Shown here piece by piece: positions 1 to 45,754 of a DNA stretch of 45,754 nucleotides. The DNA is taken from contig DXIU01000097.1 of the NCBI GenBank assembly GCA_019112765.1, forward strand, positions 1 to 45,754, given 5' to 3'. Source of the stretch: Candidatus Mediterraneibacter norwichensis (lineage in GTDB: Bacteria; Bacillota; Clostridia; Lachnospirales; Lachnospiraceae). The stretch's first letter is position 1. The number at the start of each line of letters is the position of its first letter. The notes beneath the pieces are model-generated. The model was not told the origin of the DNA and ran no database searches. It saw only the letters and a program-made list of their open reading frames with translations. The position numbers and the translations under genes are program-made.

Positions 1-36
1 AATAATCTGTCGGATTTGGTCTTTTGCTACTGCCAT
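1..36 (-). CDS. Transposase N-terminus, IS256-like (partial, runs off left edge)
   Basis: Only the first 12 codons are inside the window; they read MAVAKDQIRQII from an ATG at 36. A strong Shine-Dalgarno (AAAGGAG) sits nine bases before the start. The peptide resembles the N-terminus of IS256/Mutator-type transposases, which often open with a short basic helix containing K-x-Q-I. The assignment is tentative because so little protein is visible; it rests equally on the flanking sequence, which looks like an IS256-type terminus (see the next entry). The rest of the gene lies left of position 1. Confidence 0.4.
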   Translation of the reverse strand, partial: MAVAKDQIRQII

Positions 37-130
37 AAATAAACTCCTTTTCGATAAGAATTGTCATATCTATAATTCTTACCAAAAAGGAGCCATTTTT
101 TACCAAAGCCACAAAGTTTTTTACACTACC
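1..130 (-). mobile_element. Right-hand end of an IS256-like insertion sequence (partial)
   Basis: Read on the minus strand, the segment from about 130 towards the transposase start opens with GGTAGTGTAAAAAACTTTG. TGTAAAA is typical of IS256-family terminal inverted repeats. A second inverted pair, TAAGAATT (55-62) and AATTCTTA (74-81), lies between that end and the transposase ribosome binding site. The other terminus and any target-site duplication are outside the window, so the exact boundary is inferred. Confidence 0.4.
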
Positions 131-146
131 GATCAGCAGAAACTTG

Positions 147-173
147 TTTCAGAAACTACTTCTGTTTCTGAAA
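147..173. repeat. Inverted repeat at start of small ORF
   Basis: TTTCAGAAAC (147-156) and GTTTCTGAAA (164-173) form a perfect 10-bp stem with a 7-base loop. A further CAGAAACTT copy lies just upstream at 138-146. It overlaps the first ATG of the small ORF, so it could be an operator or simply coding sequence that folds. Function unknown. Confidence 0.5.
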
Positions 174-388
174 TGAAAAACTTAAGACTGAACGGGGAGC
201 TACCGAAGGATACATCTAAAAACACTCCTTCTCAGAAACTGAAAAAGAAAAACTATCAGCTTTTTAAAGGTGAGAATCTGGAAAGCTACGAATCTCTGGA
301 AAAGTCTCTGATCTCTAAACTTTCGGAGTTTTCAGATCAGCATGAAGCAGTCCGCAACATTAAGATAACCCTGTCCTACGAAGAGTAG
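173..388 (+). CDS. Hypothetical protein, probably 5'-truncated by the IS
   Basis: A 71-residue lysine- and serine-rich, mostly polar protein ending in SYEE. I do not recognise the family. The first ATG has no Shine-Dalgarno before it. The reading frame stays open without a stop leftwards through 131, where the presumed IS terminus begins. The simplest reading is that the original start was displaced by the IS insertion and that 131-388 is the C-terminal part of a longer protein. It ends 26 bases before rep and is probably co-transcribed with it. No signal peptide or membrane segment is visible. Confidence 0.4.
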   Translation: MKNLRLNGELPKDTSKNTPSQKLKKKNYQLFKGENLESYESLEKSLISKLSEFSDQHEAVRNIKITLSYEE

Positions 389-414
389 GGCAGGACAGAA
401 AGAGGTGGTCACAT

Positions 415-1458
415 ATGACAAAAGCATCTGATCCACAGCGTCACGCTTTCCTGCTGACGATCAATAACCCTTTAGATCACGGAATAGACCATAAAGAGAT
501 TAAAAAGTGTCTGGTCGAGAATTTCACGACACTGGAATATTTCTGTATGTCTGACGAGATCGGCGGGGAAACGCAGACATTTCATACACATGTATACGTA
601 TACTTTAGTTCCCGTGTGCGCTTTTCTACGGTCAAGAAATACTTTCCATTCGCTCACATTGATGCCGCGTTAGGAACTCCGCAAAGCAATATTGCGTACA
701 TAAAGAAAAACGGAAAATGGAAAGACACTGACAAGGCAGAGACAAGCGTCAAAGGCACATTTGAAGAATGGGGAAACGAACCGTTCCCGAAAGGTGAAAA
801 CACTCTCATGCAGGATTTATACCGCATGGTAGAGGACGGCATGACAAATGCCGAGATCATTGCTGAAAATCCTGATATGATCCCGTACCTTACGACAATA
901 GATCGGTTGAGGACTACCATGCTCACAGAGAAGTACAAGAATACCCGCCGACTGAATCTGAAAGTTATTTATATAAGCGGGGTGACGGGATCAGGTAAGA
1001 CAAGAGGGGTATTAGATGAGTACGGCGATTCTTCCGTTTATAAGGTGAATGACTATGAGCATCCCTTTGATTCCTATGCGTGTCAGCCAGTCCTGTGCTT
1101 TGATGAATTCCGTTCACAGCTACGGATCAGCGATATGCTCGGATATCTTGATATTTACCCGGTTGAACTTCCTGCCCGGTATGCCAATAAGGTAATGTGT
1201 GCAGAGACAATCTTCTTCACGTCAAACTGGGATCTGGAAATGCAGTATAAAAACGTACAACTTGATGATCCCGAAAGTTGGCGGGCTTTCCTCCGGCGTA
1301 TCCACGAAGTTCGGACGTATGAACAGGACGGCTCCATTACAGTCTATGACTCGATAGCAAAATATCTGGAGCAACGTTCAAAGTTTCACAGTTCAATGCA
1401 AACGGGCTTTCAAAGAGTAACGCAGGAAGAATTTAATAGATTGATGTCAGGAGATTAG
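415..1458 (+). CDS. rep: CRESS-DNA-type replication initiator (HUH endonuclease + SF3 helicase)
   Basis: 347 residues, starting at an ATG seven bases after AGAGGTGG. The N-terminal endonuclease shows rolling-circle motif I FLLTINNP (12-19), motif II HTHVYVYF (H57, H59) and motif III YIKK (catalytic Y95). The C-terminal half is a superfamily 3 helicase: Walker A GVTGSGKT (189-196), Walker B VLCFDEF (D230, E231) and motif C FFTSN (N271). All catalytic residues are present, so the protein looks functional. This two-domain layout is that of circovirus/geminivirus Reps and of their bacterial plasmid relatives (pCRESS), not of ordinary Gram-positive Rep_1 or Rep_2 proteins. It should nick one origin strand, stay joined through Y95, and unwind DNA for rolling-circle replication of the excised element. 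Confidence 0.92.
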   Translation: MTKASDPQRHAFLLTINNPLDHGIDHKEIKKCLVENFTTLEYFCMSDEIGGETQTFHTHVYVYFSSRVRFSTVKKYFPFAHIDAALGTPQSNIAYIKKNGKWKDTDKAETSVKGTFEEWGNEPFPKGENTLMQDLYRMVEDGMTNAEIIAENPDMIPYLTTIDRLRTTMLTEKYKNTRRLNLKVIYISGVTGSGKTRGVLDEYGDSSVYKVNDYEHPFDSYACQPVLCFDEFRSQLRISDMLGYLDIYPVELPARYANKVMCAETIFFTSNWDLEMQYKNVQLDDPESWRAFLRRIHEVRTYEQDGSITVYDSIAKYLEQRSKFHSSMQTGFQRVTQEEFNRLMSGD

Positions 1459-1474
1459 AAAGGGGGGAGTTAGA

Positions 1475-1894
1475 ATGACATTGTACCAAGGTCATAATCC
1501 TGATTCAAATGATAAGAGAACGAATGACAGTGAAGTTCCCGGACTTCACAGGATTTATCTTTATAAGAATTATTCTTATCACCGGATCAAACGGATTTTT
1601 CGAGACAGCTTTAATATTGAAATGGTGTACATTAATCAAGGCTATAAAGCAAACCGACGCCCCGGATACTGTGAGCGGTATGATCTAGTAGAAGCAGATA
1701 CCCGTGAGGTGGTAGCAAAGTACGTTACTTTGGATCAGTGCCGCCGTGTACTGGCATACTATTACGATTTTCCGGAAGAAGATGAATACTCTGCCGGAAA
1801 TACGCCCCACGAAAGGAAAAGGCGTGAATTTAATAAGAAACTGGAAGAACTCAGAGAAAGGGAGAGATTGAATAATGAAAAGGAAAGAAGTTGA
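1475..1894 (+). CDS. Hypothetical protein of the Rep element
   Basis: 139 residues behind a strong AAGGGGGGAG ribosome binding site, 16 bases after rep. Tyrosine-rich in the middle (residues 28-105) with a highly charged, probably helical C-terminus from about residue 110 (ERKRREFNKKLEELRERER). No signal peptide, membrane segment or motif that I recognise. It is likely co-transcribed with rep, and its last 20 bases overlap the next gene. A replication accessory or copy-control role is possible from position alone. Confidence 0.7.
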   Translation: MTLYQGHNPDSNDKRTNDSEVPGLHRIYLYKNYSYHRIKRIFRDSFNIEMVYINQGYKANRRPGYCERYDLVEADTREVVAKYVTLDQCRRVLAYYYDFPEEDEYSAGNTPHERKRREFNKKLEELRERERLNNEKERS

Positions 1895-2180
1895 AACATT
1901 AGTAACCAAGTTGACTGCATTAATTCAGGCACTTCCTAACAGCTCCACAATAGAGCCGTTAGATCTGAAAGCGCGGGAGTCAGCCGGAGTCTATGAGACA
2001 GAATACAGCCGGAACTCGGTTGATGATAAGACCACGGAGTATCTGGATATATTCTTTAATGATCATAATAGCCACATTTCAGTGATCGCCGACTCAAGAG
2101 CCTTTACGCTTGAAGTTATTCCGGATCGTGCTCTTGACTATGAGGGCGACAGGCTTATCACAATTAACAGGGAGCATTAA
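1875..2180 (+). CDS. Hypothetical protein of the Rep element
   Basis: 101 residues; the start overlaps the 3' end of the preceding ORF, implying translational coupling. AAAGGGAGAG lies upstream of the ATG. The N-terminus is a short amphipathic helix (KEVETLVTKLTALIQAL) and the rest is acidic with alternating beta-like stretches. It does not look like an excisionase (no winged-helix or HTH pattern). Family not recognised. It is the last gene before the repeat-rich region that precedes the integrase. Confidence 0.65.
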   Translation: MKRKEVETLVTKLTALIQALPNSSTIEPLDLKARESAGVYETEYSRNSVDDKTTEYLDIFFNDHNSHISVIADSRAFTLEVIPDRALDYEGDRLITINREH

Positions 2181-2191
2181 AGAAAGGAGTG

Positions 2192-2340
2192 GTTCTAGCC
2201 AGTTAAGCAATATATCTTTAGAGTAACGCATAGCGAAGTATTGTAATGTTCTGTAACGTCATGTGGCGTTTAGTAGCGTTTTTAAAGTTTAAGCGACTGG
2301 CTAGAATTAATTTCTATTTTTCTAAGTTGTCAGCTAGAAC
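2192..2340. repeat. Iteron-like array inside an inverted repeat; candidate origin or integrase-binding region
   Basis: TTCTAGCCAGT (2193-2203) and ACTGGCTAGAA (2296-2306) are a perfect 11-bp inverted pair. A third half-copy, GCTAGAAC (2333-2340), abuts the integrase ATG and is the inverse of GTTCTAGC (2192-2199). Between the main arms lie 10-base units in register: GTAACGCATA (2223), GCGAAGTATT (2233), GTAATGTTCT (2243), GTAACGTCAT (2253), GTGGCGTTTA (2263), GTAGCGTTTT (2273). AAGTATTGT (2236-2244) matches the circovirus nick-site nonamer AAGTATTAC at seven of nine bases. An origin for the upstream Rep or a control/arm-site region for the integrase are both possible. Confidence 0.6.
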
Positions 2341-3639
2341 ATGCAAGACACGAAAAATAGCATTTTAAATTTATCGAACATAAGTTCTGAACAAATGTTG
2401 TCGTTTCTCGCCGAATATGGTATAATTAATGTAGGCGATATTCAGAATATTTTATTTATGAAGAAAAAAGAAAAAGTATCTAGCATTCATACATATGAAA
2501 TATTCCAAGGAAAAGGCAAAGACAAAAGGTGGTTCACCTATATTGTTGATGAATCAAAGGAATCAGGGAGGAGGAAAATTGCCAAACAGACAGAAACAGC
2601 ATTATATAACTATTTGTATGATTTATACTTTGGAAAAGGGAAACAGCAGTATGAAAATTCCAGTCTGGCAGATGTATATATAGAATGGTTAAAATATAAA
2701 GATACACTGGCAAATCGAAGTAATTACATCAGACGGATAGATTGTGATTATAAGAAGTATTATGTCAATGAGCCGCTATCCAAGACTATATTGACCAAAC
2801 CACTCAAGAATCTTACAAAAATTGACATTGAAACATGGGCATATGCAATCATTAAGAAATATAAACTTACCAAAAAGGCATATTATAATATGTCTATTAT
2901 ACTCAGGCAGGTTCTTGAATATATGGTTGATAAAGAAATACTGAAAGACAACCCTTATGATCGAGTTAAGATTAATACGAGTGCTTATAGAAAAGTAAGT
3001 AAGAAACAGGCAGAAACGCAGGTGTTTTTTCCAGATGAACTGCCTAGGATCATTGAATGTGCTTACTCTTGGGCGCAGGAAAAACAGGACGAAAATTATC
3101 TTGCTATACCGTTATTTTTCCGGTCGGGAATACGTATTGGAGAATGTCTTGGTTTAGAATATTCAGATTTTCATTCGGAGACAAATAGTATTTATGTACA
3201 TAGGTCTTTGGTGGCAGTGGAAAGGTTGAAAGAAGATGGCTCATGGGAAAAGAGGAGTTATGAACTGTCAGACAGTCTAAAACATAATGCAGATCCTCGT
3301 GAAATCCTAGTTGTAGATGAGTGCTTTCAAATAGCAGAAAAGGTTAAAAGAATACAAAGAGCTAAAGGAGTGGAACAGGAACTATTATTTAAAGTTTCAA
3401 CTCCTGCGGAAATTGAGTACAAGTTATATAGAATATGTGACCATCTTGATATTTTGAAGCGATCTACACATAAGATCAGGAAAACATATATATCGACTTT
3501 GTTAAATCATCAAATTGATGCTGATTTTGTACGTGAACAGGCAGGACATAAATATTTAAAGACAACACTTGATTCCTACACATATTCAACTACACGCAAA
3601 GATAAGAAACTAGAATTATTAAATCAAGCATTAGCGTAA
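2341..3639 (+). CDS. int: Tyrosine recombinase / phage-type integrase
   Basis: 432 residues. An in-frame stop at 2335-2337 limits the start to this ATG, which has no good Shine-Dalgarno and sits against an inverted-repeat half-site, so expression may be controlled. The N-terminus has a helical segment (about 17-40), then an AP2-like arm-binding region, then a SAM-like core-binding domain (about 105-205). The catalytic domain shows R265 in SGIRIGE, H377-x-x-R380 in THKIRK, H403 in GHKYLKTT and the nucleophile Y413. The set is intact, so the element may still be mobile. The gene points at the 3' end of ssrA, the likely attachment site. Confidence 0.93.
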   Translation: MQDTKNSILNLSNISSEQMLSFLAEYGIINVGDIQNILFMKKKEKVSSIHTYEIFQGKGKDKRWFTYIVDESKESGRRKIAKQTETALYNYLYDLYFGKGKQQYENSSLADVYIEWLKYKDTLANRSNYIRRIDCDYKKYYVNEPLSKTILTKPLKNLTKIDIETWAYAIIKKYKLTKKAYYNMSIILRQVLEYMVDKEILKDNPYDRVKINTSAYRKVSKKQAETQVFFPDELPRIIECAYSWAQEKQDENYLAIPLFFRSGIRIGECLGLEYSDFHSETNSIYVHRSLVAVERLKEDGSWEKRSYELSDSLKHNADPREILVVDECFQIAEKVKRIQRAKGVEQELLFKVSTPAEIEYKLYRICDHLDILKRSTHKIRKTYISTLLNHQIDADFVREQAGHKYLKTTLDSYTYSTTRKDKKLELLNQALA

Positions 3640-3640
3640 A

Positions 3641-3660
3641 GTGTACTCAACTGTACTCAA
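3641..3660. repeat. Two 10-bp direct repeats after the integrase
   Basis: GTGTACTCAA (3641-3650) and CTGTACTCAA (3651-3660) follow the integrase stop directly. They lie between int and the tmRNA 3' end, where arm-type integrase binding sites are expected. Role inferred from position only. Confidence 0.45.
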
Positions 3661-3679
3661 AATTCTAATAACAAGAAAA

Positions 3680-3712
3680 ATGGGAAATGCCCGAAAAATA
3701 AGCATTTCCCAT
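3680..3712 (-). terminator. Rho-independent terminator of ssrA
   Basis: ATGGGAAATGC (3680-3690) and GCATTTCCCAT (3702-3712) form a perfect 11-bp stem with an 11-base loop. On the minus strand it is followed by TTTTTCTTGTT. It lies 13 bases beyond the tmRNA 3' end. It may also stop integrase transcripts coming from the other side. Confidence 0.85.
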
Positions 3713-3724
3713 CATTTTCTACAA

Positions 3725-4066
3725 TGGAGCTGGCGGGAATCGAACCCGCGTCCAAAAATCCATCCCATGTACTTCTACTATCATAGTCCGTTCTTTTTCA
3801 TTCCCTCCGCCGTATGGAAACGAACATCCTTACGGGTTCAGTAGCTTCATATTACGCCTGACGGCTCAAAGCTTTGCCGCCATCGTTTCTCACATGTCTG
3901 ATACCGGATTCCTGATGTGTGAGTGCGTCAGGAGCGGCATGCAGCATTTAGGCTGCAGCTAATTCGTAATTATCGTTAGCGTTTAATTTTAAGTTTGCGA
4001 TTTAACGCATCAGCCTACGGATAGCTTCTCCATCTTCAGAATCCCTGTCGAAACCAGTACAACCCC
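3725..4066 (-). ncRNA. ssrA: tmRNA (transfer-messenger RNA)
   Basis: About 342 nucleotides. The 5' end GGGGUUG pairs with the 3' end CAGCUCC to give the tRNA-like acceptor stem, and the T-arm GGGUUCGAUUCCC is clear. After the 5' end comes the conserved CUGGUUUCGACAGGG. The tag frame runs from the resume codon GCA (3998) to a TAA at 3948-3950 and encodes ANLKLNANDNYELAAA, with a typical ANDNY..LAAA-like end that targets rescued proteins for proteolysis. The 3' CCA is not encoded (the next bases are TTG). It releases stalled ribosomes. The Rep/integrase element lies directly beyond its 3' end, which remains complete. Confidence 0.95.
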
Positions 4067-4138
4067 TGGTTGCGCGTACAGAAAAATTGAAGTATAATCT
4101 GCACGGATAAAATGTATGCCAACGACTGCACAATATAT

Positions 4139-4167
4139 AATATAGGACCGGACGGCTGAAAAGTCAA
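4139..4167 (-). promoter_or_regulatory. Promoter of ssrA
   Basis: On the minus strand TTGACT (4162-4167) and TATATT (4139-4144) are separated by 17 bases, a good vegetative promoter. The predicted start near 4132 leaves a leader of about 65 bases to be removed from the mature 5' end at 4066. A second TATACT nearer the gene could serve as an alternative -10. Confidence 0.6.
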
Positions 4168-4327
4168 GAAATATCATTCATTAAAGAAAAAAAGGTTAAA
4201 AAAATTTAACAAACAGAAGAACAGCGAAAACTGGATTTTTTACAGCAGATATGTGATAATATGTAACGGACAATCCGGCCGGACCGGGCGGATATCCATG
4301 ATAAAGCAACAGAAAAGAGGAGGATAT

Positions 4328-5149
4328 ATGCCTACAACATATGCACACTATAAATTTGGAAAAGAAGTAATCAGCGCTCTGCCGAGACCTCTTCAGACGT
4401 CAGTTGAACAGAACAGAGAGCTTTTTGATATGGGACTGCACGGACCGGATCTGCTGTTTTACTACAGACCGGCCATGAAAAATACTGTGAATACTCAGGG
4501 GTATGAGCTGCATGATAAAATGGCGGACATTTTTTTTGAAAATGCAGTTCATGTAATTGAAAATTCAGAAAATCCCGGAGCCGCAAGAGCATATATTTAT
4601 GGAGTAATCTGTCACTTTGCGCTTGACAGTGAATGTCATCCGTATATTGAAAAAATGATTCAGACAAGCGGTATCAGTCATTCGGAGATTGAGATGGAGT
4701 TTGACCGTCTTTTAATGAAAGAAGACTACATCAATCCGGTGCGCCATCTGTCAACCGGCCACATTCATCCCAGCAGGGAGAACGGCGAAGTGATCGCGCC
4801 TTTTTATCAGGATCTTACGCCTCAGATTATAGAAAAGTGTATGAAGTCTATGATTTTTTATCACAAAGTACTGCTGGCTCCCGGGAAAACGAAGAGAAGG
4901 CTTCTTTTCGGCGGCATGAAACTGATCGGCGCCTATGATGGGATGCACGGCATGGTAATGAGTCTCGAACCGAATCCGGAATGCAGAGAATACTGCCGGC
5001 TTCTGAAGCGGCTGTTTGCGGGAGCAGTGCCTCTTGCGGCCGGGCTGATTATCCAGTATCAGAAAAAGCTTTTCCAGGGCGGCGAGCTGCCTTCCCGGTT
5101 CCACAGGACATTCGGCGCGGGAGAGAACTGGGAAGAACTTTGTCTGTAG
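4328..5149 (+). CDS. Zinc-dependent phospholipase C family protein
   Basis: 273 residues from the ATG after AGAGGAGGATAT; an earlier in-frame ATG (4253) lacks a ribosome binding site. The protein opens MPTTYAHYKFG and has HGPDLLFYY, a following HDKM and the HFALDSECHPYIE segment. This His/Asp spacing is that of the bacterial zinc-dependent phospholipase C/S1-P1-like fold (PF00882 type). No signal peptide is visible, so it is probably cytoplasmic. Members of this group are common in Clostridia and mostly uncharacterised, and phospholipid hydrolysis is not proven. It stands alone, followed by a short tandem repeat and the MFS gene. Confidence 0.78.
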   Translation: MPTTYAHYKFGKEVISALPRPLQTSVEQNRELFDMGLHGPDLLFYYRPAMKNTVNTQGYELHDKMADIFFENAVHVIENSENPGAARAYIYGVICHFALDSECHPYIEKMIQTSGISHSEIEMEFDRLLMKEDYINPVRHLSTGHIHPSRENGEVIAPFYQDLTPQIIEKCMKSMIFYHKVLLAPGKTKRRLLFGGMKLIGAYDGMHGMVMSLEPNPECREYCRLLKRLFAGAVPLAAGLIIQYQKKLFQGGELPSRFHRTFGAGENWEELCL

Positions 5150-5152
5150 ATC

Positions 5153-5190
5153 CGTGTATCAGACGGGAACTCGTGTATCGGACGGGAACT
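5153..5190. repeat. 19-bp tandem duplication
   Basis: Two adjacent 19-base units (5153-5171 and 5172-5190), beginning CGTGTATC and ending GGGAACT, differ at one base. They lie between the phospholipase-like gene and the transporter and look like a recent local duplication. Confidence 0.8.
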
Positions 5191-5251
5191 GCAGAAAAAG
5201 TACTGAATACGGAATCCGGGTAAAAGCATCAAAGGAAAGAGAGTGTGAGAC

Positions 5252-6502
5252 ATGAAATTTAAGCTGACTTCACTGGAAAAGAAATGGGTACTTTATGACG
5301 TGGGAAATTCAGCATTTACCATGATGGTGTCGACTATATTTCCCATCTATTTTAATGCTCTTGCAGAAGGAGCGGGGATATCGGATGTAAATTACCTTGC
5401 GTACTGGGGATACGCCACATCGATCTGTACTCTGATTGTGGCAATTCTGGGTCCCACACTGGGCGCGGTGGCCGATACGAAGAATTTTAAGAAAATTATA
5501 TTTTCCATATGTATGGGCATCGGGGTTTTCGGATGTGTACTGCTGGGATTTCTGTCGTCCTGGATCTGGTTCCTTGGAGTATTCGTACTTGCGAAGACCG
5601 GTTATTCAGCCAGCCTGATCTTTTACGATGCCATGCTGACGGATGTGACAGAGCCGGAGCGTATGGACTCTGTCTCCTCGCACGGATATGCGTGGGGGTA
5701 TATCGGCAGCTGTGTCCCGTTTATTGCATGTCTGGGTATTGTACTGGGAGCAGATAAACTGGGAATCGGGACCCAGACGGCCATGATCCTGGCATTTATG
5801 ATTACAGCGTTCTGGTGGCTGGGTTCTTCTGTTCCGCTGCTGCGCTCCTACCGTCAGAAATATTTCGCGGAGGCAGAGGGACATGTGGTGCGGAACAGCT
5901 TTAAACGGCTGGGCAGGACATTTCTTGAGCTGGCGAAACAGAAGCATATTTTCGTTTTCCTGCTTGCGTTTTTCTTCTATATCGACGGTGTCTATACCGT
6001 GATTGACATGGCAACCGCATATGGACAGGCGCTCGGACTGGACAGCACAGGCCTTCTTCTGGCGCTTCTGGTAACACAGATTGTTGCATTCCCATGCGTT
6101 CTTATTTTTAGCAGACTTGTAAAGAAAGTGAGACCGGAGACGATCATTACAATATGCATTGCGGCATATTTCTGTATCGCTGTTTATGCGTACTGGCTGG
6201 ATACACAGTTTGATTTCTGGCTCCTGGCAGTGCTGGTCGGTATGTTCCAGGGGACGATCCAGGCGCTGTCACGCTCCTATTTCGCGAAAATTATTCCGGC
6301 TGAGAAGTCCGGAGAGTTCTTCGGGATTTATGACATCTGCGGCAAGGGCGCGTCTGTGATCGGGACAGCCCTGGTTTCAGTACTGAGTCAGCTGACCGGA
6401 AGCATCAATATCGGTGTAAGCGCGTTGTCTGTAATGTTTCTGATCGGACTTGTGCTGTTCCGGTATTCGGCGAAACTGAACGCGGGACGGGAAATGCAGT
6501 AA
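5252..6502 (+). CDS. MFS transporter, UMF1 (Atg22-like) family
   Basis: 416 residues, AAAGGAAAGAGAG upstream of the start. About twelve hydrophobic helices. The N-terminal pattern KKWVLYDVGNSAFTMMV is the hallmark of the UMF1 family, related to the yeast vacuolar amino acid effluxer Atg22. The loop after helix 2 (GPTLGAVADTKNFKK) corresponds to the MFS motif A, and a late FQGTIQALSRSYFAKIIP segment is also family-typical. Located in the cytoplasmic membrane. The substrate is unknown; amino acid export is only a family-level guess. No terminator is obvious after the gene. Confidence 0.88.
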   Translation: MKFKLTSLEKKWVLYDVGNSAFTMMVSTIFPIYFNALAEGAGISDVNYLAYWGYATSICTLIVAILGPTLGAVADTKNFKKIIFSICMGIGVFGCVLLGFLSSWIWFLGVFVLAKTGYSASLIFYDAMLTDVTEPERMDSVSSHGYAWGYIGSCVPFIACLGIVLGADKLGIGTQTAMILAFMITAFWWLGSSVPLLRSYRQKYFAEAEGHVVRNSFKRLGRTFLELAKQKHIFVFLLAFFFYIDGVYTVIDMATAYGQALGLDSTGLLLALLVTQIVAFPCVLIFSRLVKKVRPETIITICIAAYFCIAVYAYWLDTQFDFWLLAVLVGMFQGTIQALSRSYFAKIIPAEKSGEFFGIYDICGKGASVIGTALVSVLSQLTGSINIGVSALSVMFLIGLVLFRYSAKLNAGREMQ

Positions 6503-6558
6503 TTACAGTTTAAATGATATCTTCTGCAGGATATGAAATTATGAAATTAATCTGAAAT

Positions 6559-6629
6559 CGGACATATTCACAGCAATTCATGTTATAATTAAACAGGAAA
6601 CTTAAGAAGCGGGTACATAGTATCCGCTT
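6559..6629 (+). promoter_or_regulatory. Promoter and leader hairpin of the ABC exporter
   Basis: TATAAT at 6584-6589 is preceded by TG plus one base (extended -10); a weak CGGACA lies at 6559-6564. In the leader, AAGCGGGTA (6607-6615) and TATCCGCTT (6621-6629) form a 9-bp stem with a CATAG loop, followed by TTCTGT. This resembles a weak terminator placed before the start codon and could attenuate transcription. Confidence 0.55.
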
Positions 6630-6662
6630 TTCTGTATCAGATTGCTTCTCGGGAGAAAACAC

Positions 6663-7367
6663 ATGGATGAATTTGTAAAACTGCAGAATATTACCAAAAT
6701 ATATAAAATGGGAGAAGTGGAGATCCGCGCGGCAGACGGAATCACCTTTTTTGTGAAAAAGGGGGAGCTTGTTGTGATTGTCGGACCAAGCGGAGCGGGA
6801 AAGACAACAGTCCTGAATATTCTTGGAGGAATGGATACGGCTACAGAAGGAACCCTTCTGGTGGATGGACAGGATATTACCAGGTACAACGCAAAACAGC
6901 TGACAGAGTACCGCCGGGAGGATATCGGATTTGTATTCCAGTTCTACAATCTGGTTCCGAATCTGACCGCTCTGGAAAATGTAGAACTTGCCCTCCAGAT
7001 CTGCCGGGATCCGCTGGACGCCCGCAAGGTGCTGGAAGAAGTGGGACTGGGCGACCGCCTGAATAATTTTCCGGCACAGCTTTCCGGCGGCGAACAGCAG
7101 AGAGTATCCATTGCCAGAGCTCTTGCAAAGAATCCGAAGCTGCTGCTCTGTGATGAACCGACAGGAGCGCTGGACTATAACACAGGAAAATCCATTCTGA
7201 AACTTCTTCAGAATATGTGCAGGGAACGGGGAATGACAGTGATTGTAATTACCCATAACCAGGCGATCGCGCCTATGGCGGACCGGCTGATACATATAAA
7301 AAACGGACAGGTTTCAAAGATGGAGACAAATGAGCACCCAATGTCGATTGATGAGATAGAATGGTAG
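6663..7367 (+). CDS. ABC transporter ATP-binding protein (MacB/LolD type)
   Basis: 234 residues from the ATG after GGGAGAAAACAC; a TTG 21 bases earlier is less likely. Walker A is GPSGAGKTT (about residues 41-49), the Q-loop is [10 protein letters not shown], the signature is [15 protein letters not shown], Walker B is [12 protein letters not shown], and the switch histidine is in VIVITHN. The sequence belongs to the lipoprotein-release/MacB group that pairs with FtsX-like permeases, matching the next gene. The stop overlaps or nearly overlaps the permease start, so the two are translationally coupled. Likely powers a mechanotransmission-type exporter rather than an importer; no solute-binding protein is nearby. 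Confidence 0.93.
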
Positions 7368-7375
7368 GGAAACAG

Positions 7376-10300
7376 ATGAAGAAGAAAGCGTTGAGAAAAG
7401 ATTTTTATATGGAAATCCGGCGCAGTATGGGGCGTTTCCTGTCCATTTTTTTCATTGTGGCTATCGGGTGCGCTTTTTTTTCAGGTATCCGGTCTTCTGA
7501 GCCGGATATGCGTTATTCCGGGGACGCCTATTTTGACGCGAAAAATCTGATGGATATCCAGGTTGTGAGTACTATGGGGCTTACAGATGATGACCTGGCA
7601 GCTATTGAAAATGTAGACGGAATCTTGAAGGCGGAGGGCGGATACTCCGCGGATGTTCTGTGTACAGAGGGAGAAAATAAAATCGTAGTGCATCTGATGT
7701 CCATGCTGCCATCCATGAATGAAGTGCAGCTGGAGGAAGGACGTCTCCCTGAGAAGGAAGACGAATGTGCGGTGGATGTGGATTATCTGGAAGAGGGGAA
7801 ACTGAAGATCGGGGATACGATTACGTTTTCCAGCGGCAGTGATGACGAGATTACTGATACTTTTAAGACAGATACATTTACCATAGTAGGAGCGGTGAGC
7901 AGCCCCTGCTACATTTCGTTCCAGCGGGGCAGCACCACAATTGGAAACGGAAGCGTTGCTGCGTTTGCTGTAGTGCCGGAGGACAGCTTTTCCCTGGATG
8001 TCTATACTGAGATTAATGCCCAGGTAGACGGAGCAAAGGATCTGACTGCTTTTACGGATGCCTACGATGACCGGATAGCAGAAGTGCTGGAGCGGGTAGA
8101 AGCTATAAAAGAAGAACGGCAGAAGGCCCGTTATGATGAGATCGTGGATGAGGCGGCCAAAGAACTTGAAGACGCCCGCGCAGAAGTCGCGGACGCGGAG
8201 CAAGAGCTGGAAGACGGCAGGGCAGAAGCAGAAGCCGAACTTGCGGACGCCCGGCAGCAGCTGGAAGACGCTCAGGAAGAGGTAGACAGCGGAAAGGCAC
8301 AGATAGAGTCTTCCAGAGAACAGCTGGAGTCAACCAGAGCGCAGCTTACAGAAGGACAGGAAGAGCTGGACCGGGGAGAAGAGGAACTGAATACCAGTAT
8401 TGACACACTCAACGGCCAGATCGATGAACTGAATGCGGCCAAGGAACAGTACAATGCTCTTGCGGCCAGCGGCCGGACGGACGCGGTTACCATTGGCGCA
8501 ATGAATGCCCTCTATGAGGAAATTCAGAAGGGAGAACAGGCTGTTGCCCAGGCGCAGGCGCAGATCGAAGACGCGAAGGCAGAGCTGGAGTCCGGTCAGG
8601 CAGAGATTAACGCAGGATGGGATCAGGTTGAGTCCGGAGAACAGGAGCTGGCTGACGCGGAGGCGGAGCTGGCCGATGCGGAGCGGGATATCGCGGACGG
8701 CTGGGAAGAGTACTATGAAGGTGAGGCAGAGGCTGAGCAGGAGATCGCGGACGGAGAACAGAAGATCGCGGACGCGAAACAGGAACTGGCCGATGCGGAA
8801 CAGGAGATTCAGGATCTGGAGGAACCGGAGTGGTATGTCTATGACCGTTCCAATCTTCCGGAGTACAGCGGATACGGGGAAAACGCGGACCGGATGCGCG
8901 CGATCGGCGAGGTATTTCCGGCCATATTCTTTCTTGTGGCGGCTCTGATCAGCCTGACAACTATGACAAGAATGGTGGAGGAGCAGAGAACCCAGATCGG
9001 TACTCTTAAGGCATTGGGGTATGAACGGCATTCCATTGCGGGCAAATATCTGGGCTATGCCCTTCTGGCAACGGTTACGGGAAGTCTGCTGGGCGTCTTG
9101 TTCGGTGAGAAAGTATTTCCTTATATTATCATCAATGCTTACGGGATCATGTTTCAGCATATGCATGAGATCCGGCTTCCCTACAATCTGGTCTATGGCG
9201 CGGGGGCCGCTGCCGCCGCGCTGGCCAGCACGCTCCTTGCCACACTTCTGGCATGCTACCGGGAGCTGAGGACGCAGGCTGCCGAACTGATGCGCCCGCC
9301 CGCGCCGAAACAGGGACAGAGAGTCATGATGGAACGGGTCAGATTTATCTGGAAGCGGCTGAATTTTTCCTGGAAAGCCAGCGTGAGAAATCTGGTGAGA
9401 TATAAAAAGCGTCTGTTTATGACGATTTTCGGAATCGGCGGCTGCATGGCGCTGATGCTGGTGGGATTTGGGCTGAAGGACTCTATTTTTGCGATCGTGG
9501 ATATCCAGTATGGGGAGATTCAGCTTTATGACGGCAATATCATCCTGGAAGAAGGCGTGACAGATGAGGAGCGGTCCCGGATTGAAGCAGAACTTGAAAC
9601 AGACAGAAATATGGCAGGCCTGACGGAAGGAATGCTGACATCCATTAATGTAGGGAACGGACGGGACTGGTATGATGTTTATCTGGATGTGCCGGCAGAT
9701 CTGGAAGATTTTTCTGACTTTGTTGTCTTCCGGGACAGAGTAACGGATGAACAGTATACGCTTGACAGCAGCGGCGCCGTTCTGACAGAGAAAATGGCGT
9801 CTGAACTGGACGTGGACGCGGGAGATACGGTTACCATACGGGATGAAGACAGGGGGGATCTGCAGGTAAAGATCTCTGCGGTCTGCGAAAATTATCTGGG
9901 ACATTACCTTTATATGACGCCGGAAGTTTATAAAGAGGTGTATGGAGAAGATCCGGAATACAATTCGATTTTCTATAAGACGGCGGACCGCACCACAGAA
10001 GAAGCCGAGCGGATCGGCGAGGAGGCGCTTGCTATGCCGGGGGCTTTAAGCGTCAGTTATACAACAGACATGAAACAGCAGGTAGACAATATGCTGAGCT
10101 CCCTGGATCTGGTTATCGCTGTACTGATTATATCCGCGGGAATGCTGGCATTCGTTGTACTTTACAATCTGAATAATATCAATATTACAGAACGGCAGAG
10201 GGAACTTGCTACGCTGAAAGTTCTCGGTTTTTACAACAGCGAGGTGTCCATGTATGTGTACCGGGAAAATATTCTTCTGACATTTTTCGGGGCGCTGTTC

Positions 10301-10504
10301 GGCATTGTTCTGGGAAAGATACTGCACAGATTTATAATAGTAACAGTGGAAGTGGAATCCGTGATGTTCGGGCGGAATATTGACCTGAGCAGCTTTATAT
10401 ATGGATTTGCTCTTACATTTTTGTTTTCACTTATCGTAAATGGCGCCATGTATTTTAAACTGAAGAAGATCAATATGGTAGAATCACTGAAAAGTGTGGA
10501 GTAG
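7376..10504 (+). CDS. FtsX-like ABC permease with long coiled-coil ectodomain
   Basis: About 1042 residues. I prefer the ATG at 7376 (MKKKALRKDFYMEI) after GGTAGGG over the ATG at 7361 that overlaps the ATPase stop. One N-terminal TM helix (about residues 17-37) leads into an ectodomain with a roughly 250-residue Glu/Ala/Asp/Gln-rich coiled coil (about 240-490) of repeating ELADAEQ-like heptads. A first FtsX unit follows (FFLVAALISLTTMTRMVEEQ, about 515-650), then a second TM/ectodomain and a final FtsX unit (from about 910). The EEQRTQIGTLKALGY and ERQRELATLKVLGF segments are the typical cytoplasmic coupling helices. Probably works with the upstream ATPase. The substrate is unknown; the coiled coil may reach through the cell wall. 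Confidence 0.9.
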   Translation: MKKKALRKDFYMEIRRSMGRFLSIFFIVAIGCAFFSGIRSSEPDMRYSGDAYFDAKNLMDIQVVSTMGLTDDDLAAIENVDGILKAEGGYSADVLCTEGENKIVVHLMSMLPSMNEVQLEEGRLPEKEDECAVDVDYLEEGKLKIGDTITFSSGSDDEITDTFKTDTFTIVGAVSSPCYISFQRGSTTIGNGSVAAFAVVPEDSFSLDVYTEINAQVDGAKDLTAFTDAYDDRIAEVLERVEAIKEERQKARYDEIVDEAAKELEDARAEVADAEQELEDGRAEAEAELADARQQLEDAQEEVDSGKAQIESSREQLESTRAQLTEGQEELDRGEEELNTSIDTLNGQIDELNAAKEQYNALAASGRTDAVTIGAMNALYEEIQKGEQAVAQAQAQIEDAKAELESGQAEINAGWDQVESGEQELADAEAELADAERDIADGWEEYYEGEAEAEQEIADGEQKIADAKQELADAEQEIQDLEEPEWYVYDRSNLPEYSGYGENADRMRAIGEVFPAIFFLVAALISLTTMTRMVEEQRTQIGTLKALGYERHSIAGKYLGYALLATVTGSLLGVLFGEKVFPYIIINAYGIMFQHMHEIRLPYNLVYGAGAAAAALASTLLATLLACYRELRTQAAELMRPPAPKQGQRVMMERVRFIWKRLNFSWKASVRNLVRYKKRLFMTIFGIGGCMALMLVGFGLKDSIFAIVDIQYGEIQLYDGNIILEEGVTDEERSRIEAELETDRNMAGLTEGMLTSINVGNGRDWYDVYLDVPADLEDFSDFVVFRDRVTDEQYTLDSSGAVLTEKMASELDVDAGDTVTIRDEDRGDLQVKISAVCENYLGHYLYMTPEVYKEVYGEDPEYNSIFYKTADRTTEEAERIGEEALAMPGALSVSYTTDMKQQVDNMLSSLDLVIAVLIISAGMLAFVVLYNLNNINITERQRELATLKVLGFYNSEVSMYVYRENILLTFFGALFGIVLGKILHRFIIVTVEVESVMFGRNIDLSSFIYGFALTFLFSLIVNGAMYFKLKKINMVESLKSVE

Positions 10505-10554
10505 CTGCGGAAAAACGAAAAGTCAGACATACAGAGGGATGCTGTCATATACAT

Positions 10555-10599
10555 ACGGGGCGGAAACAGACGTCATAATCTGTTTCTGTCCCGTTTTTT
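10555..10599 (+). terminator. Terminator after the ABC exporter
   Basis: ACGGG (10555-10559) and CCCGT (10590-10594) form the base and AAACAGA/TCTGTTT the upper stem, followed by TTTTTT. A clear Rho-independent terminator separating the exporter from the copper operon. Confidence 0.85.
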
Positions 10600-10630
10600 A
10601 AGGGAAAATGAGGAAATTTTATAAAAAAGC

Positions 10631-10692
10631 TTGCGTTATACCCCGGTTGGGTATATACTGGCATAGTAGAGATATACCCCCAGGGGGTTATA
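10631..10692 (+). promoter_or_regulatory. Copper-responsive promoter with two CsoR operators
   Basis: TTGCGT (10631-10636) and TATACT (10654-10659) are 17 bases apart. Operator 1, TATACCCCGGTTGGGTATA (10637-10655), fills the spacer; operator 2, TATACCCCCAGGGGGTTATA (10673-10692), lies just downstream. Both match the CsoR pattern of TA plus a C-run facing a G-run plus TA. A second possible -10 (TATAAT, 10689-10694) overlaps operator 2. CsoR would block this promoter until it binds Cu(I). Confidence 0.85.
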
Positions 10693-10739
10693 ATAAAATG
10701 TATCAGATGGAAGAACAATACTGTAAAAGAGGTGGATTT

Positions 10740-11054
10740 ATGGCAGAAGAAAAGAAAGTCTGTCCGGAGTGCACGCATAAAATGAAGGAACGCTCCGACA
10801 AAGAATATAAAGATCTTGTTAACCGGTTAAGCCGCATTGAAGGGCAGGTAAGGGGAATCCGGAAAATGGTTGAGAATAACGCTTACTGTACCGACATACT
10901 GATCCAGGTGTCTGCGGTGAATGCAGCGCTGAACAGCTTCAATAAGGTCCTTCTGGCAAACCATATCAGAACCTGTGTGGCAGATGATATCCGGGCCGGA
11001 AAAGAGGAGACCATTGATGAGCTTGTAGCAACCCTGCAGAAGCTGATGCGATAA
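10740..11054 (+). CDS. csoR: Copper-sensing transcriptional repressor CsoR
   Basis: 104 residues from the ATG after AGAGGTGGATTT; the open frame extends further upstream but through the operators. A DUF156 four-helix protein with the core [13 protein letters not shown]. The Cu(I) ligand set is complete: C50 (in AYCTDIL), H75 and C79 (in NHIRTC). An extra N-terminal CPECTH segment (C8, C11, H13) is also found in some Clostridial members. It lies 38 bases before copA in the same operon and downstream of two CsoR-type operators, so it probably represses its own operon. Confidence 0.93.
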
Positions 11055-11092
11055 GGCAGAAATACCGGAAAATGACTGGAGGGAGTGATATT

Positions 11093-13630
11093 ATGGAACA
11101 ATATAACGTAACAGGAATGAGCTGTGCGGCGTGCAGCGCCCGTGTGGAGAAGGCTGTTTCGAAAGTACCGGGAGTAACATCCTGTTCTGTCAGTCTTCTG
11201 ACAAATTCCATGGGCGTAGAGGGAAGCGCTTCGTCTGCAGACATTATCGCGGCTGTGGAAGAGGCGGGATACGGCGCTGAAAAGAAAGGAACAAAATCAT
11301 CCGTCAGCAGTGCCGCGTCATCCGGATCCGCTGCAGCCGCGGCCGGGGATTCTCTGAAAGACAGGGAAACGCCGAAAATGAAAAAGAGGCTGATTGCGTC
11401 TTTATGCTTTCTGATTCCGCTGATGTACTTTTCCATGGGGCATATGATGTGGAACTGGCCGGTTCCTTCATTTTTTGAACACAACCACGTGGCGATGGGG
11501 ATTCTGCAGCTTCTGCTTACCGGAATTGTCATGGTGATCAATCAGAAGTTTTTTATCAGCGGTTTCCGCGGACTGATCCACAGGGCTCCGAATATGGACA
11601 CGCTGGTAGCCCTCGGGGCAGGAGCCTCTTTCGTTTGGAGTACCTATGCCCTGTTTGCCATGACGGGTGCGCAGATGCGGGGGGACATGGAAGGCGTTAT
11701 GTCCTATATGCATGAGTTCTACTTTGAATCAGCAGCTATGATTCTGACTCTGATCACAGTGGGAAAGATGCTGGAAGCCAGATCAAAAGGGAAAACAACA
11801 GATGCCCTTAAGAGCCTGATGAAACTGGCCCCGAAAACAGCCCGTGTTCTGAGAAATGGTGTGGAAGAGGAAGTGGGAATCGATCAGGTCAGAAAGGGAG
11901 ATATATTTGTCGTCCGGCCTGGAGAGAATATACCGGTGGACGGTATCGTACTGGAAGGAAACAGCGCGGTAAATGAGTCGGCTCTTACCGGAGAGAGCAT
12001 TCCGGTGGACAAAAAAGAAGGAGACCGGGTGTCGGCAGCCACACTGAATCATTCCGGATTTATCAGATGCGAGGCCACCCGGGTCGGCGAAGACACTACT
12101 CTGTCCCAAATTATACAGATGGTAAGCGATGCGGCTGCAACGAAAGCTCCCATCGCCAAAGTTGCGGATCGGGTATCCGGTGTCTTTGTCCCGGCAGTAA
12201 TCGGCATTGCGATTGTGACAATTATCGTATGGCTGGCAGCTGGGCAGACGCTTGGGTTTGCCCTTGCCCGGGGAATCTCTGTTCTGGTAATCAGCTGCCC
12301 GTGCGCTCTGGGACTGGCCACGCCTGTGGCAATTATGGTCGGAAACGGTGTCGGCGCGAAAAACGGAATCATGTTTAAAACCGCTGTTTCGCTGGAAGAA
12401 ACCGGAAAGACCCAGATCGTCGCTCTTGATAAAACAGGAACAATTACAAGCGGAGAGCCGCGTGTGACGGATATTATACCGGCAGAGGGAGTGACAGAAG
12501 AAGAACTTCTGTCCGGCGCTTATGCTCTTGAAAAGAAAAGCGAGCATCCGCTGGCCCATGCGATTCTTGTGACGGCAGAGGAAAAGCAGATCAACACCGG
12601 GCTTGAAACCACAGATTTTCAGGCAGTTCCCGGAAACGGTCTGACAGGAAAAATGGGTACAGATATGCTGGCGGGAGGAAATCTGAAATTTATCAGTAAA
12701 AACGCACAGGTGTCTGATGAGATAAAATCCCTGGCGGAGACACTTGCAAATGACGGAAAAACACCGCTGTTTTTCAGCAGAAACGGAAAGCTGACCGGTG
12801 TGATTGCCGTGGCCGATGTAATAAAGGAAGACAGTCCGGAAGCTGTAAAAGAACTTCAGAATATGGGCATCCATGTAGTTATGCTCACCGGAGATAACGA
12901 GCGCACAGCAAATGCAATCGGAAAACAGGCCGGCGTGGATGAAGTCATTGCCGGAGTTCTTCCGGAAGGTAAGGAAAGTGTAATCCGGCGCCTGAAGAAA
13001 AAAGGAAAAGTGGCCATGGTGGGCGACGGAATTAACGACGCGCCTGCCCTTACAAGAGCCGATATGGGAATTGCAATCGGAGCAGGAACGGATATTGCCA
13101 TTGACGCTGCCGATGTGGTACTGATGAAAAGCAGACTTACCGACGTGCCCGCGGCTATCCGTCTGAGCAGGGCTGCGCTCAGAAATATCCATGAAAATCT
13201 GTTCTGGGCGTTTTTCTACAATGTAATAGGAATTCCCCTTGCGGCAGGGGTATGGATTCCGCTTTTCGGACTTCAGTTAAATCCCATGTTCGGAGCTGCA
13301 GCCATGAGTCTGTCAAGCTTCTGCGTGGTGACAAATGCACTGCGTCTCAACTGGTTTAAACTGTATGACGCGGGCAGAGATAAAAAAATAAAATCAAAAA
13401 GAAAACAGGAGGAAACAACAATGGAAAAAACAATGAAAATCGAAGGTATGATGTGCGGACACTGCGAGGCAAGAGTAAAGAAAGCGCTGGAGGCTCTTCC
13501 GGAAGTAGATCAGGCAGAAGTAAGCCATGAGGCAGGAACTGCAGTCGTAACGCTCAACACCCAGGCGGCAGATGATGTACTCAGAAAAGCAGTGGAAGAC
13601 CAGGATTATAAGGTGACGGATATTCAGTGA
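11093..13630 (+). CDS. copA: Copper-translocating P1B-type ATPase with C-terminal CopZ-like domain
   Basis: 845 residues from the ATG after GGAGGGAGTGATATT. The N-terminal heavy-metal domain has GMSCAAC (C11, C14). Eight TM helices follow, with the metal-binding CPC at 402-404, the phosphorylation site DKTGT (D446), the nucleotide-binding HP motif (EHPLAHA) and the hinge GDGINDAP. The CPC type indicates Cu(I) export from the cytoplasm. After the last TM, a lysine-rich linker leads to a second heavy-metal domain (GMMCGHC) from about residue 777. That tail is a complete CopZ-like chaperone in the same frame, preceded by its own ribosome binding site (see the next entry). Second gene of the csoR operon. 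Confidence 0.95.
13421..13630 (+). CDS. Internal in-frame CopZ-like copper chaperone (alternative start within copA)
   Basis: An ATG at 13421 lies in the copA frame, eight bases after a perfect AGGAGG (13407-13412). Initiation there would give a free 69-residue protein with [11 protein letters not shown] near its start, the size and motif of CopZ chaperones. No stop codon separates it from copA, so one reading gives a CopA-CopZ fusion and the other a soluble chaperone. The strength and spacing of the ribosome binding site, inside a coding region, suggest both products are made. Dual production is an inference. Confidence 0.6.
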
Positions 13631-13928
13631 TTCCGGATCTGCCGGGGCGCTTTGGCGGAAAAGCGACAGGTGATTCAGGGGATGAACATAGTCAGGGAAA
13701 TTCAGTCTTCGTTTTGTCTGTCCGAATTCGGAGTTGTGTGAAGGAGAAGTCAGCCGGGAGGGGCTGGGGTGGTGCTGGAGGACCGTAAAGCAGCGCCGGT
13801 TCTTAGAGCGCGTCTTATGCGCTCTTATGTACCGCTGCGTCTGCGGTCCGAACGAAAGTGTGTCCTCCGGCACCATCCCAGCCCCTCCCGGCGTCCCTTC
13901 TCAGTCGTACAAATCCGAATTCCCGGTT
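13631..13928. repeat. Long imperfect palindrome between convergent copA and GNAT genes
   Basis: This 298-base gap has no gene. Arms of about 60 bases, 13722-13782 and 13861-13922, pair with roughly 80% identity; the best part is GCCGGGAGGGGCTGGG on the left against CCCAGCCCCTCCCGGC on the right. The centre folds again: AGAGCGC (13805-13811) with GCGCTCT (13819-13825), flanked by CAGCG/CGCTG. The outer arms contain GAATTCGGA and its inverse, as in the second palindrome at 17660-18015. There is no U-tract, so it is not a simple terminator. It may be a non-autonomous palindromic repeat or a structured RNA. Confidence 0.7.
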
Positions 13929-14429
13929 TCAGATCTTATATTCCATGATATAGTCATCCATTATGAATCCGCCTCCGATATCTGCCTCCTGTGTGTCGAT
14001 TGTTTCAAAGCCCAGGTGACGGTATACAGCCAGGCTGTTTGCATTATGTTTGTTGCAGGTCAGCCAGATGGCAGAATAGCCCCGCTCCCGGCAGAGCGAT
14101 TTCAGAAATTCAAATGCCTGAGTTGCCAGATGACGGCCCCGGCACTCTTTTTTTATGTAGAGCTTGCTCAGAAACAGGCGTCCGTCCTCCGGGTGAATGC
14201 CGCAGTAGCCGCAGAATTCATTGCTGTCGGAAAACTGATAGTATTCATATCCGTCCCGGATCTGCTGAGACAGGGCAGGAAAGGACTGGAATTTTTCCAC
14301 CATATAGGCAACCTGTTCTTCTCCGATAATAGGAGTGAAATGTTCTTCCCATATAACTGCGGCAAGATCGGCGATTTCGTGGATCTGATTTTCAGTTTCA
14401 GCTTTCTTAATCTGTAATTGTCCGTTCAT
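13929..14429 (-). CDS. GNAT-family N-acetyltransferase
   Basis: 166 residues; GAAAGGATATCAG precedes the ATG. The acetyl-CoA-binding core is visible as LFLSKLYIKKECRGRHLATQ, with the R/Q-x-x-G-x-A-like pattern in C-R-G-R-H-L-A, followed by WLTCNKHNANSLAVYRHLGF, the usual motif B with a conserved Asn and Tyr. The N-terminus resembles small GNATs that act on diamines, antibiotics or protein termini, and the substrate cannot be told. It stands alone, convergent with copA, and the palindrome begins just past its stop. Confidence 0.88.
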   Translation of the reverse strand: MNGQLQIKKAETENQIHEIADLAAVIWEEHFTPIIGEEQVAYMVEKFQSFPALSQQIRDGYEYYQFSDSNEFCGYCGIHPEDGRLFLSKLYIKKECRGRHLATQAFEFLKSLCRERGYSAIWLTCNKHNANSLAVYRHLGFETIDTQEADIGGGFIMDDYIMEYKI

Positions 14430-14674
14430 TTTTCTGATATCCTTTCTCTGTTATTTGGTATATGCCTGCGATCCGCTTCTGGAAATGGTCTGCAGACAGA
14501 TTTATTTTTGAAAGCATGGCACATGGCTCACAGAAATATTATACACTATTTTACACTGCGGCGTGTGGTGAATCTTAAGCTTGAACTGACAGTGGAAGAT
14601 GAGATATTATAAAGAAAGAGAAATTATGCGGAAAAGCGGATATAAGAAAACAGGATGAAAGACAGGAGAGAAAA

Positions 14675-15343
14675 ATGTTAGAAAAATTAAAACAGGATGT
14701 CTGCAATATTGCGAAAAGAGCACAGCAGGATGGACTTTGTAAGCATAAGTCGGGAAATTTCAGCGCAAGAGACCAGGAAAGCGGATATATCGTTATGACG
14801 CCTTCCGGTGTGGACCGGGATCTGATGACAGCGGATGATATGATTATTATGGATATGGATGCGGAGGTAATTGAAAATCTCTCAGGCCTCCGGCCCACAA
14901 GTGAGGCCCTGATGCACCTGATGATTTACCGCCGGAGGCCGGATGCGGCGGCGGTTGTCCATACACATTCGCTCTACGCAACAGCGTGCGCGGTTCTGAA
15001 TAAACCGATTCCGGCTATTGTATATGAAGTAATGCATCTTGGAGTCACGAAAGCAAGAATTCCGGTTGCCCCGTACGGGCGTCCGGGATCACCGGAACTG
15101 GCGGACAGTGTAATTGAGTGCTGCAGGGAAGCAGACTGTTTCCTCCTTGAAAAGCATGGCGCCGTTGCGCTGGATGCCCGCAATATATATGAAGCATATT
15201 TAAAAGCAGCGTATGTGGAAGAACTGGCAGAACTGTATCATCATGTCCTGACCATGAACAATGGAAAAGAACCGCCTGCATTTGATCCGGAAGAGCTCCG
15301 GAAATGGGAGTATCCCTCTGAAATCAAGATGAAAGAGCAATAG
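14675..15343 (+). CDS. Class II aldolase/adducin family protein (fuculose-phosphate aldolase-like)
   Basis: 222 residues after GACAGGAGAGAAAA. The zinc-binding HTHS of class II aldolases is present (about residues 92-95), the third histidine is in EKHGAVA, and the catalytic glutamate is probably in RPTSEALMH. CKHKSGNFSARD near the N-terminus is the phosphate-binding/substrate loop (the GN-x-S pattern). Members cleave L-fuculose-1-phosphate, L-rhamnulose-1-phosphate or related sugars to dihydroxyacetone phosphate and an aldehyde. No sugar kinase or isomerase is adjacent, so the substrate is open. It is a single-gene unit closed by a strong terminator. Confidence 0.87.
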   Translation: MLEKLKQDVCNIAKRAQQDGLCKHKSGNFSARDQESGYIVMTPSGVDRDLMTADDMIIMDMDAEVIENLSGLRPTSEALMHLMIYRRRPDAAAVVHTHSLYATACAVLNKPIPAIVYEVMHLGVTKARIPVAPYGRPGSPELADSVIECCREADCFLLEKHGAVALDARNIYEAYLKAAYVEELAELYHHVLTMNNGKEPPAFDPEELRKWEYPSEIKMKEQ

Positions 15344-15373
15344 AATCCGGCAGAGGCTTCATAAAAGAAGTTA

Positions 15374-15407
15374 TCAGCACTCGACCTAAAAGAGTGCTGA
15401 TTTTTAT
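15374..15407 (+). terminator. Terminator after the class II aldolase
   Basis: TCAGCACTC (15374-15382) pairs with GAGTGCTGA (15392-15400), followed directly by TTTTTATT. A clear Rho-independent terminator. Confidence 0.9.
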
Positions 15408-15554
15408 TGACTTTTATAAAATCACGTATTAGAATATATACTGGATGCGGAAAACAGCCTTTTTCAGAAGAAAGCGGACAGCTATGTAATGAAATGACAG
15501 ACATCTGCTTTACAGGAGGCTGATACGGATATTTTATTCAAAGGAGTGTTGAAT

Positions 15555-17660
15555 ATGGCAGTGAAAAAAGGAAGTTTATCGATTGACAGTGAGAATATAT
15601 TTCCGATTATAAAGAAATGGGTATATTCAGACCACGATATTTTTGTACGTGAAATGATCTCCAACGGATGTGATGCTATTACAAAACTGAAAAAACTTGA
15701 TATGATGGGAGAATATGAGCTCCCGGAAGGATACAGACCGAAAATTGAAGTTATTGTAAATCCGGAAGAGAAGACCATGAAATTTATTGATAATGGTCTT
15801 GGCATGACAGCGGATGAAGTAGAAGAATATATTACCCAGATCGCATTTTCCGGCGCGACACAGTTCCTGGAAAAGTATAAAGACAAGACGACAGAGGACG
15901 ATATGATCGGCCATTTCGGTCTTGGATTTTACTCTGCGTTTATGGTTGCCGATGAGGTGCATATTGATTCTCTGTCATATAGAGAGGGAGCGGTTCCCGT
16001 ACACTGGGCAAGCCAGGGCGGAACTGAGTATGAGATGCAGGAAGGCAGCAAGACAACGGTAGGTACGGAGATTACTCTTTTCCTGAATGAGGACAGCCTT
16101 GCTTTTGCAAATGAGTATCGTGCAAGAGAAGTGCTTGAAAAATACTGTTCATTCATGCCGGTTGAGATCTTTTTAACCAAGGCCAATGCAGAGAAAGAAT
16201 ATGAGACAATTGATGAATCAGAACTGCTTGATACGGATGAAGTAGTTGAGCATATTACAGAGGAGCCGAAAGAAGGAGAAGAGGGCGAACCGAAAAAGAA
16301 AGTAAAAATCGTAAAACGTCCGGTTTCCATAAGTGATATACATCCTCTCTGGGGCAAGAATCCAAGTGAATGTACAAAAGAGGAATATATTGAATTTTAC
16401 CGCAAGGTATTTATGGACTATAAAGAGCCTCTGTTCTGGATTCATCTGAACATGGATTATCCGTTTAACCTGAAAGGAATTCTGTATTTCCCGAAAATCA
16501 ATACAGAGTATGATTCAATCGAGGGAACAATCAAGCTGTACAATAACCAGGTGTTTATAGCAGACAACATCAAGGAAGTGATACCGGAATTCCTGATGGT
16601 ATTAAAGGGTGTGATTGACTGTCCGGACCTGCCGCTTAATGTATCAAGAAGCGCGCTTCAGAATGATGGTTTTGTAAATAAAGTAGCAGATTACATTTCC
16701 AAGAAAGTAGCGGACAAACTGACAGGAATGTTCAAGACTGACCGGGAGAACTATGAGAAATACTGGGACAGCATCAGTCCGTTCATCAAATTCGGATGCC
16801 TGAAAGATGAAAAATTCGGCGAGAAGATGAAAGATTCCATGCTCTACAAAAATCTGGACCACAAGTATATGACTCTGGAAGAAGTAATCAAAGAAAATGC
16901 GCCTGATGCCGAGGAAACAGAAGAGACTCAGGACAAAGACGCGGCTTCCGCAGAAGGACAGAGCGAAGGAAATGACGAAAAAGACGGTTCAGACCAGGAT
17001 GCTGCGGATGCATCTTCCGATGCTCAGTCAGATGAAAAGAAAGAAGAGGAAAAGACAAGCATTTATTATGTGACCGATGAGATTCAGCAGAGCCAGTATA
17101 TCAATATGTTCAAAGCTCAGGGCCAGGATGCTATTATCCTGTCACACAATATTGATGCCGCGTTTATAACCTATCTGGAAGAGAAACATTCCGATATACA
17201 GTTCCTTCGGATTGATGCGGATGTGCACGATTCTCTGAAAGACGAAGTCGGAGAGGATGAGAAGGAATCCTTCCAGAAAACAGCGGACAGCCTGGTAGAA
17301 ATATTCAGAAAAGAGCTGAATAATGACAAGCTGGATGTAAAGGTTGAAAAACTCAAAGACGACAAAGTAGCTGCAATGGCAGTTCTGTCCGAACACAGCA
17401 GACGTATGGGCGAGATGATGAAAATGTATGGTATGGCAGGCATGGATCCTTCACTGTACGGCAATGAAGTTACCCTTGTATTAAATGCAAACCATCCGCT
17501 GGTTCAGTTTGTGACAGAACACAAGCGGAGTAAAAACGTGCCGATTATCTGCAGACAGCTCTACGATCTGGCAATGCTGGCACATAAACCGTTAAATCCT
17601 GAAGAAATGACGGCATTTGTACAGAGAAGCAACGAAATCATGATGCTGCTGACAAAATAG
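15555..17660 (+). CDS. htpG: Molecular chaperone HtpG (Hsp90)
   Basis: 701 residues from the ATG at the ideal distance from AAGGAG. The GHKL ATPase motifs are present: the EMISNGCDAI helix, IDNGLGMT and GHFGLGFYSAF. The middle domain has the SRSALQ segment with its catalytic arginine, and the C-terminal dimerisation domain ends MMLLTK. An acidic insert (about residues 446-503, rich in Glu, Asp, Ala and Ser) lies between the middle and C-terminal parts, and a second charged linker (about 230-260) follows the N-domain. Bacterial HtpG normally has only a minimal charged linker, so these acidic stretches are a lineage feature. ATP-driven protein folding in the cytoplasm. Confidence 0.95.
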   Translation: MAVKKGSLSIDSENIFPIIKKWVYSDHDIFVREMISNGCDAITKLKKLDMMGEYELPEGYRPKIEVIVNPEEKTMKFIDNGLGMTADEVEEYITQIAFSGATQFLEKYKDKTTEDDMIGHFGLGFYSAFMVADEVHIDSLSYREGAVPVHWASQGGTEYEMQEGSKTTVGTEITLFLNEDSLAFANEYRAREVLEKYCSFMPVEIFLTKANAEKEYETIDESELLDTDEVVEHITEEPKEGEEGEPKKKVKIVKRPVSISDIHPLWGKNPSECTKEEYIEFYRKVFMDYKEPLFWIHLNMDYPFNLKGILYFPKINTEYDSIEGTIKLYNNQVFIADNIKEVIPEFLMVLKGVIDCPDLPLNVSRSALQNDGFVNKVADYISKKVADKLTGMFKTDRENYEKYWDSISPFIKFGCLKDEKFGEKMKDSMLYKNLDHKYMTLEEVIKENAPDAEETEETQDKDAASAEGQSEGNDEKDGSDQDAADASSDAQSDEKKEEEKTSIYYVTDEIQQSQYINMFKAQGQDAIILSHNIDAAFITYLEEKHSDIQFLRIDADVHDSLKDEVGEDEKESFQKTADSLVEIFRKELNNDKLDVKVEKLKDDKVAAMAVLSEHSRRMGEMMKMYGMAGMDPSLYGNEVTLVLNANHPLVQFVTEHKRSKNVPIICRQLYDLAMLAHKPLNPEEMTAFVQRSNEIMMLLTK

Positions 17661-18015
17661 ATTCGGATTTGTCGGTGAACTGTGAGTGGAGAGGCGTCCG
17701 AAAACACCTGGATACCAGAAGACTGAATAATCGTATTTGGAAATACGGGACGCAGGGCTTCACTTCCGTTCCGCGTATGAAGAAAAACTAAAAAACCTGA
17801 CGACAGGCTAAGAACAAAATTTACAGCAGGAAATTCGCGTTCCGCTCAGTCTCCTGCTGTAAATTTAACGCCTGCCGCCAGGTTTTTAGTTTTTCTAAGA
17901 TACGCTCCAAAGTCAGAGAAGCCCTGTCCCCCTCTTCTGAATCCGTCTTATAAAAACTTCCTTCCCTTCCGGTTTGTGCCCGCTGTCCGGAAATTTCCTT
18001 TCACAAATCCGAATC
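17660..18015. repeat. Long multi-arm palindrome between convergent htpG and pyrC
   Basis: The 340-base gap has no gene. GATTCGGATTTGT (17660-17672) is the exact inverse of 18003-18015, so the structure begins at the htpG stop and reaches into the last codons of pyrC. Inside, CAGGGCTTC (17753-17761) pairs with 17918-17926, AGAAAAACTAAAAAACCTG (17781-17799) with 17878-17896 (one bulge), and AAATTTACAGCAGGA (17817-17831) with 17852-17866 around a 20-base loop. It shares its ATTCGGATTTGT end and convergent location with the palindrome at 13631-13928. It may act as a bidirectional terminator, but its length suggests a mobile palindromic repeat or a structured RNA. Confidence 0.75.
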
Positions 18016-19272
18016 CGCATATATGACTTCCCCGCTGCAAAGGGTCATTTTTACTTTCCCGTACAGTTTCCGCCCGGTGAAGGGGGAATTGGAGGAGCGG
18101 GATGCATATTCCTGAGGTACCCACTGTTCTTCCGGATTGAAGAGAACAAGATCAGCCGCTTCGCCTTCGGCAATTTTTCCTGCCGGAAGATGGTAGAGCT
18201 GCGCAGGGTTTACAGTCATTTTTTCCAGCAGCTGCAGCAGAGTCAGGTGCCCCGGCCGCACCAGTTCGGTTATGCCGAGGGAAAGGGCTGTTTCCAGTCC
18301 GATAATGCCGCTGGGAGCGGCAGTTATGGAGCGTGCCTTTTCCTCTGCGCTGTGAGGCGCGTGGTCTGTCGCAATCAGGTCAATCGTTCCGTCTGCAAGC
18401 CCGCGTATAATAGCCAGGCGGTCTTCTTCTGCGCGCAGCGGCGGATTCATCTTTGCGAGAGTCCCGTATTTGAGCACTGCATCTTCTGTGAGGGTAAAGT
18501 GATGGGGAGTTGCCTCCGCGTGCAGTCTGGCTCCCATTTCTTTAAATACCCTTATAAGCTCGACAGAACGTCCGGAGCTGATGTGCTGGATTACAACATG
18601 AGCCCCGGAGCGCAGAGCCAGAAGGCAGTCCCTTGCGACAAGGGATTCTTCGGCCACAGAAGGAGAGCCGTAGATGCCAAGCTGATCAGAGACAGGGCCG
18701 TGATTGATTCCGTTATTTTTAATAAAAGAAGGATCCTCCTCGTGGAGACTGATGGGAACATCCAGTCTGCGGGCTTCTTCCATTGCCTGGTATAAAAAAG
18801 CCGCATTGCGCAGGGGGATGCCGTCGTCTGTAAAGCCCCGGGCGCCTGCCTGCGTAAGTGCTTCCATATCTGTGTGTTCTTCTCCTTTCAGGGAGCGTGA
18901 GACGGACGCGGCCTGATAGATATGGATTCTTTCTGTTTCTGCCCGTGCCAGAATATCGTTTAATACGGATACACTGTCCACTGTGGGGGAAGTATTGGCC
19001 ATACACACGACGGAGGTGAACCCGCCTTTTGCGGCTGCAAGAGAGCCGGTGTGCAGATCTTCCTTGTAAGTGAAGCCGGGATCCCGGAAATGAACATGTG
19101 TGTCTATAAGACCGGGGGCGATGACAAGCCCTTCTGCATCCAGTACTTCTTCACCTTCTGAAGGGGCCAGACCGGCGCTGATCTCACAGATAAGTCCATC
19201 TCTGATCCGAAGGTCGGCGGAAAGCATCGTCTGTGAAGCAGGATCGGCAATCAGCCCATTTTTGATAATCAT
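18001..19272 (-). CDS. pyrC: Dihydroorotase
   Basis: 423 residues from the ATG after AAGGAGGACTTGTTT; an upstream in-frame ATG is not used because the promoter -10 overlaps it. The amidohydrolase metal site DTHVHFRDPG lies near residue 58 and ATDHAPHS near residue 305; HVVIQHISS and LHAEATPHH supply further metal ligands. This is the class I dihydroorotase pattern, interconverting carbamoyl aspartate and dihydroorotate in pyrimidine synthesis. The last three residues (SDL) and the stop fall in the terminal repeat of the palindrome at 17660-18015, so the C-terminal end may have been supplied by that element. Single-gene unit. Confidence 0.95.
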   Translation of the reverse strand: MIIKNGLIADPASQTMLSADLRIRDGLICEISAGLAPSEGEEVLDAEGLVIAPGLIDTHVHFRDPGFTYKEDLHTGSLAAAKGGFTSVVCMANTSPTVDSVSVLNDILARAETERIHIYQAASVSRSLKGEEHTDMEALTQAGARGFTDDGIPLRNAAFLYQAMEEARRLDVPISLHEEDPSFIKNNGINHGPVSDQLGIYGSPSVAEESLVARDCLLALRSGAHVVIQHISSGRSVELIRVFKEMGARLHAEATPHHFTLTEDAVLKYGTLAKMNPPLRAEEDRLAIIRGLADGTIDLIATDHAPHSAEEKARSITAAPSGIIGLETALSLGITELVRPGHLTLLQLLEKMTVNPAQLYHLPAGKIAEGEAADLVLFNPEEQWVPQEYASRSSNSPFTGRKLYGKVKMTLCSGEVIYADSDL

Positions 19273-19309
19273 AAACAAGTCCTCCTTGAAATAATCTTTC
19301 TTTCGCATA

Positions 19310-19339
19310 AGTATAGCGCATTGCACTGCCGGCGTCCAA
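19310..19339 (-). promoter_or_regulatory. Promoter of pyrC
   Basis: On the minus strand TTGGAC (19334-19339) and TATACT (19310-19315) are 18 bases apart, with a predicted start near 19303 and a leader of about 30 bases. No pyrimidine attenuator is visible in so short a leader. Confidence 0.65.
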
Positions 19340-19393
19340 TAGAAGATAAAGTAAATAAGAAAAATGAAAGCCGGAACGTGTAAAAACCGGGAG

Positions 19394-19438
19394 AAAAAAA
19401 CCGGGAGGACGTCCGCCGGATTCCGGCTGTCCTCCCGG
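19394..19438 (-). terminator. Terminator of pfp
   Basis: CCGGGAGGAC (19401-19410) pairs with GTCCTCCCGG (19429-19438), with an inner GCCGGA/TTCCGGC stem. On the minus strand it is followed by seven T. A very strong terminator. Confidence 0.92.
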
Positions 19439-19460
19439 TAATATCCAGGCGGCCTATTTC

Positions 19461-20693
19461 CTACAGATGGCGGTAAAGATGACGCGGTATGCCGTCCACC
19501 ATGACAGGAGATACGTCGCCCTGGATCAGCGGGCGTACATAATTTATGAATTCATCTGTTACATAAGAGCCGTCCTCGGTTACCCACTCACGGGGAACAA
19601 GCTTTTCATCATTGGCGATCTTATGCACATCTTTTACTTCTGTTCCGCTCTGGTACGGATCGTCGGACAGACGTTTGAGAACAACCATCTTGCCGGAATC
19701 CCCTTCGTCCGCAGCTTTGACAGCCGCGCCGCCCACCTGGTAAGCTTCCAGAATATCCACGCGGGACGCGCAGTGGGAAGCGGCACGCTGCAGAGAACTG
19801 AGCTCAATGGAGCGGGTCTTGCAGCCGATCTCTCCGGCGATAAAGCTGGCCAGATAATTTGCCGTGCCGGAAAGCTGCTTGTGGCCGAATGCGTCTACAA
19901 AGTCAATACTCTGTCCCAGTTCGCAGACATAGCGTCCGTCCTCCAGCCGGATGCCTTCGGATACGGCTACGACAACAGATGACTTTCTGGCAAGGAGTTC
20001 CTTTACCTTTGCGCTGAATGATTCAATGTCAAAAGGAAGTTCAGGGAGATAAATCAGATCCGGCCCTGCACAGTCTTCGCCTTTGGCAAGAGCGGAAGCT
20101 CCGGTCAGCCATCCGGCATTCCTTCCCATGATTTCCACGATGGATACAAGTCCTTTTTCATATTCCAGACAGAAACTGTCGCGTATAATCTCCTTTACAG
20201 AGGTTCCGATATATTTGGCAGCGCTTCCGTATCCGGGAGTGTGGTCGGTAAGCGCCAGATCATTGTCAATGGTTTTCGGGCATCCGATAAAACGTGTGGG
20301 GTGTCCGGTTACAATCGCGTAATCAGATAATTTCTTGATTGTGTCCATGGAATCATTTCCGCCGATATAGATAAATGCTTCAATGTTCAGTTTGTCCAGA
20401 ATTCCGAAAATCTTTTCATATACTGCTTTGTCCTGATGGATCTCAGGAAGTTTGAAGCGGCAGGAACCCAGGAATGCTGCAGGTGTTCTTTTCAGCAGTT
20501 CTGCGTCAAGTTCATTGGTAATATATTCAGACAGATCAATGTAGCGCTCCTGAAGAAGCCCCTGAATGCCGTGCAGCATTCCATATACTTTTCCGGCGCC
20601 GCGGTCCTTTGCAGTGCGGTATACTCCGGCGAGGCTGGAGTTAATTGCAGCTGTAGGGCCGCCTGACTGTCCGACGATAACGTTTCCTTTCAT
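19461..20693 (-). CDS. pfp: Pyrophosphate-dependent 6-phosphofructokinase
   Basis: 410 residues from MKGNVIVGQSGG; the ATG nine bases earlier lies too close to CGGAGGT. The active site reads YIGGNDSMDT and PKTIDNDL. The aspartate in GGND (glycine in ATP-dependent enzymes) and the lysine before TIDND are the residues that select pyrophosphate over ATP. MGRNAGWLTG and a late RVDILEAYQVGGAAV segment are also typical. Uses PPi to phosphorylate fructose-6-phosphate reversibly in glycolysis, an energy-saving option in anaerobes. Cytoplasmic. Single-gene unit with a strong terminator. Confidence 0.93.
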   Translation of the reverse strand: MKGNVIVGQSGGPTAAINSSLAGVYRTAKDRGAGKVYGMLHGIQGLLQERYIDLSEYITNELDAELLKRTPAAFLGSCRFKLPEIHQDKAVYEKIFGILDKLNIEAFIYIGGNDSMDTIKKLSDYAIVTGHPTRFIGCPKTIDNDLALTDHTPGYGSAAKYIGTSVKEIIRDSFCLEYEKGLVSIVEIMGRNAGWLTGASALAKGEDCAGPDLIYLPELPFDIESFSAKVKELLARKSSVVVAVSEGIRLEDGRYVCELGQSIDFVDAFGHKQLSGTANYLASFIAGEIGCKTRSIELSSLQRAASHCASRVDILEAYQVGGAAVKAADEGDSGKMVVLKRLSDDPYQSGTEVKDVHKIANDEKLVPREWVTEDGSYVTDEFINYVRPLIQGDVSPVMVDGIPRHLYRHL

Positions 20694-20920
20694 GTCTTTC
20701 ATACCTCCGTTTTGCATAATTAAATGTTATCACGTATTTTTCCTGTGAAAACGACTCTATTAACAGTTTAGTGCATAATAACCAATTTGTAAATGAAAAA
20801 ATAAAATATATGGTCATAATAACGAAAAAGGATGACGCGGAAGAAATACAGGATAAAAAATGTTATGATAGAAAAACAGGGAACACAGGAAAATGTATTT
20901 TGAAAGAGAGGGAATATTTA

Positions 20921-22021
20921 ATGAAAAAATACGATTATCTCATCGTGGGTGCCGGACTGTACGGCGCGGTTATGGCATATGAGCTTACAAGAAAAGGAAA
21001 AAAATGTCTGGTGATTGACAGAAGAGATCATATTGCCGGAAATATATACTGTGAAGATATGGAAGGAATCCATGTACATAAGTATGGGGCGCATATTTTC
21101 CATACTTCGGACAAAAAAATCTGGGATTATATTAATCAGTTCGCGGAATTCAATAACTATATTAATTCTCCGGTTGCCGTATACAGGGACGAACTGTACA
21201 ATCTGCCGTTTAACATGAATACATTCAGCAAAATGTGGGGAATCCGGACTCCTGCCGAAGCAAAGGAAATCATAGAAAAACAACGGAAAGAGACGGGAAT
21301 TACAGAGCCGAAGAATCTGGAGGAGCAGGCGCTGTTCCTGGGAGGAAGGGACATTTATGAAAAACTGATCAAAGGATATACGGAAAAGCAGTGGGGCAGA
21401 AAGTGTACCGAACTTCCCGCGTTTATCATAAAACGGCTTCCGTTCCGCTTCATATATGACAACAACTATTTTAATGACAGATATCAGGGAATTCCAATCG
21501 GCGGATATACTCCCATTGTGGAGAAAATGCTGGAAGGCGTGGAGGTGCGCACAGGAGTCGATTTCTTTGAACTCAGAAAAGAAGAGCCGGATCTTGCGGA
21601 GAAAATTATTTTCACAGGCATGATCGACGAGTATTTTGACTACTGTCTGGGAGCTCTGGAATACCGCTCTGTGCGTTTTGAGACAGAGGTGCTGGACTGT
21701 GAGAATTACCAGGGCAATGCGGTTGTGAATTATACAGACCGTGAGGTGCCTTACACCCGGGTGATCGAACACAAGCATTTTGAATTCGGAAAACAGGAAA
21801 AAACAGTTATTTCAAGAGAGTATTCTTCTGAGTGGAGTGTGGGAATGGAGCCCTATTATCCGGTTAACGACGAGAAAAACAACCGGCTTTTTGAAGAGTA
21901 CAGAAAACTGGCGGAAAAGGAAGGCAATGTCATTTTCGGAGGCCGTCTGGGAGATTATAAATACTACGATATGGATAAAGTGATAGGAGCGGCGCTCAGC
22001 CGTCTGGAGCAGCTGTCTTAG
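20921..22021 (+). CDS. glf: UDP-galactopyranose mutase
   Basis: 366 residues from the ATG after AAAGAGAGGGAATATTTA; the frame is open further upstream without a better start. The FAD-binding Rossmann motif is DYLIVGAGLYGAV, and KYGAHIFHTSD, NLPFNMNTF and GYTEKQWGRKCTELP are the conserved mutase segments for flavin and UDP-Galp binding. The conserved arginine is in GG-R-L-G-D-Y near the C-terminus. Converts UDP-galactopyranose to UDP-galactofuranose, a precursor of cell-surface glycans. No glycan cluster surrounds it here; it is alone and closed by a terminator. Confidence 0.95.
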   Translation: MKKYDYLIVGAGLYGAVMAYELTRKGKKCLVIDRRDHIAGNIYCEDMEGIHVHKYGAHIFHTSDKKIWDYINQFAEFNNYINSPVAVYRDELYNLPFNMNTFSKMWGIRTPAEAKEIIEKQRKETGITEPKNLEEQALFLGGRDIYEKLIKGYTEKQWGRKCTELPAFIIKRLPFRFIYDNNYFNDRYQGIPIGGYTPIVEKMLEGVEVRTGVDFFELRKEEPDLAEKIIFTGMIDEYFDYCLGALEYRSVRFETEVLDCENYQGNAVVNYTDREVPYTRVIEHKHFEFGKQEKTVISREYSSEWSVGMEPYYPVNDEKNNRLFEEYRKLAEKEGNVIFGGRLGDYKYYDMDKVIGAALSRLEQLS

Positions 22022-22050
22022 CGTCCGGTCCTGCCGCTGTCCGGGATACA

Positions 22051-22082
22051 GGAGCAGTCAGAAAAGACTGCTCCTATTTTTC
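22051..22082 (+). terminator. Terminator of glf
   Basis: GGAGCAGTC (22051-22059) pairs with GACTGCTCC (22066-22074), followed by TATTTTTCT. Confidence 0.9.
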
Positions 22083-22084
22083 TG

Positions 22085-22113
22085 TTGCATTCCTGGCAGA
22101 ATTCAGGTATGAT
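22085..22113 (+). promoter_or_regulatory. Promoter of the pseudokinase-surface protein operon
   Basis: TTGCAT (22085-22090) and TATGAT (22108-22113) with a 17-base spacer, start near 22120. The 137-base leader holds TTTAATCA-TTC-TGATTAAA (22123-22141) and a second short inverted repeat ATCAG/CTGAT, which may be operator sites. Confidence 0.55.
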
Positions 22114-22256
22114 ACTTATACTTTAATCATTCTGATTAAAATCTTTTATCACCATCAGTTTCTGATGATTTTCACACGAATCGGGAAAACAATGCCGTAT
22201 ACAGATGTGCGGCTGCAGCCGTTCGGGTATATTGACGCGGCTGAAGAAAAAAGAAT

Positions 22257-23531
22257 ATGGAAGAAATGTACGAAGTTCTGAAGTTTATCGAGCATGGAGC
22301 GCAGTGCAGACAGAGTATGGACTGCGAAAAGGGAGATCTGCTGATCTATTATCTGAGGGAAAACCGTCAGATGGAAAAGGAGACGCTTTTCGAATGGTTC
22401 CGTCAGATCGGAATCAGCGCGGATCAGTTTCACAGATGCAGGGGAGGCCGGAGATACCGCTATTTAAATCCCTGCAGTATTGTTGTGGCTGAAGACGGCA
22501 GGGTTTATCTTCTGGATCTTGAGGCGCCGGAAAATGAATCTGTCATGAAGAAGATGCAGCAGAGAGCAATAAGAAAACATTTTGTAAAAACCGCGTCAGG
22601 AGAAGAAAACGGCCTTGCGGGGGATCCGGATCTGTTCGGTTATGGCAGGACGATGCAGTTCGTCCTGGCGTATACTGCAGTGGTTCCTCAGCTGACCAGG
22701 CGGGAAGAGAAAAAGCTGGAACGGATTATTGAACGCTGTACGGAATTTACAAGAAACAGGTACAGTGATATCAGACAGGCGGCAAATGACATCCCTTCTG
22801 TTCCCGGAAATCCGGGAATCCGGGGAGCCTTCGGGCGGAAAACCGCGCTTGCCGCTGCAGGCGGTTTTGCCGCGGCGGCGCTGTTTCTGTGGCAGGCCGG
22901 AGACGGAGCAGGCTCAGAAGGCAGAGGGAATGAAGAACTCAGTACCGCAGCAGGCAGGGATTATGGATCTGAAGAAGATGTGAAAGCAGAAAGTGACGAG
23001 GCCGGATCATCCGGAGCAGAAGCGCAGGTACCTTATGAAGAAAGCTCAGAAGGATTATCGGAAGAAGAATATATTTCCGGCGCGGGTGAGATGCTTAAGT
23101 CTTACCTGCTGCAGAACACAGAGGAGGGGAATGCCCAGGTTGTTCTGCTGGGCAGCAGCCTGGAACGGGAGCTTCTCCGTTCACTCTCAGCCGCCTACGA
23201 ACGGCAGGAGATGACGGAAGAAGCCATCCTTGCCTATGGACGGCTTCTGGAGATTGAAGAAGGGACAGACCGGATTGAGGCGGCAGCAGAAAAAAAGATG
23301 AGCCTTGAGGCCGGACAGGGACAGTATGCGCAGGCGGTTCTGACCGGGGAAGAGGCTCTCATGCGGGCGGAACATTCGGAGAAGATCCGGACTCTGACTG
23401 AGGAGTACAGACAGAAACAGAACGGAGAAGAGGAGACAGCCGAGAAGGCAGACGAGGAACAGCCGGAGAGAAGAAACCCGGAGAATGAGACGCAGGACAG
23501 GGAGGCGGATGAAGATGAACAGACAGAATAA
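22257..23531 (+). CDS. Membrane pseudokinase with extracytoplasmic TPR-like region
   Basis: 424 residues. The first 180 resemble the C-lobe of a Ser/Thr kinase: RYLNPCSIVVAEDGRVYLLD aligns with the catalytic loop HRDLKPSNI and the DFG strand, but HRD has become YRY, the lysine is Asn and DFG reads DLE. The segment DLFGYGRTMQFVL then LERIIERCTEFTRNRYSDIR matches the kinase F and H-I helices. The N-lobe with its ATP loop and lysine is absent, so catalysis is very unlikely. One TM helix (about 199-216) precedes an acidic linker and a helical region with TPR-like spacing (about 270-390). The cytoplasmic pseudokinase plus TM layout recalls EssB/YukC of type VII secretion, but no WXG100 or FtsK-like gene is present. 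Shine-Dalgarno is weak. Overlaps the next gene. Confidence 0.65.
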   Translation: MEEMYEVLKFIEHGAQCRQSMDCEKGDLLIYYLRENRQMEKETLFEWFRQIGISADQFHRCRGGRRYRYLNPCSIVVAEDGRVYLLDLEAPENESVMKKMQQRAIRKHFVKTASGEENGLAGDPDLFGYGRTMQFVLAYTAVVPQLTRREEKKLERIIERCTEFTRNRYSDIRQAANDIPSVPGNPGIRGAFGRKTALAAAGGFAAAALFLWQAGDGAGSEGRGNEELSTAAGRDYGSEEDVKAESDEAGSSGAEAQVPYEESSEGLSEEEYISGAGEMLKSYLLQNTEEGNAQVVLLGSSLERELLRSLSAAYERQEMTEEAILAYGRLLEIEEGTDRIEAAAEKKMSLEAGQGQYAQAVLTGEEALMRAEHSEKIRTLTEEYRQKQNGEEETAEKADEEQPERRNPENETQDREADEDEQTE

Positions 23532-25770
23532 ACACAGCAGATTATGGAGAACAGGAAGCATTTCAGGTGGGATTTTACTGTTGATATTATCGGGAGTTCT
23601 TCTGATTTCAGCGGAGGAGACAGACCCGGCGGACAGAAGAAATATGGGAGAACAGGAATATACCGGGAATGAGCCGGACAATCCGGAGGAAGCAGATGAA
23701 GAGGAGATACAGATGCAGATTTCACAGATACAGTGTCCTGAACCGGACGGACAGAACGGCTGGTATGTGACTGCGCCGGAGATACGGATCGTACATAAAG
23801 AACCGGGAACCGTTACAAGATACCGGCTGGCCGGAACTTCGGGAGAGACCGTCCTGGAAGGGGAACTGAAACTGGAAGAAGAGGAAGCGGACAGGAATCC
23901 GGAGACAGAACAGAAGGAGGGACAGCGAGAAGCACCTGCGTCTGTATCTGATGGCTCTGCGGATACAGATGGTCCTGCCGCCGTGAAAGAAATCAGTCCG
24001 GAGCTGCTGGAAGAGGGCCGGAATTTTCTTGAAATCCGGATGATATCCGGAGAGGATGGCAGGGAATTGTTCTGTGTGGAAAAAGAAATCCTTCTGGATC
24101 TCAGCCCTCCGGAGGCGCCGGATATATATATCCCGGTCTATCCGGACGGCAACGGCACGTTTTTTCATTCCGGGACAGAGGCAGAGATCCGGTGCGCGGA
24201 TGCTGTATCCGGTGTGGAGGCCATTTACGCTGTTCTTGACGGAGGGGAAGAACAGAAGATTGAGGGGAGCCGGGGAAGCATAGAGATTTCTCCCGGGTAT
24301 AAGGGAAAGATATCTGCCTGGGCGGTGGACTTTGCAGGCAGAAAAAGCAGGGCCGAAGTATCACAGACTGTTCTGTGCGAGGACAAAGCTCCCGTTATAA
24401 AGGCTGCGCTGCCGGGCGGATTTGGAGTCTGGCGGCAGGAAAGCGCGGAAATTGAAATATATGTGGAAGACCCGGAAGAGGCCTATGGCTTTGCTTCCGG
24501 GCTCCGCTCTGTTACCTGCTATGCAGGCTCTGACATTGCTGCGGAAAAGAAGTGGGAATACGGAGGAAAGACAGTTCTGTCAGAAACACTGCGCTTTACG
24601 GTGAACCTGGCTTCTTCCGGAGGCAGTGCAGTGCCCGTTACTGTTCATGTATCGGATCGTTCAGGAAATACCGCGGTTCTGACAGAGAAAATATATATCG
24701 ATGTACAGCCACCGTCCATTGAAGTGACAGGGGTGAGGGACGGGATGACCGCGGGGAAAGAGAAATCCGCGGCGTTTACATTATACGATGAAAATATTCT
24801 TGCGGACTGCAGACTTATTGTGTCGAAAACCGGAATTGACGGGAAAACAGAAGAAATACTGGATGCGTCTGAAGAAGACTGGAAGGGTGCCGCGCAGAAG
24901 AAACAGATAGAGATGAATTTTTCAGAAGACGGAAAATATATGTGCCGGATTTATGCCGGTGATGCGTCCGGCCGCGGTACGGAGCGAACCGTTTCGTTTA
25001 CAATAGACAGTACGGATCCGGTGATCCGCTATGTGGAACAGCTGAACGGCACTTATATCCCATATTTCCGCTGGAATTATGGAAAAGATATGATCCGGGA
25101 TCTGACAGACAATACCTGTTCTATGTTCTTAAACGGCAGACAGTATCTGCCGGGAACAGAAATTACAGAGGAGGGGATCAAGTTGTTTGAGGTCCGCGCC
25201 AGGGATCAGGCGGGAAATGAATCTTCAGCGGAAGCAGTTTTTACAATCGATCATACAGCGCCGGATATATGCTGGGGTGAGACACAGGATGGGAAAACAT
25301 ACCGGGAAGGCATGCTGCTGTCCGTGTGGGTGGAAGGCGAAGGAGAGAGAATCCGTGATTTATATATAAATGGAGAAAAGCAGCGCCTGAACTATGAAAG
25401 CCGGATTTTCCAGTATGAGATCTCCGGGTATGGGAAATACACGGTCCGGGTTCAGGCGGAAGACCTGGCCGGAAACCGTTCAGAAGAAAGCATTTCATTC
25501 CGGGTTGAGAGGGAAAGAAAAGGTCTTGCGGCGCTTTTTGATCCGGATGGAGCATTATCCGGCGGATATCCGGACAGCAGCGGGGCGGGGGCGGAAATGC
25601 GTTCTGCAGTGCCCGTGCTGATCGTAATCTGCGCAGGCTGTGTGTGTCTGGGGATGCTGGGCCGGAAATTCAGAGAAAAGAAAAGAAGTCCGGAACAGGC
25701 CGGAAAGCGGAAAAATGGCGGCGAAAAGAAACTTCCTGCGGCGAAAACAGGTTCAGATCAGAAAAACTGA
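23515..25770 (+). CDS. Surface protein with repeated Ig-like domains and C-terminal membrane anchor
   Basis: 751 residues from the ATG nine bases after GGGAGG; it starts inside the end of the pseudokinase gene, so the two are coupled. An N-terminal hydrophobic segment (about 13-33) acts as signal peptide or anchor and is followed by an acidic low-complexity stretch. Several beta-sandwich repeats ending in F-T-I-D-x-T-x-P or related (VSFTIDSTDPVIRY, AVFTIDHTAPDICW, IYIDVQPPSIEV) are bacterial Ig-like modules. Near the end PVLIVICAGCVCLGML is a TM helix with a Lys/Arg-rich cytoplasmic tail, and there is no LPXTG. A wall-spanning type I membrane protein, probably a partner of the pseudokinase. 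Ligand unknown. Confidence 0.75.
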   Translation: MNRQNKHSRLWRTGSISGGILLLILSGVLLISAEETDPADRRNMGEQEYTGNEPDNPEEADEEEIQMQISQIQCPEPDGQNGWYVTAPEIRIVHKEPGTVTRYRLAGTSGETVLEGELKLEEEEADRNPETEQKEGQREAPASVSDGSADTDGPAAVKEISPELLEEGRNFLEIRMISGEDGRELFCVEKEILLDLSPPEAPDIYIPVYPDGNGTFFHSGTEAEIRCADAVSGVEAIYAVLDGGEEQKIEGSRGSIEISPGYKGKISAWAVDFAGRKSRAEVSQTVLCEDKAPVIKAALPGGFGVWRQESAEIEIYVEDPEEAYGFASGLRSVTCYAGSDIAAEKKWEYGGKTVLSETLRFTVNLASSGGSAVPVTVHVSDRSGNTAVLTEKIYIDVQPPSIEVTGVRDGMTAGKEKSAAFTLYDENILADCRLIVSKTGIDGKTEEILDASEEDWKGAAQKKQIEMNFSEDGKYMCRIYAGDASGRGTERTVSFTIDSTDPVIRYVEQLNGTYIPYFRWNYGKDMIRDLTDNTCSMFLNGRQYLPGTEITEEGIKLFEVRARDQAGNESSAEAVFTIDHTAPDICWGETQDGKTYREGMLLSVWVEGEGERIRDLYINGEKQRLNYESRIFQYEISGYGKYTVRVQAEDLAGNRSEESISFRVERERKGLAALFDPDGALSGGYPDSSGAGAEMRSAVPVLIVICAGCVCLGMLGRKFREKKRSPEQAGKRKNGGEKKLPAAKTGSDQKN

Positions 25771-25781
25771 GGAATTTAATT

Positions 25782-25790
25782 TGCTATAAT
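25782..25790 (+). promoter_or_regulatory. Extended -10 promoter before the zinc-ribbon cluster
   Basis: TGC-TATAAT is an extended -10 with TATAAT at 25785-25790; the -35 region is weak. It would start transcripts near 25797, about 100 bases before the first zinc-ribbon gene, although read-through from the upstream operon is also possible since no terminator is seen. Confidence 0.45.
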
Positions 25791-25900
25791 TGGATTACAT
25801 TATTCTACAGCGGCCCGGGACAGGAACAAAGACAGAGTAAAATAAAGGACCCGGGTCCGCTCAGGGAAAACAGCAATACCGAAAAAGGGAGGGAAGAGAG

Positions 25901-26572
25901 ATGTTTTGTAAAAATTGTGGGACGCCGGTTCCGGACGGCGTGAAGTTCTGTCCGCAGTGCGGTACTCCCGCAGGAGGGAATGCGGGCAGGACGGCTGCAG
26001 GAGGGAAAACCGTTCAGAAAAGCAGAACGTCAGGCAGGCCGCCGGTTATGGCAATTGCTGTGTGTGTAATCTTTATAGTAGCAGTCATTGCTCTGGTAAT
26101 ATTTCTGTTCAGACTTATTTTTGGAAACGGGTATGAAAAACCGATAAAAGCTCTGGCCCAGGGAATGGAAGAACAGGATGGAGAAAAAGTTCTTTCCGCG
26201 TTCAGTGAGAAAACAATCCGCTATCTTGAGGACGGATATCAGATGGATACAAGAGATGTGGAGAGGTATTATAATGACTATATCTACATAATGACAGATG
26301 AAAATCTGGAAGATGAAGATTATACAATTGAGTATGAAATTGAAAGCAGTAAAAAGCTGAGCAGGGATGATATAAAGGATATAAGAGATGAATTAAAGGA
26401 CAATTATGATATAAGGGAAGATATCAGCGAGGCCAGAGAAGTAGATGTTGTATTTACGGTTTTTGTAGATGACATCGAGGAAGATCAGATTGATGTAGAG
26501 ATGGATGTGCTCAAGATAGAAGGCGACTGGTACATCAGCTTTCTGACTACTGATGATCTGCCTTCATTATAA
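25901..26572 (+). CDS. Zinc-ribbon membrane protein, paralogue 1 (most divergent)
   Basis: 223 residues after GGGAGGGAAGAGAG. A cytoplasmic zinc ribbon (CKNCG near residue 3 and CPQCG near residue 17) is followed by a short basic linker, one TM helix (about 49-72) and an acidic ectodomain of about 145 residues. The ectodomain begins KPIKALAQGMEEQDGEKV and ends VLKIEGDWYISF, the latter typical of NTF2-like/DUF4878-like folds with a final strand K-x-x-G-x-W-Y-I. First of four paralogues. The Cys knuckles may sense zinc or redox state, or bind a partner; function unknown. Confidence 0.75.
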   Translation: MFCKNCGTPVPDGVKFCPQCGTPAGGNAGRTAAGGKTVQKSRTSGRPPVMAIAVCVIFIVAVIALVIFLFRLIFGNGYEKPIKALAQGMEEQDGEKVLSAFSEKTIRYLEDGYQMDTRDVERYYNDYIYIMTDENLEDEDYTIEYEIESSKKLSRDDIKDIRDELKDNYDIREDISEAREVDVVFTVFVDDIEEDQIDVEMDVLKIEGDWYISFLTTDDLPSL

Positions 26573-26663
26573 CTGAGAAAAAGTGATTAAGACTGGGCGG
26601 AAATTACTGCTGCAGACAGAAAATAACCTGAAAGTTCTGCAGGCAGATATTTCAGAATTAATG

Positions 26664-27840
26664 AAAAACAGGAGGGAAAAGTTATGTTTTGTAAAAATTG
26701 TGGTTCTCAGATCGGTGACAATCAGAAGTTCTGCCCGAATTGTGGAACTCCGGTTCAGGAGACAGGAGGAAGCAATCCGGGAGCCGGCCGTCAGGGGTAC
26801 GGCGGAGGATATCAGCAGGGCGGATATAACCAGGGAGGGCAGCCGTCAGGCAGGCGTTCTGCCAGACCTTTGATTATCCTCATAGTCGGCATTGTTGTAC
26901 TTGCCGGGATTATTGCCGGAATTGTTCTGGGAGTGAGGAGCTGTACGGCGGAAGACGGCGGCGGTTCGGGATCAGGATCAGGATCAGGCGGTCCGTTTGC
27001 CCCTGCCAGCGGCCAGACGGAGGAAGACAGCAGCGGCTCGGGATCAGGATCAGACGCCCCGGCCAGCAGCTATACGGATCCGGTAGACGCTTTCATGGAA
27101 GGAATGGAACAGCAGGATGGAAGAAAGATAATGGAGGCTTTTTCAGAAGGTACGATCAGGGCAATGGAGGAAGAAAGCGGATATTCAGAAGCGGAAATAG
27201 CAGAAATGTTTGAAGAAGAATATCTTTCTTCGCTGGAAGAATATGGAGATTTTACAATTGACTATGAAATTGCGGAGGAAGAAGATCTTTCCGCAGAGGA
27301 TATAGCAGAGATACAGGAAGAATTCGATTATGCAGGGGTAAATGAAGAGATACAGGAAGGAAAAGCACTGGGAATTTATATGACGATAGAAGTTGACGGC
27401 GAGTCTGATGAAGATGATATGCTGCTGCACGTTATTAAAATTGACGGTGAATGGTATCTTTCGCCTACTTCTATGTGAGAAAAAAGAGATCTGACGGGAA
27501 AGAACCGGATACGGCATAGATCTATTAGCTGTCTTCCGAAAAACAGGAGGGAAAAGTTATGTTTTGTAAAAATTGTGGTTCTCAGATCGGTGACAATCAG
27601 AAGTTCTGCCCGAATTGCGGAACTCCGGTTCAGCAGACAGGAGGGAACAATCCGGGAGCCGGCCGGCAGGGGGACGGCGGAGGATATCAGCAGGGGCGCG
27701 GTGGATATAACCAGGGCGGACAGCCGTCAGGCAGGCGTTCTGCCAGATCTGTGATTATCCTCATAATTGGTATTGTTGTACTTGCCGGGATTATTGCCGG
27801 TATTGTTCTGGGAGTGAGGAGCTGTACGGCGGAAGACGGA
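26664..27840 (+). repeat. Tandem DNA duplication spanning zinc-ribbon genes 2 and 3
   Basis: The roughly 295 bases from 26664 (ribosome binding site, zinc ribbon, linker, TM) recur from 27539 at an offset of about 875 bases with only scattered substitutions and one small insertion. A further downstream match joins the intergenic CTGACGGGAAAGAACCGGAT at about 27491 and again at about 28727, so the copied unit includes the spacer. This points to a recent unequal-crossover duplication. Confidence 0.85.
26684..27478 (+). CDS. Zinc-ribbon membrane protein, paralogue 2
   Basis: 264 residues after CAGGAGGGAAAAGTT. Zinc ribbon with CKNCG and CPNCG (residues 3-20), a Gly/Gln/Tyr-rich linker (GGYQQGGYNQGGQ, about 24-58), a TM helix (about 62-83), a Ser/Gly/Asp spacer with GSGSGSGSG runs, then an ectodomain of about 130 residues starting TDPVDAFMEGMEQQDGRK and ending IKIDGEWYLSPTSM. 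The ectodomain is very acidic (many E-E and D-D pairs), unusual for a simple enzyme. Nearly identical at DNA level to paralogue 3 in the first 290 bases, so one arose from the other recently. Confidence 0.75.
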   Translation: MFCKNCGSQIGDNQKFCPNCGTPVQETGGSNPGAGRQGYGGGYQQGGYNQGGQPSGRRSARPLIILIVGIVVLAGIIAGIVLGVRSCTAEDGGGSGSGSGSGGPFAPASGQTEEDSSGSGSGSDAPASSYTDPVDAFMEGMEQQDGRKIMEAFSEGTIRAMEEESGYSEAEIAEMFEEEYLSSLEEYGDFTIDYEIAEEEDLSAEDIAEIQEEFDYAGVNEEIQEGKALGIYMTIEVDGESDEDDMLLHVIKIDGEWYLSPTSM

Positions 27841-28701
27841 GAAAGATCAGATGTACCGTTTGTGAATTTTACGGATCCGGTAGACGCTTTCTTTGAAGGA
27901 CTGGAACAGCATGACTTAAGCAGGAGGATGGAAGCTTGTCCGCCAGGTATAATCGAATTTCTGAAGGATGAATGCGGTTACACAGAAGAGGAACTGTCTG
28001 TCATGATCGAAGAAGAATGGTATACAAATTCGATGGAATACCTAACATTTATTACAATTGATTATGAGATTGTAGAGGTAGAAGCTCTTTCTGCGGAGGA
28101 TATAGCGGGGATACAGAAAGCATTTGATTATGCAGGAGTGAATGAAGAGATACAGGAAGCAAAAGAACTGAAAATTAATATGGGGGTAGAAATTAACAGT
28201 AGGTATGTTGATCTCGACGCTTTGCCGCGTGTTATTAAAATTAACGGTGAATGGTATCTTGATCTCACTTCTTTTATAAGACAAATTTATACGGATCCGG
28301 TAGACGATTTCCTGGAAGGAGTGGAACAGCAGGACGGAAGAAAGATGCTGGAGGCTTATTCAGAAGGCACGATCAAAGCAATGGAGGAAGAATACGGATA
28401 TTCGGAAGCGGAACTGGCGGAAATGATGCCGGAACAGTTTCTTTCCCTTCTGGATGTAGATGTAAATGAAGATTTTACAATTGATTATGAAATTACAAGG
28501 GAAGAAGATCTTTCCGCAGAGGATATACCAGAAATTGAAGAATTTGATATTGCAGGAGTGAATGAGGAGATACAGGAAGGAAAAGAACTGGGAATTTCTA
28601 TGACGATAGAAGCTGACGGCATGTCTGATGAAAAGGATATTCGGATGGACGTTATTAAAATTGACGGTGAATGGTATCTTGGTATCATTTCTATGTATTA
28701 G
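27559..28701 (+). CDS. Zinc-ribbon membrane protein, paralogue 3, with duplicated ectodomain
   Basis: 380 residues. The zinc ribbon, Gly/Gln/Tyr linker and TM helix (about 64-85) match paralogue 2. The ectodomain occurs twice: the first copy starts TDPVDAFFEGLEQHD (about residue 105) and ends VIKINGEWYLDLTSF, the second starts TDPVDDFLEGVEQQDGRK (about 244) and ends VIKIDGEWYLGIISMY. The second copy is closer to paralogue 2 than the first is. The first copy has lost part of the acidic helix and has a different middle section. This is an internal domain duplication on top of the gene duplication. Confidence 0.75.
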   Translation: MFCKNCGSQIGDNQKFCPNCGTPVQQTGGNNPGAGRQGDGGGYQQGRGGYNQGGQPSGRRSARSVIILIIGIVVLAGIIAGIVLGVRSCTAEDGERSDVPFVNFTDPVDAFFEGLEQHDLSRRMEACPPGIIEFLKDECGYTEEELSVMIEEEWYTNSMEYLTFITIDYEIVEVEALSAEDIAGIQKAFDYAGVNEEIQEAKELKINMGVEINSRYVDLDALPRVIKINGEWYLDLTSFIRQIYTDPVDDFLEGVEQQDGRKMLEAYSEGTIKAMEEEYGYSEAELAEMMPEQFLSLLDVDVNEDFTIDYEITREEDLSAEDIPEIEEFDIAGVNEEIQEGKELGISMTIEADGMSDEKDIRMDVIKIDGEWYLGIISMY

Positions 28702-28800
28702 GCTTTCGTCTAAGAAAAAGGATGCCTGACGGGAAAGAACCGGATATGGCATAGCTGCATTACCTGTCTTTTACAATTACAACTTAAGGAGGAGAGTCAA

Positions 28801-29385
28801 GTGGCATTTTTGGATAATCTGGACAGAAAAATAACTTCGCTGGGGCAGGGAGTCGCGCAGAAGTCGAAAGAAGTTACGGATTCGGTAAAGATAAGCGCAG
28901 CGCTGAAAACAGCGGGAAATCAGAAAAAAGATGCTTTCGAGCAGCTTGGAAGAGTGTATTACCAGCTGATTGTACAGAACGAAGACGCTGTGATTCCGGA
29001 GGCGGAAGCGGTTGTCAGACAGCTGCAGAATCTGGAACTGCAGGAAAAACAGCTCCGGAAGCAGCTTGAGAAACTGAAAAATATAGTATATTGTCCGAAC
29101 TGCAGCGCGGAACTGGCAGGTGATTCGAAATTCTGTAATGTATGCGGAACAGAAATCATCCGGACACAGTATGATGACGGCGGCAAAGTCTGCAGAAACT
29201 GCGGCGCGCCTCTGGAAGACGATCAGAAGTTCTGTGTAAACTGCGGTATGCCTGCTGAGTCGGAAGAACCGGCTGCCGGATCCTCTGAAGAGAAAGGGAG
29301 TTCTCCACGTGTGTGCGCAAACTGCGGAAGCAGGATTGACGAAGACGCAAAATTCTGCACAGAATGCGGAACGTCCGTTGTATAA
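28801..29385 (+). CDS. Soluble coiled-coil protein with three zinc ribbons
   Basis: 194 residues from a GTG start after AAGGAGGAGAGTCAA. The N-terminus (about 1-95) is a helical, coiled-coil region (for example NLELQEKQLRKQLEKLKN). Three Cys4 zinc ribbons follow: CPNC..CNVCG, CRNC..CVNCG and CANC..CTECG, each with about 11-13 residues between the paired cysteines. There is no TM segment, so it is cytoplasmic, unlike its neighbours. It lies between paralogues 3 and 4 and may interact with the cytoplasmic zinc ribbons of the membrane proteins; that is inference from co-location and the shared fold. Confidence 0.75.
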   Translation: MAFLDNLDRKITSLGQGVAQKSKEVTDSVKISAALKTAGNQKKDAFEQLGRVYYQLIVQNEDAVIPEAEAVVRQLQNLELQEKQLRKQLEKLKNIVYCPNCSAELAGDSKFCNVCGTEIIRTQYDDGGKVCRNCGAPLEDDQKFCVNCGMPAESEEPAAGSSEEKGSSPRVCANCGSRIDEDAKFCTECGTSVV

Positions 29386-29473
29386 TCAGCTGCAGACAGA
29401 GCCATAAATGTTTTTCCCGACACTTTCACGTACATTCAATTAAGAAATACAGCTGTCTGATTTAAAAAGTCAG

Positions 29474-29502
29474 TAGCATATTCCGGCAAAATCATATATA
29501 AT
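29474..29502 (+). promoter_or_regulatory. Possible promoter of zinc-ribbon paralogue 4
   Basis: TATAAT (29497-29502) with TAGCAT 17 bases upstream (29474-29479). The -10 is perfect and the -35 weak. It suggests paralogue 4 can be transcribed separately from the preceding genes. Confidence 0.4.
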
Positions 29503-29543
29503 AAATATGGATTTTACCAGACGAAGAAAGAGGAGGGAAAAGT

Positions 29544-30323
29544 ATGTTTTGTAAAAATTGCGATACACAGCTTGACGACAACCAGAAGTTCTGCCCGAAA
29601 TGCGGTACTCCGGTGCAGCAGGGAGGCCAGAGTGACCAGAATGCAGGAGCAGCTGCCCAGCAGGGCGGACAGACTCAGAGCGGATATCAGCAGGAAGTGA
29701 ATAATGCAGGATATCAGCAGGGCGGATATAACCCGGGATATCAGCAGCCGCCGTACAACGGGTATCCTCAGGGAGGACAGCCGCCGAAAAAGAATTCCGG
29801 AAAACCGGTAGTTTTCATTGTTATAGGGATTATTGTGCTTATTGCTATAGTTGTGGCAGTTATTTTCGGTGTGAGAAGCTGCACGGCAGGAAACAGCTAT
29901 ACAGATCCGGTGGAAAGTTTCATGGAAGGCATGGAAAAACAGGATGGAGATAAAATTATGGATGCCTTTTCAGACGGAACAATTAAGGCTCTGGAAGAAG
30001 AAAGCGGCTACAGCGAGTCTGAGCTGGCTGATATGTTTGAACAGATGTTTACCGGTTCTTTAGGAACAGATATTAATGTCGGAGCTTATCAGATTGACTA
30101 TGAAATCTTAGATGAAGAGGATCTTTCCAGCGATGAAATTGCGGACATTCAGGAAGAGTTTGACGCGCAGGGGCTGGATGAAAAGATTCAGGACGCAAAA
30201 GCGCTGGAGATTAATATGATTGTAAGTATGGAAGAACTTACAGATGAGACTTATGAAGAGTCTATGGATTTTCAGGTTATAAAAGTCGGCGGAAAATGGT
30301 ATATTGATCCTACGTCTATGTAA
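29544..30323 (+). CDS. Zinc-ribbon membrane protein, paralogue 4
   Basis: 259 residues after GAGGAGGGAAAAGT. Same plan: zinc ribbon CKNCD/CPKCG (3-20), a long Gln/Gly/Tyr/Asn-rich low-complexity linker (about 22-82, with repeated GYQQ, GGYN and GYPQGG), TM helix (about 88-108), and an ectodomain starting YTDPVESFMEGMEKQDGDK and ending VIKVGGKWYIDPTSM. Its ectodomain is close to that of paralogue 2 in protein but the DNA has diverged more, so it is an older copy. The linker resembles prion-like sequence that can self-associate. Last gene of the cluster, closed by a terminator shared with the Uma2 gene. Confidence 0.75.
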   Translation: MFCKNCDTQLDDNQKFCPKCGTPVQQGGQSDQNAGAAAQQGGQTQSGYQQEVNNAGYQQGGYNPGYQQPPYNGYPQGGQPPKKNSGKPVVFIVIGIIVLIAIVVAVIFGVRSCTAGNSYTDPVESFMEGMEKQDGDKIMDAFSDGTIKALEEESGYSESELADMFEQMFTGSLGTDINVGAYQIDYEILDEEDLSSDEIADIQEEFDAQGLDEKIQDAKALEINMIVSMEELTDETYEESMDFQVIKVGGKWYIDPTSM

Positions 30324-30359
30324 AAAACGCCGCAGAAACCGTGTGTTTATGAATTTATA

Positions 30360-30400
30360 AAAAGCCGCTCCGCCAGTGATGGCGTGAGCGGCAGTTTTTA
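30360..30400. terminator. Bidirectional terminator, zinc-ribbon cluster / Uma2 gene
   Basis: GCCGCTC (30364-30370) pairs with GAGCGGC (30386-30392) with an inner CGCC/GGCG. TTTTTA follows on the plus strand and TTTTTATAAATTC on the minus strand, so it can end both convergent units. Confidence 0.85.
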
Positions 30401-30401
30401 C

Positions 30402-30947
30402 TTAGATATCTATTGAGCTGAAATCAATCTCCAGGTCATCACAGATCCCGGCTTTGACAGCCTCAGAGAAAGTATATTCTGCGGTATCGTCGGACTCAAA
30501 GGAATAAACCATGATCCTGCTTTTCTCTGGATCAACAATCCAGTATTCACGAACTCCGGCAGTACGGTATTTGAACAACTTGGTATAGTAGTCTGTTCGC
30601 CTGCTGCCCGGGGAAACAATCTCAATGATCCAGTCCGGCGCACCTGTGCAGCCTTTGTCTGTGAGCTTGTCAGGACTGCATATAATGCTTATATCCGGCT
30701 CGACATAGTTTTTACCATCTGCGTTGAGAAATACGGCAAATGGGGCAATATCGACCTCGCAGGAGCCGCCTTTATCCTTGATATAGTTATTGATGACGGT
30801 TGAAAGCTCCAGTGTGATCCGCTGATGCCTCCGCGTGGGCAGTGCCATCATATACATCCGGCCGTCAATCAGCTCTGCCCGTTGTCCATCCGGCAGAGCA
30901 TAGATATCATCAATAGTATACTCTTTGTTCTGTTGCAGTAATGGCAT
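30402..30947 (-). CDS. Uma2-family (DUF820) putative restriction endonuclease-like protein
   Basis: 181 residues from MPLLQQNKEY after AAAGGATGTGTTACT; the upstream extension of the frame is not needed. The fold signature is clear: LPDGQRAELIDGRMYMM, then VEPDISIICSPDKLTD and PDWIIEIVSPGSRRTDYYTKLFKYRTAGVREYWIVDPE. The PD-(D/E)xK-like residues (D in EPDI, E-I-V in IIEIVSPG, K in TKLFKY) are kept. Members are abundant in cyanobacteria and Firmicutes and their role is not established; a nuclease activity is inferred from fold. It follows a 58-residue gene in the same direction and is convergent with the zinc-ribbon cluster. Confidence 0.88.
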   Translation of the reverse strand: MPLLQQNKEYTIDDIYALPDGQRAELIDGRMYMMALPTRRHQRITLELSTVINNYIKDKGGSCEVDIAPFAVFLNADGKNYVEPDISIICSPDKLTDKGCTGAPDWIIEIVSPGSRRTDYYTKLFKYRTAGVREYWIVDPEKSRIMVYSFESDDTAEYTFSEAVKAGICDDLEIDFSSIDI

Positions 30948-30993
30948 AGTAACACATCCTTTCCTGGTGAGAGTGCTGGCAGTTGCATGAGAA

Positions 30994-31170
30994 TTATTCT
31001 TCGGCTTCTTCAAAGAAAATGCCGTTATTACATTCCTTTTCGAAAGGCTCCCATATTACATCTTCAGGAATTCCATTTGGAAAAGTAACGTTAATTCTAT
31101 CATAATTGTTCTTTACATATTTGTTTACCGCTTTTTGCTGTGCTTTGCTAATTTTTGATTCTTCAGACAT
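30994..31170 (-). CDS. Small protein with ribbon-helix-helix antitoxin-like N-terminus
   Basis: 58 residues, MSEESKISKAQQKAVNKYVK at the start, behind GTGGGGGAATAA. The pattern KAQQKAVNKYVKNNYDRI followed by a beta-like INVTFPNG resembles the opening of the small Arc/ribbon-helix-helix proteins common in Firmicutes, but the usual following helices are replaced by an acidic tail (EEAEE). It may be a truncated or specialised antitoxin-like protein. It lies 46 bases before the Uma2 gene in the same direction, which makes a two-gene unit. Function unknown. Confidence 0.6.
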   Translation of the reverse strand: MSEESKISKAQQKAVNKYVKNNYDRINVTFPNGIPEDVIWEPFEKECNNGIFFEEAEE

Positions 31171-31557
31171 TTATTCCCCCACTTTCATTAATTTATAGAT
31201 AGATATACTGCATCTGTTTTATAAAGATTATAAGCTAAAAATCTATTGGTGTAAATAAAGAGAAAGTGGTGTGAAAAGTGGTGTACGGCTGCGATCTGAA
31301 ACAAAAAAGAGATATCAGAAATGCACTGATATCCGCAGAAACCCCATAAAAAGGGAGGATGCCGGGTAACCGCTTTTACGGTTCCCGGCATGTATTATGA
31401 AAAAGTTTATTCCAAATAACTTGTGGCGTCTTGTTTTGTGTTTGTTTTCTATGGTTACAGTATATGCGAGAGAAATGAAGAATACATGTTGATAAAGTGA
31501 AAGATTTTTTAATGATAAATGAATAAATTATGAACAGGCACAAGGTTTGATCATTCC
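31171..31557. other. Gene-free stretch with a direct repeat and a palindrome
   Basis: No supportable gene. AAGTGGTGT occurs twice ten to twelve bases apart (about 31264-31283). ATGCCGGGTAACCG (31359-31372) and CGGTTCCCGGCAT (31379-31391) form a 13-bp stem with one bulged base. On the minus strand the stem is followed a few bases later by CCTCCCTTTTTATGG, so it may work as a weak terminator or attenuator ahead of the 58-residue gene. The rest is A+T-rich and unremarkable. Confidence 0.6.
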
Positions 31558-31586
31558 TTTACAAACAGACAATTATACAGTATAAT
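31558..31586 (+). promoter_or_regulatory. Promoter of thiC
   Basis: TTTACA (31558-31563) and TATAAT (31581-31586), spacer 17 bases; start near 31593, just before the riboswitch. Confidence 0.8.
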
Positions 31587-31610
31587 ACAGAAAGGCAAAA
31601 TAAGATAAAA

Positions 31611-31695
31611 ACGGGGAGCTCGCTTAAGCGGGCTGAGAGTAAGCTGTACCGCTTAGACCCGCAGACCTGATTTGGATAATGCCAACGTAGGGACA
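31611..31695 (+). promoter_or_regulatory. TPP riboswitch (THI element)
   Basis: The aptamer core is unmistakable: ACGGGG at the 5' side, GGCUGAGA (31630-31637), then ACCCGCAGACCUGAUUUGGA and UAAUGCCAACGUAGGGA on the 3' side. It binds thiamine pyrophosphate and controls the thiC leader. A terminator hairpin lies about 40 bases downstream, so control is by premature termination when TPP is abundant. Confidence 0.97.
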
Positions 31696-31736
31696 TATGC
31701 CAGCATAATTATACCGGCGGGACAGCCGGTTTGCGG

Positions 31737-31770
31737 GAAGGTTCCTTATGGAGACCTTCTTTTTTATTTT
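31737..31770 (+). terminator. Riboswitch expression-platform terminator
   Basis: GAAGGTT (31737-31743) pairs with GACCTTC (31753-31759), followed by TTTTTTATTTT. It lies between the TPP aptamer and the thiC start. ACCGGC/GCCGGT (31713-31730) is another hairpin in the same leader. Confidence 0.88.
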
Positions 31771-31809
31771 CTGGATAATACGTCCTCAGAACAGAAGGGA
31801 GAAAAGACG

Positions 31810-33114
31810 ATGAGAGAATACGCAACACAGATGGAAGCTGCCAGAAAAGGAATTGTGACTCCGGAACTGATCAAGGTGGCGGAAAAAGAACGAATGACTA
31901 CAGATGAGCTTATGCCTCTGGTAGCCTCCGGTAAAGTGGTAATCTGTGCCAATAAAAATCACACCTGCCTGGATCCCCAGGGTGTGGGCTCTATGCTGAG
32001 CACGAAAATTAATGTCAATCTGGGAGTTTCCAGAGACTGCAAAGATTATGATGTGGAAATGCAGAAAGTAATGGAAGCGGTGAATATGGGAGCGCACGCA
32101 ATTATGGATCTGTCTTCTCACGGAGATACGATTCCGTTCCGCCGTAAACTGACCAGCGAGTGTCCGGCCATGATCGGAACCGTGCCGGTATATGACTCTG
32201 TGATCCACTACCAGAGAGATCTGGATACGCTTTCAGCAAAGGATTTTATCGATGTGATCCGTCTGCATGCGGAGGACGGTGTGGATTTTGTCACTCTGCA
32301 CTGTGGTATTACAAGAAAAACTATTGACCAGATCCGGAATCACAAGCGGAAAATGAATATCGTATCCCGCGGAGGTTCCCTTGTATTTGCGTGGATGTGC
32401 ATGACGGGGGAGGAGAATCCTTTCTATGAATATTATGATGAGATTCTGGATATCTGCCGGGAGTATGATGTGACCATTTCTCTTGGAGACGCATGCCGCC
32501 CCGGATGTCTGGCTGACGCGACAGATGTCTGCCAGATTGAAGAGCTGGTGCGCCTGGGCGAGCTGACAAAGCGCGCGTGGGAGAAGGATGTCCAGGTTAT
32601 GGTGGAAGGACCGGGACATATGCCGATGGATCAGATCGCGGCAAATATGAAAGTACAGCAGAGCATCTGCGGCGGCGCGCCTTTTTATGTATTAGGACCG
32701 CTTGTGACAGATATAGCTCCGGGGTATGACCATATTACGTCGGCCATCGGAGGGGCGATTGCCGCGGCATCCGGCGCTGCGTTCCTCTGCTATGTAACAC
32801 CGGCAGAGCATCTGGCTCTTCCGAATCTGGAAGATGTAAAGCAGGGAATTATCGCCTCCAAGATCGCGGCTCATGCGGCGGATATTGCAAAAGGAGTACG
32901 CGGAGCGCGGGAAATGGACGATAAAATGGCTGACGCCAGAAGAGCTCTTGACTGGGAAGCTCAGTGGGCGTGCGCGATAGATCCGGAAACAGCGAAAAAG
33001 ATCCGCGATGACCGTAAGCCGGAGCACGACGATACATGTTCCATGTGCGGTAAGTTCTGCGCTGTGCGCAGCATGAACAAAGCTCTGGCAGGAGAGCATA
33101 TAGATATTCTGTAA
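31810..33114 (+). CDS. thiC: Phosphomethylpyrimidine synthase ThiC
   Basis: 434 residues from [14 protein letters not shown] after GAAGGGAGAAAAGACG; the frame extends upstream into the riboswitch but that is leader. Core segments [44 protein letters not shown] and [12 protein letters not shown] are present. The C-terminal CSMCGKFC gives the C-x2-C-x4-C cluster that binds the [4Fe-4S] of this non-canonical radical SAM enzyme. It turns aminoimidazole ribotide into HMP-phosphate for thiamine synthesis. No other thi gene is adjacent. Regulated by the TPP riboswitch. Confidence 0.97.
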
Positions 33115-33215
33115 ATTCCGGAAGGCTTTGTGCTTTGCCGGCAGGAGAGAGCAGAAGTGTCAGTCAGGATCAGAAATTAATGATCCGACAGAATTTTTAC
33201 ATAATTATTTTGAAG

Positions 33216-33257
33216 AAAAAAGCGTGAGTATGGCTGAAATTCATACTCACGCTTTTT
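33216..33257. terminator. Bidirectional terminator, thiC / AEC transporter
   Basis: AAAAAGCGTGAGTATG (33217-33232) is the exact inverse of 33242-33257, with a nine-base loop. Runs of A and T flank both sides, so it can stop both convergent genes. Confidence 0.92.
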
Positions 33258-33303
33258 GTAATTTTCTGTTTTACCATATATGCTGTTCTGATGAACCCGC
33301 CCT

Positions 33304-34221
33304 CTATAAAACCGTTTCTGCCAGCAGGACAATGAGGGGAATTGTCGCTACGGCCAGTATCGTGGACAGGGCGAACATTTCCGAAGAGTAGGTATAGTTC
33401 TGCCTGTAGCGGATTGCCATCATTGTACCGGTCGTGGCAGCGGGGCAGGCACAGGCGATCAGAGTCGTCATGGCTACATCCCGGGGCAGCGGAATGATCT
33501 TCAGGAGGAAAATCATGATAACCGGGATCAGAACCAGCTTCAGGAAGCAGGAAAAATATACCCGCAGTTTGGTACACATTTTAAGAATATCTGTCTGTGC
33601 GACAGAGAAACCGGCCACCATCATAGCCAGAGGCGTGTTCATGTCCGCAACATAATTCATGGAGTCGAGCACCACGTCCGGAAAGCGGATCCGGAAAAAG
33701 AAGAGCAGAACCGCAATGATTGTTGCTGTAACCATAGGGGCCCGCAGTCCTTTTCGTACATTTTCCCAGGAAAATTTTTTCTCCATGAGAACCACTCCGT
33801 GGGTCCATGAGAACAGATTGAATACAACAATGTAAGCGGACAGAAAGAAAACTCCGTTGCTGCCGAGTACGCTGCTGATCAGGGGAATACCGATAAACCC
33901 GCAGTTGGAATACATGGCGTTATAGCGCTCGATGTTGGCATCCGGACTGCCCTTCGGCCGGATCAGCAGTGTTGTCACAATGATCCCGACAATATGACAG
34001 AGTACGGCGGCTCCGAAAGAAATGAGAAGCCCCCGTACAAGTTCCGGCTTATAATCGGTCTGGTATGTGGTGATAATAACGAGCGGGTTGACTACGAGAA
34101 GCAGGAGATTGGATACGGTTTTATTTCCCTCCTGATTCACCAGTTTGATTTTATAGCACAAAATAGCGAGCAGCATAATGAAGAACATCTTCACAAGCTG
34201 CTCAAAGATCAGAATAAACAT
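33304..34221 (-). CDS. AEC-family transporter (auxin efflux carrier type)
   Basis: 305 residues; AGGAGCG precedes the ATG. Ten hydrophobic helices in two inverted halves. NLLLLVVNPLVIITTYQ near the first third and MYSNCGFIGIPLI (the N-x-G-F-x-G-x-P motif) are family hallmarks, and ACPAATTGTMMAIRY near the end is the matching second-half motif. Bacterial members export or import organic acids such as malate; the substrate here is not evident. Upstream in the same direction lies yqeY with a 19-base gap, so the two may share a transcript. Confidence 0.9.
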   Translation of the reverse strand: MFILIFEQLVKMFFIMLLAILCYKIKLVNQEGNKTVSNLLLLVVNPLVIITTYQTDYKPELVRGLLISFGAAVLCHIVGIIVTTLLIRPKGSPDANIERYNAMYSNCGFIGIPLISSVLGSNGVFFLSAYIVVFNLFSWTHGVVLMEKKFSWENVRKGLRAPMVTATIIAVLLFFFRIRFPDVVLDSMNYVADMNTPLAMMVAGFSVAQTDILKMCTKLRVYFSCFLKLVLIPVIMIFLLKIIPLPRDVAMTTLIACACPAATTGTMMAIRYRQNYTYSSEMFALSTILAVATIPLIVLLAETVL

Positions 34222-34240
34222 AATGAATATACGCTCCTGT

Positions 34241-34687
34241 TTACTGCATCATGGAAGCGACGATTTCGTTAACCTGTTTTCCGTCAGCTTTCCCTTTGAC
34301 TTTTGGCATCAGTTCTTTCATAATGCGGCCTTTGTCTTTCGGCTCCGGTTTTTCGATGCCCAGACCGGAGAGAACGTCGAGAATCACTGCGCGGATTTCC
34401 TCTTCACTCATCATTTTCGGGGCGTACTCTTCCAGCACACTCAGCCGTTTCTGACACTCTTCGATAATGTCGGTCCGGTCAGCAGGAGTCATGTCAAGAG
34501 TTTCCTTCAGCTGTTTGATTTCTTTTAAAATTACCTGTGCTTCTTCCTCTTCTGTCAGGTCTGCTCTTTTGTCGATGGCTTTATTCTTCAGGGATGAAAG
34601 AAGAAAAGAAAGAGCAGCTTTCCGCTCTTTGTCCCCAGCCTTCATTGCAGCGACCATTGCACTTCTTACTTCATCAATTTTACTCAT
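34241..34687 (-). CDS. yqeY: GatB/YqeY domain protein
   Basis: 148 residues after AAGGAGAAGGAAAA. Opens MSKIDEVRSAMVAAMKAGD with the typical KERKAALSFLLSSLKNKAID and the C-terminal GRIMKELMPKVKGKADGKQV segment, which matches the tRNA-binding tail of the GatB amidotransferase subunit. Stand-alone YqeY proteins are thought to act with tRNA or aminoacyl-tRNA but are little studied. Complete. Lies between pduL and the AEC transporter, all on the minus strand. Confidence 0.93.
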   Translation of the reverse strand: MSKIDEVRSAMVAAMKAGDKERKAALSFLLSSLKNKAIDKRADLTEEEEAQVILKEIKQLKETLDMTPADRTDIIEECQKRLSVLEEYAPKMMSEEEIRAVILDVLSGLGIEKPEPKDKGRIMKELMPKVKGKADGKQVNEIVASMMQ

Positions 34688-34776
34688 TTTTCCTTCTCCT
34701 TATCTGATAATCTGAACGGCCGGATGGGTACAGCCCGGCCCTGTTAATCTGAAACAAAGTTCTGTCCGCTCCTGTG

Positions 34777-35418
34777 TTACCGGTGAATTCCGGCCCGGAG
34801 TTCTTCCGCCCATGCCTGGAGGTTGTAAGTGTGGCCGTCAAACAGCTTCAGAATAACTCCGGTAGGGTTGTCTTCATTGGCAAATGCATTTGCCTCATCC
34901 GTATCTACATGCATGGCAAGAGAATAGGAAGGGCTGACACGCACAACGACGTCGGAAAAGATGAGGGAACGCTCATAACTTGTTGTAATTACAAACACGA
35001 TATCATTATCTTTCACATGGGCGCGTATCGCGTCCACAGGGGTCATATGGATGTGGCGCTTCGCCACAATAACTCCTCTGGAAAGCTCAATCTTCCCCTT
35101 TGGCCCGATTAATGTACAGCCCGGGGTTCCCTCCAGATCACCGGACTGTCTTATTACACTCTTAATGCCCAGTCTCCGGGCGTCTGTCACAGAGATCTCA
35201 ACCTGTGTTTCGCTGCGGCAGGGCCCCAGGATTACAACTCTTTCGAACCGGCCTTTCGGTCCGACAACCGTCAGACGTTCCCTGCAGGCGTACTGTCCGG
35301 GCTGGCTTAATTCTTTCGCAAAAGTAGGTTTCGCGCCGGAACCGAACAGGGTTTCGAAGTCCTGCTGTGTAATGTGGATATGTCTGGCAGATGTTTCAAT
35401 AGGAATTGTTAGACTCAT
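34777..35418 (-). CDS. pduL: Phosphate propanoyltransferase (PduL-type phosphotransacylase)
   Basis: 213 residues. Two PduL repeats are seen, each with a zinc-binding histidine pair: ARHIHITQQDFETLFG near the N-terminus and AKRHIHMTPVDA in the second half. YACRERLTVVGPKG and ILGPCRSETQVEIS are also conserved. It interconverts acyl-CoA and acyl-phosphate. There is no N-terminal encapsulation peptide and no microcompartment gene nearby, so it is probably the housekeeping phosphotransacetylase substitute of this organism. Upstream of yqeY on the same strand. Confidence 0.92.
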   Translation of the reverse strand: MSLTIPIETSARHIHITQQDFETLFGSGAKPTFAKELSQPGQYACRERLTVVGPKGRFERVVILGPCRSETQVEISVTDARRLGIKSVIRQSGDLEGTPGCTLIGPKGKIELSRGVIVAKRHIHMTPVDAIRAHVKDNDIVFVITTSYERSLIFSDVVVRVSPSYSLAMHVDTDEANAFANEDNPTGVILKLFDGHTYNLQAWAEELRAGIHR

Positions 35419-35757
35419 GAATCATTCACTCCTTCATTTGGCCATGCCATAAATTTTAGCAGAATAAAGTGCTGTTGTAAAGCCGGAATAAAGGCAAAAA
35501 CACTGCTTTTTACAGGACGTACCATATACTTTCTGAAAGCAGAGCGCTAAAGGACGGCAAAGGATTGTTAAAAACAGGTAAATGTACAGGAAAGAAAATG
35601 TTAAGAAAACGTTAAATATCCGTTGACACACAGGACATACACATGCTACTGTAACTATAGTGCGGCTTTTTTTGGGAGAATATTACAGACATATGCAAAA
35701 TGGCCGCGCAGATGACACTGGTTTTGCACATAGCACATATGCAAAGGAGAAAAAGGA
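35419..35757 (+). promoter_or_regulatory. Promoter region of the Na/Pi cotransporter with PhoP-box-like repeats
   Basis: This 339-base gap has no gene. TTGACA (35623-35628) and TACTGT (35647-35652) with an 18-base spacer and a TGC extension form the promoter. TTAAGA (35601), TTAAAT (35612) and TTGACA (35623) occur at exact 11-base steps; TTAAAA at 35568 is in the same register. PhoP of Firmicutes binds TT(A/T)ACA-like hexamers at 11-base spacing, which fits a phosphate transporter. Start near 35659; leader of about 100 bases. Confidence 0.65.
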
Positions 35758-37392
35758 ATGGGAATAACAGATATCCTCTCTTTGCTTGGAGGACTGGCGC
35801 TCTTCCTGTACGGAATGCAGATGATGAGTACAGGGCTGGAAGCTGCCGCAGGCAACAAGATGAAATCAATTCTGGAGAAACTGACCTCTAACCGGATCAA
35901 AGGAGTACTGGTGGGCGCGGGCATCACGGCGGTCATTCAGTCATCTTCCGCGACGACAGTTATGCTCGTAGGATTTGTAAATTCCGGTCTTATGACATTG
36001 AAGCAGGCTGTGTGGGTTATTATGGGCGCCAATATCGGCACAACCATAACCGGACAGCTGATCGCTCTTGACATGGGCGCGATTGCGCCGCTGTTTGCCA
36101 TTATCGGTGTGGCGGCAATTATGTTCGTGAAGAACGAGAAAGTTCATCATATAAGCAGTATTCTGGCGGGACTGGGTATTCTCTTTATGGGAATGGATAT
36201 GATGGGGGCGGCAATGGAACCCCTGCAGGATTCACCGCAGTTCATCAGCCTGATGACGAAATTCAGCAATCCGTTCCTGGGAATCCTGATCGGCGCGGTA
36301 TTTACGGCGATTATTCAGTCTTCTTCCGCTTCCGTAGGTATTCTTCAGGCGCTGGCTGTAACCGGACAGGTTCCGCTGTCAAGCGCGGTGTATATTCTTT
36401 TCGGACAGAATATCGGAACCTGCATTACAGCGGTACTGGCTTCCATCGGTATGAAAGTAAATGCCAAGAGAACAACCATTATCCACCTGATGTTCAATAT
36501 AATCGGAACAGCTATTTTTACGGTTGTCTGCATGGTGATGCCTTATGTGGCGTTTGTGGAATCTCTGACACCGGGCAATCCGGTCGCGCAGATCGCGAAC
36601 GCGCATACCATATTTAATATTGTGACAACCTGTATCCTGCTTCCCTTCGGAACTTATATGGCGAAGGCGGCAGAGCATATCCTTCCGGATCATAAAAAGG
36701 AAGATGATGAAGATCTTCGCCTTAAATATATCCGGCCTTTTGAATCCTCCTACGCCATCGGACACAGCGCGGTAGCCGTGTCCCAGGTGCGCGATGAGGT
36801 TGGAAGGATGCAGGATATGGTGAAAAAGAATATTGAAGATTCATTTTCCACACTCATTAAATACGATGAGATGCTGCGCAGAAAAGTAGCGGAGCGGGAA
36901 GAATATATTGATTACCTGAACAAGGGAATATCTGAATATATCGTTTCCCTGATGGCGTCGGAAATGTCCATGTCAGATTCCAGAAAGATCAACGGATACT
37001 ATTCTATTATCGCGAATCTGGAGCGGATCGGCGATCACGCTGTCAATGTAGCGGGATATGCGGATGATATGAAGAAATGGCAGATTTCATTTTCCGATAA
37101 TGTACTGGAGGAACTTGCCGAGATGAAGAAGCAGACCATCCTGTCACTGGATACTGTGCGGGATGTTACTTCAGAAAATGCGGCGCAGGTACTTGAAAAC
37201 GCCTCGACAATGGAACAGAAGATTGATGATATGAGGGACAAATATTTCAAAAAGCAGATTCAGAGACTGAAAAAAGGAAAATGCAAGCCACAGAGCGGTA
37301 TTGTGTTCTCGGAAGTCCTGACAGATTTTGAGAGGATGGGAGATCATGTTCTGAATATCGCCCAGCAGTACTGTGAGATGGAACAGGCATAA
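35758..37392 (+). CDS. Na+/phosphate cotransporter (NptA/PNaS type) with PhoU-like C-terminus
   Basis: 544 residues after AAAGGAGAAAAAGG. The first 310 residues are membrane helices in two inverted repeats, each with the QSSSA substrate motif: AVIQSSSATTVMLVGFVNSG (about 60-80) and AIIQSSSASVGILQALA (about 182-198). The remaining part is helical with two PhoU-like segments (ERIGDHAVNVAGYADD and FERMGDHVLNIAQQY carry the E/D-R-x-G-D-H motif that binds metals). Imports phosphate with sodium; the PhoU part may regulate flux. Preceded by PhoP-box-like repeats. Confidence 0.92.
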   Translation: MGITDILSLLGGLALFLYGMQMMSTGLEAAAGNKMKSILEKLTSNRIKGVLVGAGITAVIQSSSATTVMLVGFVNSGLMTLKQAVWVIMGANIGTTITGQLIALDMGAIAPLFAIIGVAAIMFVKNEKVHHISSILAGLGILFMGMDMMGAAMEPLQDSPQFISLMTKFSNPFLGILIGAVFTAIIQSSSASVGILQALAVTGQVPLSSAVYILFGQNIGTCITAVLASIGMKVNAKRTTIIHLMFNIIGTAIFTVVCMVMPYVAFVESLTPGNPVAQIANAHTIFNIVTTCILLPFGTYMAKAAEHILPDHKKEDDEDLRLKYIRPFESSYAIGHSAVAVSQVRDEVGRMQDMVKKNIEDSFSTLIKYDEMLRRKVAEREEYIDYLNKGISEYIVSLMASEMSMSDSRKINGYYSIIANLERIGDHAVNVAGYADDMKKWQISFSDNVLEELAEMKKQTILSLDTVRDVTSENAAQVLENASTMEQKIDDMRDKYFKKQIQRLKKGKCKPQSGIVFSEVLTDFERMGDHVLNIAQQYCEMEQA

Positions 37393-37411
37393 AGAATATT
37401 GAATGAAATGA

Positions 37412-37467
37412 TAAAAAAAGCAGGTCCTCCGGGCTCTGAAGAACTCAGAGAAGCCGGAAGACCTGCT
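37412..37467 (-). terminator. Terminator facing the glycerate kinase remnant
   Basis: AGCAGGTC (37419-37426) pairs with GACCTGCT (37460-37467) with inner CCGGGCT/AGCCGG and CTCTGA/CTCAGAG parts. On the minus strand it ends in TTTTTTTAT. It can stop minus-strand transcripts and, more weakly, plus-strand ones from the transporter. Confidence 0.85.
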
Positions 37468-37496
37468 CTGCACACGCAGTAAGATTTGATTTTGCG

Positions 37497-37524
37497 CGCT
37501 CCGGAAGCATAGCCTCCCGGAGCG
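37497..37524. repeat. GC-rich hairpin at the truncation point of glycerate kinase
   Basis: CGCTCCGG (37497-37504) pairs with CCGGAGCG (37517-37524). It begins three bases after the premature stop of the glycerate kinase gene. It may mark the deletion junction. Confidence 0.7.
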
Positions 37525-37527
37525 TTG

Positions 37528-38202
37528 TTATTTCCCGGATAACAGGGAAAACAGCGTGGATTCCGGCAGGCCCTTCTGGGGGCCGTACACATAAGTCGCG
37601 CCGTCTTTTCCGCAGAGGGGATTTGTCACATCACATGCCACACGGAAACGGCATTCGGAAAGCTCCGGCATACAGCCGGACAGATCGATGGAACAGATAC
37701 GCTCCAGCGCACGGGCGCCGTCGCCTGCATCCTCTCCGTTCCGGTCGAGAAAACGGAAGCCAAGGGCCCGGAGCATTCCTGTTCCTCCGTCGTTTGTGGC
37801 GCTTCCCCCGATTCCAATGATAAAATCCCGGCAGCCGTTCCGGATTCCGTGGGCGACCAGCTGCCCTGTCCCGTATGTAGTTGCAAGAAGAGGGTCCCGT
37901 TTCTCTGTCAGCGTAATACCCGAGGCGGCGGCCATCTCGATGACAGCGGTGCCTGCCTCAGGCAGATAAGCATAGGAACTGAGAACCGGTTCCCTGAGAG
38001 GACCTGAGACTTCGGCGCTGATCCGCCGGGCGTCTGTCCCATGCGTCAGCGCGTCTACAGTTCCCTCGCCGCCGTCAGCCGCGGGTTTTATGATAATCCG
38101 GGCGTCCGGTCTGGCGGCGAGAATACCGCTCTGGACTGCTTCGGCAGCTTCCACAGAGCTCAGACTTCCTTTAAACGAATCCATTGCAATTACAATTTTC
38201 AC
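37528..38202 (-). pseudogene. Glycerate kinase, truncated at the C-terminus
   Basis: 224 residues against about 375-380 for the family. The N-terminal two thirds are well kept: MKIVIAMDSFKGSLSS, KPAADGGEGTVDAL, EMAAASGITL, DFIIGIGGSATNDGGTGML and ACDVTNPLCG with YGPQKG. The protein then ends after GLPESTLFSLLSGK, where normal enzymes continue for about 150 residues. No matching continuation is seen in any frame before the hairpin at 37497-37524. The conserved catalytic part is mostly present, but loss of the second domain should prevent folding or activity. Reading frame and start are otherwise intact, so the deletion may be recent. Confidence 0.8.
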
Positions 38203-38267
38203 TCTTCCTGCTCCTTTTTGTCATTGTTTTTATTCTACATTTTCCATAGGAAAAAGTAAAGCGGGCC

Positions 38268-38311
38268 TGGAAAGACAAAAGCAGATATATGGAAAGACAA
38301 AGCAGATATAT
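38268..38311. repeat. Tandem 21-22-bp repeat upstream of spoVT
   Basis: TGGAAAGACAAAAGCAGATATA (38268-38289) is followed directly by the same unit with one base fewer in the A-run (38290-38310). It lies in the 278-base gap between the glycerate kinase start and spoVT. Role unknown. Confidence 0.75.
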
Positions 38312-38480
38312 CAGTTCGTGCCGGAATTGAATTTAAGAAAAAACAAAGGATGGCGTCTGATAAGGTATATAATGCCTTCATTTACAGATAATAGTACCAA
38401 TATTAAGACTTTTAACTGCATCCGGAAATCTGCGGCGCAGAAGAAACGGGGCATATACGAATTATGATGGAGGTAATCAG

Positions 38481-39023
38481 ATGAAAGCAACGGGAATTGT
38501 AAGGCGGATTGATGATCTGGGGCGCGTGGTCATTCCAAAAGAGATCAGGAGGACTCTGCGGATAAGAGAAAGTGATCCCCTTGAAATATTTACGGACCGG
38601 GACGGAGAAATTATCCTGAAGAAATATTCGCCCATCGGGGAGCTGGGAACGATGGCGAAACTTTACGCGGAAAGTCTGTCACAGACAATGGGGTGTACCG
38701 TCTGCATTACAGATACGGATCAGATTGTGGCTGCTTCCGGAAGCGGGAAAAAGGACCTTCAGGATCAGCCTGTGAGCAGAGAGCTTTCAAAACTTCTGCA
38801 GGAGAGAATGCAGCTTCTGGAAAAATCCGGTCAGTCCGGGTATGTGAAAGTCACGCCGGAAATGGGGGCGTATCAGGATCAGGTCATCAGTCCGGTTATC
38901 TGCGAGGGGGATGTGATCGGCGCTGTAGTGCTGCTCAACCGGGATGAAAAGCGCGCGCTGGGAGAACTGGAACAGAAAGTGGCGCAGAGCGCCGCGGATT
39001 TTCTGGGAAGGCAGATGGGATAG
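38481..39023 (+). CDS. spoVT: Stage V sporulation protein T (AbrB-family regulator)
   Basis: 180 residues after GATGGAGGTAATCAG. The N-terminal AbrB swapped-hairpin domain reads KATGIVRRIDDLGRVVIPKEIRR (1-45 region), and the C-terminal GAF domain (about 55-178) ends VAQSAADFLGRQMG. This two-domain layout is SpoVT rather than AbrB. It regulates forespore genes late in sporulation, so the host is likely a spore former. Monocistronic or with the next gene 120 bases on. Confidence 0.95.
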   Translation: MKATGIVRRIDDLGRVVIPKEIRRTLRIRESDPLEIFTDRDGEIILKKYSPIGELGTMAKLYAESLSQTMGCTVCITDTDQIVAASGSGKKDLQDQPVSRELSKLLQERMQLLEKSGQSGYVKVTPEMGAYQDQVISPVICEGDVIGAVVLLNRDEKRALGELEQKVAQSAADFLGRQMG

Positions 39024-39145
39024 AGGAAAGGAAAACTTCCGGAATAAATCTCTGCGGACAATCATATGATTTACTGTAACAGATCAGCGGGACGCAGGTT
39101 CCGGCAGAAAAACCGTGTGATCCGTGACCGGAAGGAGAGAAGAAG

Positions 39146-39532
39146 ATGGACAAAAATGCAGGAAAAAAGCAGAATGTGGAGCGCAGGGCGGTGTGGTTTC
39201 TGAAGTCCCTTCTCTGCGCATACATTGTAACCGGAATTTTACTTGTAATACTGGCTCTGCTGCTTTATAAGGCAGGACTCGGCGAGGAGATGGTAAATGC
39301 AGGAATTCTTCTGATCTATGTGATTTCCTCTTTCGCCGGAGGATTTGTGATGGGAAAACTTACCGGAAACAGGAAGTTTTTGTGGGGACTTGTTACCGGC
39401 ACGCTGTATTTTGTCCTTCTGATCGTGATTTCACTGGGGCTGTACCGTTCTGTGCAGACGGATCTGATGAATCTGGTCACTACGTTTCTGCTCTGCGCGG
39501 GCGGGGGAATGCTGGGCGGCATGGTGTCATAA
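39146..39532 (+). CDS. TIGR04086-family membrane protein (YrzE-like)
   Basis: 128 residues after GAAGGAGAGAAGAAG. Four hydrophobic helices: about 21-41, 50-68, 75-97 and 105-126, with the ISSFAGGFVMGKLTGNRKFLWGL linker that marks the family. Gly-rich C-terminus (CAGGGMLGGMVS). Found throughout Clostridia, often near yajC/secDF, but its function is unknown. A strong bidirectional terminator follows. Confidence 0.82.
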   Translation: MDKNAGKKQNVERRAVWFLKSLLCAYIVTGILLVILALLLYKAGLGEEMVNAGILLIYVISSFAGGFVMGKLTGNRKFLWGLVTGTLYFVLLIVISLGLYRSVQTDLMNLVTTFLLCAGGGMLGGMVS

Positions 39533-39602
39533 AAAATGAGTGAAAGCATATCTGCGGTATAGCAGCCGGATATGATGCCGGAATAACTGGAGAAAGTATT
39601 AA

Positions 39603-39636
39603 AAAACGGACGATCCGATATCGGATTGTCCGTTTT
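39603..39636. terminator. Bidirectional terminator, TIGR04086 gene / rsgI
   Basis: AAAACGGAC (39603-39611) is the exact inverse of GTCCGTTTT (39628-39636), with an inner ATCCGATATCGGAT palindrome. Confidence 0.88.
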
Positions 39637-39681
39637 GAAGTCTGATTCTGAATCTTCGATTTCCATTCCTGCATTCACTGC

Positions 39682-40677
39682 TTAATCGTCATCGTCGTCA
39701 TCATCATCATAAGGGGTATCTGCATCGTCATCATCGTTGTCATCGTCATCGTCGTCATGAGGAGTGTCTGCATCGTCATCATTGTCGTTATCGTCATAAG
39801 GAGTGTCTGCCTCATTATCATAAGAGTTGTTATTGTTATTGCCGGAGGAAGTATTTTCGCCGCTGCTGTAAGGGCTGTCTCCGCTGGTGTCGTATTGTGA
39901 ATCATTCTGAGCCGGCGCTGAAGGCTCCGCCGGAGCGGAGGGGATCGAGTAGTCGGTTATGCCGTCATCACTGCTGTCATCATATCCGGAATCTTCAGGT
40001 TCGCTTTCCTCTTCTGCCTGCGGAATAGGGATAGTAACAGTCTGTGACTGATCCAGAATCTCTTTTGTCGTTTCCGGATTTTCCGGCGGCAGAGATCCGG
40101 CGGTTATTTCCACTGTTATGCCCTGTTCCTGCAGATATCTGTTCAGTTCGTCAAGTATTTCCTGTTCGACTCTGTCTGCCCATATATCGCTGCGGGCATC
40201 TACGGAAACAGCGATCTGCCCTCCTTCAGCAAGATAGTTCTGCTCTATGGCCAGATCAGCCAGTTCATCCACAAGAGTTTCCTTATCTTTGCCGCTGTAG
40301 CTGAAGTTTTCAAGAAGTGCTTCTCCATCTGCGTTCTCACCGGAAACGTCCAGAACCCGTCCGGAACGGCTCAGAGAAATTTCTATTTCCGGATTGATCT
40401 GCATATGAACAGTTCCGTATTCCGTATACATGTACTGATATTCATATATGCCGAAAGCGCAGAGACATATACAGGCGGCCAGACTGGCAGCCAGACGGAT
40501 TATTGTATTTTTGCGTCTTTTCTTATCCTGCGGATAAAGAAGCGGAATAACCTTATCGATCGTATCGCCGACTTCATATCCGGGATTTGCCGTTTTAATA
40601 AAGCGTCCGCTGTTATCCAGGACGACTGCATAGGCGCTGTGTGTTTCGACTACCATATAGGCTCTGTTTTTTTTCAT
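39682..40677 (-). CDS. rsgI: RsgI-type anti-sigma factor with poly-Asp ectodomain tail
   Basis: 331 residues; GGAGCTGAAA precedes the ATG. The N-terminal 55 residues are the RsgI anti-sigma domain (MVVETHSAYAVVLDNSGRFI), followed by a TM helix (about 58-78). The ectodomain starts GTVHMQINPEIEISLSRSG and continues with the conserved RsgI middle domain to about residue 200. The tail is Ser/Pro/Glu-rich and ends in TPYDDN, TPHDDD and TPYDDDD units, almost pure Asp. RsgI proteins of cellulolytic clostridia carry carbohydrate-binding modules there; this one has a polyacidic sequence, so it may sense cations or a basic polymer. It lies 46 bases after sigI, which it should inhibit. Confidence 0.88.
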   Translation of the reverse strand: MKKNRAYMVVETHSAYAVVLDNSGRFIKTANPGYEVGDTIDKVIPLLYPQDKKRRKNTIIRLAASLAACICLCAFGIYEYQYMYTEYGTVHMQINPEIEISLSRSGRVLDVSGENADGEALLENFSYSGKDKETLVDELADLAIEQNYLAEGGQIAVSVDARSDIWADRVEQEILDELNRYLQEQGITVEITAGSLPPENPETTKEILDQSQTVTIPIPQAEEESEPEDSGYDDSSDDGITDYSIPSAPAEPSAPAQNDSQYDTSGDSPYSSGENTSSGNNNNNSYDNEADTPYDDNDNDDDADTPHDDDDDDNDDDDADTPYDDDDDDDD

Positions 40678-40723
40678 TTTCAGCTCCGTTTCTGTTATGT
40701 ATCAGAGGTTTCCCGGTTCTGTT

Positions 40724-41434
40724 TCAGAGATGATACAGGTGTCCCCGTATAATTTCATAGCCGTTGGTAAAAGCCAGCAGAATAGCTATAAGATATTTCC
40801 TGTGACGTTCCATTGTTTTTTTATCCGTTTTGGAAATATCTGAAAGCGCTGCTATTGGAAGCTTTTTTGTGCGGAGAAGCTCGTTGAGAAGTTCCGGATT
40901 TTCACGCGCGGCAGTCAGTACCCGTCTGCAGGCCTGAAGGGTGCGCTCCTGCCGGGGACAGTTGTCTGCCACATCAGAAAATGAAATACCGAATTCGAGA
41001 AGCTGCTTTCCGAATTCCTCGATTTCGTCTCTCGTTGCGCTTCTGTGATGACTTTTTTCAATTTCATTTTCGGGATGTTCAAGATGATCGATTTTAAGAG
41101 TGTCGCTTTTCTCATCACTGACAGGCTCGTGCAGTGATGTTACTTCTGCATGCCTTTTTTCTTTCCGGTAATAGTCAATAAGGCGGCAGCGGATTCCTCT
41201 TGAAGCATAGGCGAGAAATGCCCCGCGATTTTTTTCATATCCCAGAATTGCTTCATAAAATGCCAGCAGAACAATACTGAGCTCTTCATCCTGTCCTTCT
41301 ATCGGGGCACGATGGAGATATTTCGCTGCTTCAGCGCGTATAAAACCCATATACTGACGTATAAGACTGTCTGCCGCTTCAGTATCTGTCTTTGCCGCAT
41401 ATACCTGTTCCACAAGTTCATGCCCACCATTCAT
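40724..41434 (-). CDS. sigI: Alternative sigma factor SigI
   Basis: 236 residues from the ATG after AGGAGGG; a TTG one codon upstream is less likely. Region 2 is visible (DELSIVLLAFYEAILGYEKNRGAFLAYASRGIRCRLIDYYRKEKRH), with the typical SigI C-terminal half ending in a helix-turn-helix-like TDKKTMERHRKYLIAILLAFTNGYEIIRGHL. Unlike ECF factors, SigI keeps the sigma-70 region 2 but a distinct C-terminal domain. Paired with rsgI in one minus-strand operon. Its own promoter has the ACCCCGA-N17-CGTATACT motif, consistent with autoregulation. Confidence 0.93.
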   Translation of the reverse strand: MNGGHELVEQVYAAKTDTEAADSLIRQYMGFIRAEAAKYLHRAPIEGQDEELSIVLLAFYEAILGYEKNRGAFLAYASRGIRCRLIDYYRKEKRHAEVTSLHEPVSDEKSDTLKIDHLEHPENEIEKSHHRSATRDEIEEFGKQLLEFGISFSDVADNCPRQERTLQACRRVLTAARENPELLNELLRTKKLPIAALSDISKTDKKTMERHRKYLIAILLAFTNGYEIIRGHLYHL

Positions 41435-41456
41435 CAAATTTCCCTCCTATAAGAAG

Positions 41457-41486
41457 TATACGAAACAGAGAAATCATTTTCGGGGT
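41457..41486 (-). promoter_or_regulatory. SigI-type promoter of sigI-rsgI
   Basis: On the minus strand ACCCCGA (41480-41486) and CGTATA (41457-41462, continuing CT) are 17 bases apart. B. subtilis and C. thermocellum SigI promoters have a CCC-rich -35 and a CG-A -10. The predicted start is about 16 bases before the ATG. Confidence 0.8.
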
Positions 41487-41640
41487 CTGAAGTCAGAAAA
41501 TTGCGGAATCAGTATATCTCCCGGATATTAAATATATGTTAGATATAAGTAAAAACTTGGTAAATTCGGAGACAAAGGAGGGAAGGCTACATTATAATAG
41601 AGCAAATAAAACAGCAAAGCCGGAAAATTTTTTTCAGCAG

Positions 41641-41670
41641 ACCCCGATTTTCGGATTTTGCTTCCGTATA
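41641..41670 (+). promoter_or_regulatory. SigI-type promoter of the lipoprotein-VTC-DUF4956-CotH operon
   Basis: ACCCCGA (41641-41647), a 17-base spacer, then CGTATA (41665-41670, continuing CT). It is the same motif and the same spacing as the sigI promoter but divergent from it. Start near 41677, about 45 bases before the lipoprotein ATG. Confidence 0.8.
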
Positions 41671-41721
41671 CTATATCAAAAGCTGAAACAAAATTCAAAT
41701 GAAAAAAGGAGTGAATGAATT

Positions 41722-42720
41722 ATGACAAAGAAAAAATTAATGGCAACACTGGCGGCAGTATTATCTCTTTCTCTTTGCGGAGGACTTTTCGCAGGATGCG
41801 GCAGCAGAGAAACGACAGCGCCAACTTCCGGTGCAGGTACAGAAATTCAGAAGGAAGAAACAGGCGGTGTGATTTCAATCAAAGTTAACCCTGAGATTGC
41901 GGTACATTATGACGATCAGGGAATGGTAACAAGAATTGAGGCACGCAATGACGACGGCGAGAAGGTAATAGCGGATTATACAGGCTTTGAAGGAAAGGAA
42001 TGCCGCATTGTAATCGGAGATCTTGTAGCGGCAATTAATGAAGCAGGATATTTTGTAGAAGAAGCAGATGGAAAAACCAATCAGATTACTCTGGAGATCG
42101 AGGAGGGCTCTGTACTTCCCGAAGAGAATTTCCTCAACATGATCGTGGCGGAAATTCAGAAATATACAAGCGCGGAAAAGATCAGTACTCCGGTTGCAGT
42201 TGACGGAGAGAGAGCTTATGGCTGGAGCAGTTACGGAGATACAGATTACGGCCCGGATAATGATGGAATAACAGATTACGGCGATACAGATTACGGAATA
42301 ACAGGTGACGGCGCAACAGATTATGATGATCAGAAAACGACGAAGTCATCCGGCAGTACAAACAAAAATACAAACAAAACGAATAATAAAAATAACAGCG
42401 GAAGCGCAAATACAGATTATGGAAACACAGATTACGGGAATACGGATTATGGTTCGGGGAACGACGGCGTAACGGATTATGATGATGACGGAGATTCCGG
42501 TTATACCGGAGGACAGACCACAACGACAAAACCGTCGGCATCCAGGCCGGCTGCGCCTGAGCCATCTCCGGCGCCATCCAGACCGGCTCAGTCAGGGAAT
42601 ACGGATTATGATGACGGAAATACGGATTATGACGACGATGATGACGGGGATACCGATTATGATGATGACGATGACGACGACGACGATGATGACGACGGGG
42701 ACACCGATTATGATGATTGA
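41722..42720 (+). CDS. Asp-rich lipoprotein with RsgI-like domain
   Basis: 332 residues after AAAAGGAGTGAATGAATT. Signal peptide with lipobox LFAGC (C26). Residues about 48-155 (GGVISIKVNPEIAVHYDDQG onwards) resemble the RsgI ectodomain, whose matching segment reads TVHMQINPEIEISLSRSG. From about 170 the protein is made of short repeats: GDTDYG, DGITDYG, NTDYG, then a Ser/Thr/Asn/Lys linker, and finally TDYDD and runs of up to twelve Asp. RsgI shares the hexapeptide DGITDY. A membrane-anchored polyacidic protein outside the cell, probably cation-binding, perhaps a decoy or reporter for RsgI. The last 11 bases overlap the next gene. Confidence 0.8.
   Translation: MTKKKLMATLAAVLSLSLCGGLFAGCGSRETTAPTSGAGTEIQKEETGGVISIKVNPEIAVHYDDQGMVTRIEARNDDGEKVIADYTGFEGKECRIVIGDLVAAINEAGYFVEEADGKTNQITLEIEEGSVLPEENFLNMIVAEIQKYTSAEKISTPVAVDGERAYGWSSYGDTDYGPDNDGITDYGDTDYGITGDGATDYDDQKTTKSSGSTNKNTNKTNNKNNSGSANTDYGNTDYGNTDYGSGNDGVTDYDDDGDSGYTGGQTTTTKPSASRPAAPEPSPAPSRPAQSGNTDYDDGNTDYDDDDDGDTDYDDDDDDDDDDDDGDTDYDD
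42235..42718 (+). repeat. TDY/Asp-rich coding repeats in the lipoprotein gene
   Basis: Short units ACAGATTACGG and GGATTATGATG-like motifs recur from 42235 to 42480, and GAT/GAC triplets dominate 42600-42718. Low-complexity triplet tracts of this kind can slip during replication, so length variation between strains is expected. The rsgI tail at 39682-39800 is a similar tract. Confidence 0.75.
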
Positions 42721-43405
42721 GAAAAATGCCGCTTTGTTCCGGCATGAACTGAAACATCAGATTACTTCCGCGGAGGACCGTATTGTATCAGAAAGACTTG
42801 GCAGGCTGTTCCCGAGGGACAGCCATGCCGGGCCGGATGGTGTATATCGGGTGAACAGTCTTTATTTTGATACTCCGGAAGACAAGGCGCTTTTACAGAA
42901 AATCGCCGGCACAGACAGAAGAGAAAAGTTCCGGCTCCGGTATTATGGGGAGTCTCCGGGATTTATCAGACTGGAAAAGAAAATAAAAAAAGGCGGGCTT
43001 TGCTCCAAACGCAGTGCCCGCCTTACGTATAAGCAGGCAGAAAAAATTTTAACAGGCAATGTTGACTTCCTGCTGGAAAGCAAAGACGCACTTCTGATTG
43101 AACTGTACAGCAAAATACGGGGAGAAATGCTGCGGCCAAGAACCATAGTGAGTTATGACAGAGAGGCATATATATTCGGCCCGGGCAATGTGCGTGTTAC
43201 TCTGGACAGAAATCTGTGTACATATACTTCCTGCAAAGGTTTCCTCTGCCTCCCGGCCGGTCATCTGGAAACAGGAGAGGGAACTACGATCCTTGAAGTT
43301 AAATATGACGCTTTTCTTCCGGATATTGTGAGAATGGCAGTGCAGGTGCCGGACAGAAAAACGGGCGCGTTTTCAAAGTATGCCGCCTGCAGGCGGTATG
43401 ACTGA
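42710..43405 (+). CDS. Polyphosphate polymerase (VTC) domain protein
   Basis: 231 residues; ATGs at 42710 and 42713 overlap the lipoprotein stop, so translation is coupled. This is a stand-alone VTC catalytic domain: FRHELKHQIT, VNSLYFDTPEDKAL, EKFRLRYYG, FIRLEKKIKKGG, CSKRSARLT, RPRTIVSYDREAY, RVTLDRNLC and ILEVKYD. The conserved Lys/Arg residues of the tunnel and the glutamate in LEVKYD are kept, so it may make polyphosphate from ATP. There is no SPX domain. Cytoplasmic by sequence; the next gene is a membrane protein that could serve as its channel, as Vtc1 does for Vtc4. Confidence 0.88.
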   Translation: MMIEKNAALFRHELKHQITSAEDRIVSERLGRLFPRDSHAGPDGVYRVNSLYFDTPEDKALLQKIAGTDRREKFRLRYYGESPGFIRLEKKIKKGGLCSKRSARLTYKQAEKILTGNVDFLLESKDALLIELYSKIRGEMLRPRTIVSYDREAYIFGPGNVRVTLDRNLCTYTSCKGFLCLPAGHLETGEGTTILEVKYDAFLPDIVRMAVQVPDRKTGAFSKYAACRRYD

Positions 43406-43480
43406 TAACAGGAAGCATAACGCAGGGCCGGGACATTATATGGGGATCTGCAGAACTACAAAAAGAAAAAGGGGGATACT

Positions 43481-44152
43481 ATGACATTTCAGGATATTTT
43501 TAAATCGGGATTTTTGGAGAATGTAAATGCGATCTCTGTTCTGGATATGGCGGCAGCGCTTATTCTGTCCTTTGTAATGGGACTGTTCATTTTCTATATC
43601 TATAAAAAAAGTTACTGCGGGCTGATGTACTCTGCAGCTTTTGGGGGCACACTTGTGGCGTTAACCCTGATAACAACACTGCTTATTCTGGCGGTGACGA
43701 GTAATGTAGTGCTTTCGCTGGGCATGGTCGGCGCGCTTTCGATTGTGCGTTTCAGAACAGCGATCAAAGAACCTATGGATATCGCATTTCTGTTCTGGAG
43801 TATTGCGGCAGGAATAGTTCTGGCAGCAGGCTTTATACCACTGGCGGTTTTTGGAAGCATATTTATCGGACTCGTTCTGCTGATCTTTTCGGGAAGAAAA
43901 AATATAGAACGGCCGTATATTCTGGTAGTACATTGTGAGACAGAAGAAAAAGAAAAAGAAGCGGAAGCCTACATAAAAGAGCAGGTAAAAGCGCTGTCCC
44001 TGAAAAGCAAGGCTGTTTCGCCGGGCTGTATCGAACTGAATTATGAAGTGCGTTTTAAAGAGGGAGAATCTTCCTTTGTCAATGCACTGTCCCGGATTGA
44101 AGGAGTCAGCAATGTGGTTCTTGTCTCATATAATGGAGACTATATGGGGTAA
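43481..44152 (+). CDS. DUF4956 membrane protein
   Basis: 223 residues after AAAAAGGGGGATACT. Four or five TM helices (about 20-45, 52-75, 78-95, 110-127, 130-143) with the loop GMVGALSIVRFRTAIKEP, the family hallmark with conserved Arg residues, and a cytoplasmic alpha/beta domain (about 145-223, YILVVHCETEE, then SRIEGVSNVVLVSYNGD). DUF4956 genes are frequently next to VTC and CotH genes in Firmicutes and Actinobacteria. Function not established; a basic channel for polyphosphate is a plausible guess. Six bases before the CotH gene. Confidence 0.88.
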   Translation: MTFQDIFKSGFLENVNAISVLDMAAALILSFVMGLFIFYIYKKSYCGLMYSAAFGGTLVALTLITTLLILAVTSNVVLSLGMVGALSIVRFRTAIKEPMDIAFLFWSIAAGIVLAAGFIPLAVFGSIFIGLVLLIFSGRKNIERPYILVVHCETEEKEKEAEAYIKEQVKALSLKSKAVSPGCIELNYEVRFKEGESSFVNALSRIEGVSNVVLVSYNGDYMG

Positions 44153-44157
44153 CAGGT

Positions 44158-45561
44158 ATGCTGAAACACAGATACATTGACGGGATATGCATTATTCTTG
44201 CGGCTGCGGCATGCGTTATGGCAGCAGTATTTCTGATGGGAGAAAAACTGGGCATCGAGTCTCTTTCGTCTGCCCCGGAATATTCGGCGAGGCTGTTTGA
44301 TGACAGTTATGTGCATCATATCGACCTGAGGGTGAAACACTGGGATATCTTTCTTGAAGAAGCGCCGGAAGAGGAGTACATCGAATGTGACGCAGAGATT
44401 GACGGGGAACTTTTTGCTTCCGTCGGCCTGCGCGCGAAGGGAAACAACTCACGCACGCTGGTTGAAAAATACGGGCTTGACCGGTACAGTCTGAAAATAG
44501 AATTTGATCATTTTCAGGAGGGAAATACCTATTACGGACTGGATAAGATGTCGCTTGACTCCTCTTTTCAGGATAATTCATACCTTAAAAACTATATCGC
44601 ATACGACATGATGGATTTTATGGGAGTTCCTTCGCCCCTGCGCAGTTATGTATGGGTGACAGTAAATGGTGAGGACTGGGGGCTTTTCCTGGCAGTGGAA
44701 GAACCGGAAGATGCGTTTGCCCGCCGGAATTTCGGAGCGGATTACGGTATGCTGTACAAACCGGATTACCGTTCCCTGGAAGAAGAGAACAATGATATTG
44801 CCCTGAAATATACAACGGATAATCCCGAAGACTACGACAATATTTTCCGGCATGCAAAGTTTGATATGAACGGGAATGATCAGAAGAGACTGATACAGTC
44901 GCTGAAAGTTCTCTCGGAAGCAGAGGGCGGGGAACTGGAAACTGCCGTTAATGTAGACGAGGTCCTCAGGTATTTTACGGTACAGGTATTTGTAGTTAAT
45001 CTGGACAGCTATCTCGGCCATACGGGACATAATTATTTCTTGTATGAAGAGGATGGGGTTATCAGTATTCTGCCCTGGGATTATAACCTGGCATTCGCGA
45101 CCTATTCGCTCGGAATGCCTGATCCCATCAATGACGCAGAACTTTATGTGAATTATCCCATAGATACGCCTGCTTCCGGTGAAGTTATGCTGAATCGGCC
45201 TCTTTATCATAATCTGATGCAGACAGAAGAGTATTTTGCCCGGTATCATGAATATTTTGATTATCTGATCAGCGAATATTTTGAGACAGGTTATTTTGAA
45301 AAAACGGCAGCAGAAACACTGGGAATGATCGGACCTTATATAAAAAAAGACCCGACAGCGTTCTGCTCTTATGAGGATCATCTGACAGGCGCGGAAACCT
45401 TTGTGTCATTCTGCCTGCTGAGAGCAGAAAGCGTAAGAGGACAGCTGGAAGGAGAGATCCCCTCAACAATAGCGGGACAGCAGGAAGATTCACAGAACCG
45501 GGTGGATGCTTCGGAAATATGGCTGCCCGACATGGGAGAAATCGCTGATTTAAAGGTGTGA
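44158..45561 (+). CDS. CotH-family kinase, membrane-anchored
   Basis: 467 residues with a weak ribosome binding site; probably coupled to the DUF4956 gene. An N-terminal hydrophobic helix (about 8-28) anchors or exports it. The CotH fold is clear: RAKGNNSRTL, KMSLDSSFQDNSYLKNYIAYD, GLFLAVEEPEDAFARRNF, VVNLDSYLGHTGHNYFLYEE (D283) and ILPWDYNLAF (D308). The two aspartates match the catalytic positions of B. subtilis CotH, an atypical Ser kinase of spore-coat proteins. Here it would act outside the membrane; Ser/Thr in the lipoprotein linker or an exported phosphate polymer are possible substrates (inference). Confidence 0.9.
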   Translation: MLKHRYIDGICIILAAAACVMAAVFLMGEKLGIESLSSAPEYSARLFDDSYVHHIDLRVKHWDIFLEEAPEEEYIECDAEIDGELFASVGLRAKGNNSRTLVEKYGLDRYSLKIEFDHFQEGNTYYGLDKMSLDSSFQDNSYLKNYIAYDMMDFMGVPSPLRSYVWVTVNGEDWGLFLAVEEPEDAFARRNFGADYGMLYKPDYRSLEEENNDIALKYTTDNPEDYDNIFRHAKFDMNGNDQKRLIQSLKVLSEAEGGELETAVNVDEVLRYFTVQVFVVNLDSYLGHTGHNYFLYEEDGVISILPWDYNLAFATYSLGMPDPINDAELYVNYPIDTPASGEVMLNRPLYHNLMQTEEYFARYHEYFDYLISEYFETGYFEKTAAETLGMIGPYIKKDPTAFCSYEDHLTGAETFVSFCLLRAESVRGQLEGEIPSTIAGQQEDSQNRVDASEIWLPDMGEIADLKV

Positions 45562-45678
45562 GCCGCAGATATTTTTAATGATGTTACAGTTATACAGGAG
45601 ATTGTTATACCGCAGAATGCCATAACAGCTTTGACAGGTAAAAATAATTCGCACTAAATCTATTGAAAATACACAGCT

Positions 45679-45722
45679 TCACTGCGAAAATAGAATTATC
45701 ACAAAAAATTTTTTCGCGGTGA
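45679..45722. repeat. Inverted repeat before the right-edge gene
   Basis: TCACTGCGAAAA (45679-45690) and TTTTCGCGGTGA (45711-45722) form a 12-bp arm pair with one T-G mismatch around a 20-base A+T-rich centre. It may be an operator or a terminator for the CotH operon. Confidence 0.6.
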
Positions 45723-45729
45723 GGCTGAA

Positions 45730-45754
45730 ATGGGAAGAAAAGAACAGAGAATAC
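45730..45754 (+). CDS. Start of an unidentified gene (partial, runs off right edge)
   Basis: An ATG at 45730 opens MGRKEQRI, eight codons before the window ends; GTGAGGCTGAA upstream is a weak ribosome binding site. Too short to identify. It lies 8 bases past an inverted repeat that could regulate it. Confidence 0.3.

Follow-up and report, generated by a model that had tools for sequence, protein, structure and literature searches.

A SigI/RsgI-type locus with VTC, DUF4956 and CotH genes in Candidatus Mediterraneibacter norwichensis, and a candidate substrate motif for its CotH kinase

A SigI consensus of ACCCCC/CGAA has been described, with CGWA for SigI3, and in a Bacillus subtilis reporter test the promoters activated by Clostridium thermocellum SigI6 included that of the CotH-dockerin gene cseP (PMC4711584). 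The CotH kinase of B. subtilis is reported to polyphosphorylate Ser-rich repeats (PMC7821199). As an earlier note on this DNA had stated, neighbourhoods of VTC, DUF4956 and CotH genes are known already: they lie beside pel operons (PMC7112168, PMC12345266), and the available text of one report describes the trio as not found outside the Pel locus (PMC12345266). In S. intermedius, aggregation was reported to fall only when the DUF4956-like gene or the CotH gene was deleted, not on deletion of the polyphosphate polymerase gene. For C. perfringens NELoc-2, a sigma factor gene is listed with VTC and CotH genes; in the accessible portions of both reports it is left uninterpreted and no SigI control is proposed (PMC2879425, PMC11677781).

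Layout, promoters and conservation of the locus

The window (the whole stretch of DNA analysed, 45,754 nucleotides) holds a six-gene block at 39682-45561. Its open reading frames confirm the earlier observation: an RsgI-type anti-sigma factor and a SigI-like sigma factor are encoded on the minus strand and, divergently on the plus strand, a lipoprotein, a VTC-domain protein, a DUF4956 protein and a CotH-family protein. The features are as follows.

39682..40677, minus: RsgI-type membrane anti-sigma factor (P0001), with RsgI_N, one transmembrane segment (about residues 57-80), RsgI_M/SEAL and an acidic tail
39709..39990, minus: anti-sigma tail with six Ser/Thr-x-Tyr sites, residues 230-323
40724..41434, minus: SigI-like sigma factor (P0002), ATG at 41434, alternative TTG at 41437
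41455..41487, minus: predicted SigI-type promoter of sigI-rsgI, GACCCCG-N18-CGTATACT
41640..41672, plus: predicted SigI-type promoter ahead of the lipoprotein operon, GACCCCG-N18-CGTATACT
41722..42720, plus: lipoprotein (P0003), with lipobox Cys26, RsgI_M/SEAL with N56-P57 and a Ser/Thr-x-Tyr and poly-Asp tail
42226..42711, plus: tail of the lipoprotein, residues 169-330, in which 14 Ser/Thr-x-Tyr sites occur, 12 of them TDY
42713..43405, plus: VTC-domain protein, putative polyphosphate polymerase (P0004), start overlapping the lipoprotein stop
43481..44152, plus: DUF4956 membrane protein with a candidate C-terminal ACT-like domain (P0005)
44158..45561, plus: CotH-family kinase (P0006), with an N-terminal signal anchor and the Asp pair D283 and D308

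On inspection of the sequence, the ATG is the likelier start of sigI, and the VTC gene begins at 42710 or 42713, in either case overlapping the lipoprotein stop codon. The contig stops 193 bases past CotH, so the far side of this gene is seen only in relatives.

The best NCBIfam matches of P0002 are the two SigI models, PRK08311.2-6 (168 bits, E 2e-49, cut-off 306) and TIGR02895 (163 bits, cut-off 185), both under their equivalog cut-offs; a cognate RsgI gene adjoins sigI, and a SigI-type promoter lies ahead of it. A very strict promoter pattern has 20 matches in 41 genomes of the genus, every one of them in this single intergenic region, which suggests a sigma factor devoted to its own locus. 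A strict but looser motif lies within 450 nt of sigI at 36 of 43 loci (0.17 expected) and within 450 nt of the lipoprotein gene at 33 of 39 (0.14 expected; mononucleotide shuffles in both cases). Nine of the 13 promoter places lacking it have GCCCC for ACCCC, a variant sought post hoc. A wider SigI regulon was considered and rejected: allowing up to three mismatches, the organism's own genome gave two perfect sites and one with a single mismatch (CGTG for CGTA), the rest being background (145 matches in all versus 183 in the reversed control). SigI probably recognises both divergent promoters, and the SigI control claimed in the earlier note is supported by these predicted sites, conserved and, within the genus, confined to this locus.

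The pairing also holds in relatives, as a neighbourhood survey of the kind earlier proposed found: all six genes occur together in 28 of 39 loci from a SigI profile search of named genomes, and a search of 61 genomes gave nine others of the genus in which the lipoprotein is strongly matched, 9/9 with the six-gene order, except that in one the contig ends ahead of CotH. Such recurrence is more than chance would give. The loci are related, so that these counts, and those given below for the tail motif, are not independent. VTC is present in 127 of 140 CotH-bearing genomes (six of the 13 others are at least 90% complete) and in 60 of 155 without CotH, a co-occurrence due in part to common operons. 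The enzymes are not constant members of the locus, since five of a later set of ten loci are without them: three consist of SigI-RsgI alone and two more of SigI-RsgI-lipoprotein. A later CotH-less locus, L172, has a stop codon within its sigI match and may be decaying. Two loci, L111 and L169, have CotH without VTC and DUF4956, and the L111 genome encodes VTC elsewhere. Outside the clade, no VTC or CotH match was found in 6/6 and 10/10 stretches of 5-16 kb around SigI genes, of which many more exist.

The sensor, the lipoprotein and the Ser/Thr-x-Tyr motif

P0001 matches Pfam RsgI_M at 79.6 bits (cut-off 25.3) and RsgI_N at 21.9 bits, under its cut-off of 25; it has one hydrophobic segment and N-P at residues 95-96, with I-N-P invariant in 19/19 aligned RsgI proteins. 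The lipoprotein shares the outer domain: it matches RsgI_M above the cut-off (51.3 bits), its profile matches B. subtilis RsgI (8t9n) at 9.6e-8, the same structure is the best match to its domain model (Foldseek E 1.4e-6), and N-P-E is invariant in 21/21 aligned lipoproteins. Both copies presumably self-cleave at N-P. The earlier note had seen a twin sensor and lipoprotein in the hexapeptide DGITDY, which occurs once in each (residue 181 of the lipoprotein, 238 of the anti-sigma factor); the twinning is borne out and the common tail motif goes far beyond this hexapeptide. A calcium-binding, TSP3-like reading of DTDYGPNNDGVTDY was dropped after no Pfam calcium-repeat family appeared at E≤1 in the three repeat-bearing proteins among the six searched.

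What appears to be new is a Ser/Thr-x-Tyr motif common to the lipoprotein and anti-sigma tails that tracks CotH. Ser or Thr stands two residues before 83% of 660 Tyr in the lipoproteins and 84% of 184 in RsgI, against a background of 17-19%; in the tails of four CotH-less loci it does so at 0 of 78. Lipoprotein tails carry 10-26 sites in 37/37 loci with CotH and none in 6/6 without, a comparison of low-complexity, fast-changing tails at 43 loci, seven of them from the later set. In the first set the counts are 10-26 sites in 32/32 loci with CotH and zero in 4/4 without; in the later set they are 14-21 in 5/5 and zero in 2/2.

The first set comprised 45 loci, nine of which were left out of this count: L085, which has 19 lipoprotein sites and whose CotH would lie past the contig end; L094 and L104, whose lipoprotein runs off the contig (10 and 3 sites); L062, L090, L095, L101 and L107, with no lipoprotein on the piece; and L110, with a distant SigI. 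The RsgI tails of the five without lipoprotein hold 1, 6, 0 (cut), 0 and 0 sites respectively; the L101 genome has no CotH, and that of L107 has one elsewhere. The later count leaves out L166, L170 and L171, with no lipoprotein match, and ten classical SigI loci. L092 and L093, with identical SigI, were both counted; L059 and L072 were not added a second time, the named set containing the same contigs, nor were L022-L030, probably the same genomes. RsgI tails are less clear than those of the lipoprotein: the RsgI of L169 lacks the motif although CotH is present there, and L062 and L171 have no CotH at the locus, yet one RsgI motif each.

We consider it slightly better than an even chance that a dedicated SigI/RsgI pair drives its own and the divergent operon and that CotH phosphorylates the repeats of lipoprotein and sensor, giving feedback. 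A somewhat unlikely alternative is an envelope-polyanion programme free of CotH feedback: wall or cation stress would reach SigI by way of a disordered RsgI tail, the lipoprotein, the polyphosphate and CotH would be outputs running in parallel, and the motif would be no more than a repeat style that came with the operon. Such a programme would fit the reported ties of B. subtilis SigI/RsgI and disordered regions to wall homeostasis, and tails do remain acidic without CotH; however, all six CotH-less loci lack the lipoprotein motif while keeping the acid and, in most, the Tyr, and the SigI tree places two of them (L089 and L105) amid relatives that have CotH. It is also unlikely that the lipoprotein is chiefly a decoy that titrates RsgI's ligand, tension or protease, exerting negative feedback by competition while CotH and VTC act on another target: a decoy would be expected to have, as the lipoprotein does, the sensor's SEAL domain with its N-P site, the motif in its tail and a SigI-type promoter like that ahead of the sensor's operon, but the tracking of CotH by the lipoprotein motif would be left unexplained.

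CotH, VTC and DUF4956

P0006 matches Pfam CotH at 195 bits and has one hydrophobic segment, at the N-terminus. Its D283 and D308, aligned on 5jd9 and invariant in 9/9, would correspond to D228 and D251 of B. subtilis CotH. The suggestion of the earlier note that CotH acts outside the cell on Ser/Thr gains support from the co-variation described above; its alternative, action on the exported polymer, gains none.

P0004 matches Pfam VTC above the cut-off (122.9 bits), and R10, E12, K14, R74, R76, E88, K92, R100, R150, E195, K197 and K222 are invariant in 10/10 sequences. The basic residues among these are of the type that we take to line the polyphosphate tunnel of yeast Vtc4. Many basic residues are described for the polyphosphate tunnel. 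Yeast Vtc4 was not among the matches of a VTC profile to PDB chains. VTC is not regarded as the cell's sole polyphosphate source: a PP_kinase model has matches in 40 of the 41 genomes of the genus, and it matches this organism's own genome twice. P0005 matches Pfam DUF4956 at 44.1 bits (cut-off 30.6) and scores 28.7 bits against an MgtC/SapB-like NCBIfam model whose cut-off is 214. The parallel drawn earlier with the yeast Vtc4-Vtc1 plan is weakened on the DUF4956 side, as its candidate C-terminal ACT-like domain is nearest to that of MgtC, at borderline E-values (Foldseek top match 2lqj, E 1e-3, none below 0.001); the transmembrane part of the model has pLDDT of about 50-65.

ATP is scarce outside the cell, and VTC polyphosphate might, speculatively, serve as an extracellular phosphate supply. 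The full form of this idea, in which VTC-DUF4956 makes and exports polyphosphate as the phosphoryl donor with which CotH writes on the lipoprotein and on a sensor that measures kinase output and sets SigI, strikes us as distinctly improbable. The S. intermedius polymerase deletion counts against our preferred explanation.

We regard as quite unlikely a further reading, that VTC-DUF4956-CotH tunes a surface polysaccharide produced elsewhere, with SigI as the switch. It draws on the position of these genes beside Gram-positive pel operons, on altered Pel level and aggregation in S. intermedius mutants of the CotH gene and the neighbouring membrane gene, and on the additional glycosyltransferase and polysaccharide deacetylase of C. 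perfringens NELoc-2. However, PelG, the sole Pel protein searched, is missing in 10 of 11 locus-bearing genus genomes (four of the ten less than 90% complete), and by inspection the block contains no glycosyltransferase. A pel appendix as the main reading was rejected: the organism's own genome is among those with no PelG match, and the block does not appear to adjoin a pel operon, its side beyond CotH being read in relatives.

Proposed regulation and comparison with known systems

Under the preferred explanation, that of CotH feedback on a dedicated SigI/RsgI pair, RsgI would tether SigI to the membrane; the SEAL domain of RsgI would self-cleave at Asn-Pro, and its acidic tail would extend into the wall. 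A signal on this tail would free SigI, and sigI-rsgI and lipoprotein-VTC-DUF4956-CotH would be transcribed. VTC, probably with DUF4956, would synthesise polyphosphate at the inner face; outside, CotH would phosphorylate Ser/Thr in the Ser/Thr-x-Tyr repeats of RsgI and of the lipoprotein, in which the outer part of the sensor is copied and tethered to the membrane, and the output would be a phosphorylated, strongly anionic surface layer. Because the sensor carries the same sites, it could read kinase output and adjust SigI. The basis of this scheme in the sequence is the gene unit, the promoter motifs, the domain identities and the co-variation of motif and CotH; recognition of the promoters by SigI, self-cleavage of the two SEAL copies, phosphorylation, the making and export of polyphosphate, and the feedback and its sign are what we infer.

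If correct, the scheme offers secreted CotH kinases a candidate substrate motif, identified by co-variation, and a possible explanation of why CotH, VTC and DUF4956 go together. The sigma factor would be one apparently devoted to a single locus, with a sensor resembling its own regulon's substrate, and so compact a system would make the phosphate source of an extracytoplasmic bacterial kinase directly testable.

Each component family is already known. The locus resembles SigI/RsgI of B. subtilis and C. thermocellum in its apparent sigma family, RsgI_N-TM-SEAL architecture, N-P site and ACCCC/CGWA promoters. In contrast to those systems, the regulon here seems to comprise a single locus, the sensor ends in an acidic Ser/Thr-x-Tyr tail where theirs has a domain for carbohydrate binding or a glycosidase, and the sensor's outer part is duplicated in a lipoprotein. 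As in Gram-positive pel accessory genes, CotH, polyphosphate polymerase and DUF4956 stand side by side (PMC7112168, PMC12345266), but here without pel genes in the block, with predicted SigI control and with an RsgI-like lipoprotein; the locus would contradict the restriction to Pel in PMC12345266, if that was meant beyond streptococci.

In the open-access literature, so far as its accessible text goes, the combination appears only in gene lists of one C. perfringens locus, NELoc-2, which shares SigI, VTC/polyphosphate polymerase and CotH genes and an anti-sigma-domain or 348-residue predicted cell-wall protein (PMC2879425, PMC11677781). Compared by these lists, NELoc-2 carries VTC twice and, unlike the present block, also has resolvase/recombinase, glycosyltransferase and polysaccharide deacetylase genes. 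The novelty earlier claimed for SigI control and twin polyacidic proteins is therefore not complete, the sigma factor, VTC and CotH having already been listed there. The proposed action of CotH is like that of the B. subtilis spore coat, where CotH polyphosphorylates the repeat tails of the surface-layer proteins CotB and CotG (PMC7821199). The mother cell produces that kinase, which was assayed with ATP (PMC7821199), whereas the CotH described here has a predicted signal anchor and, as candidate substrate, acidic Thr repeats.

Gene layout and conservation of the locus

The six open reading frames of the locus (39682-45561) have the coordinates and domain content described in the earlier note. 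The anti-sigma factor RsgI and SigI are encoded on the minus strand, and a lipoprotein, VTC, DUF4956 and CotH, in that order, are encoded divergently on the plus strand. In the ORF map, the lipoprotein and VTC reading frames overlap, and the next gaps are 75 and 5 bases. GAT repeats encoding the poly-Asp tail (window 42479-42713) keep the frame open 5' of the VTC start (ORF 42479-43405), so VTC may be wrongly extended by gene callers. Approximately 2 kb from the locus (window 35758-37392) lies what we take to be a gene for a Na/Pi cotransporter-like protein that ends in a PhoU-like region. Rfam places a TPP riboswitch at window 31602-31710 and a tmRNA at window 3722-4066.

The lipoprotein has its lipobox Cys at residue 26 and an RsgI_M (SEAL) domain in Pfam, described in the available part of the source as the autocleaving periplasmic domain of RsgI (PMC12203970). 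The model of this domain (pLDDT 83) has B. subtilis RsgI 8t9n as its best fold match (E 1.4e-6); C. thermocellum RsgI domains rank next (E 0.03-0.06), mixed with unrelated matches. Alignments show NPE in 21/21 lipoproteins and INP in 19/19 RsgI proteins. Some lipoproteins additionally carry a PepSY domain.

Strong lipoprotein matches (E below 1e-50) were found in 10 of the 61 genomes queried, all within the window's genus. The same six genes, identically arranged, are present in 9/9 other strong-match genomes, with one truncated by a contig end before CotH. When named genomes were scanned with a SigI profile, 39 loci turned up, in Mediterraneibacter, Sellimonas, Merdimonas, Claveliimonas, Lachnoclostridium, Flavonifractor, Pseudoflavonifractor and others: 28 have the complete set, one has five genes with CotH past the contig end, six stop before the remaining genes could show, two (L089 and L105) hold SigI, RsgI and the lipoprotein but none of the enzymes, one (L111) keeps CotH with VTC-DUF4956 absent at the locus, and one is a distant SigI alone. 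The operons are divergent in the loci closest to the window and tandem in Oscillospiraceae and some others. Across the class, the SigI clade (>250 bits; next score 154) occurs in 10/391 genomes, counting the window's own. Ten further clade loci from nine genomes, fetched in full, comprise four with all six genes, two with SigI-RsgI-lipoprotein, three with SigI-RsgI only, and one (L169) in which only VTC-DUF4956 is missing. The proposed pairing of SigI/RsgI with VTC-DUF4956-CotH thus recurs intact in relatives but not at every locus: the enzymes are frequent rather than universal partners. In two of the stretches (L022, 7211-11056; L029, 13163-17000), SGNH-like, MBOAT-like and DHHW/AlgX-like genes lie past CotH and a convergent gene, a run that we presume resembles an exopolymer O-acetylation cassette.

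Promoters and probable SigI control

The pattern GACCCCG-N18-CGTATACT occurs twice in the intergenic region of the window, once on each side. In the source excerpts available, the SigI consensus in Bacillales is ACCCCC with CGAA, C. thermocellum SigI3 has CGWA, and the bases read by SigI are C-14 G-13 W-12 A-11. A strict motif lies <=450 nt from sigI in 36/43 loci (0.17 expected from mononucleotide shuffles; one locus, with too short an upstream stretch, was unscored) and <=450 nt from the lipoprotein gene in 33/39 (0.14 expected, likewise from mononucleotide shuffles). Over 41 genomes of the genus, GACCCC-N18-20-CGTATNCT occurs 20 times, spread over 11 genomes and always in this intergenic region; a reversed control pattern gives 7 scattered matches. 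SigI control of the locus is very likely, and, with all 20 consensus matches falling in one intergenic region, the sigma factor probably serves this locus alone. L062, a SigI-RsgI locus of a different family, has at 6173-7183 a secreted-looking protein with PepSY domains in place of the SEAL lipoprotein, with a SigI-type promoter in front of it.

Tail motif and CotH

The hexapeptide reported to be shared by the lipoprotein and anti-sigma factor (DGITDY) is confirmed, and is only the tip of a broader tail pattern, Ser/Thr-x-Tyr. At 32 CotH loci, Ser/Thr occupies Tyr-2 for 83% of 660 Tyr in lipoprotein tails and 84% of 184 Tyr in RsgI tails (background 17-19%). At the CotH-less loci L063, L064, L089 and L105, 0/78 Tyr in the two tails have the motif, and acidity is kept; Asp is the most frequent residue at Tyr-2 in 4/4 of their lipoproteins (47/74), partly because the tails are Asp-rich. 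At genome level, a CotH search came back empty for L089, L105 and L063 (the L063 genome being 85% complete) and gave one CotH for L064, in a separate VTC-CotH locus.

A later set comprised ten SigI-clade loci, fetched once the pattern had been seen; three have no lipoprotein match. Lipoproteins carry 14-21 sites in 5/5 CotH loci and none in 2/2 CotH-less loci, one of which (L172) has a stop within its sigI match. With both sets pooled, the motif is present in lipoprotein tails at 37/37 CotH loci versus 0/6 CotH-less loci, these loci being related and hence not independent rows. RsgI agrees well, with exceptions: L169, a CotH locus, shows no site in its RsgI, and L062 and L171 have one site each with no CotH at the locus. 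On the SigI tree, L089 and L105 sit among CotH-bearing relatives (L105 on a long branch of unsure placement). The tree requires 10 CotH changes, with 87/500 shuffles equally low, a count that says little because contig-truncated loci were scored as CotH-less.

In CotH, basic residues lie ahead of an N-terminal hydrophobic segment, and the positive-inside rule would accordingly put its kinase domain on the outer side of the membrane. We somewhat favour the lipoprotein tail as a target marked by CotH; for the RsgI tail the balance is close, tipping slightly against.

Polyphosphate, the proposed mechanism and known systems

Among 295 genomes of the order, VTC is present in 127 of the 140 with CotH and in 60 of the 155 without (odds ratio 15.5, Fisher p 7e-22, with no correction for relatedness or shared operons); 7 of the 13 CotH genomes lacking VTC are <90% complete. 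Eight SigI-clade genomes searched for both include five with neither and three in which VTC lies close to a CotH gene. Matches to the PP_kinase (PPK1) model occur in 40/41 genomes of the genus, and VTC is therefore not required merely for having polyphosphate. VTC probably makes polyphosphate; that this polymer is the phosphate donor is improbable. The window's own genome has a second VTC match (G000:C135; L002 1510-3438, and L034), covering model positions 79-233 only with the N-terminal part unmatched. A DUF4956-like gene and the beginning of a lipoprotein-like gene come after it; no SigI was seen beside it on the stretch read (L002, L034).

Hydropathy gives the DUF4956 protein several transmembrane segments. 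Confidence in its structure model is low for the membrane part; the C-terminal domain is beta-alpha-beta-beta-alpha-beta, with the C-terminus of MgtC (E 1e-3) and ACT domains as its closest folds. S. intermedius SIR_1592, which we take from gene order to be a DUF4956 protein, has an MgtC-type membrane domain and an ACT domain, according to the portion of PMC12345266 available. DUF4956 may act as a channel, and export through it is a tentative suggestion.

On the reading we prefer, the locus would encode a surface programme that regulates itself, CotH marking both the SEAL lipoprotein and the sensor of the programme's own sigma factor; such feedback is conceivable but somewhat doubtful, the likelihood of each step being our own judgement. 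Two observations count against this mechanism: the presence of CotH without VTC at L111 and L169, and the S. intermedius deletions, in which, as far as the available text goes, aggregation was reduced only by loss of the CotH gene or SIR_1592, not the polyphosphate polymerase gene, with Pel made in all.

The component families are already known. Neither the co-variation of motif and CotH nor the pair of promoters was found described in the literature searched, and the combined locus was found only as C. perfringens NELoc-2 gene lists in the available parts of two papers (PMC2879425; PMC11677781). The second list, as excerpted, comprises a sigma factor, an anti-sigma factor, two polyphosphate polymerases, CotH, a glycosyltransferase and a polysaccharide deacetylase (PMC11677781). 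This gene content makes it slightly less improbable that VTC-DUF4956-CotH is an accessory module tuning a surface polysaccharide made elsewhere, a reading that we still consider unlikely, and leaves the other odds the same.
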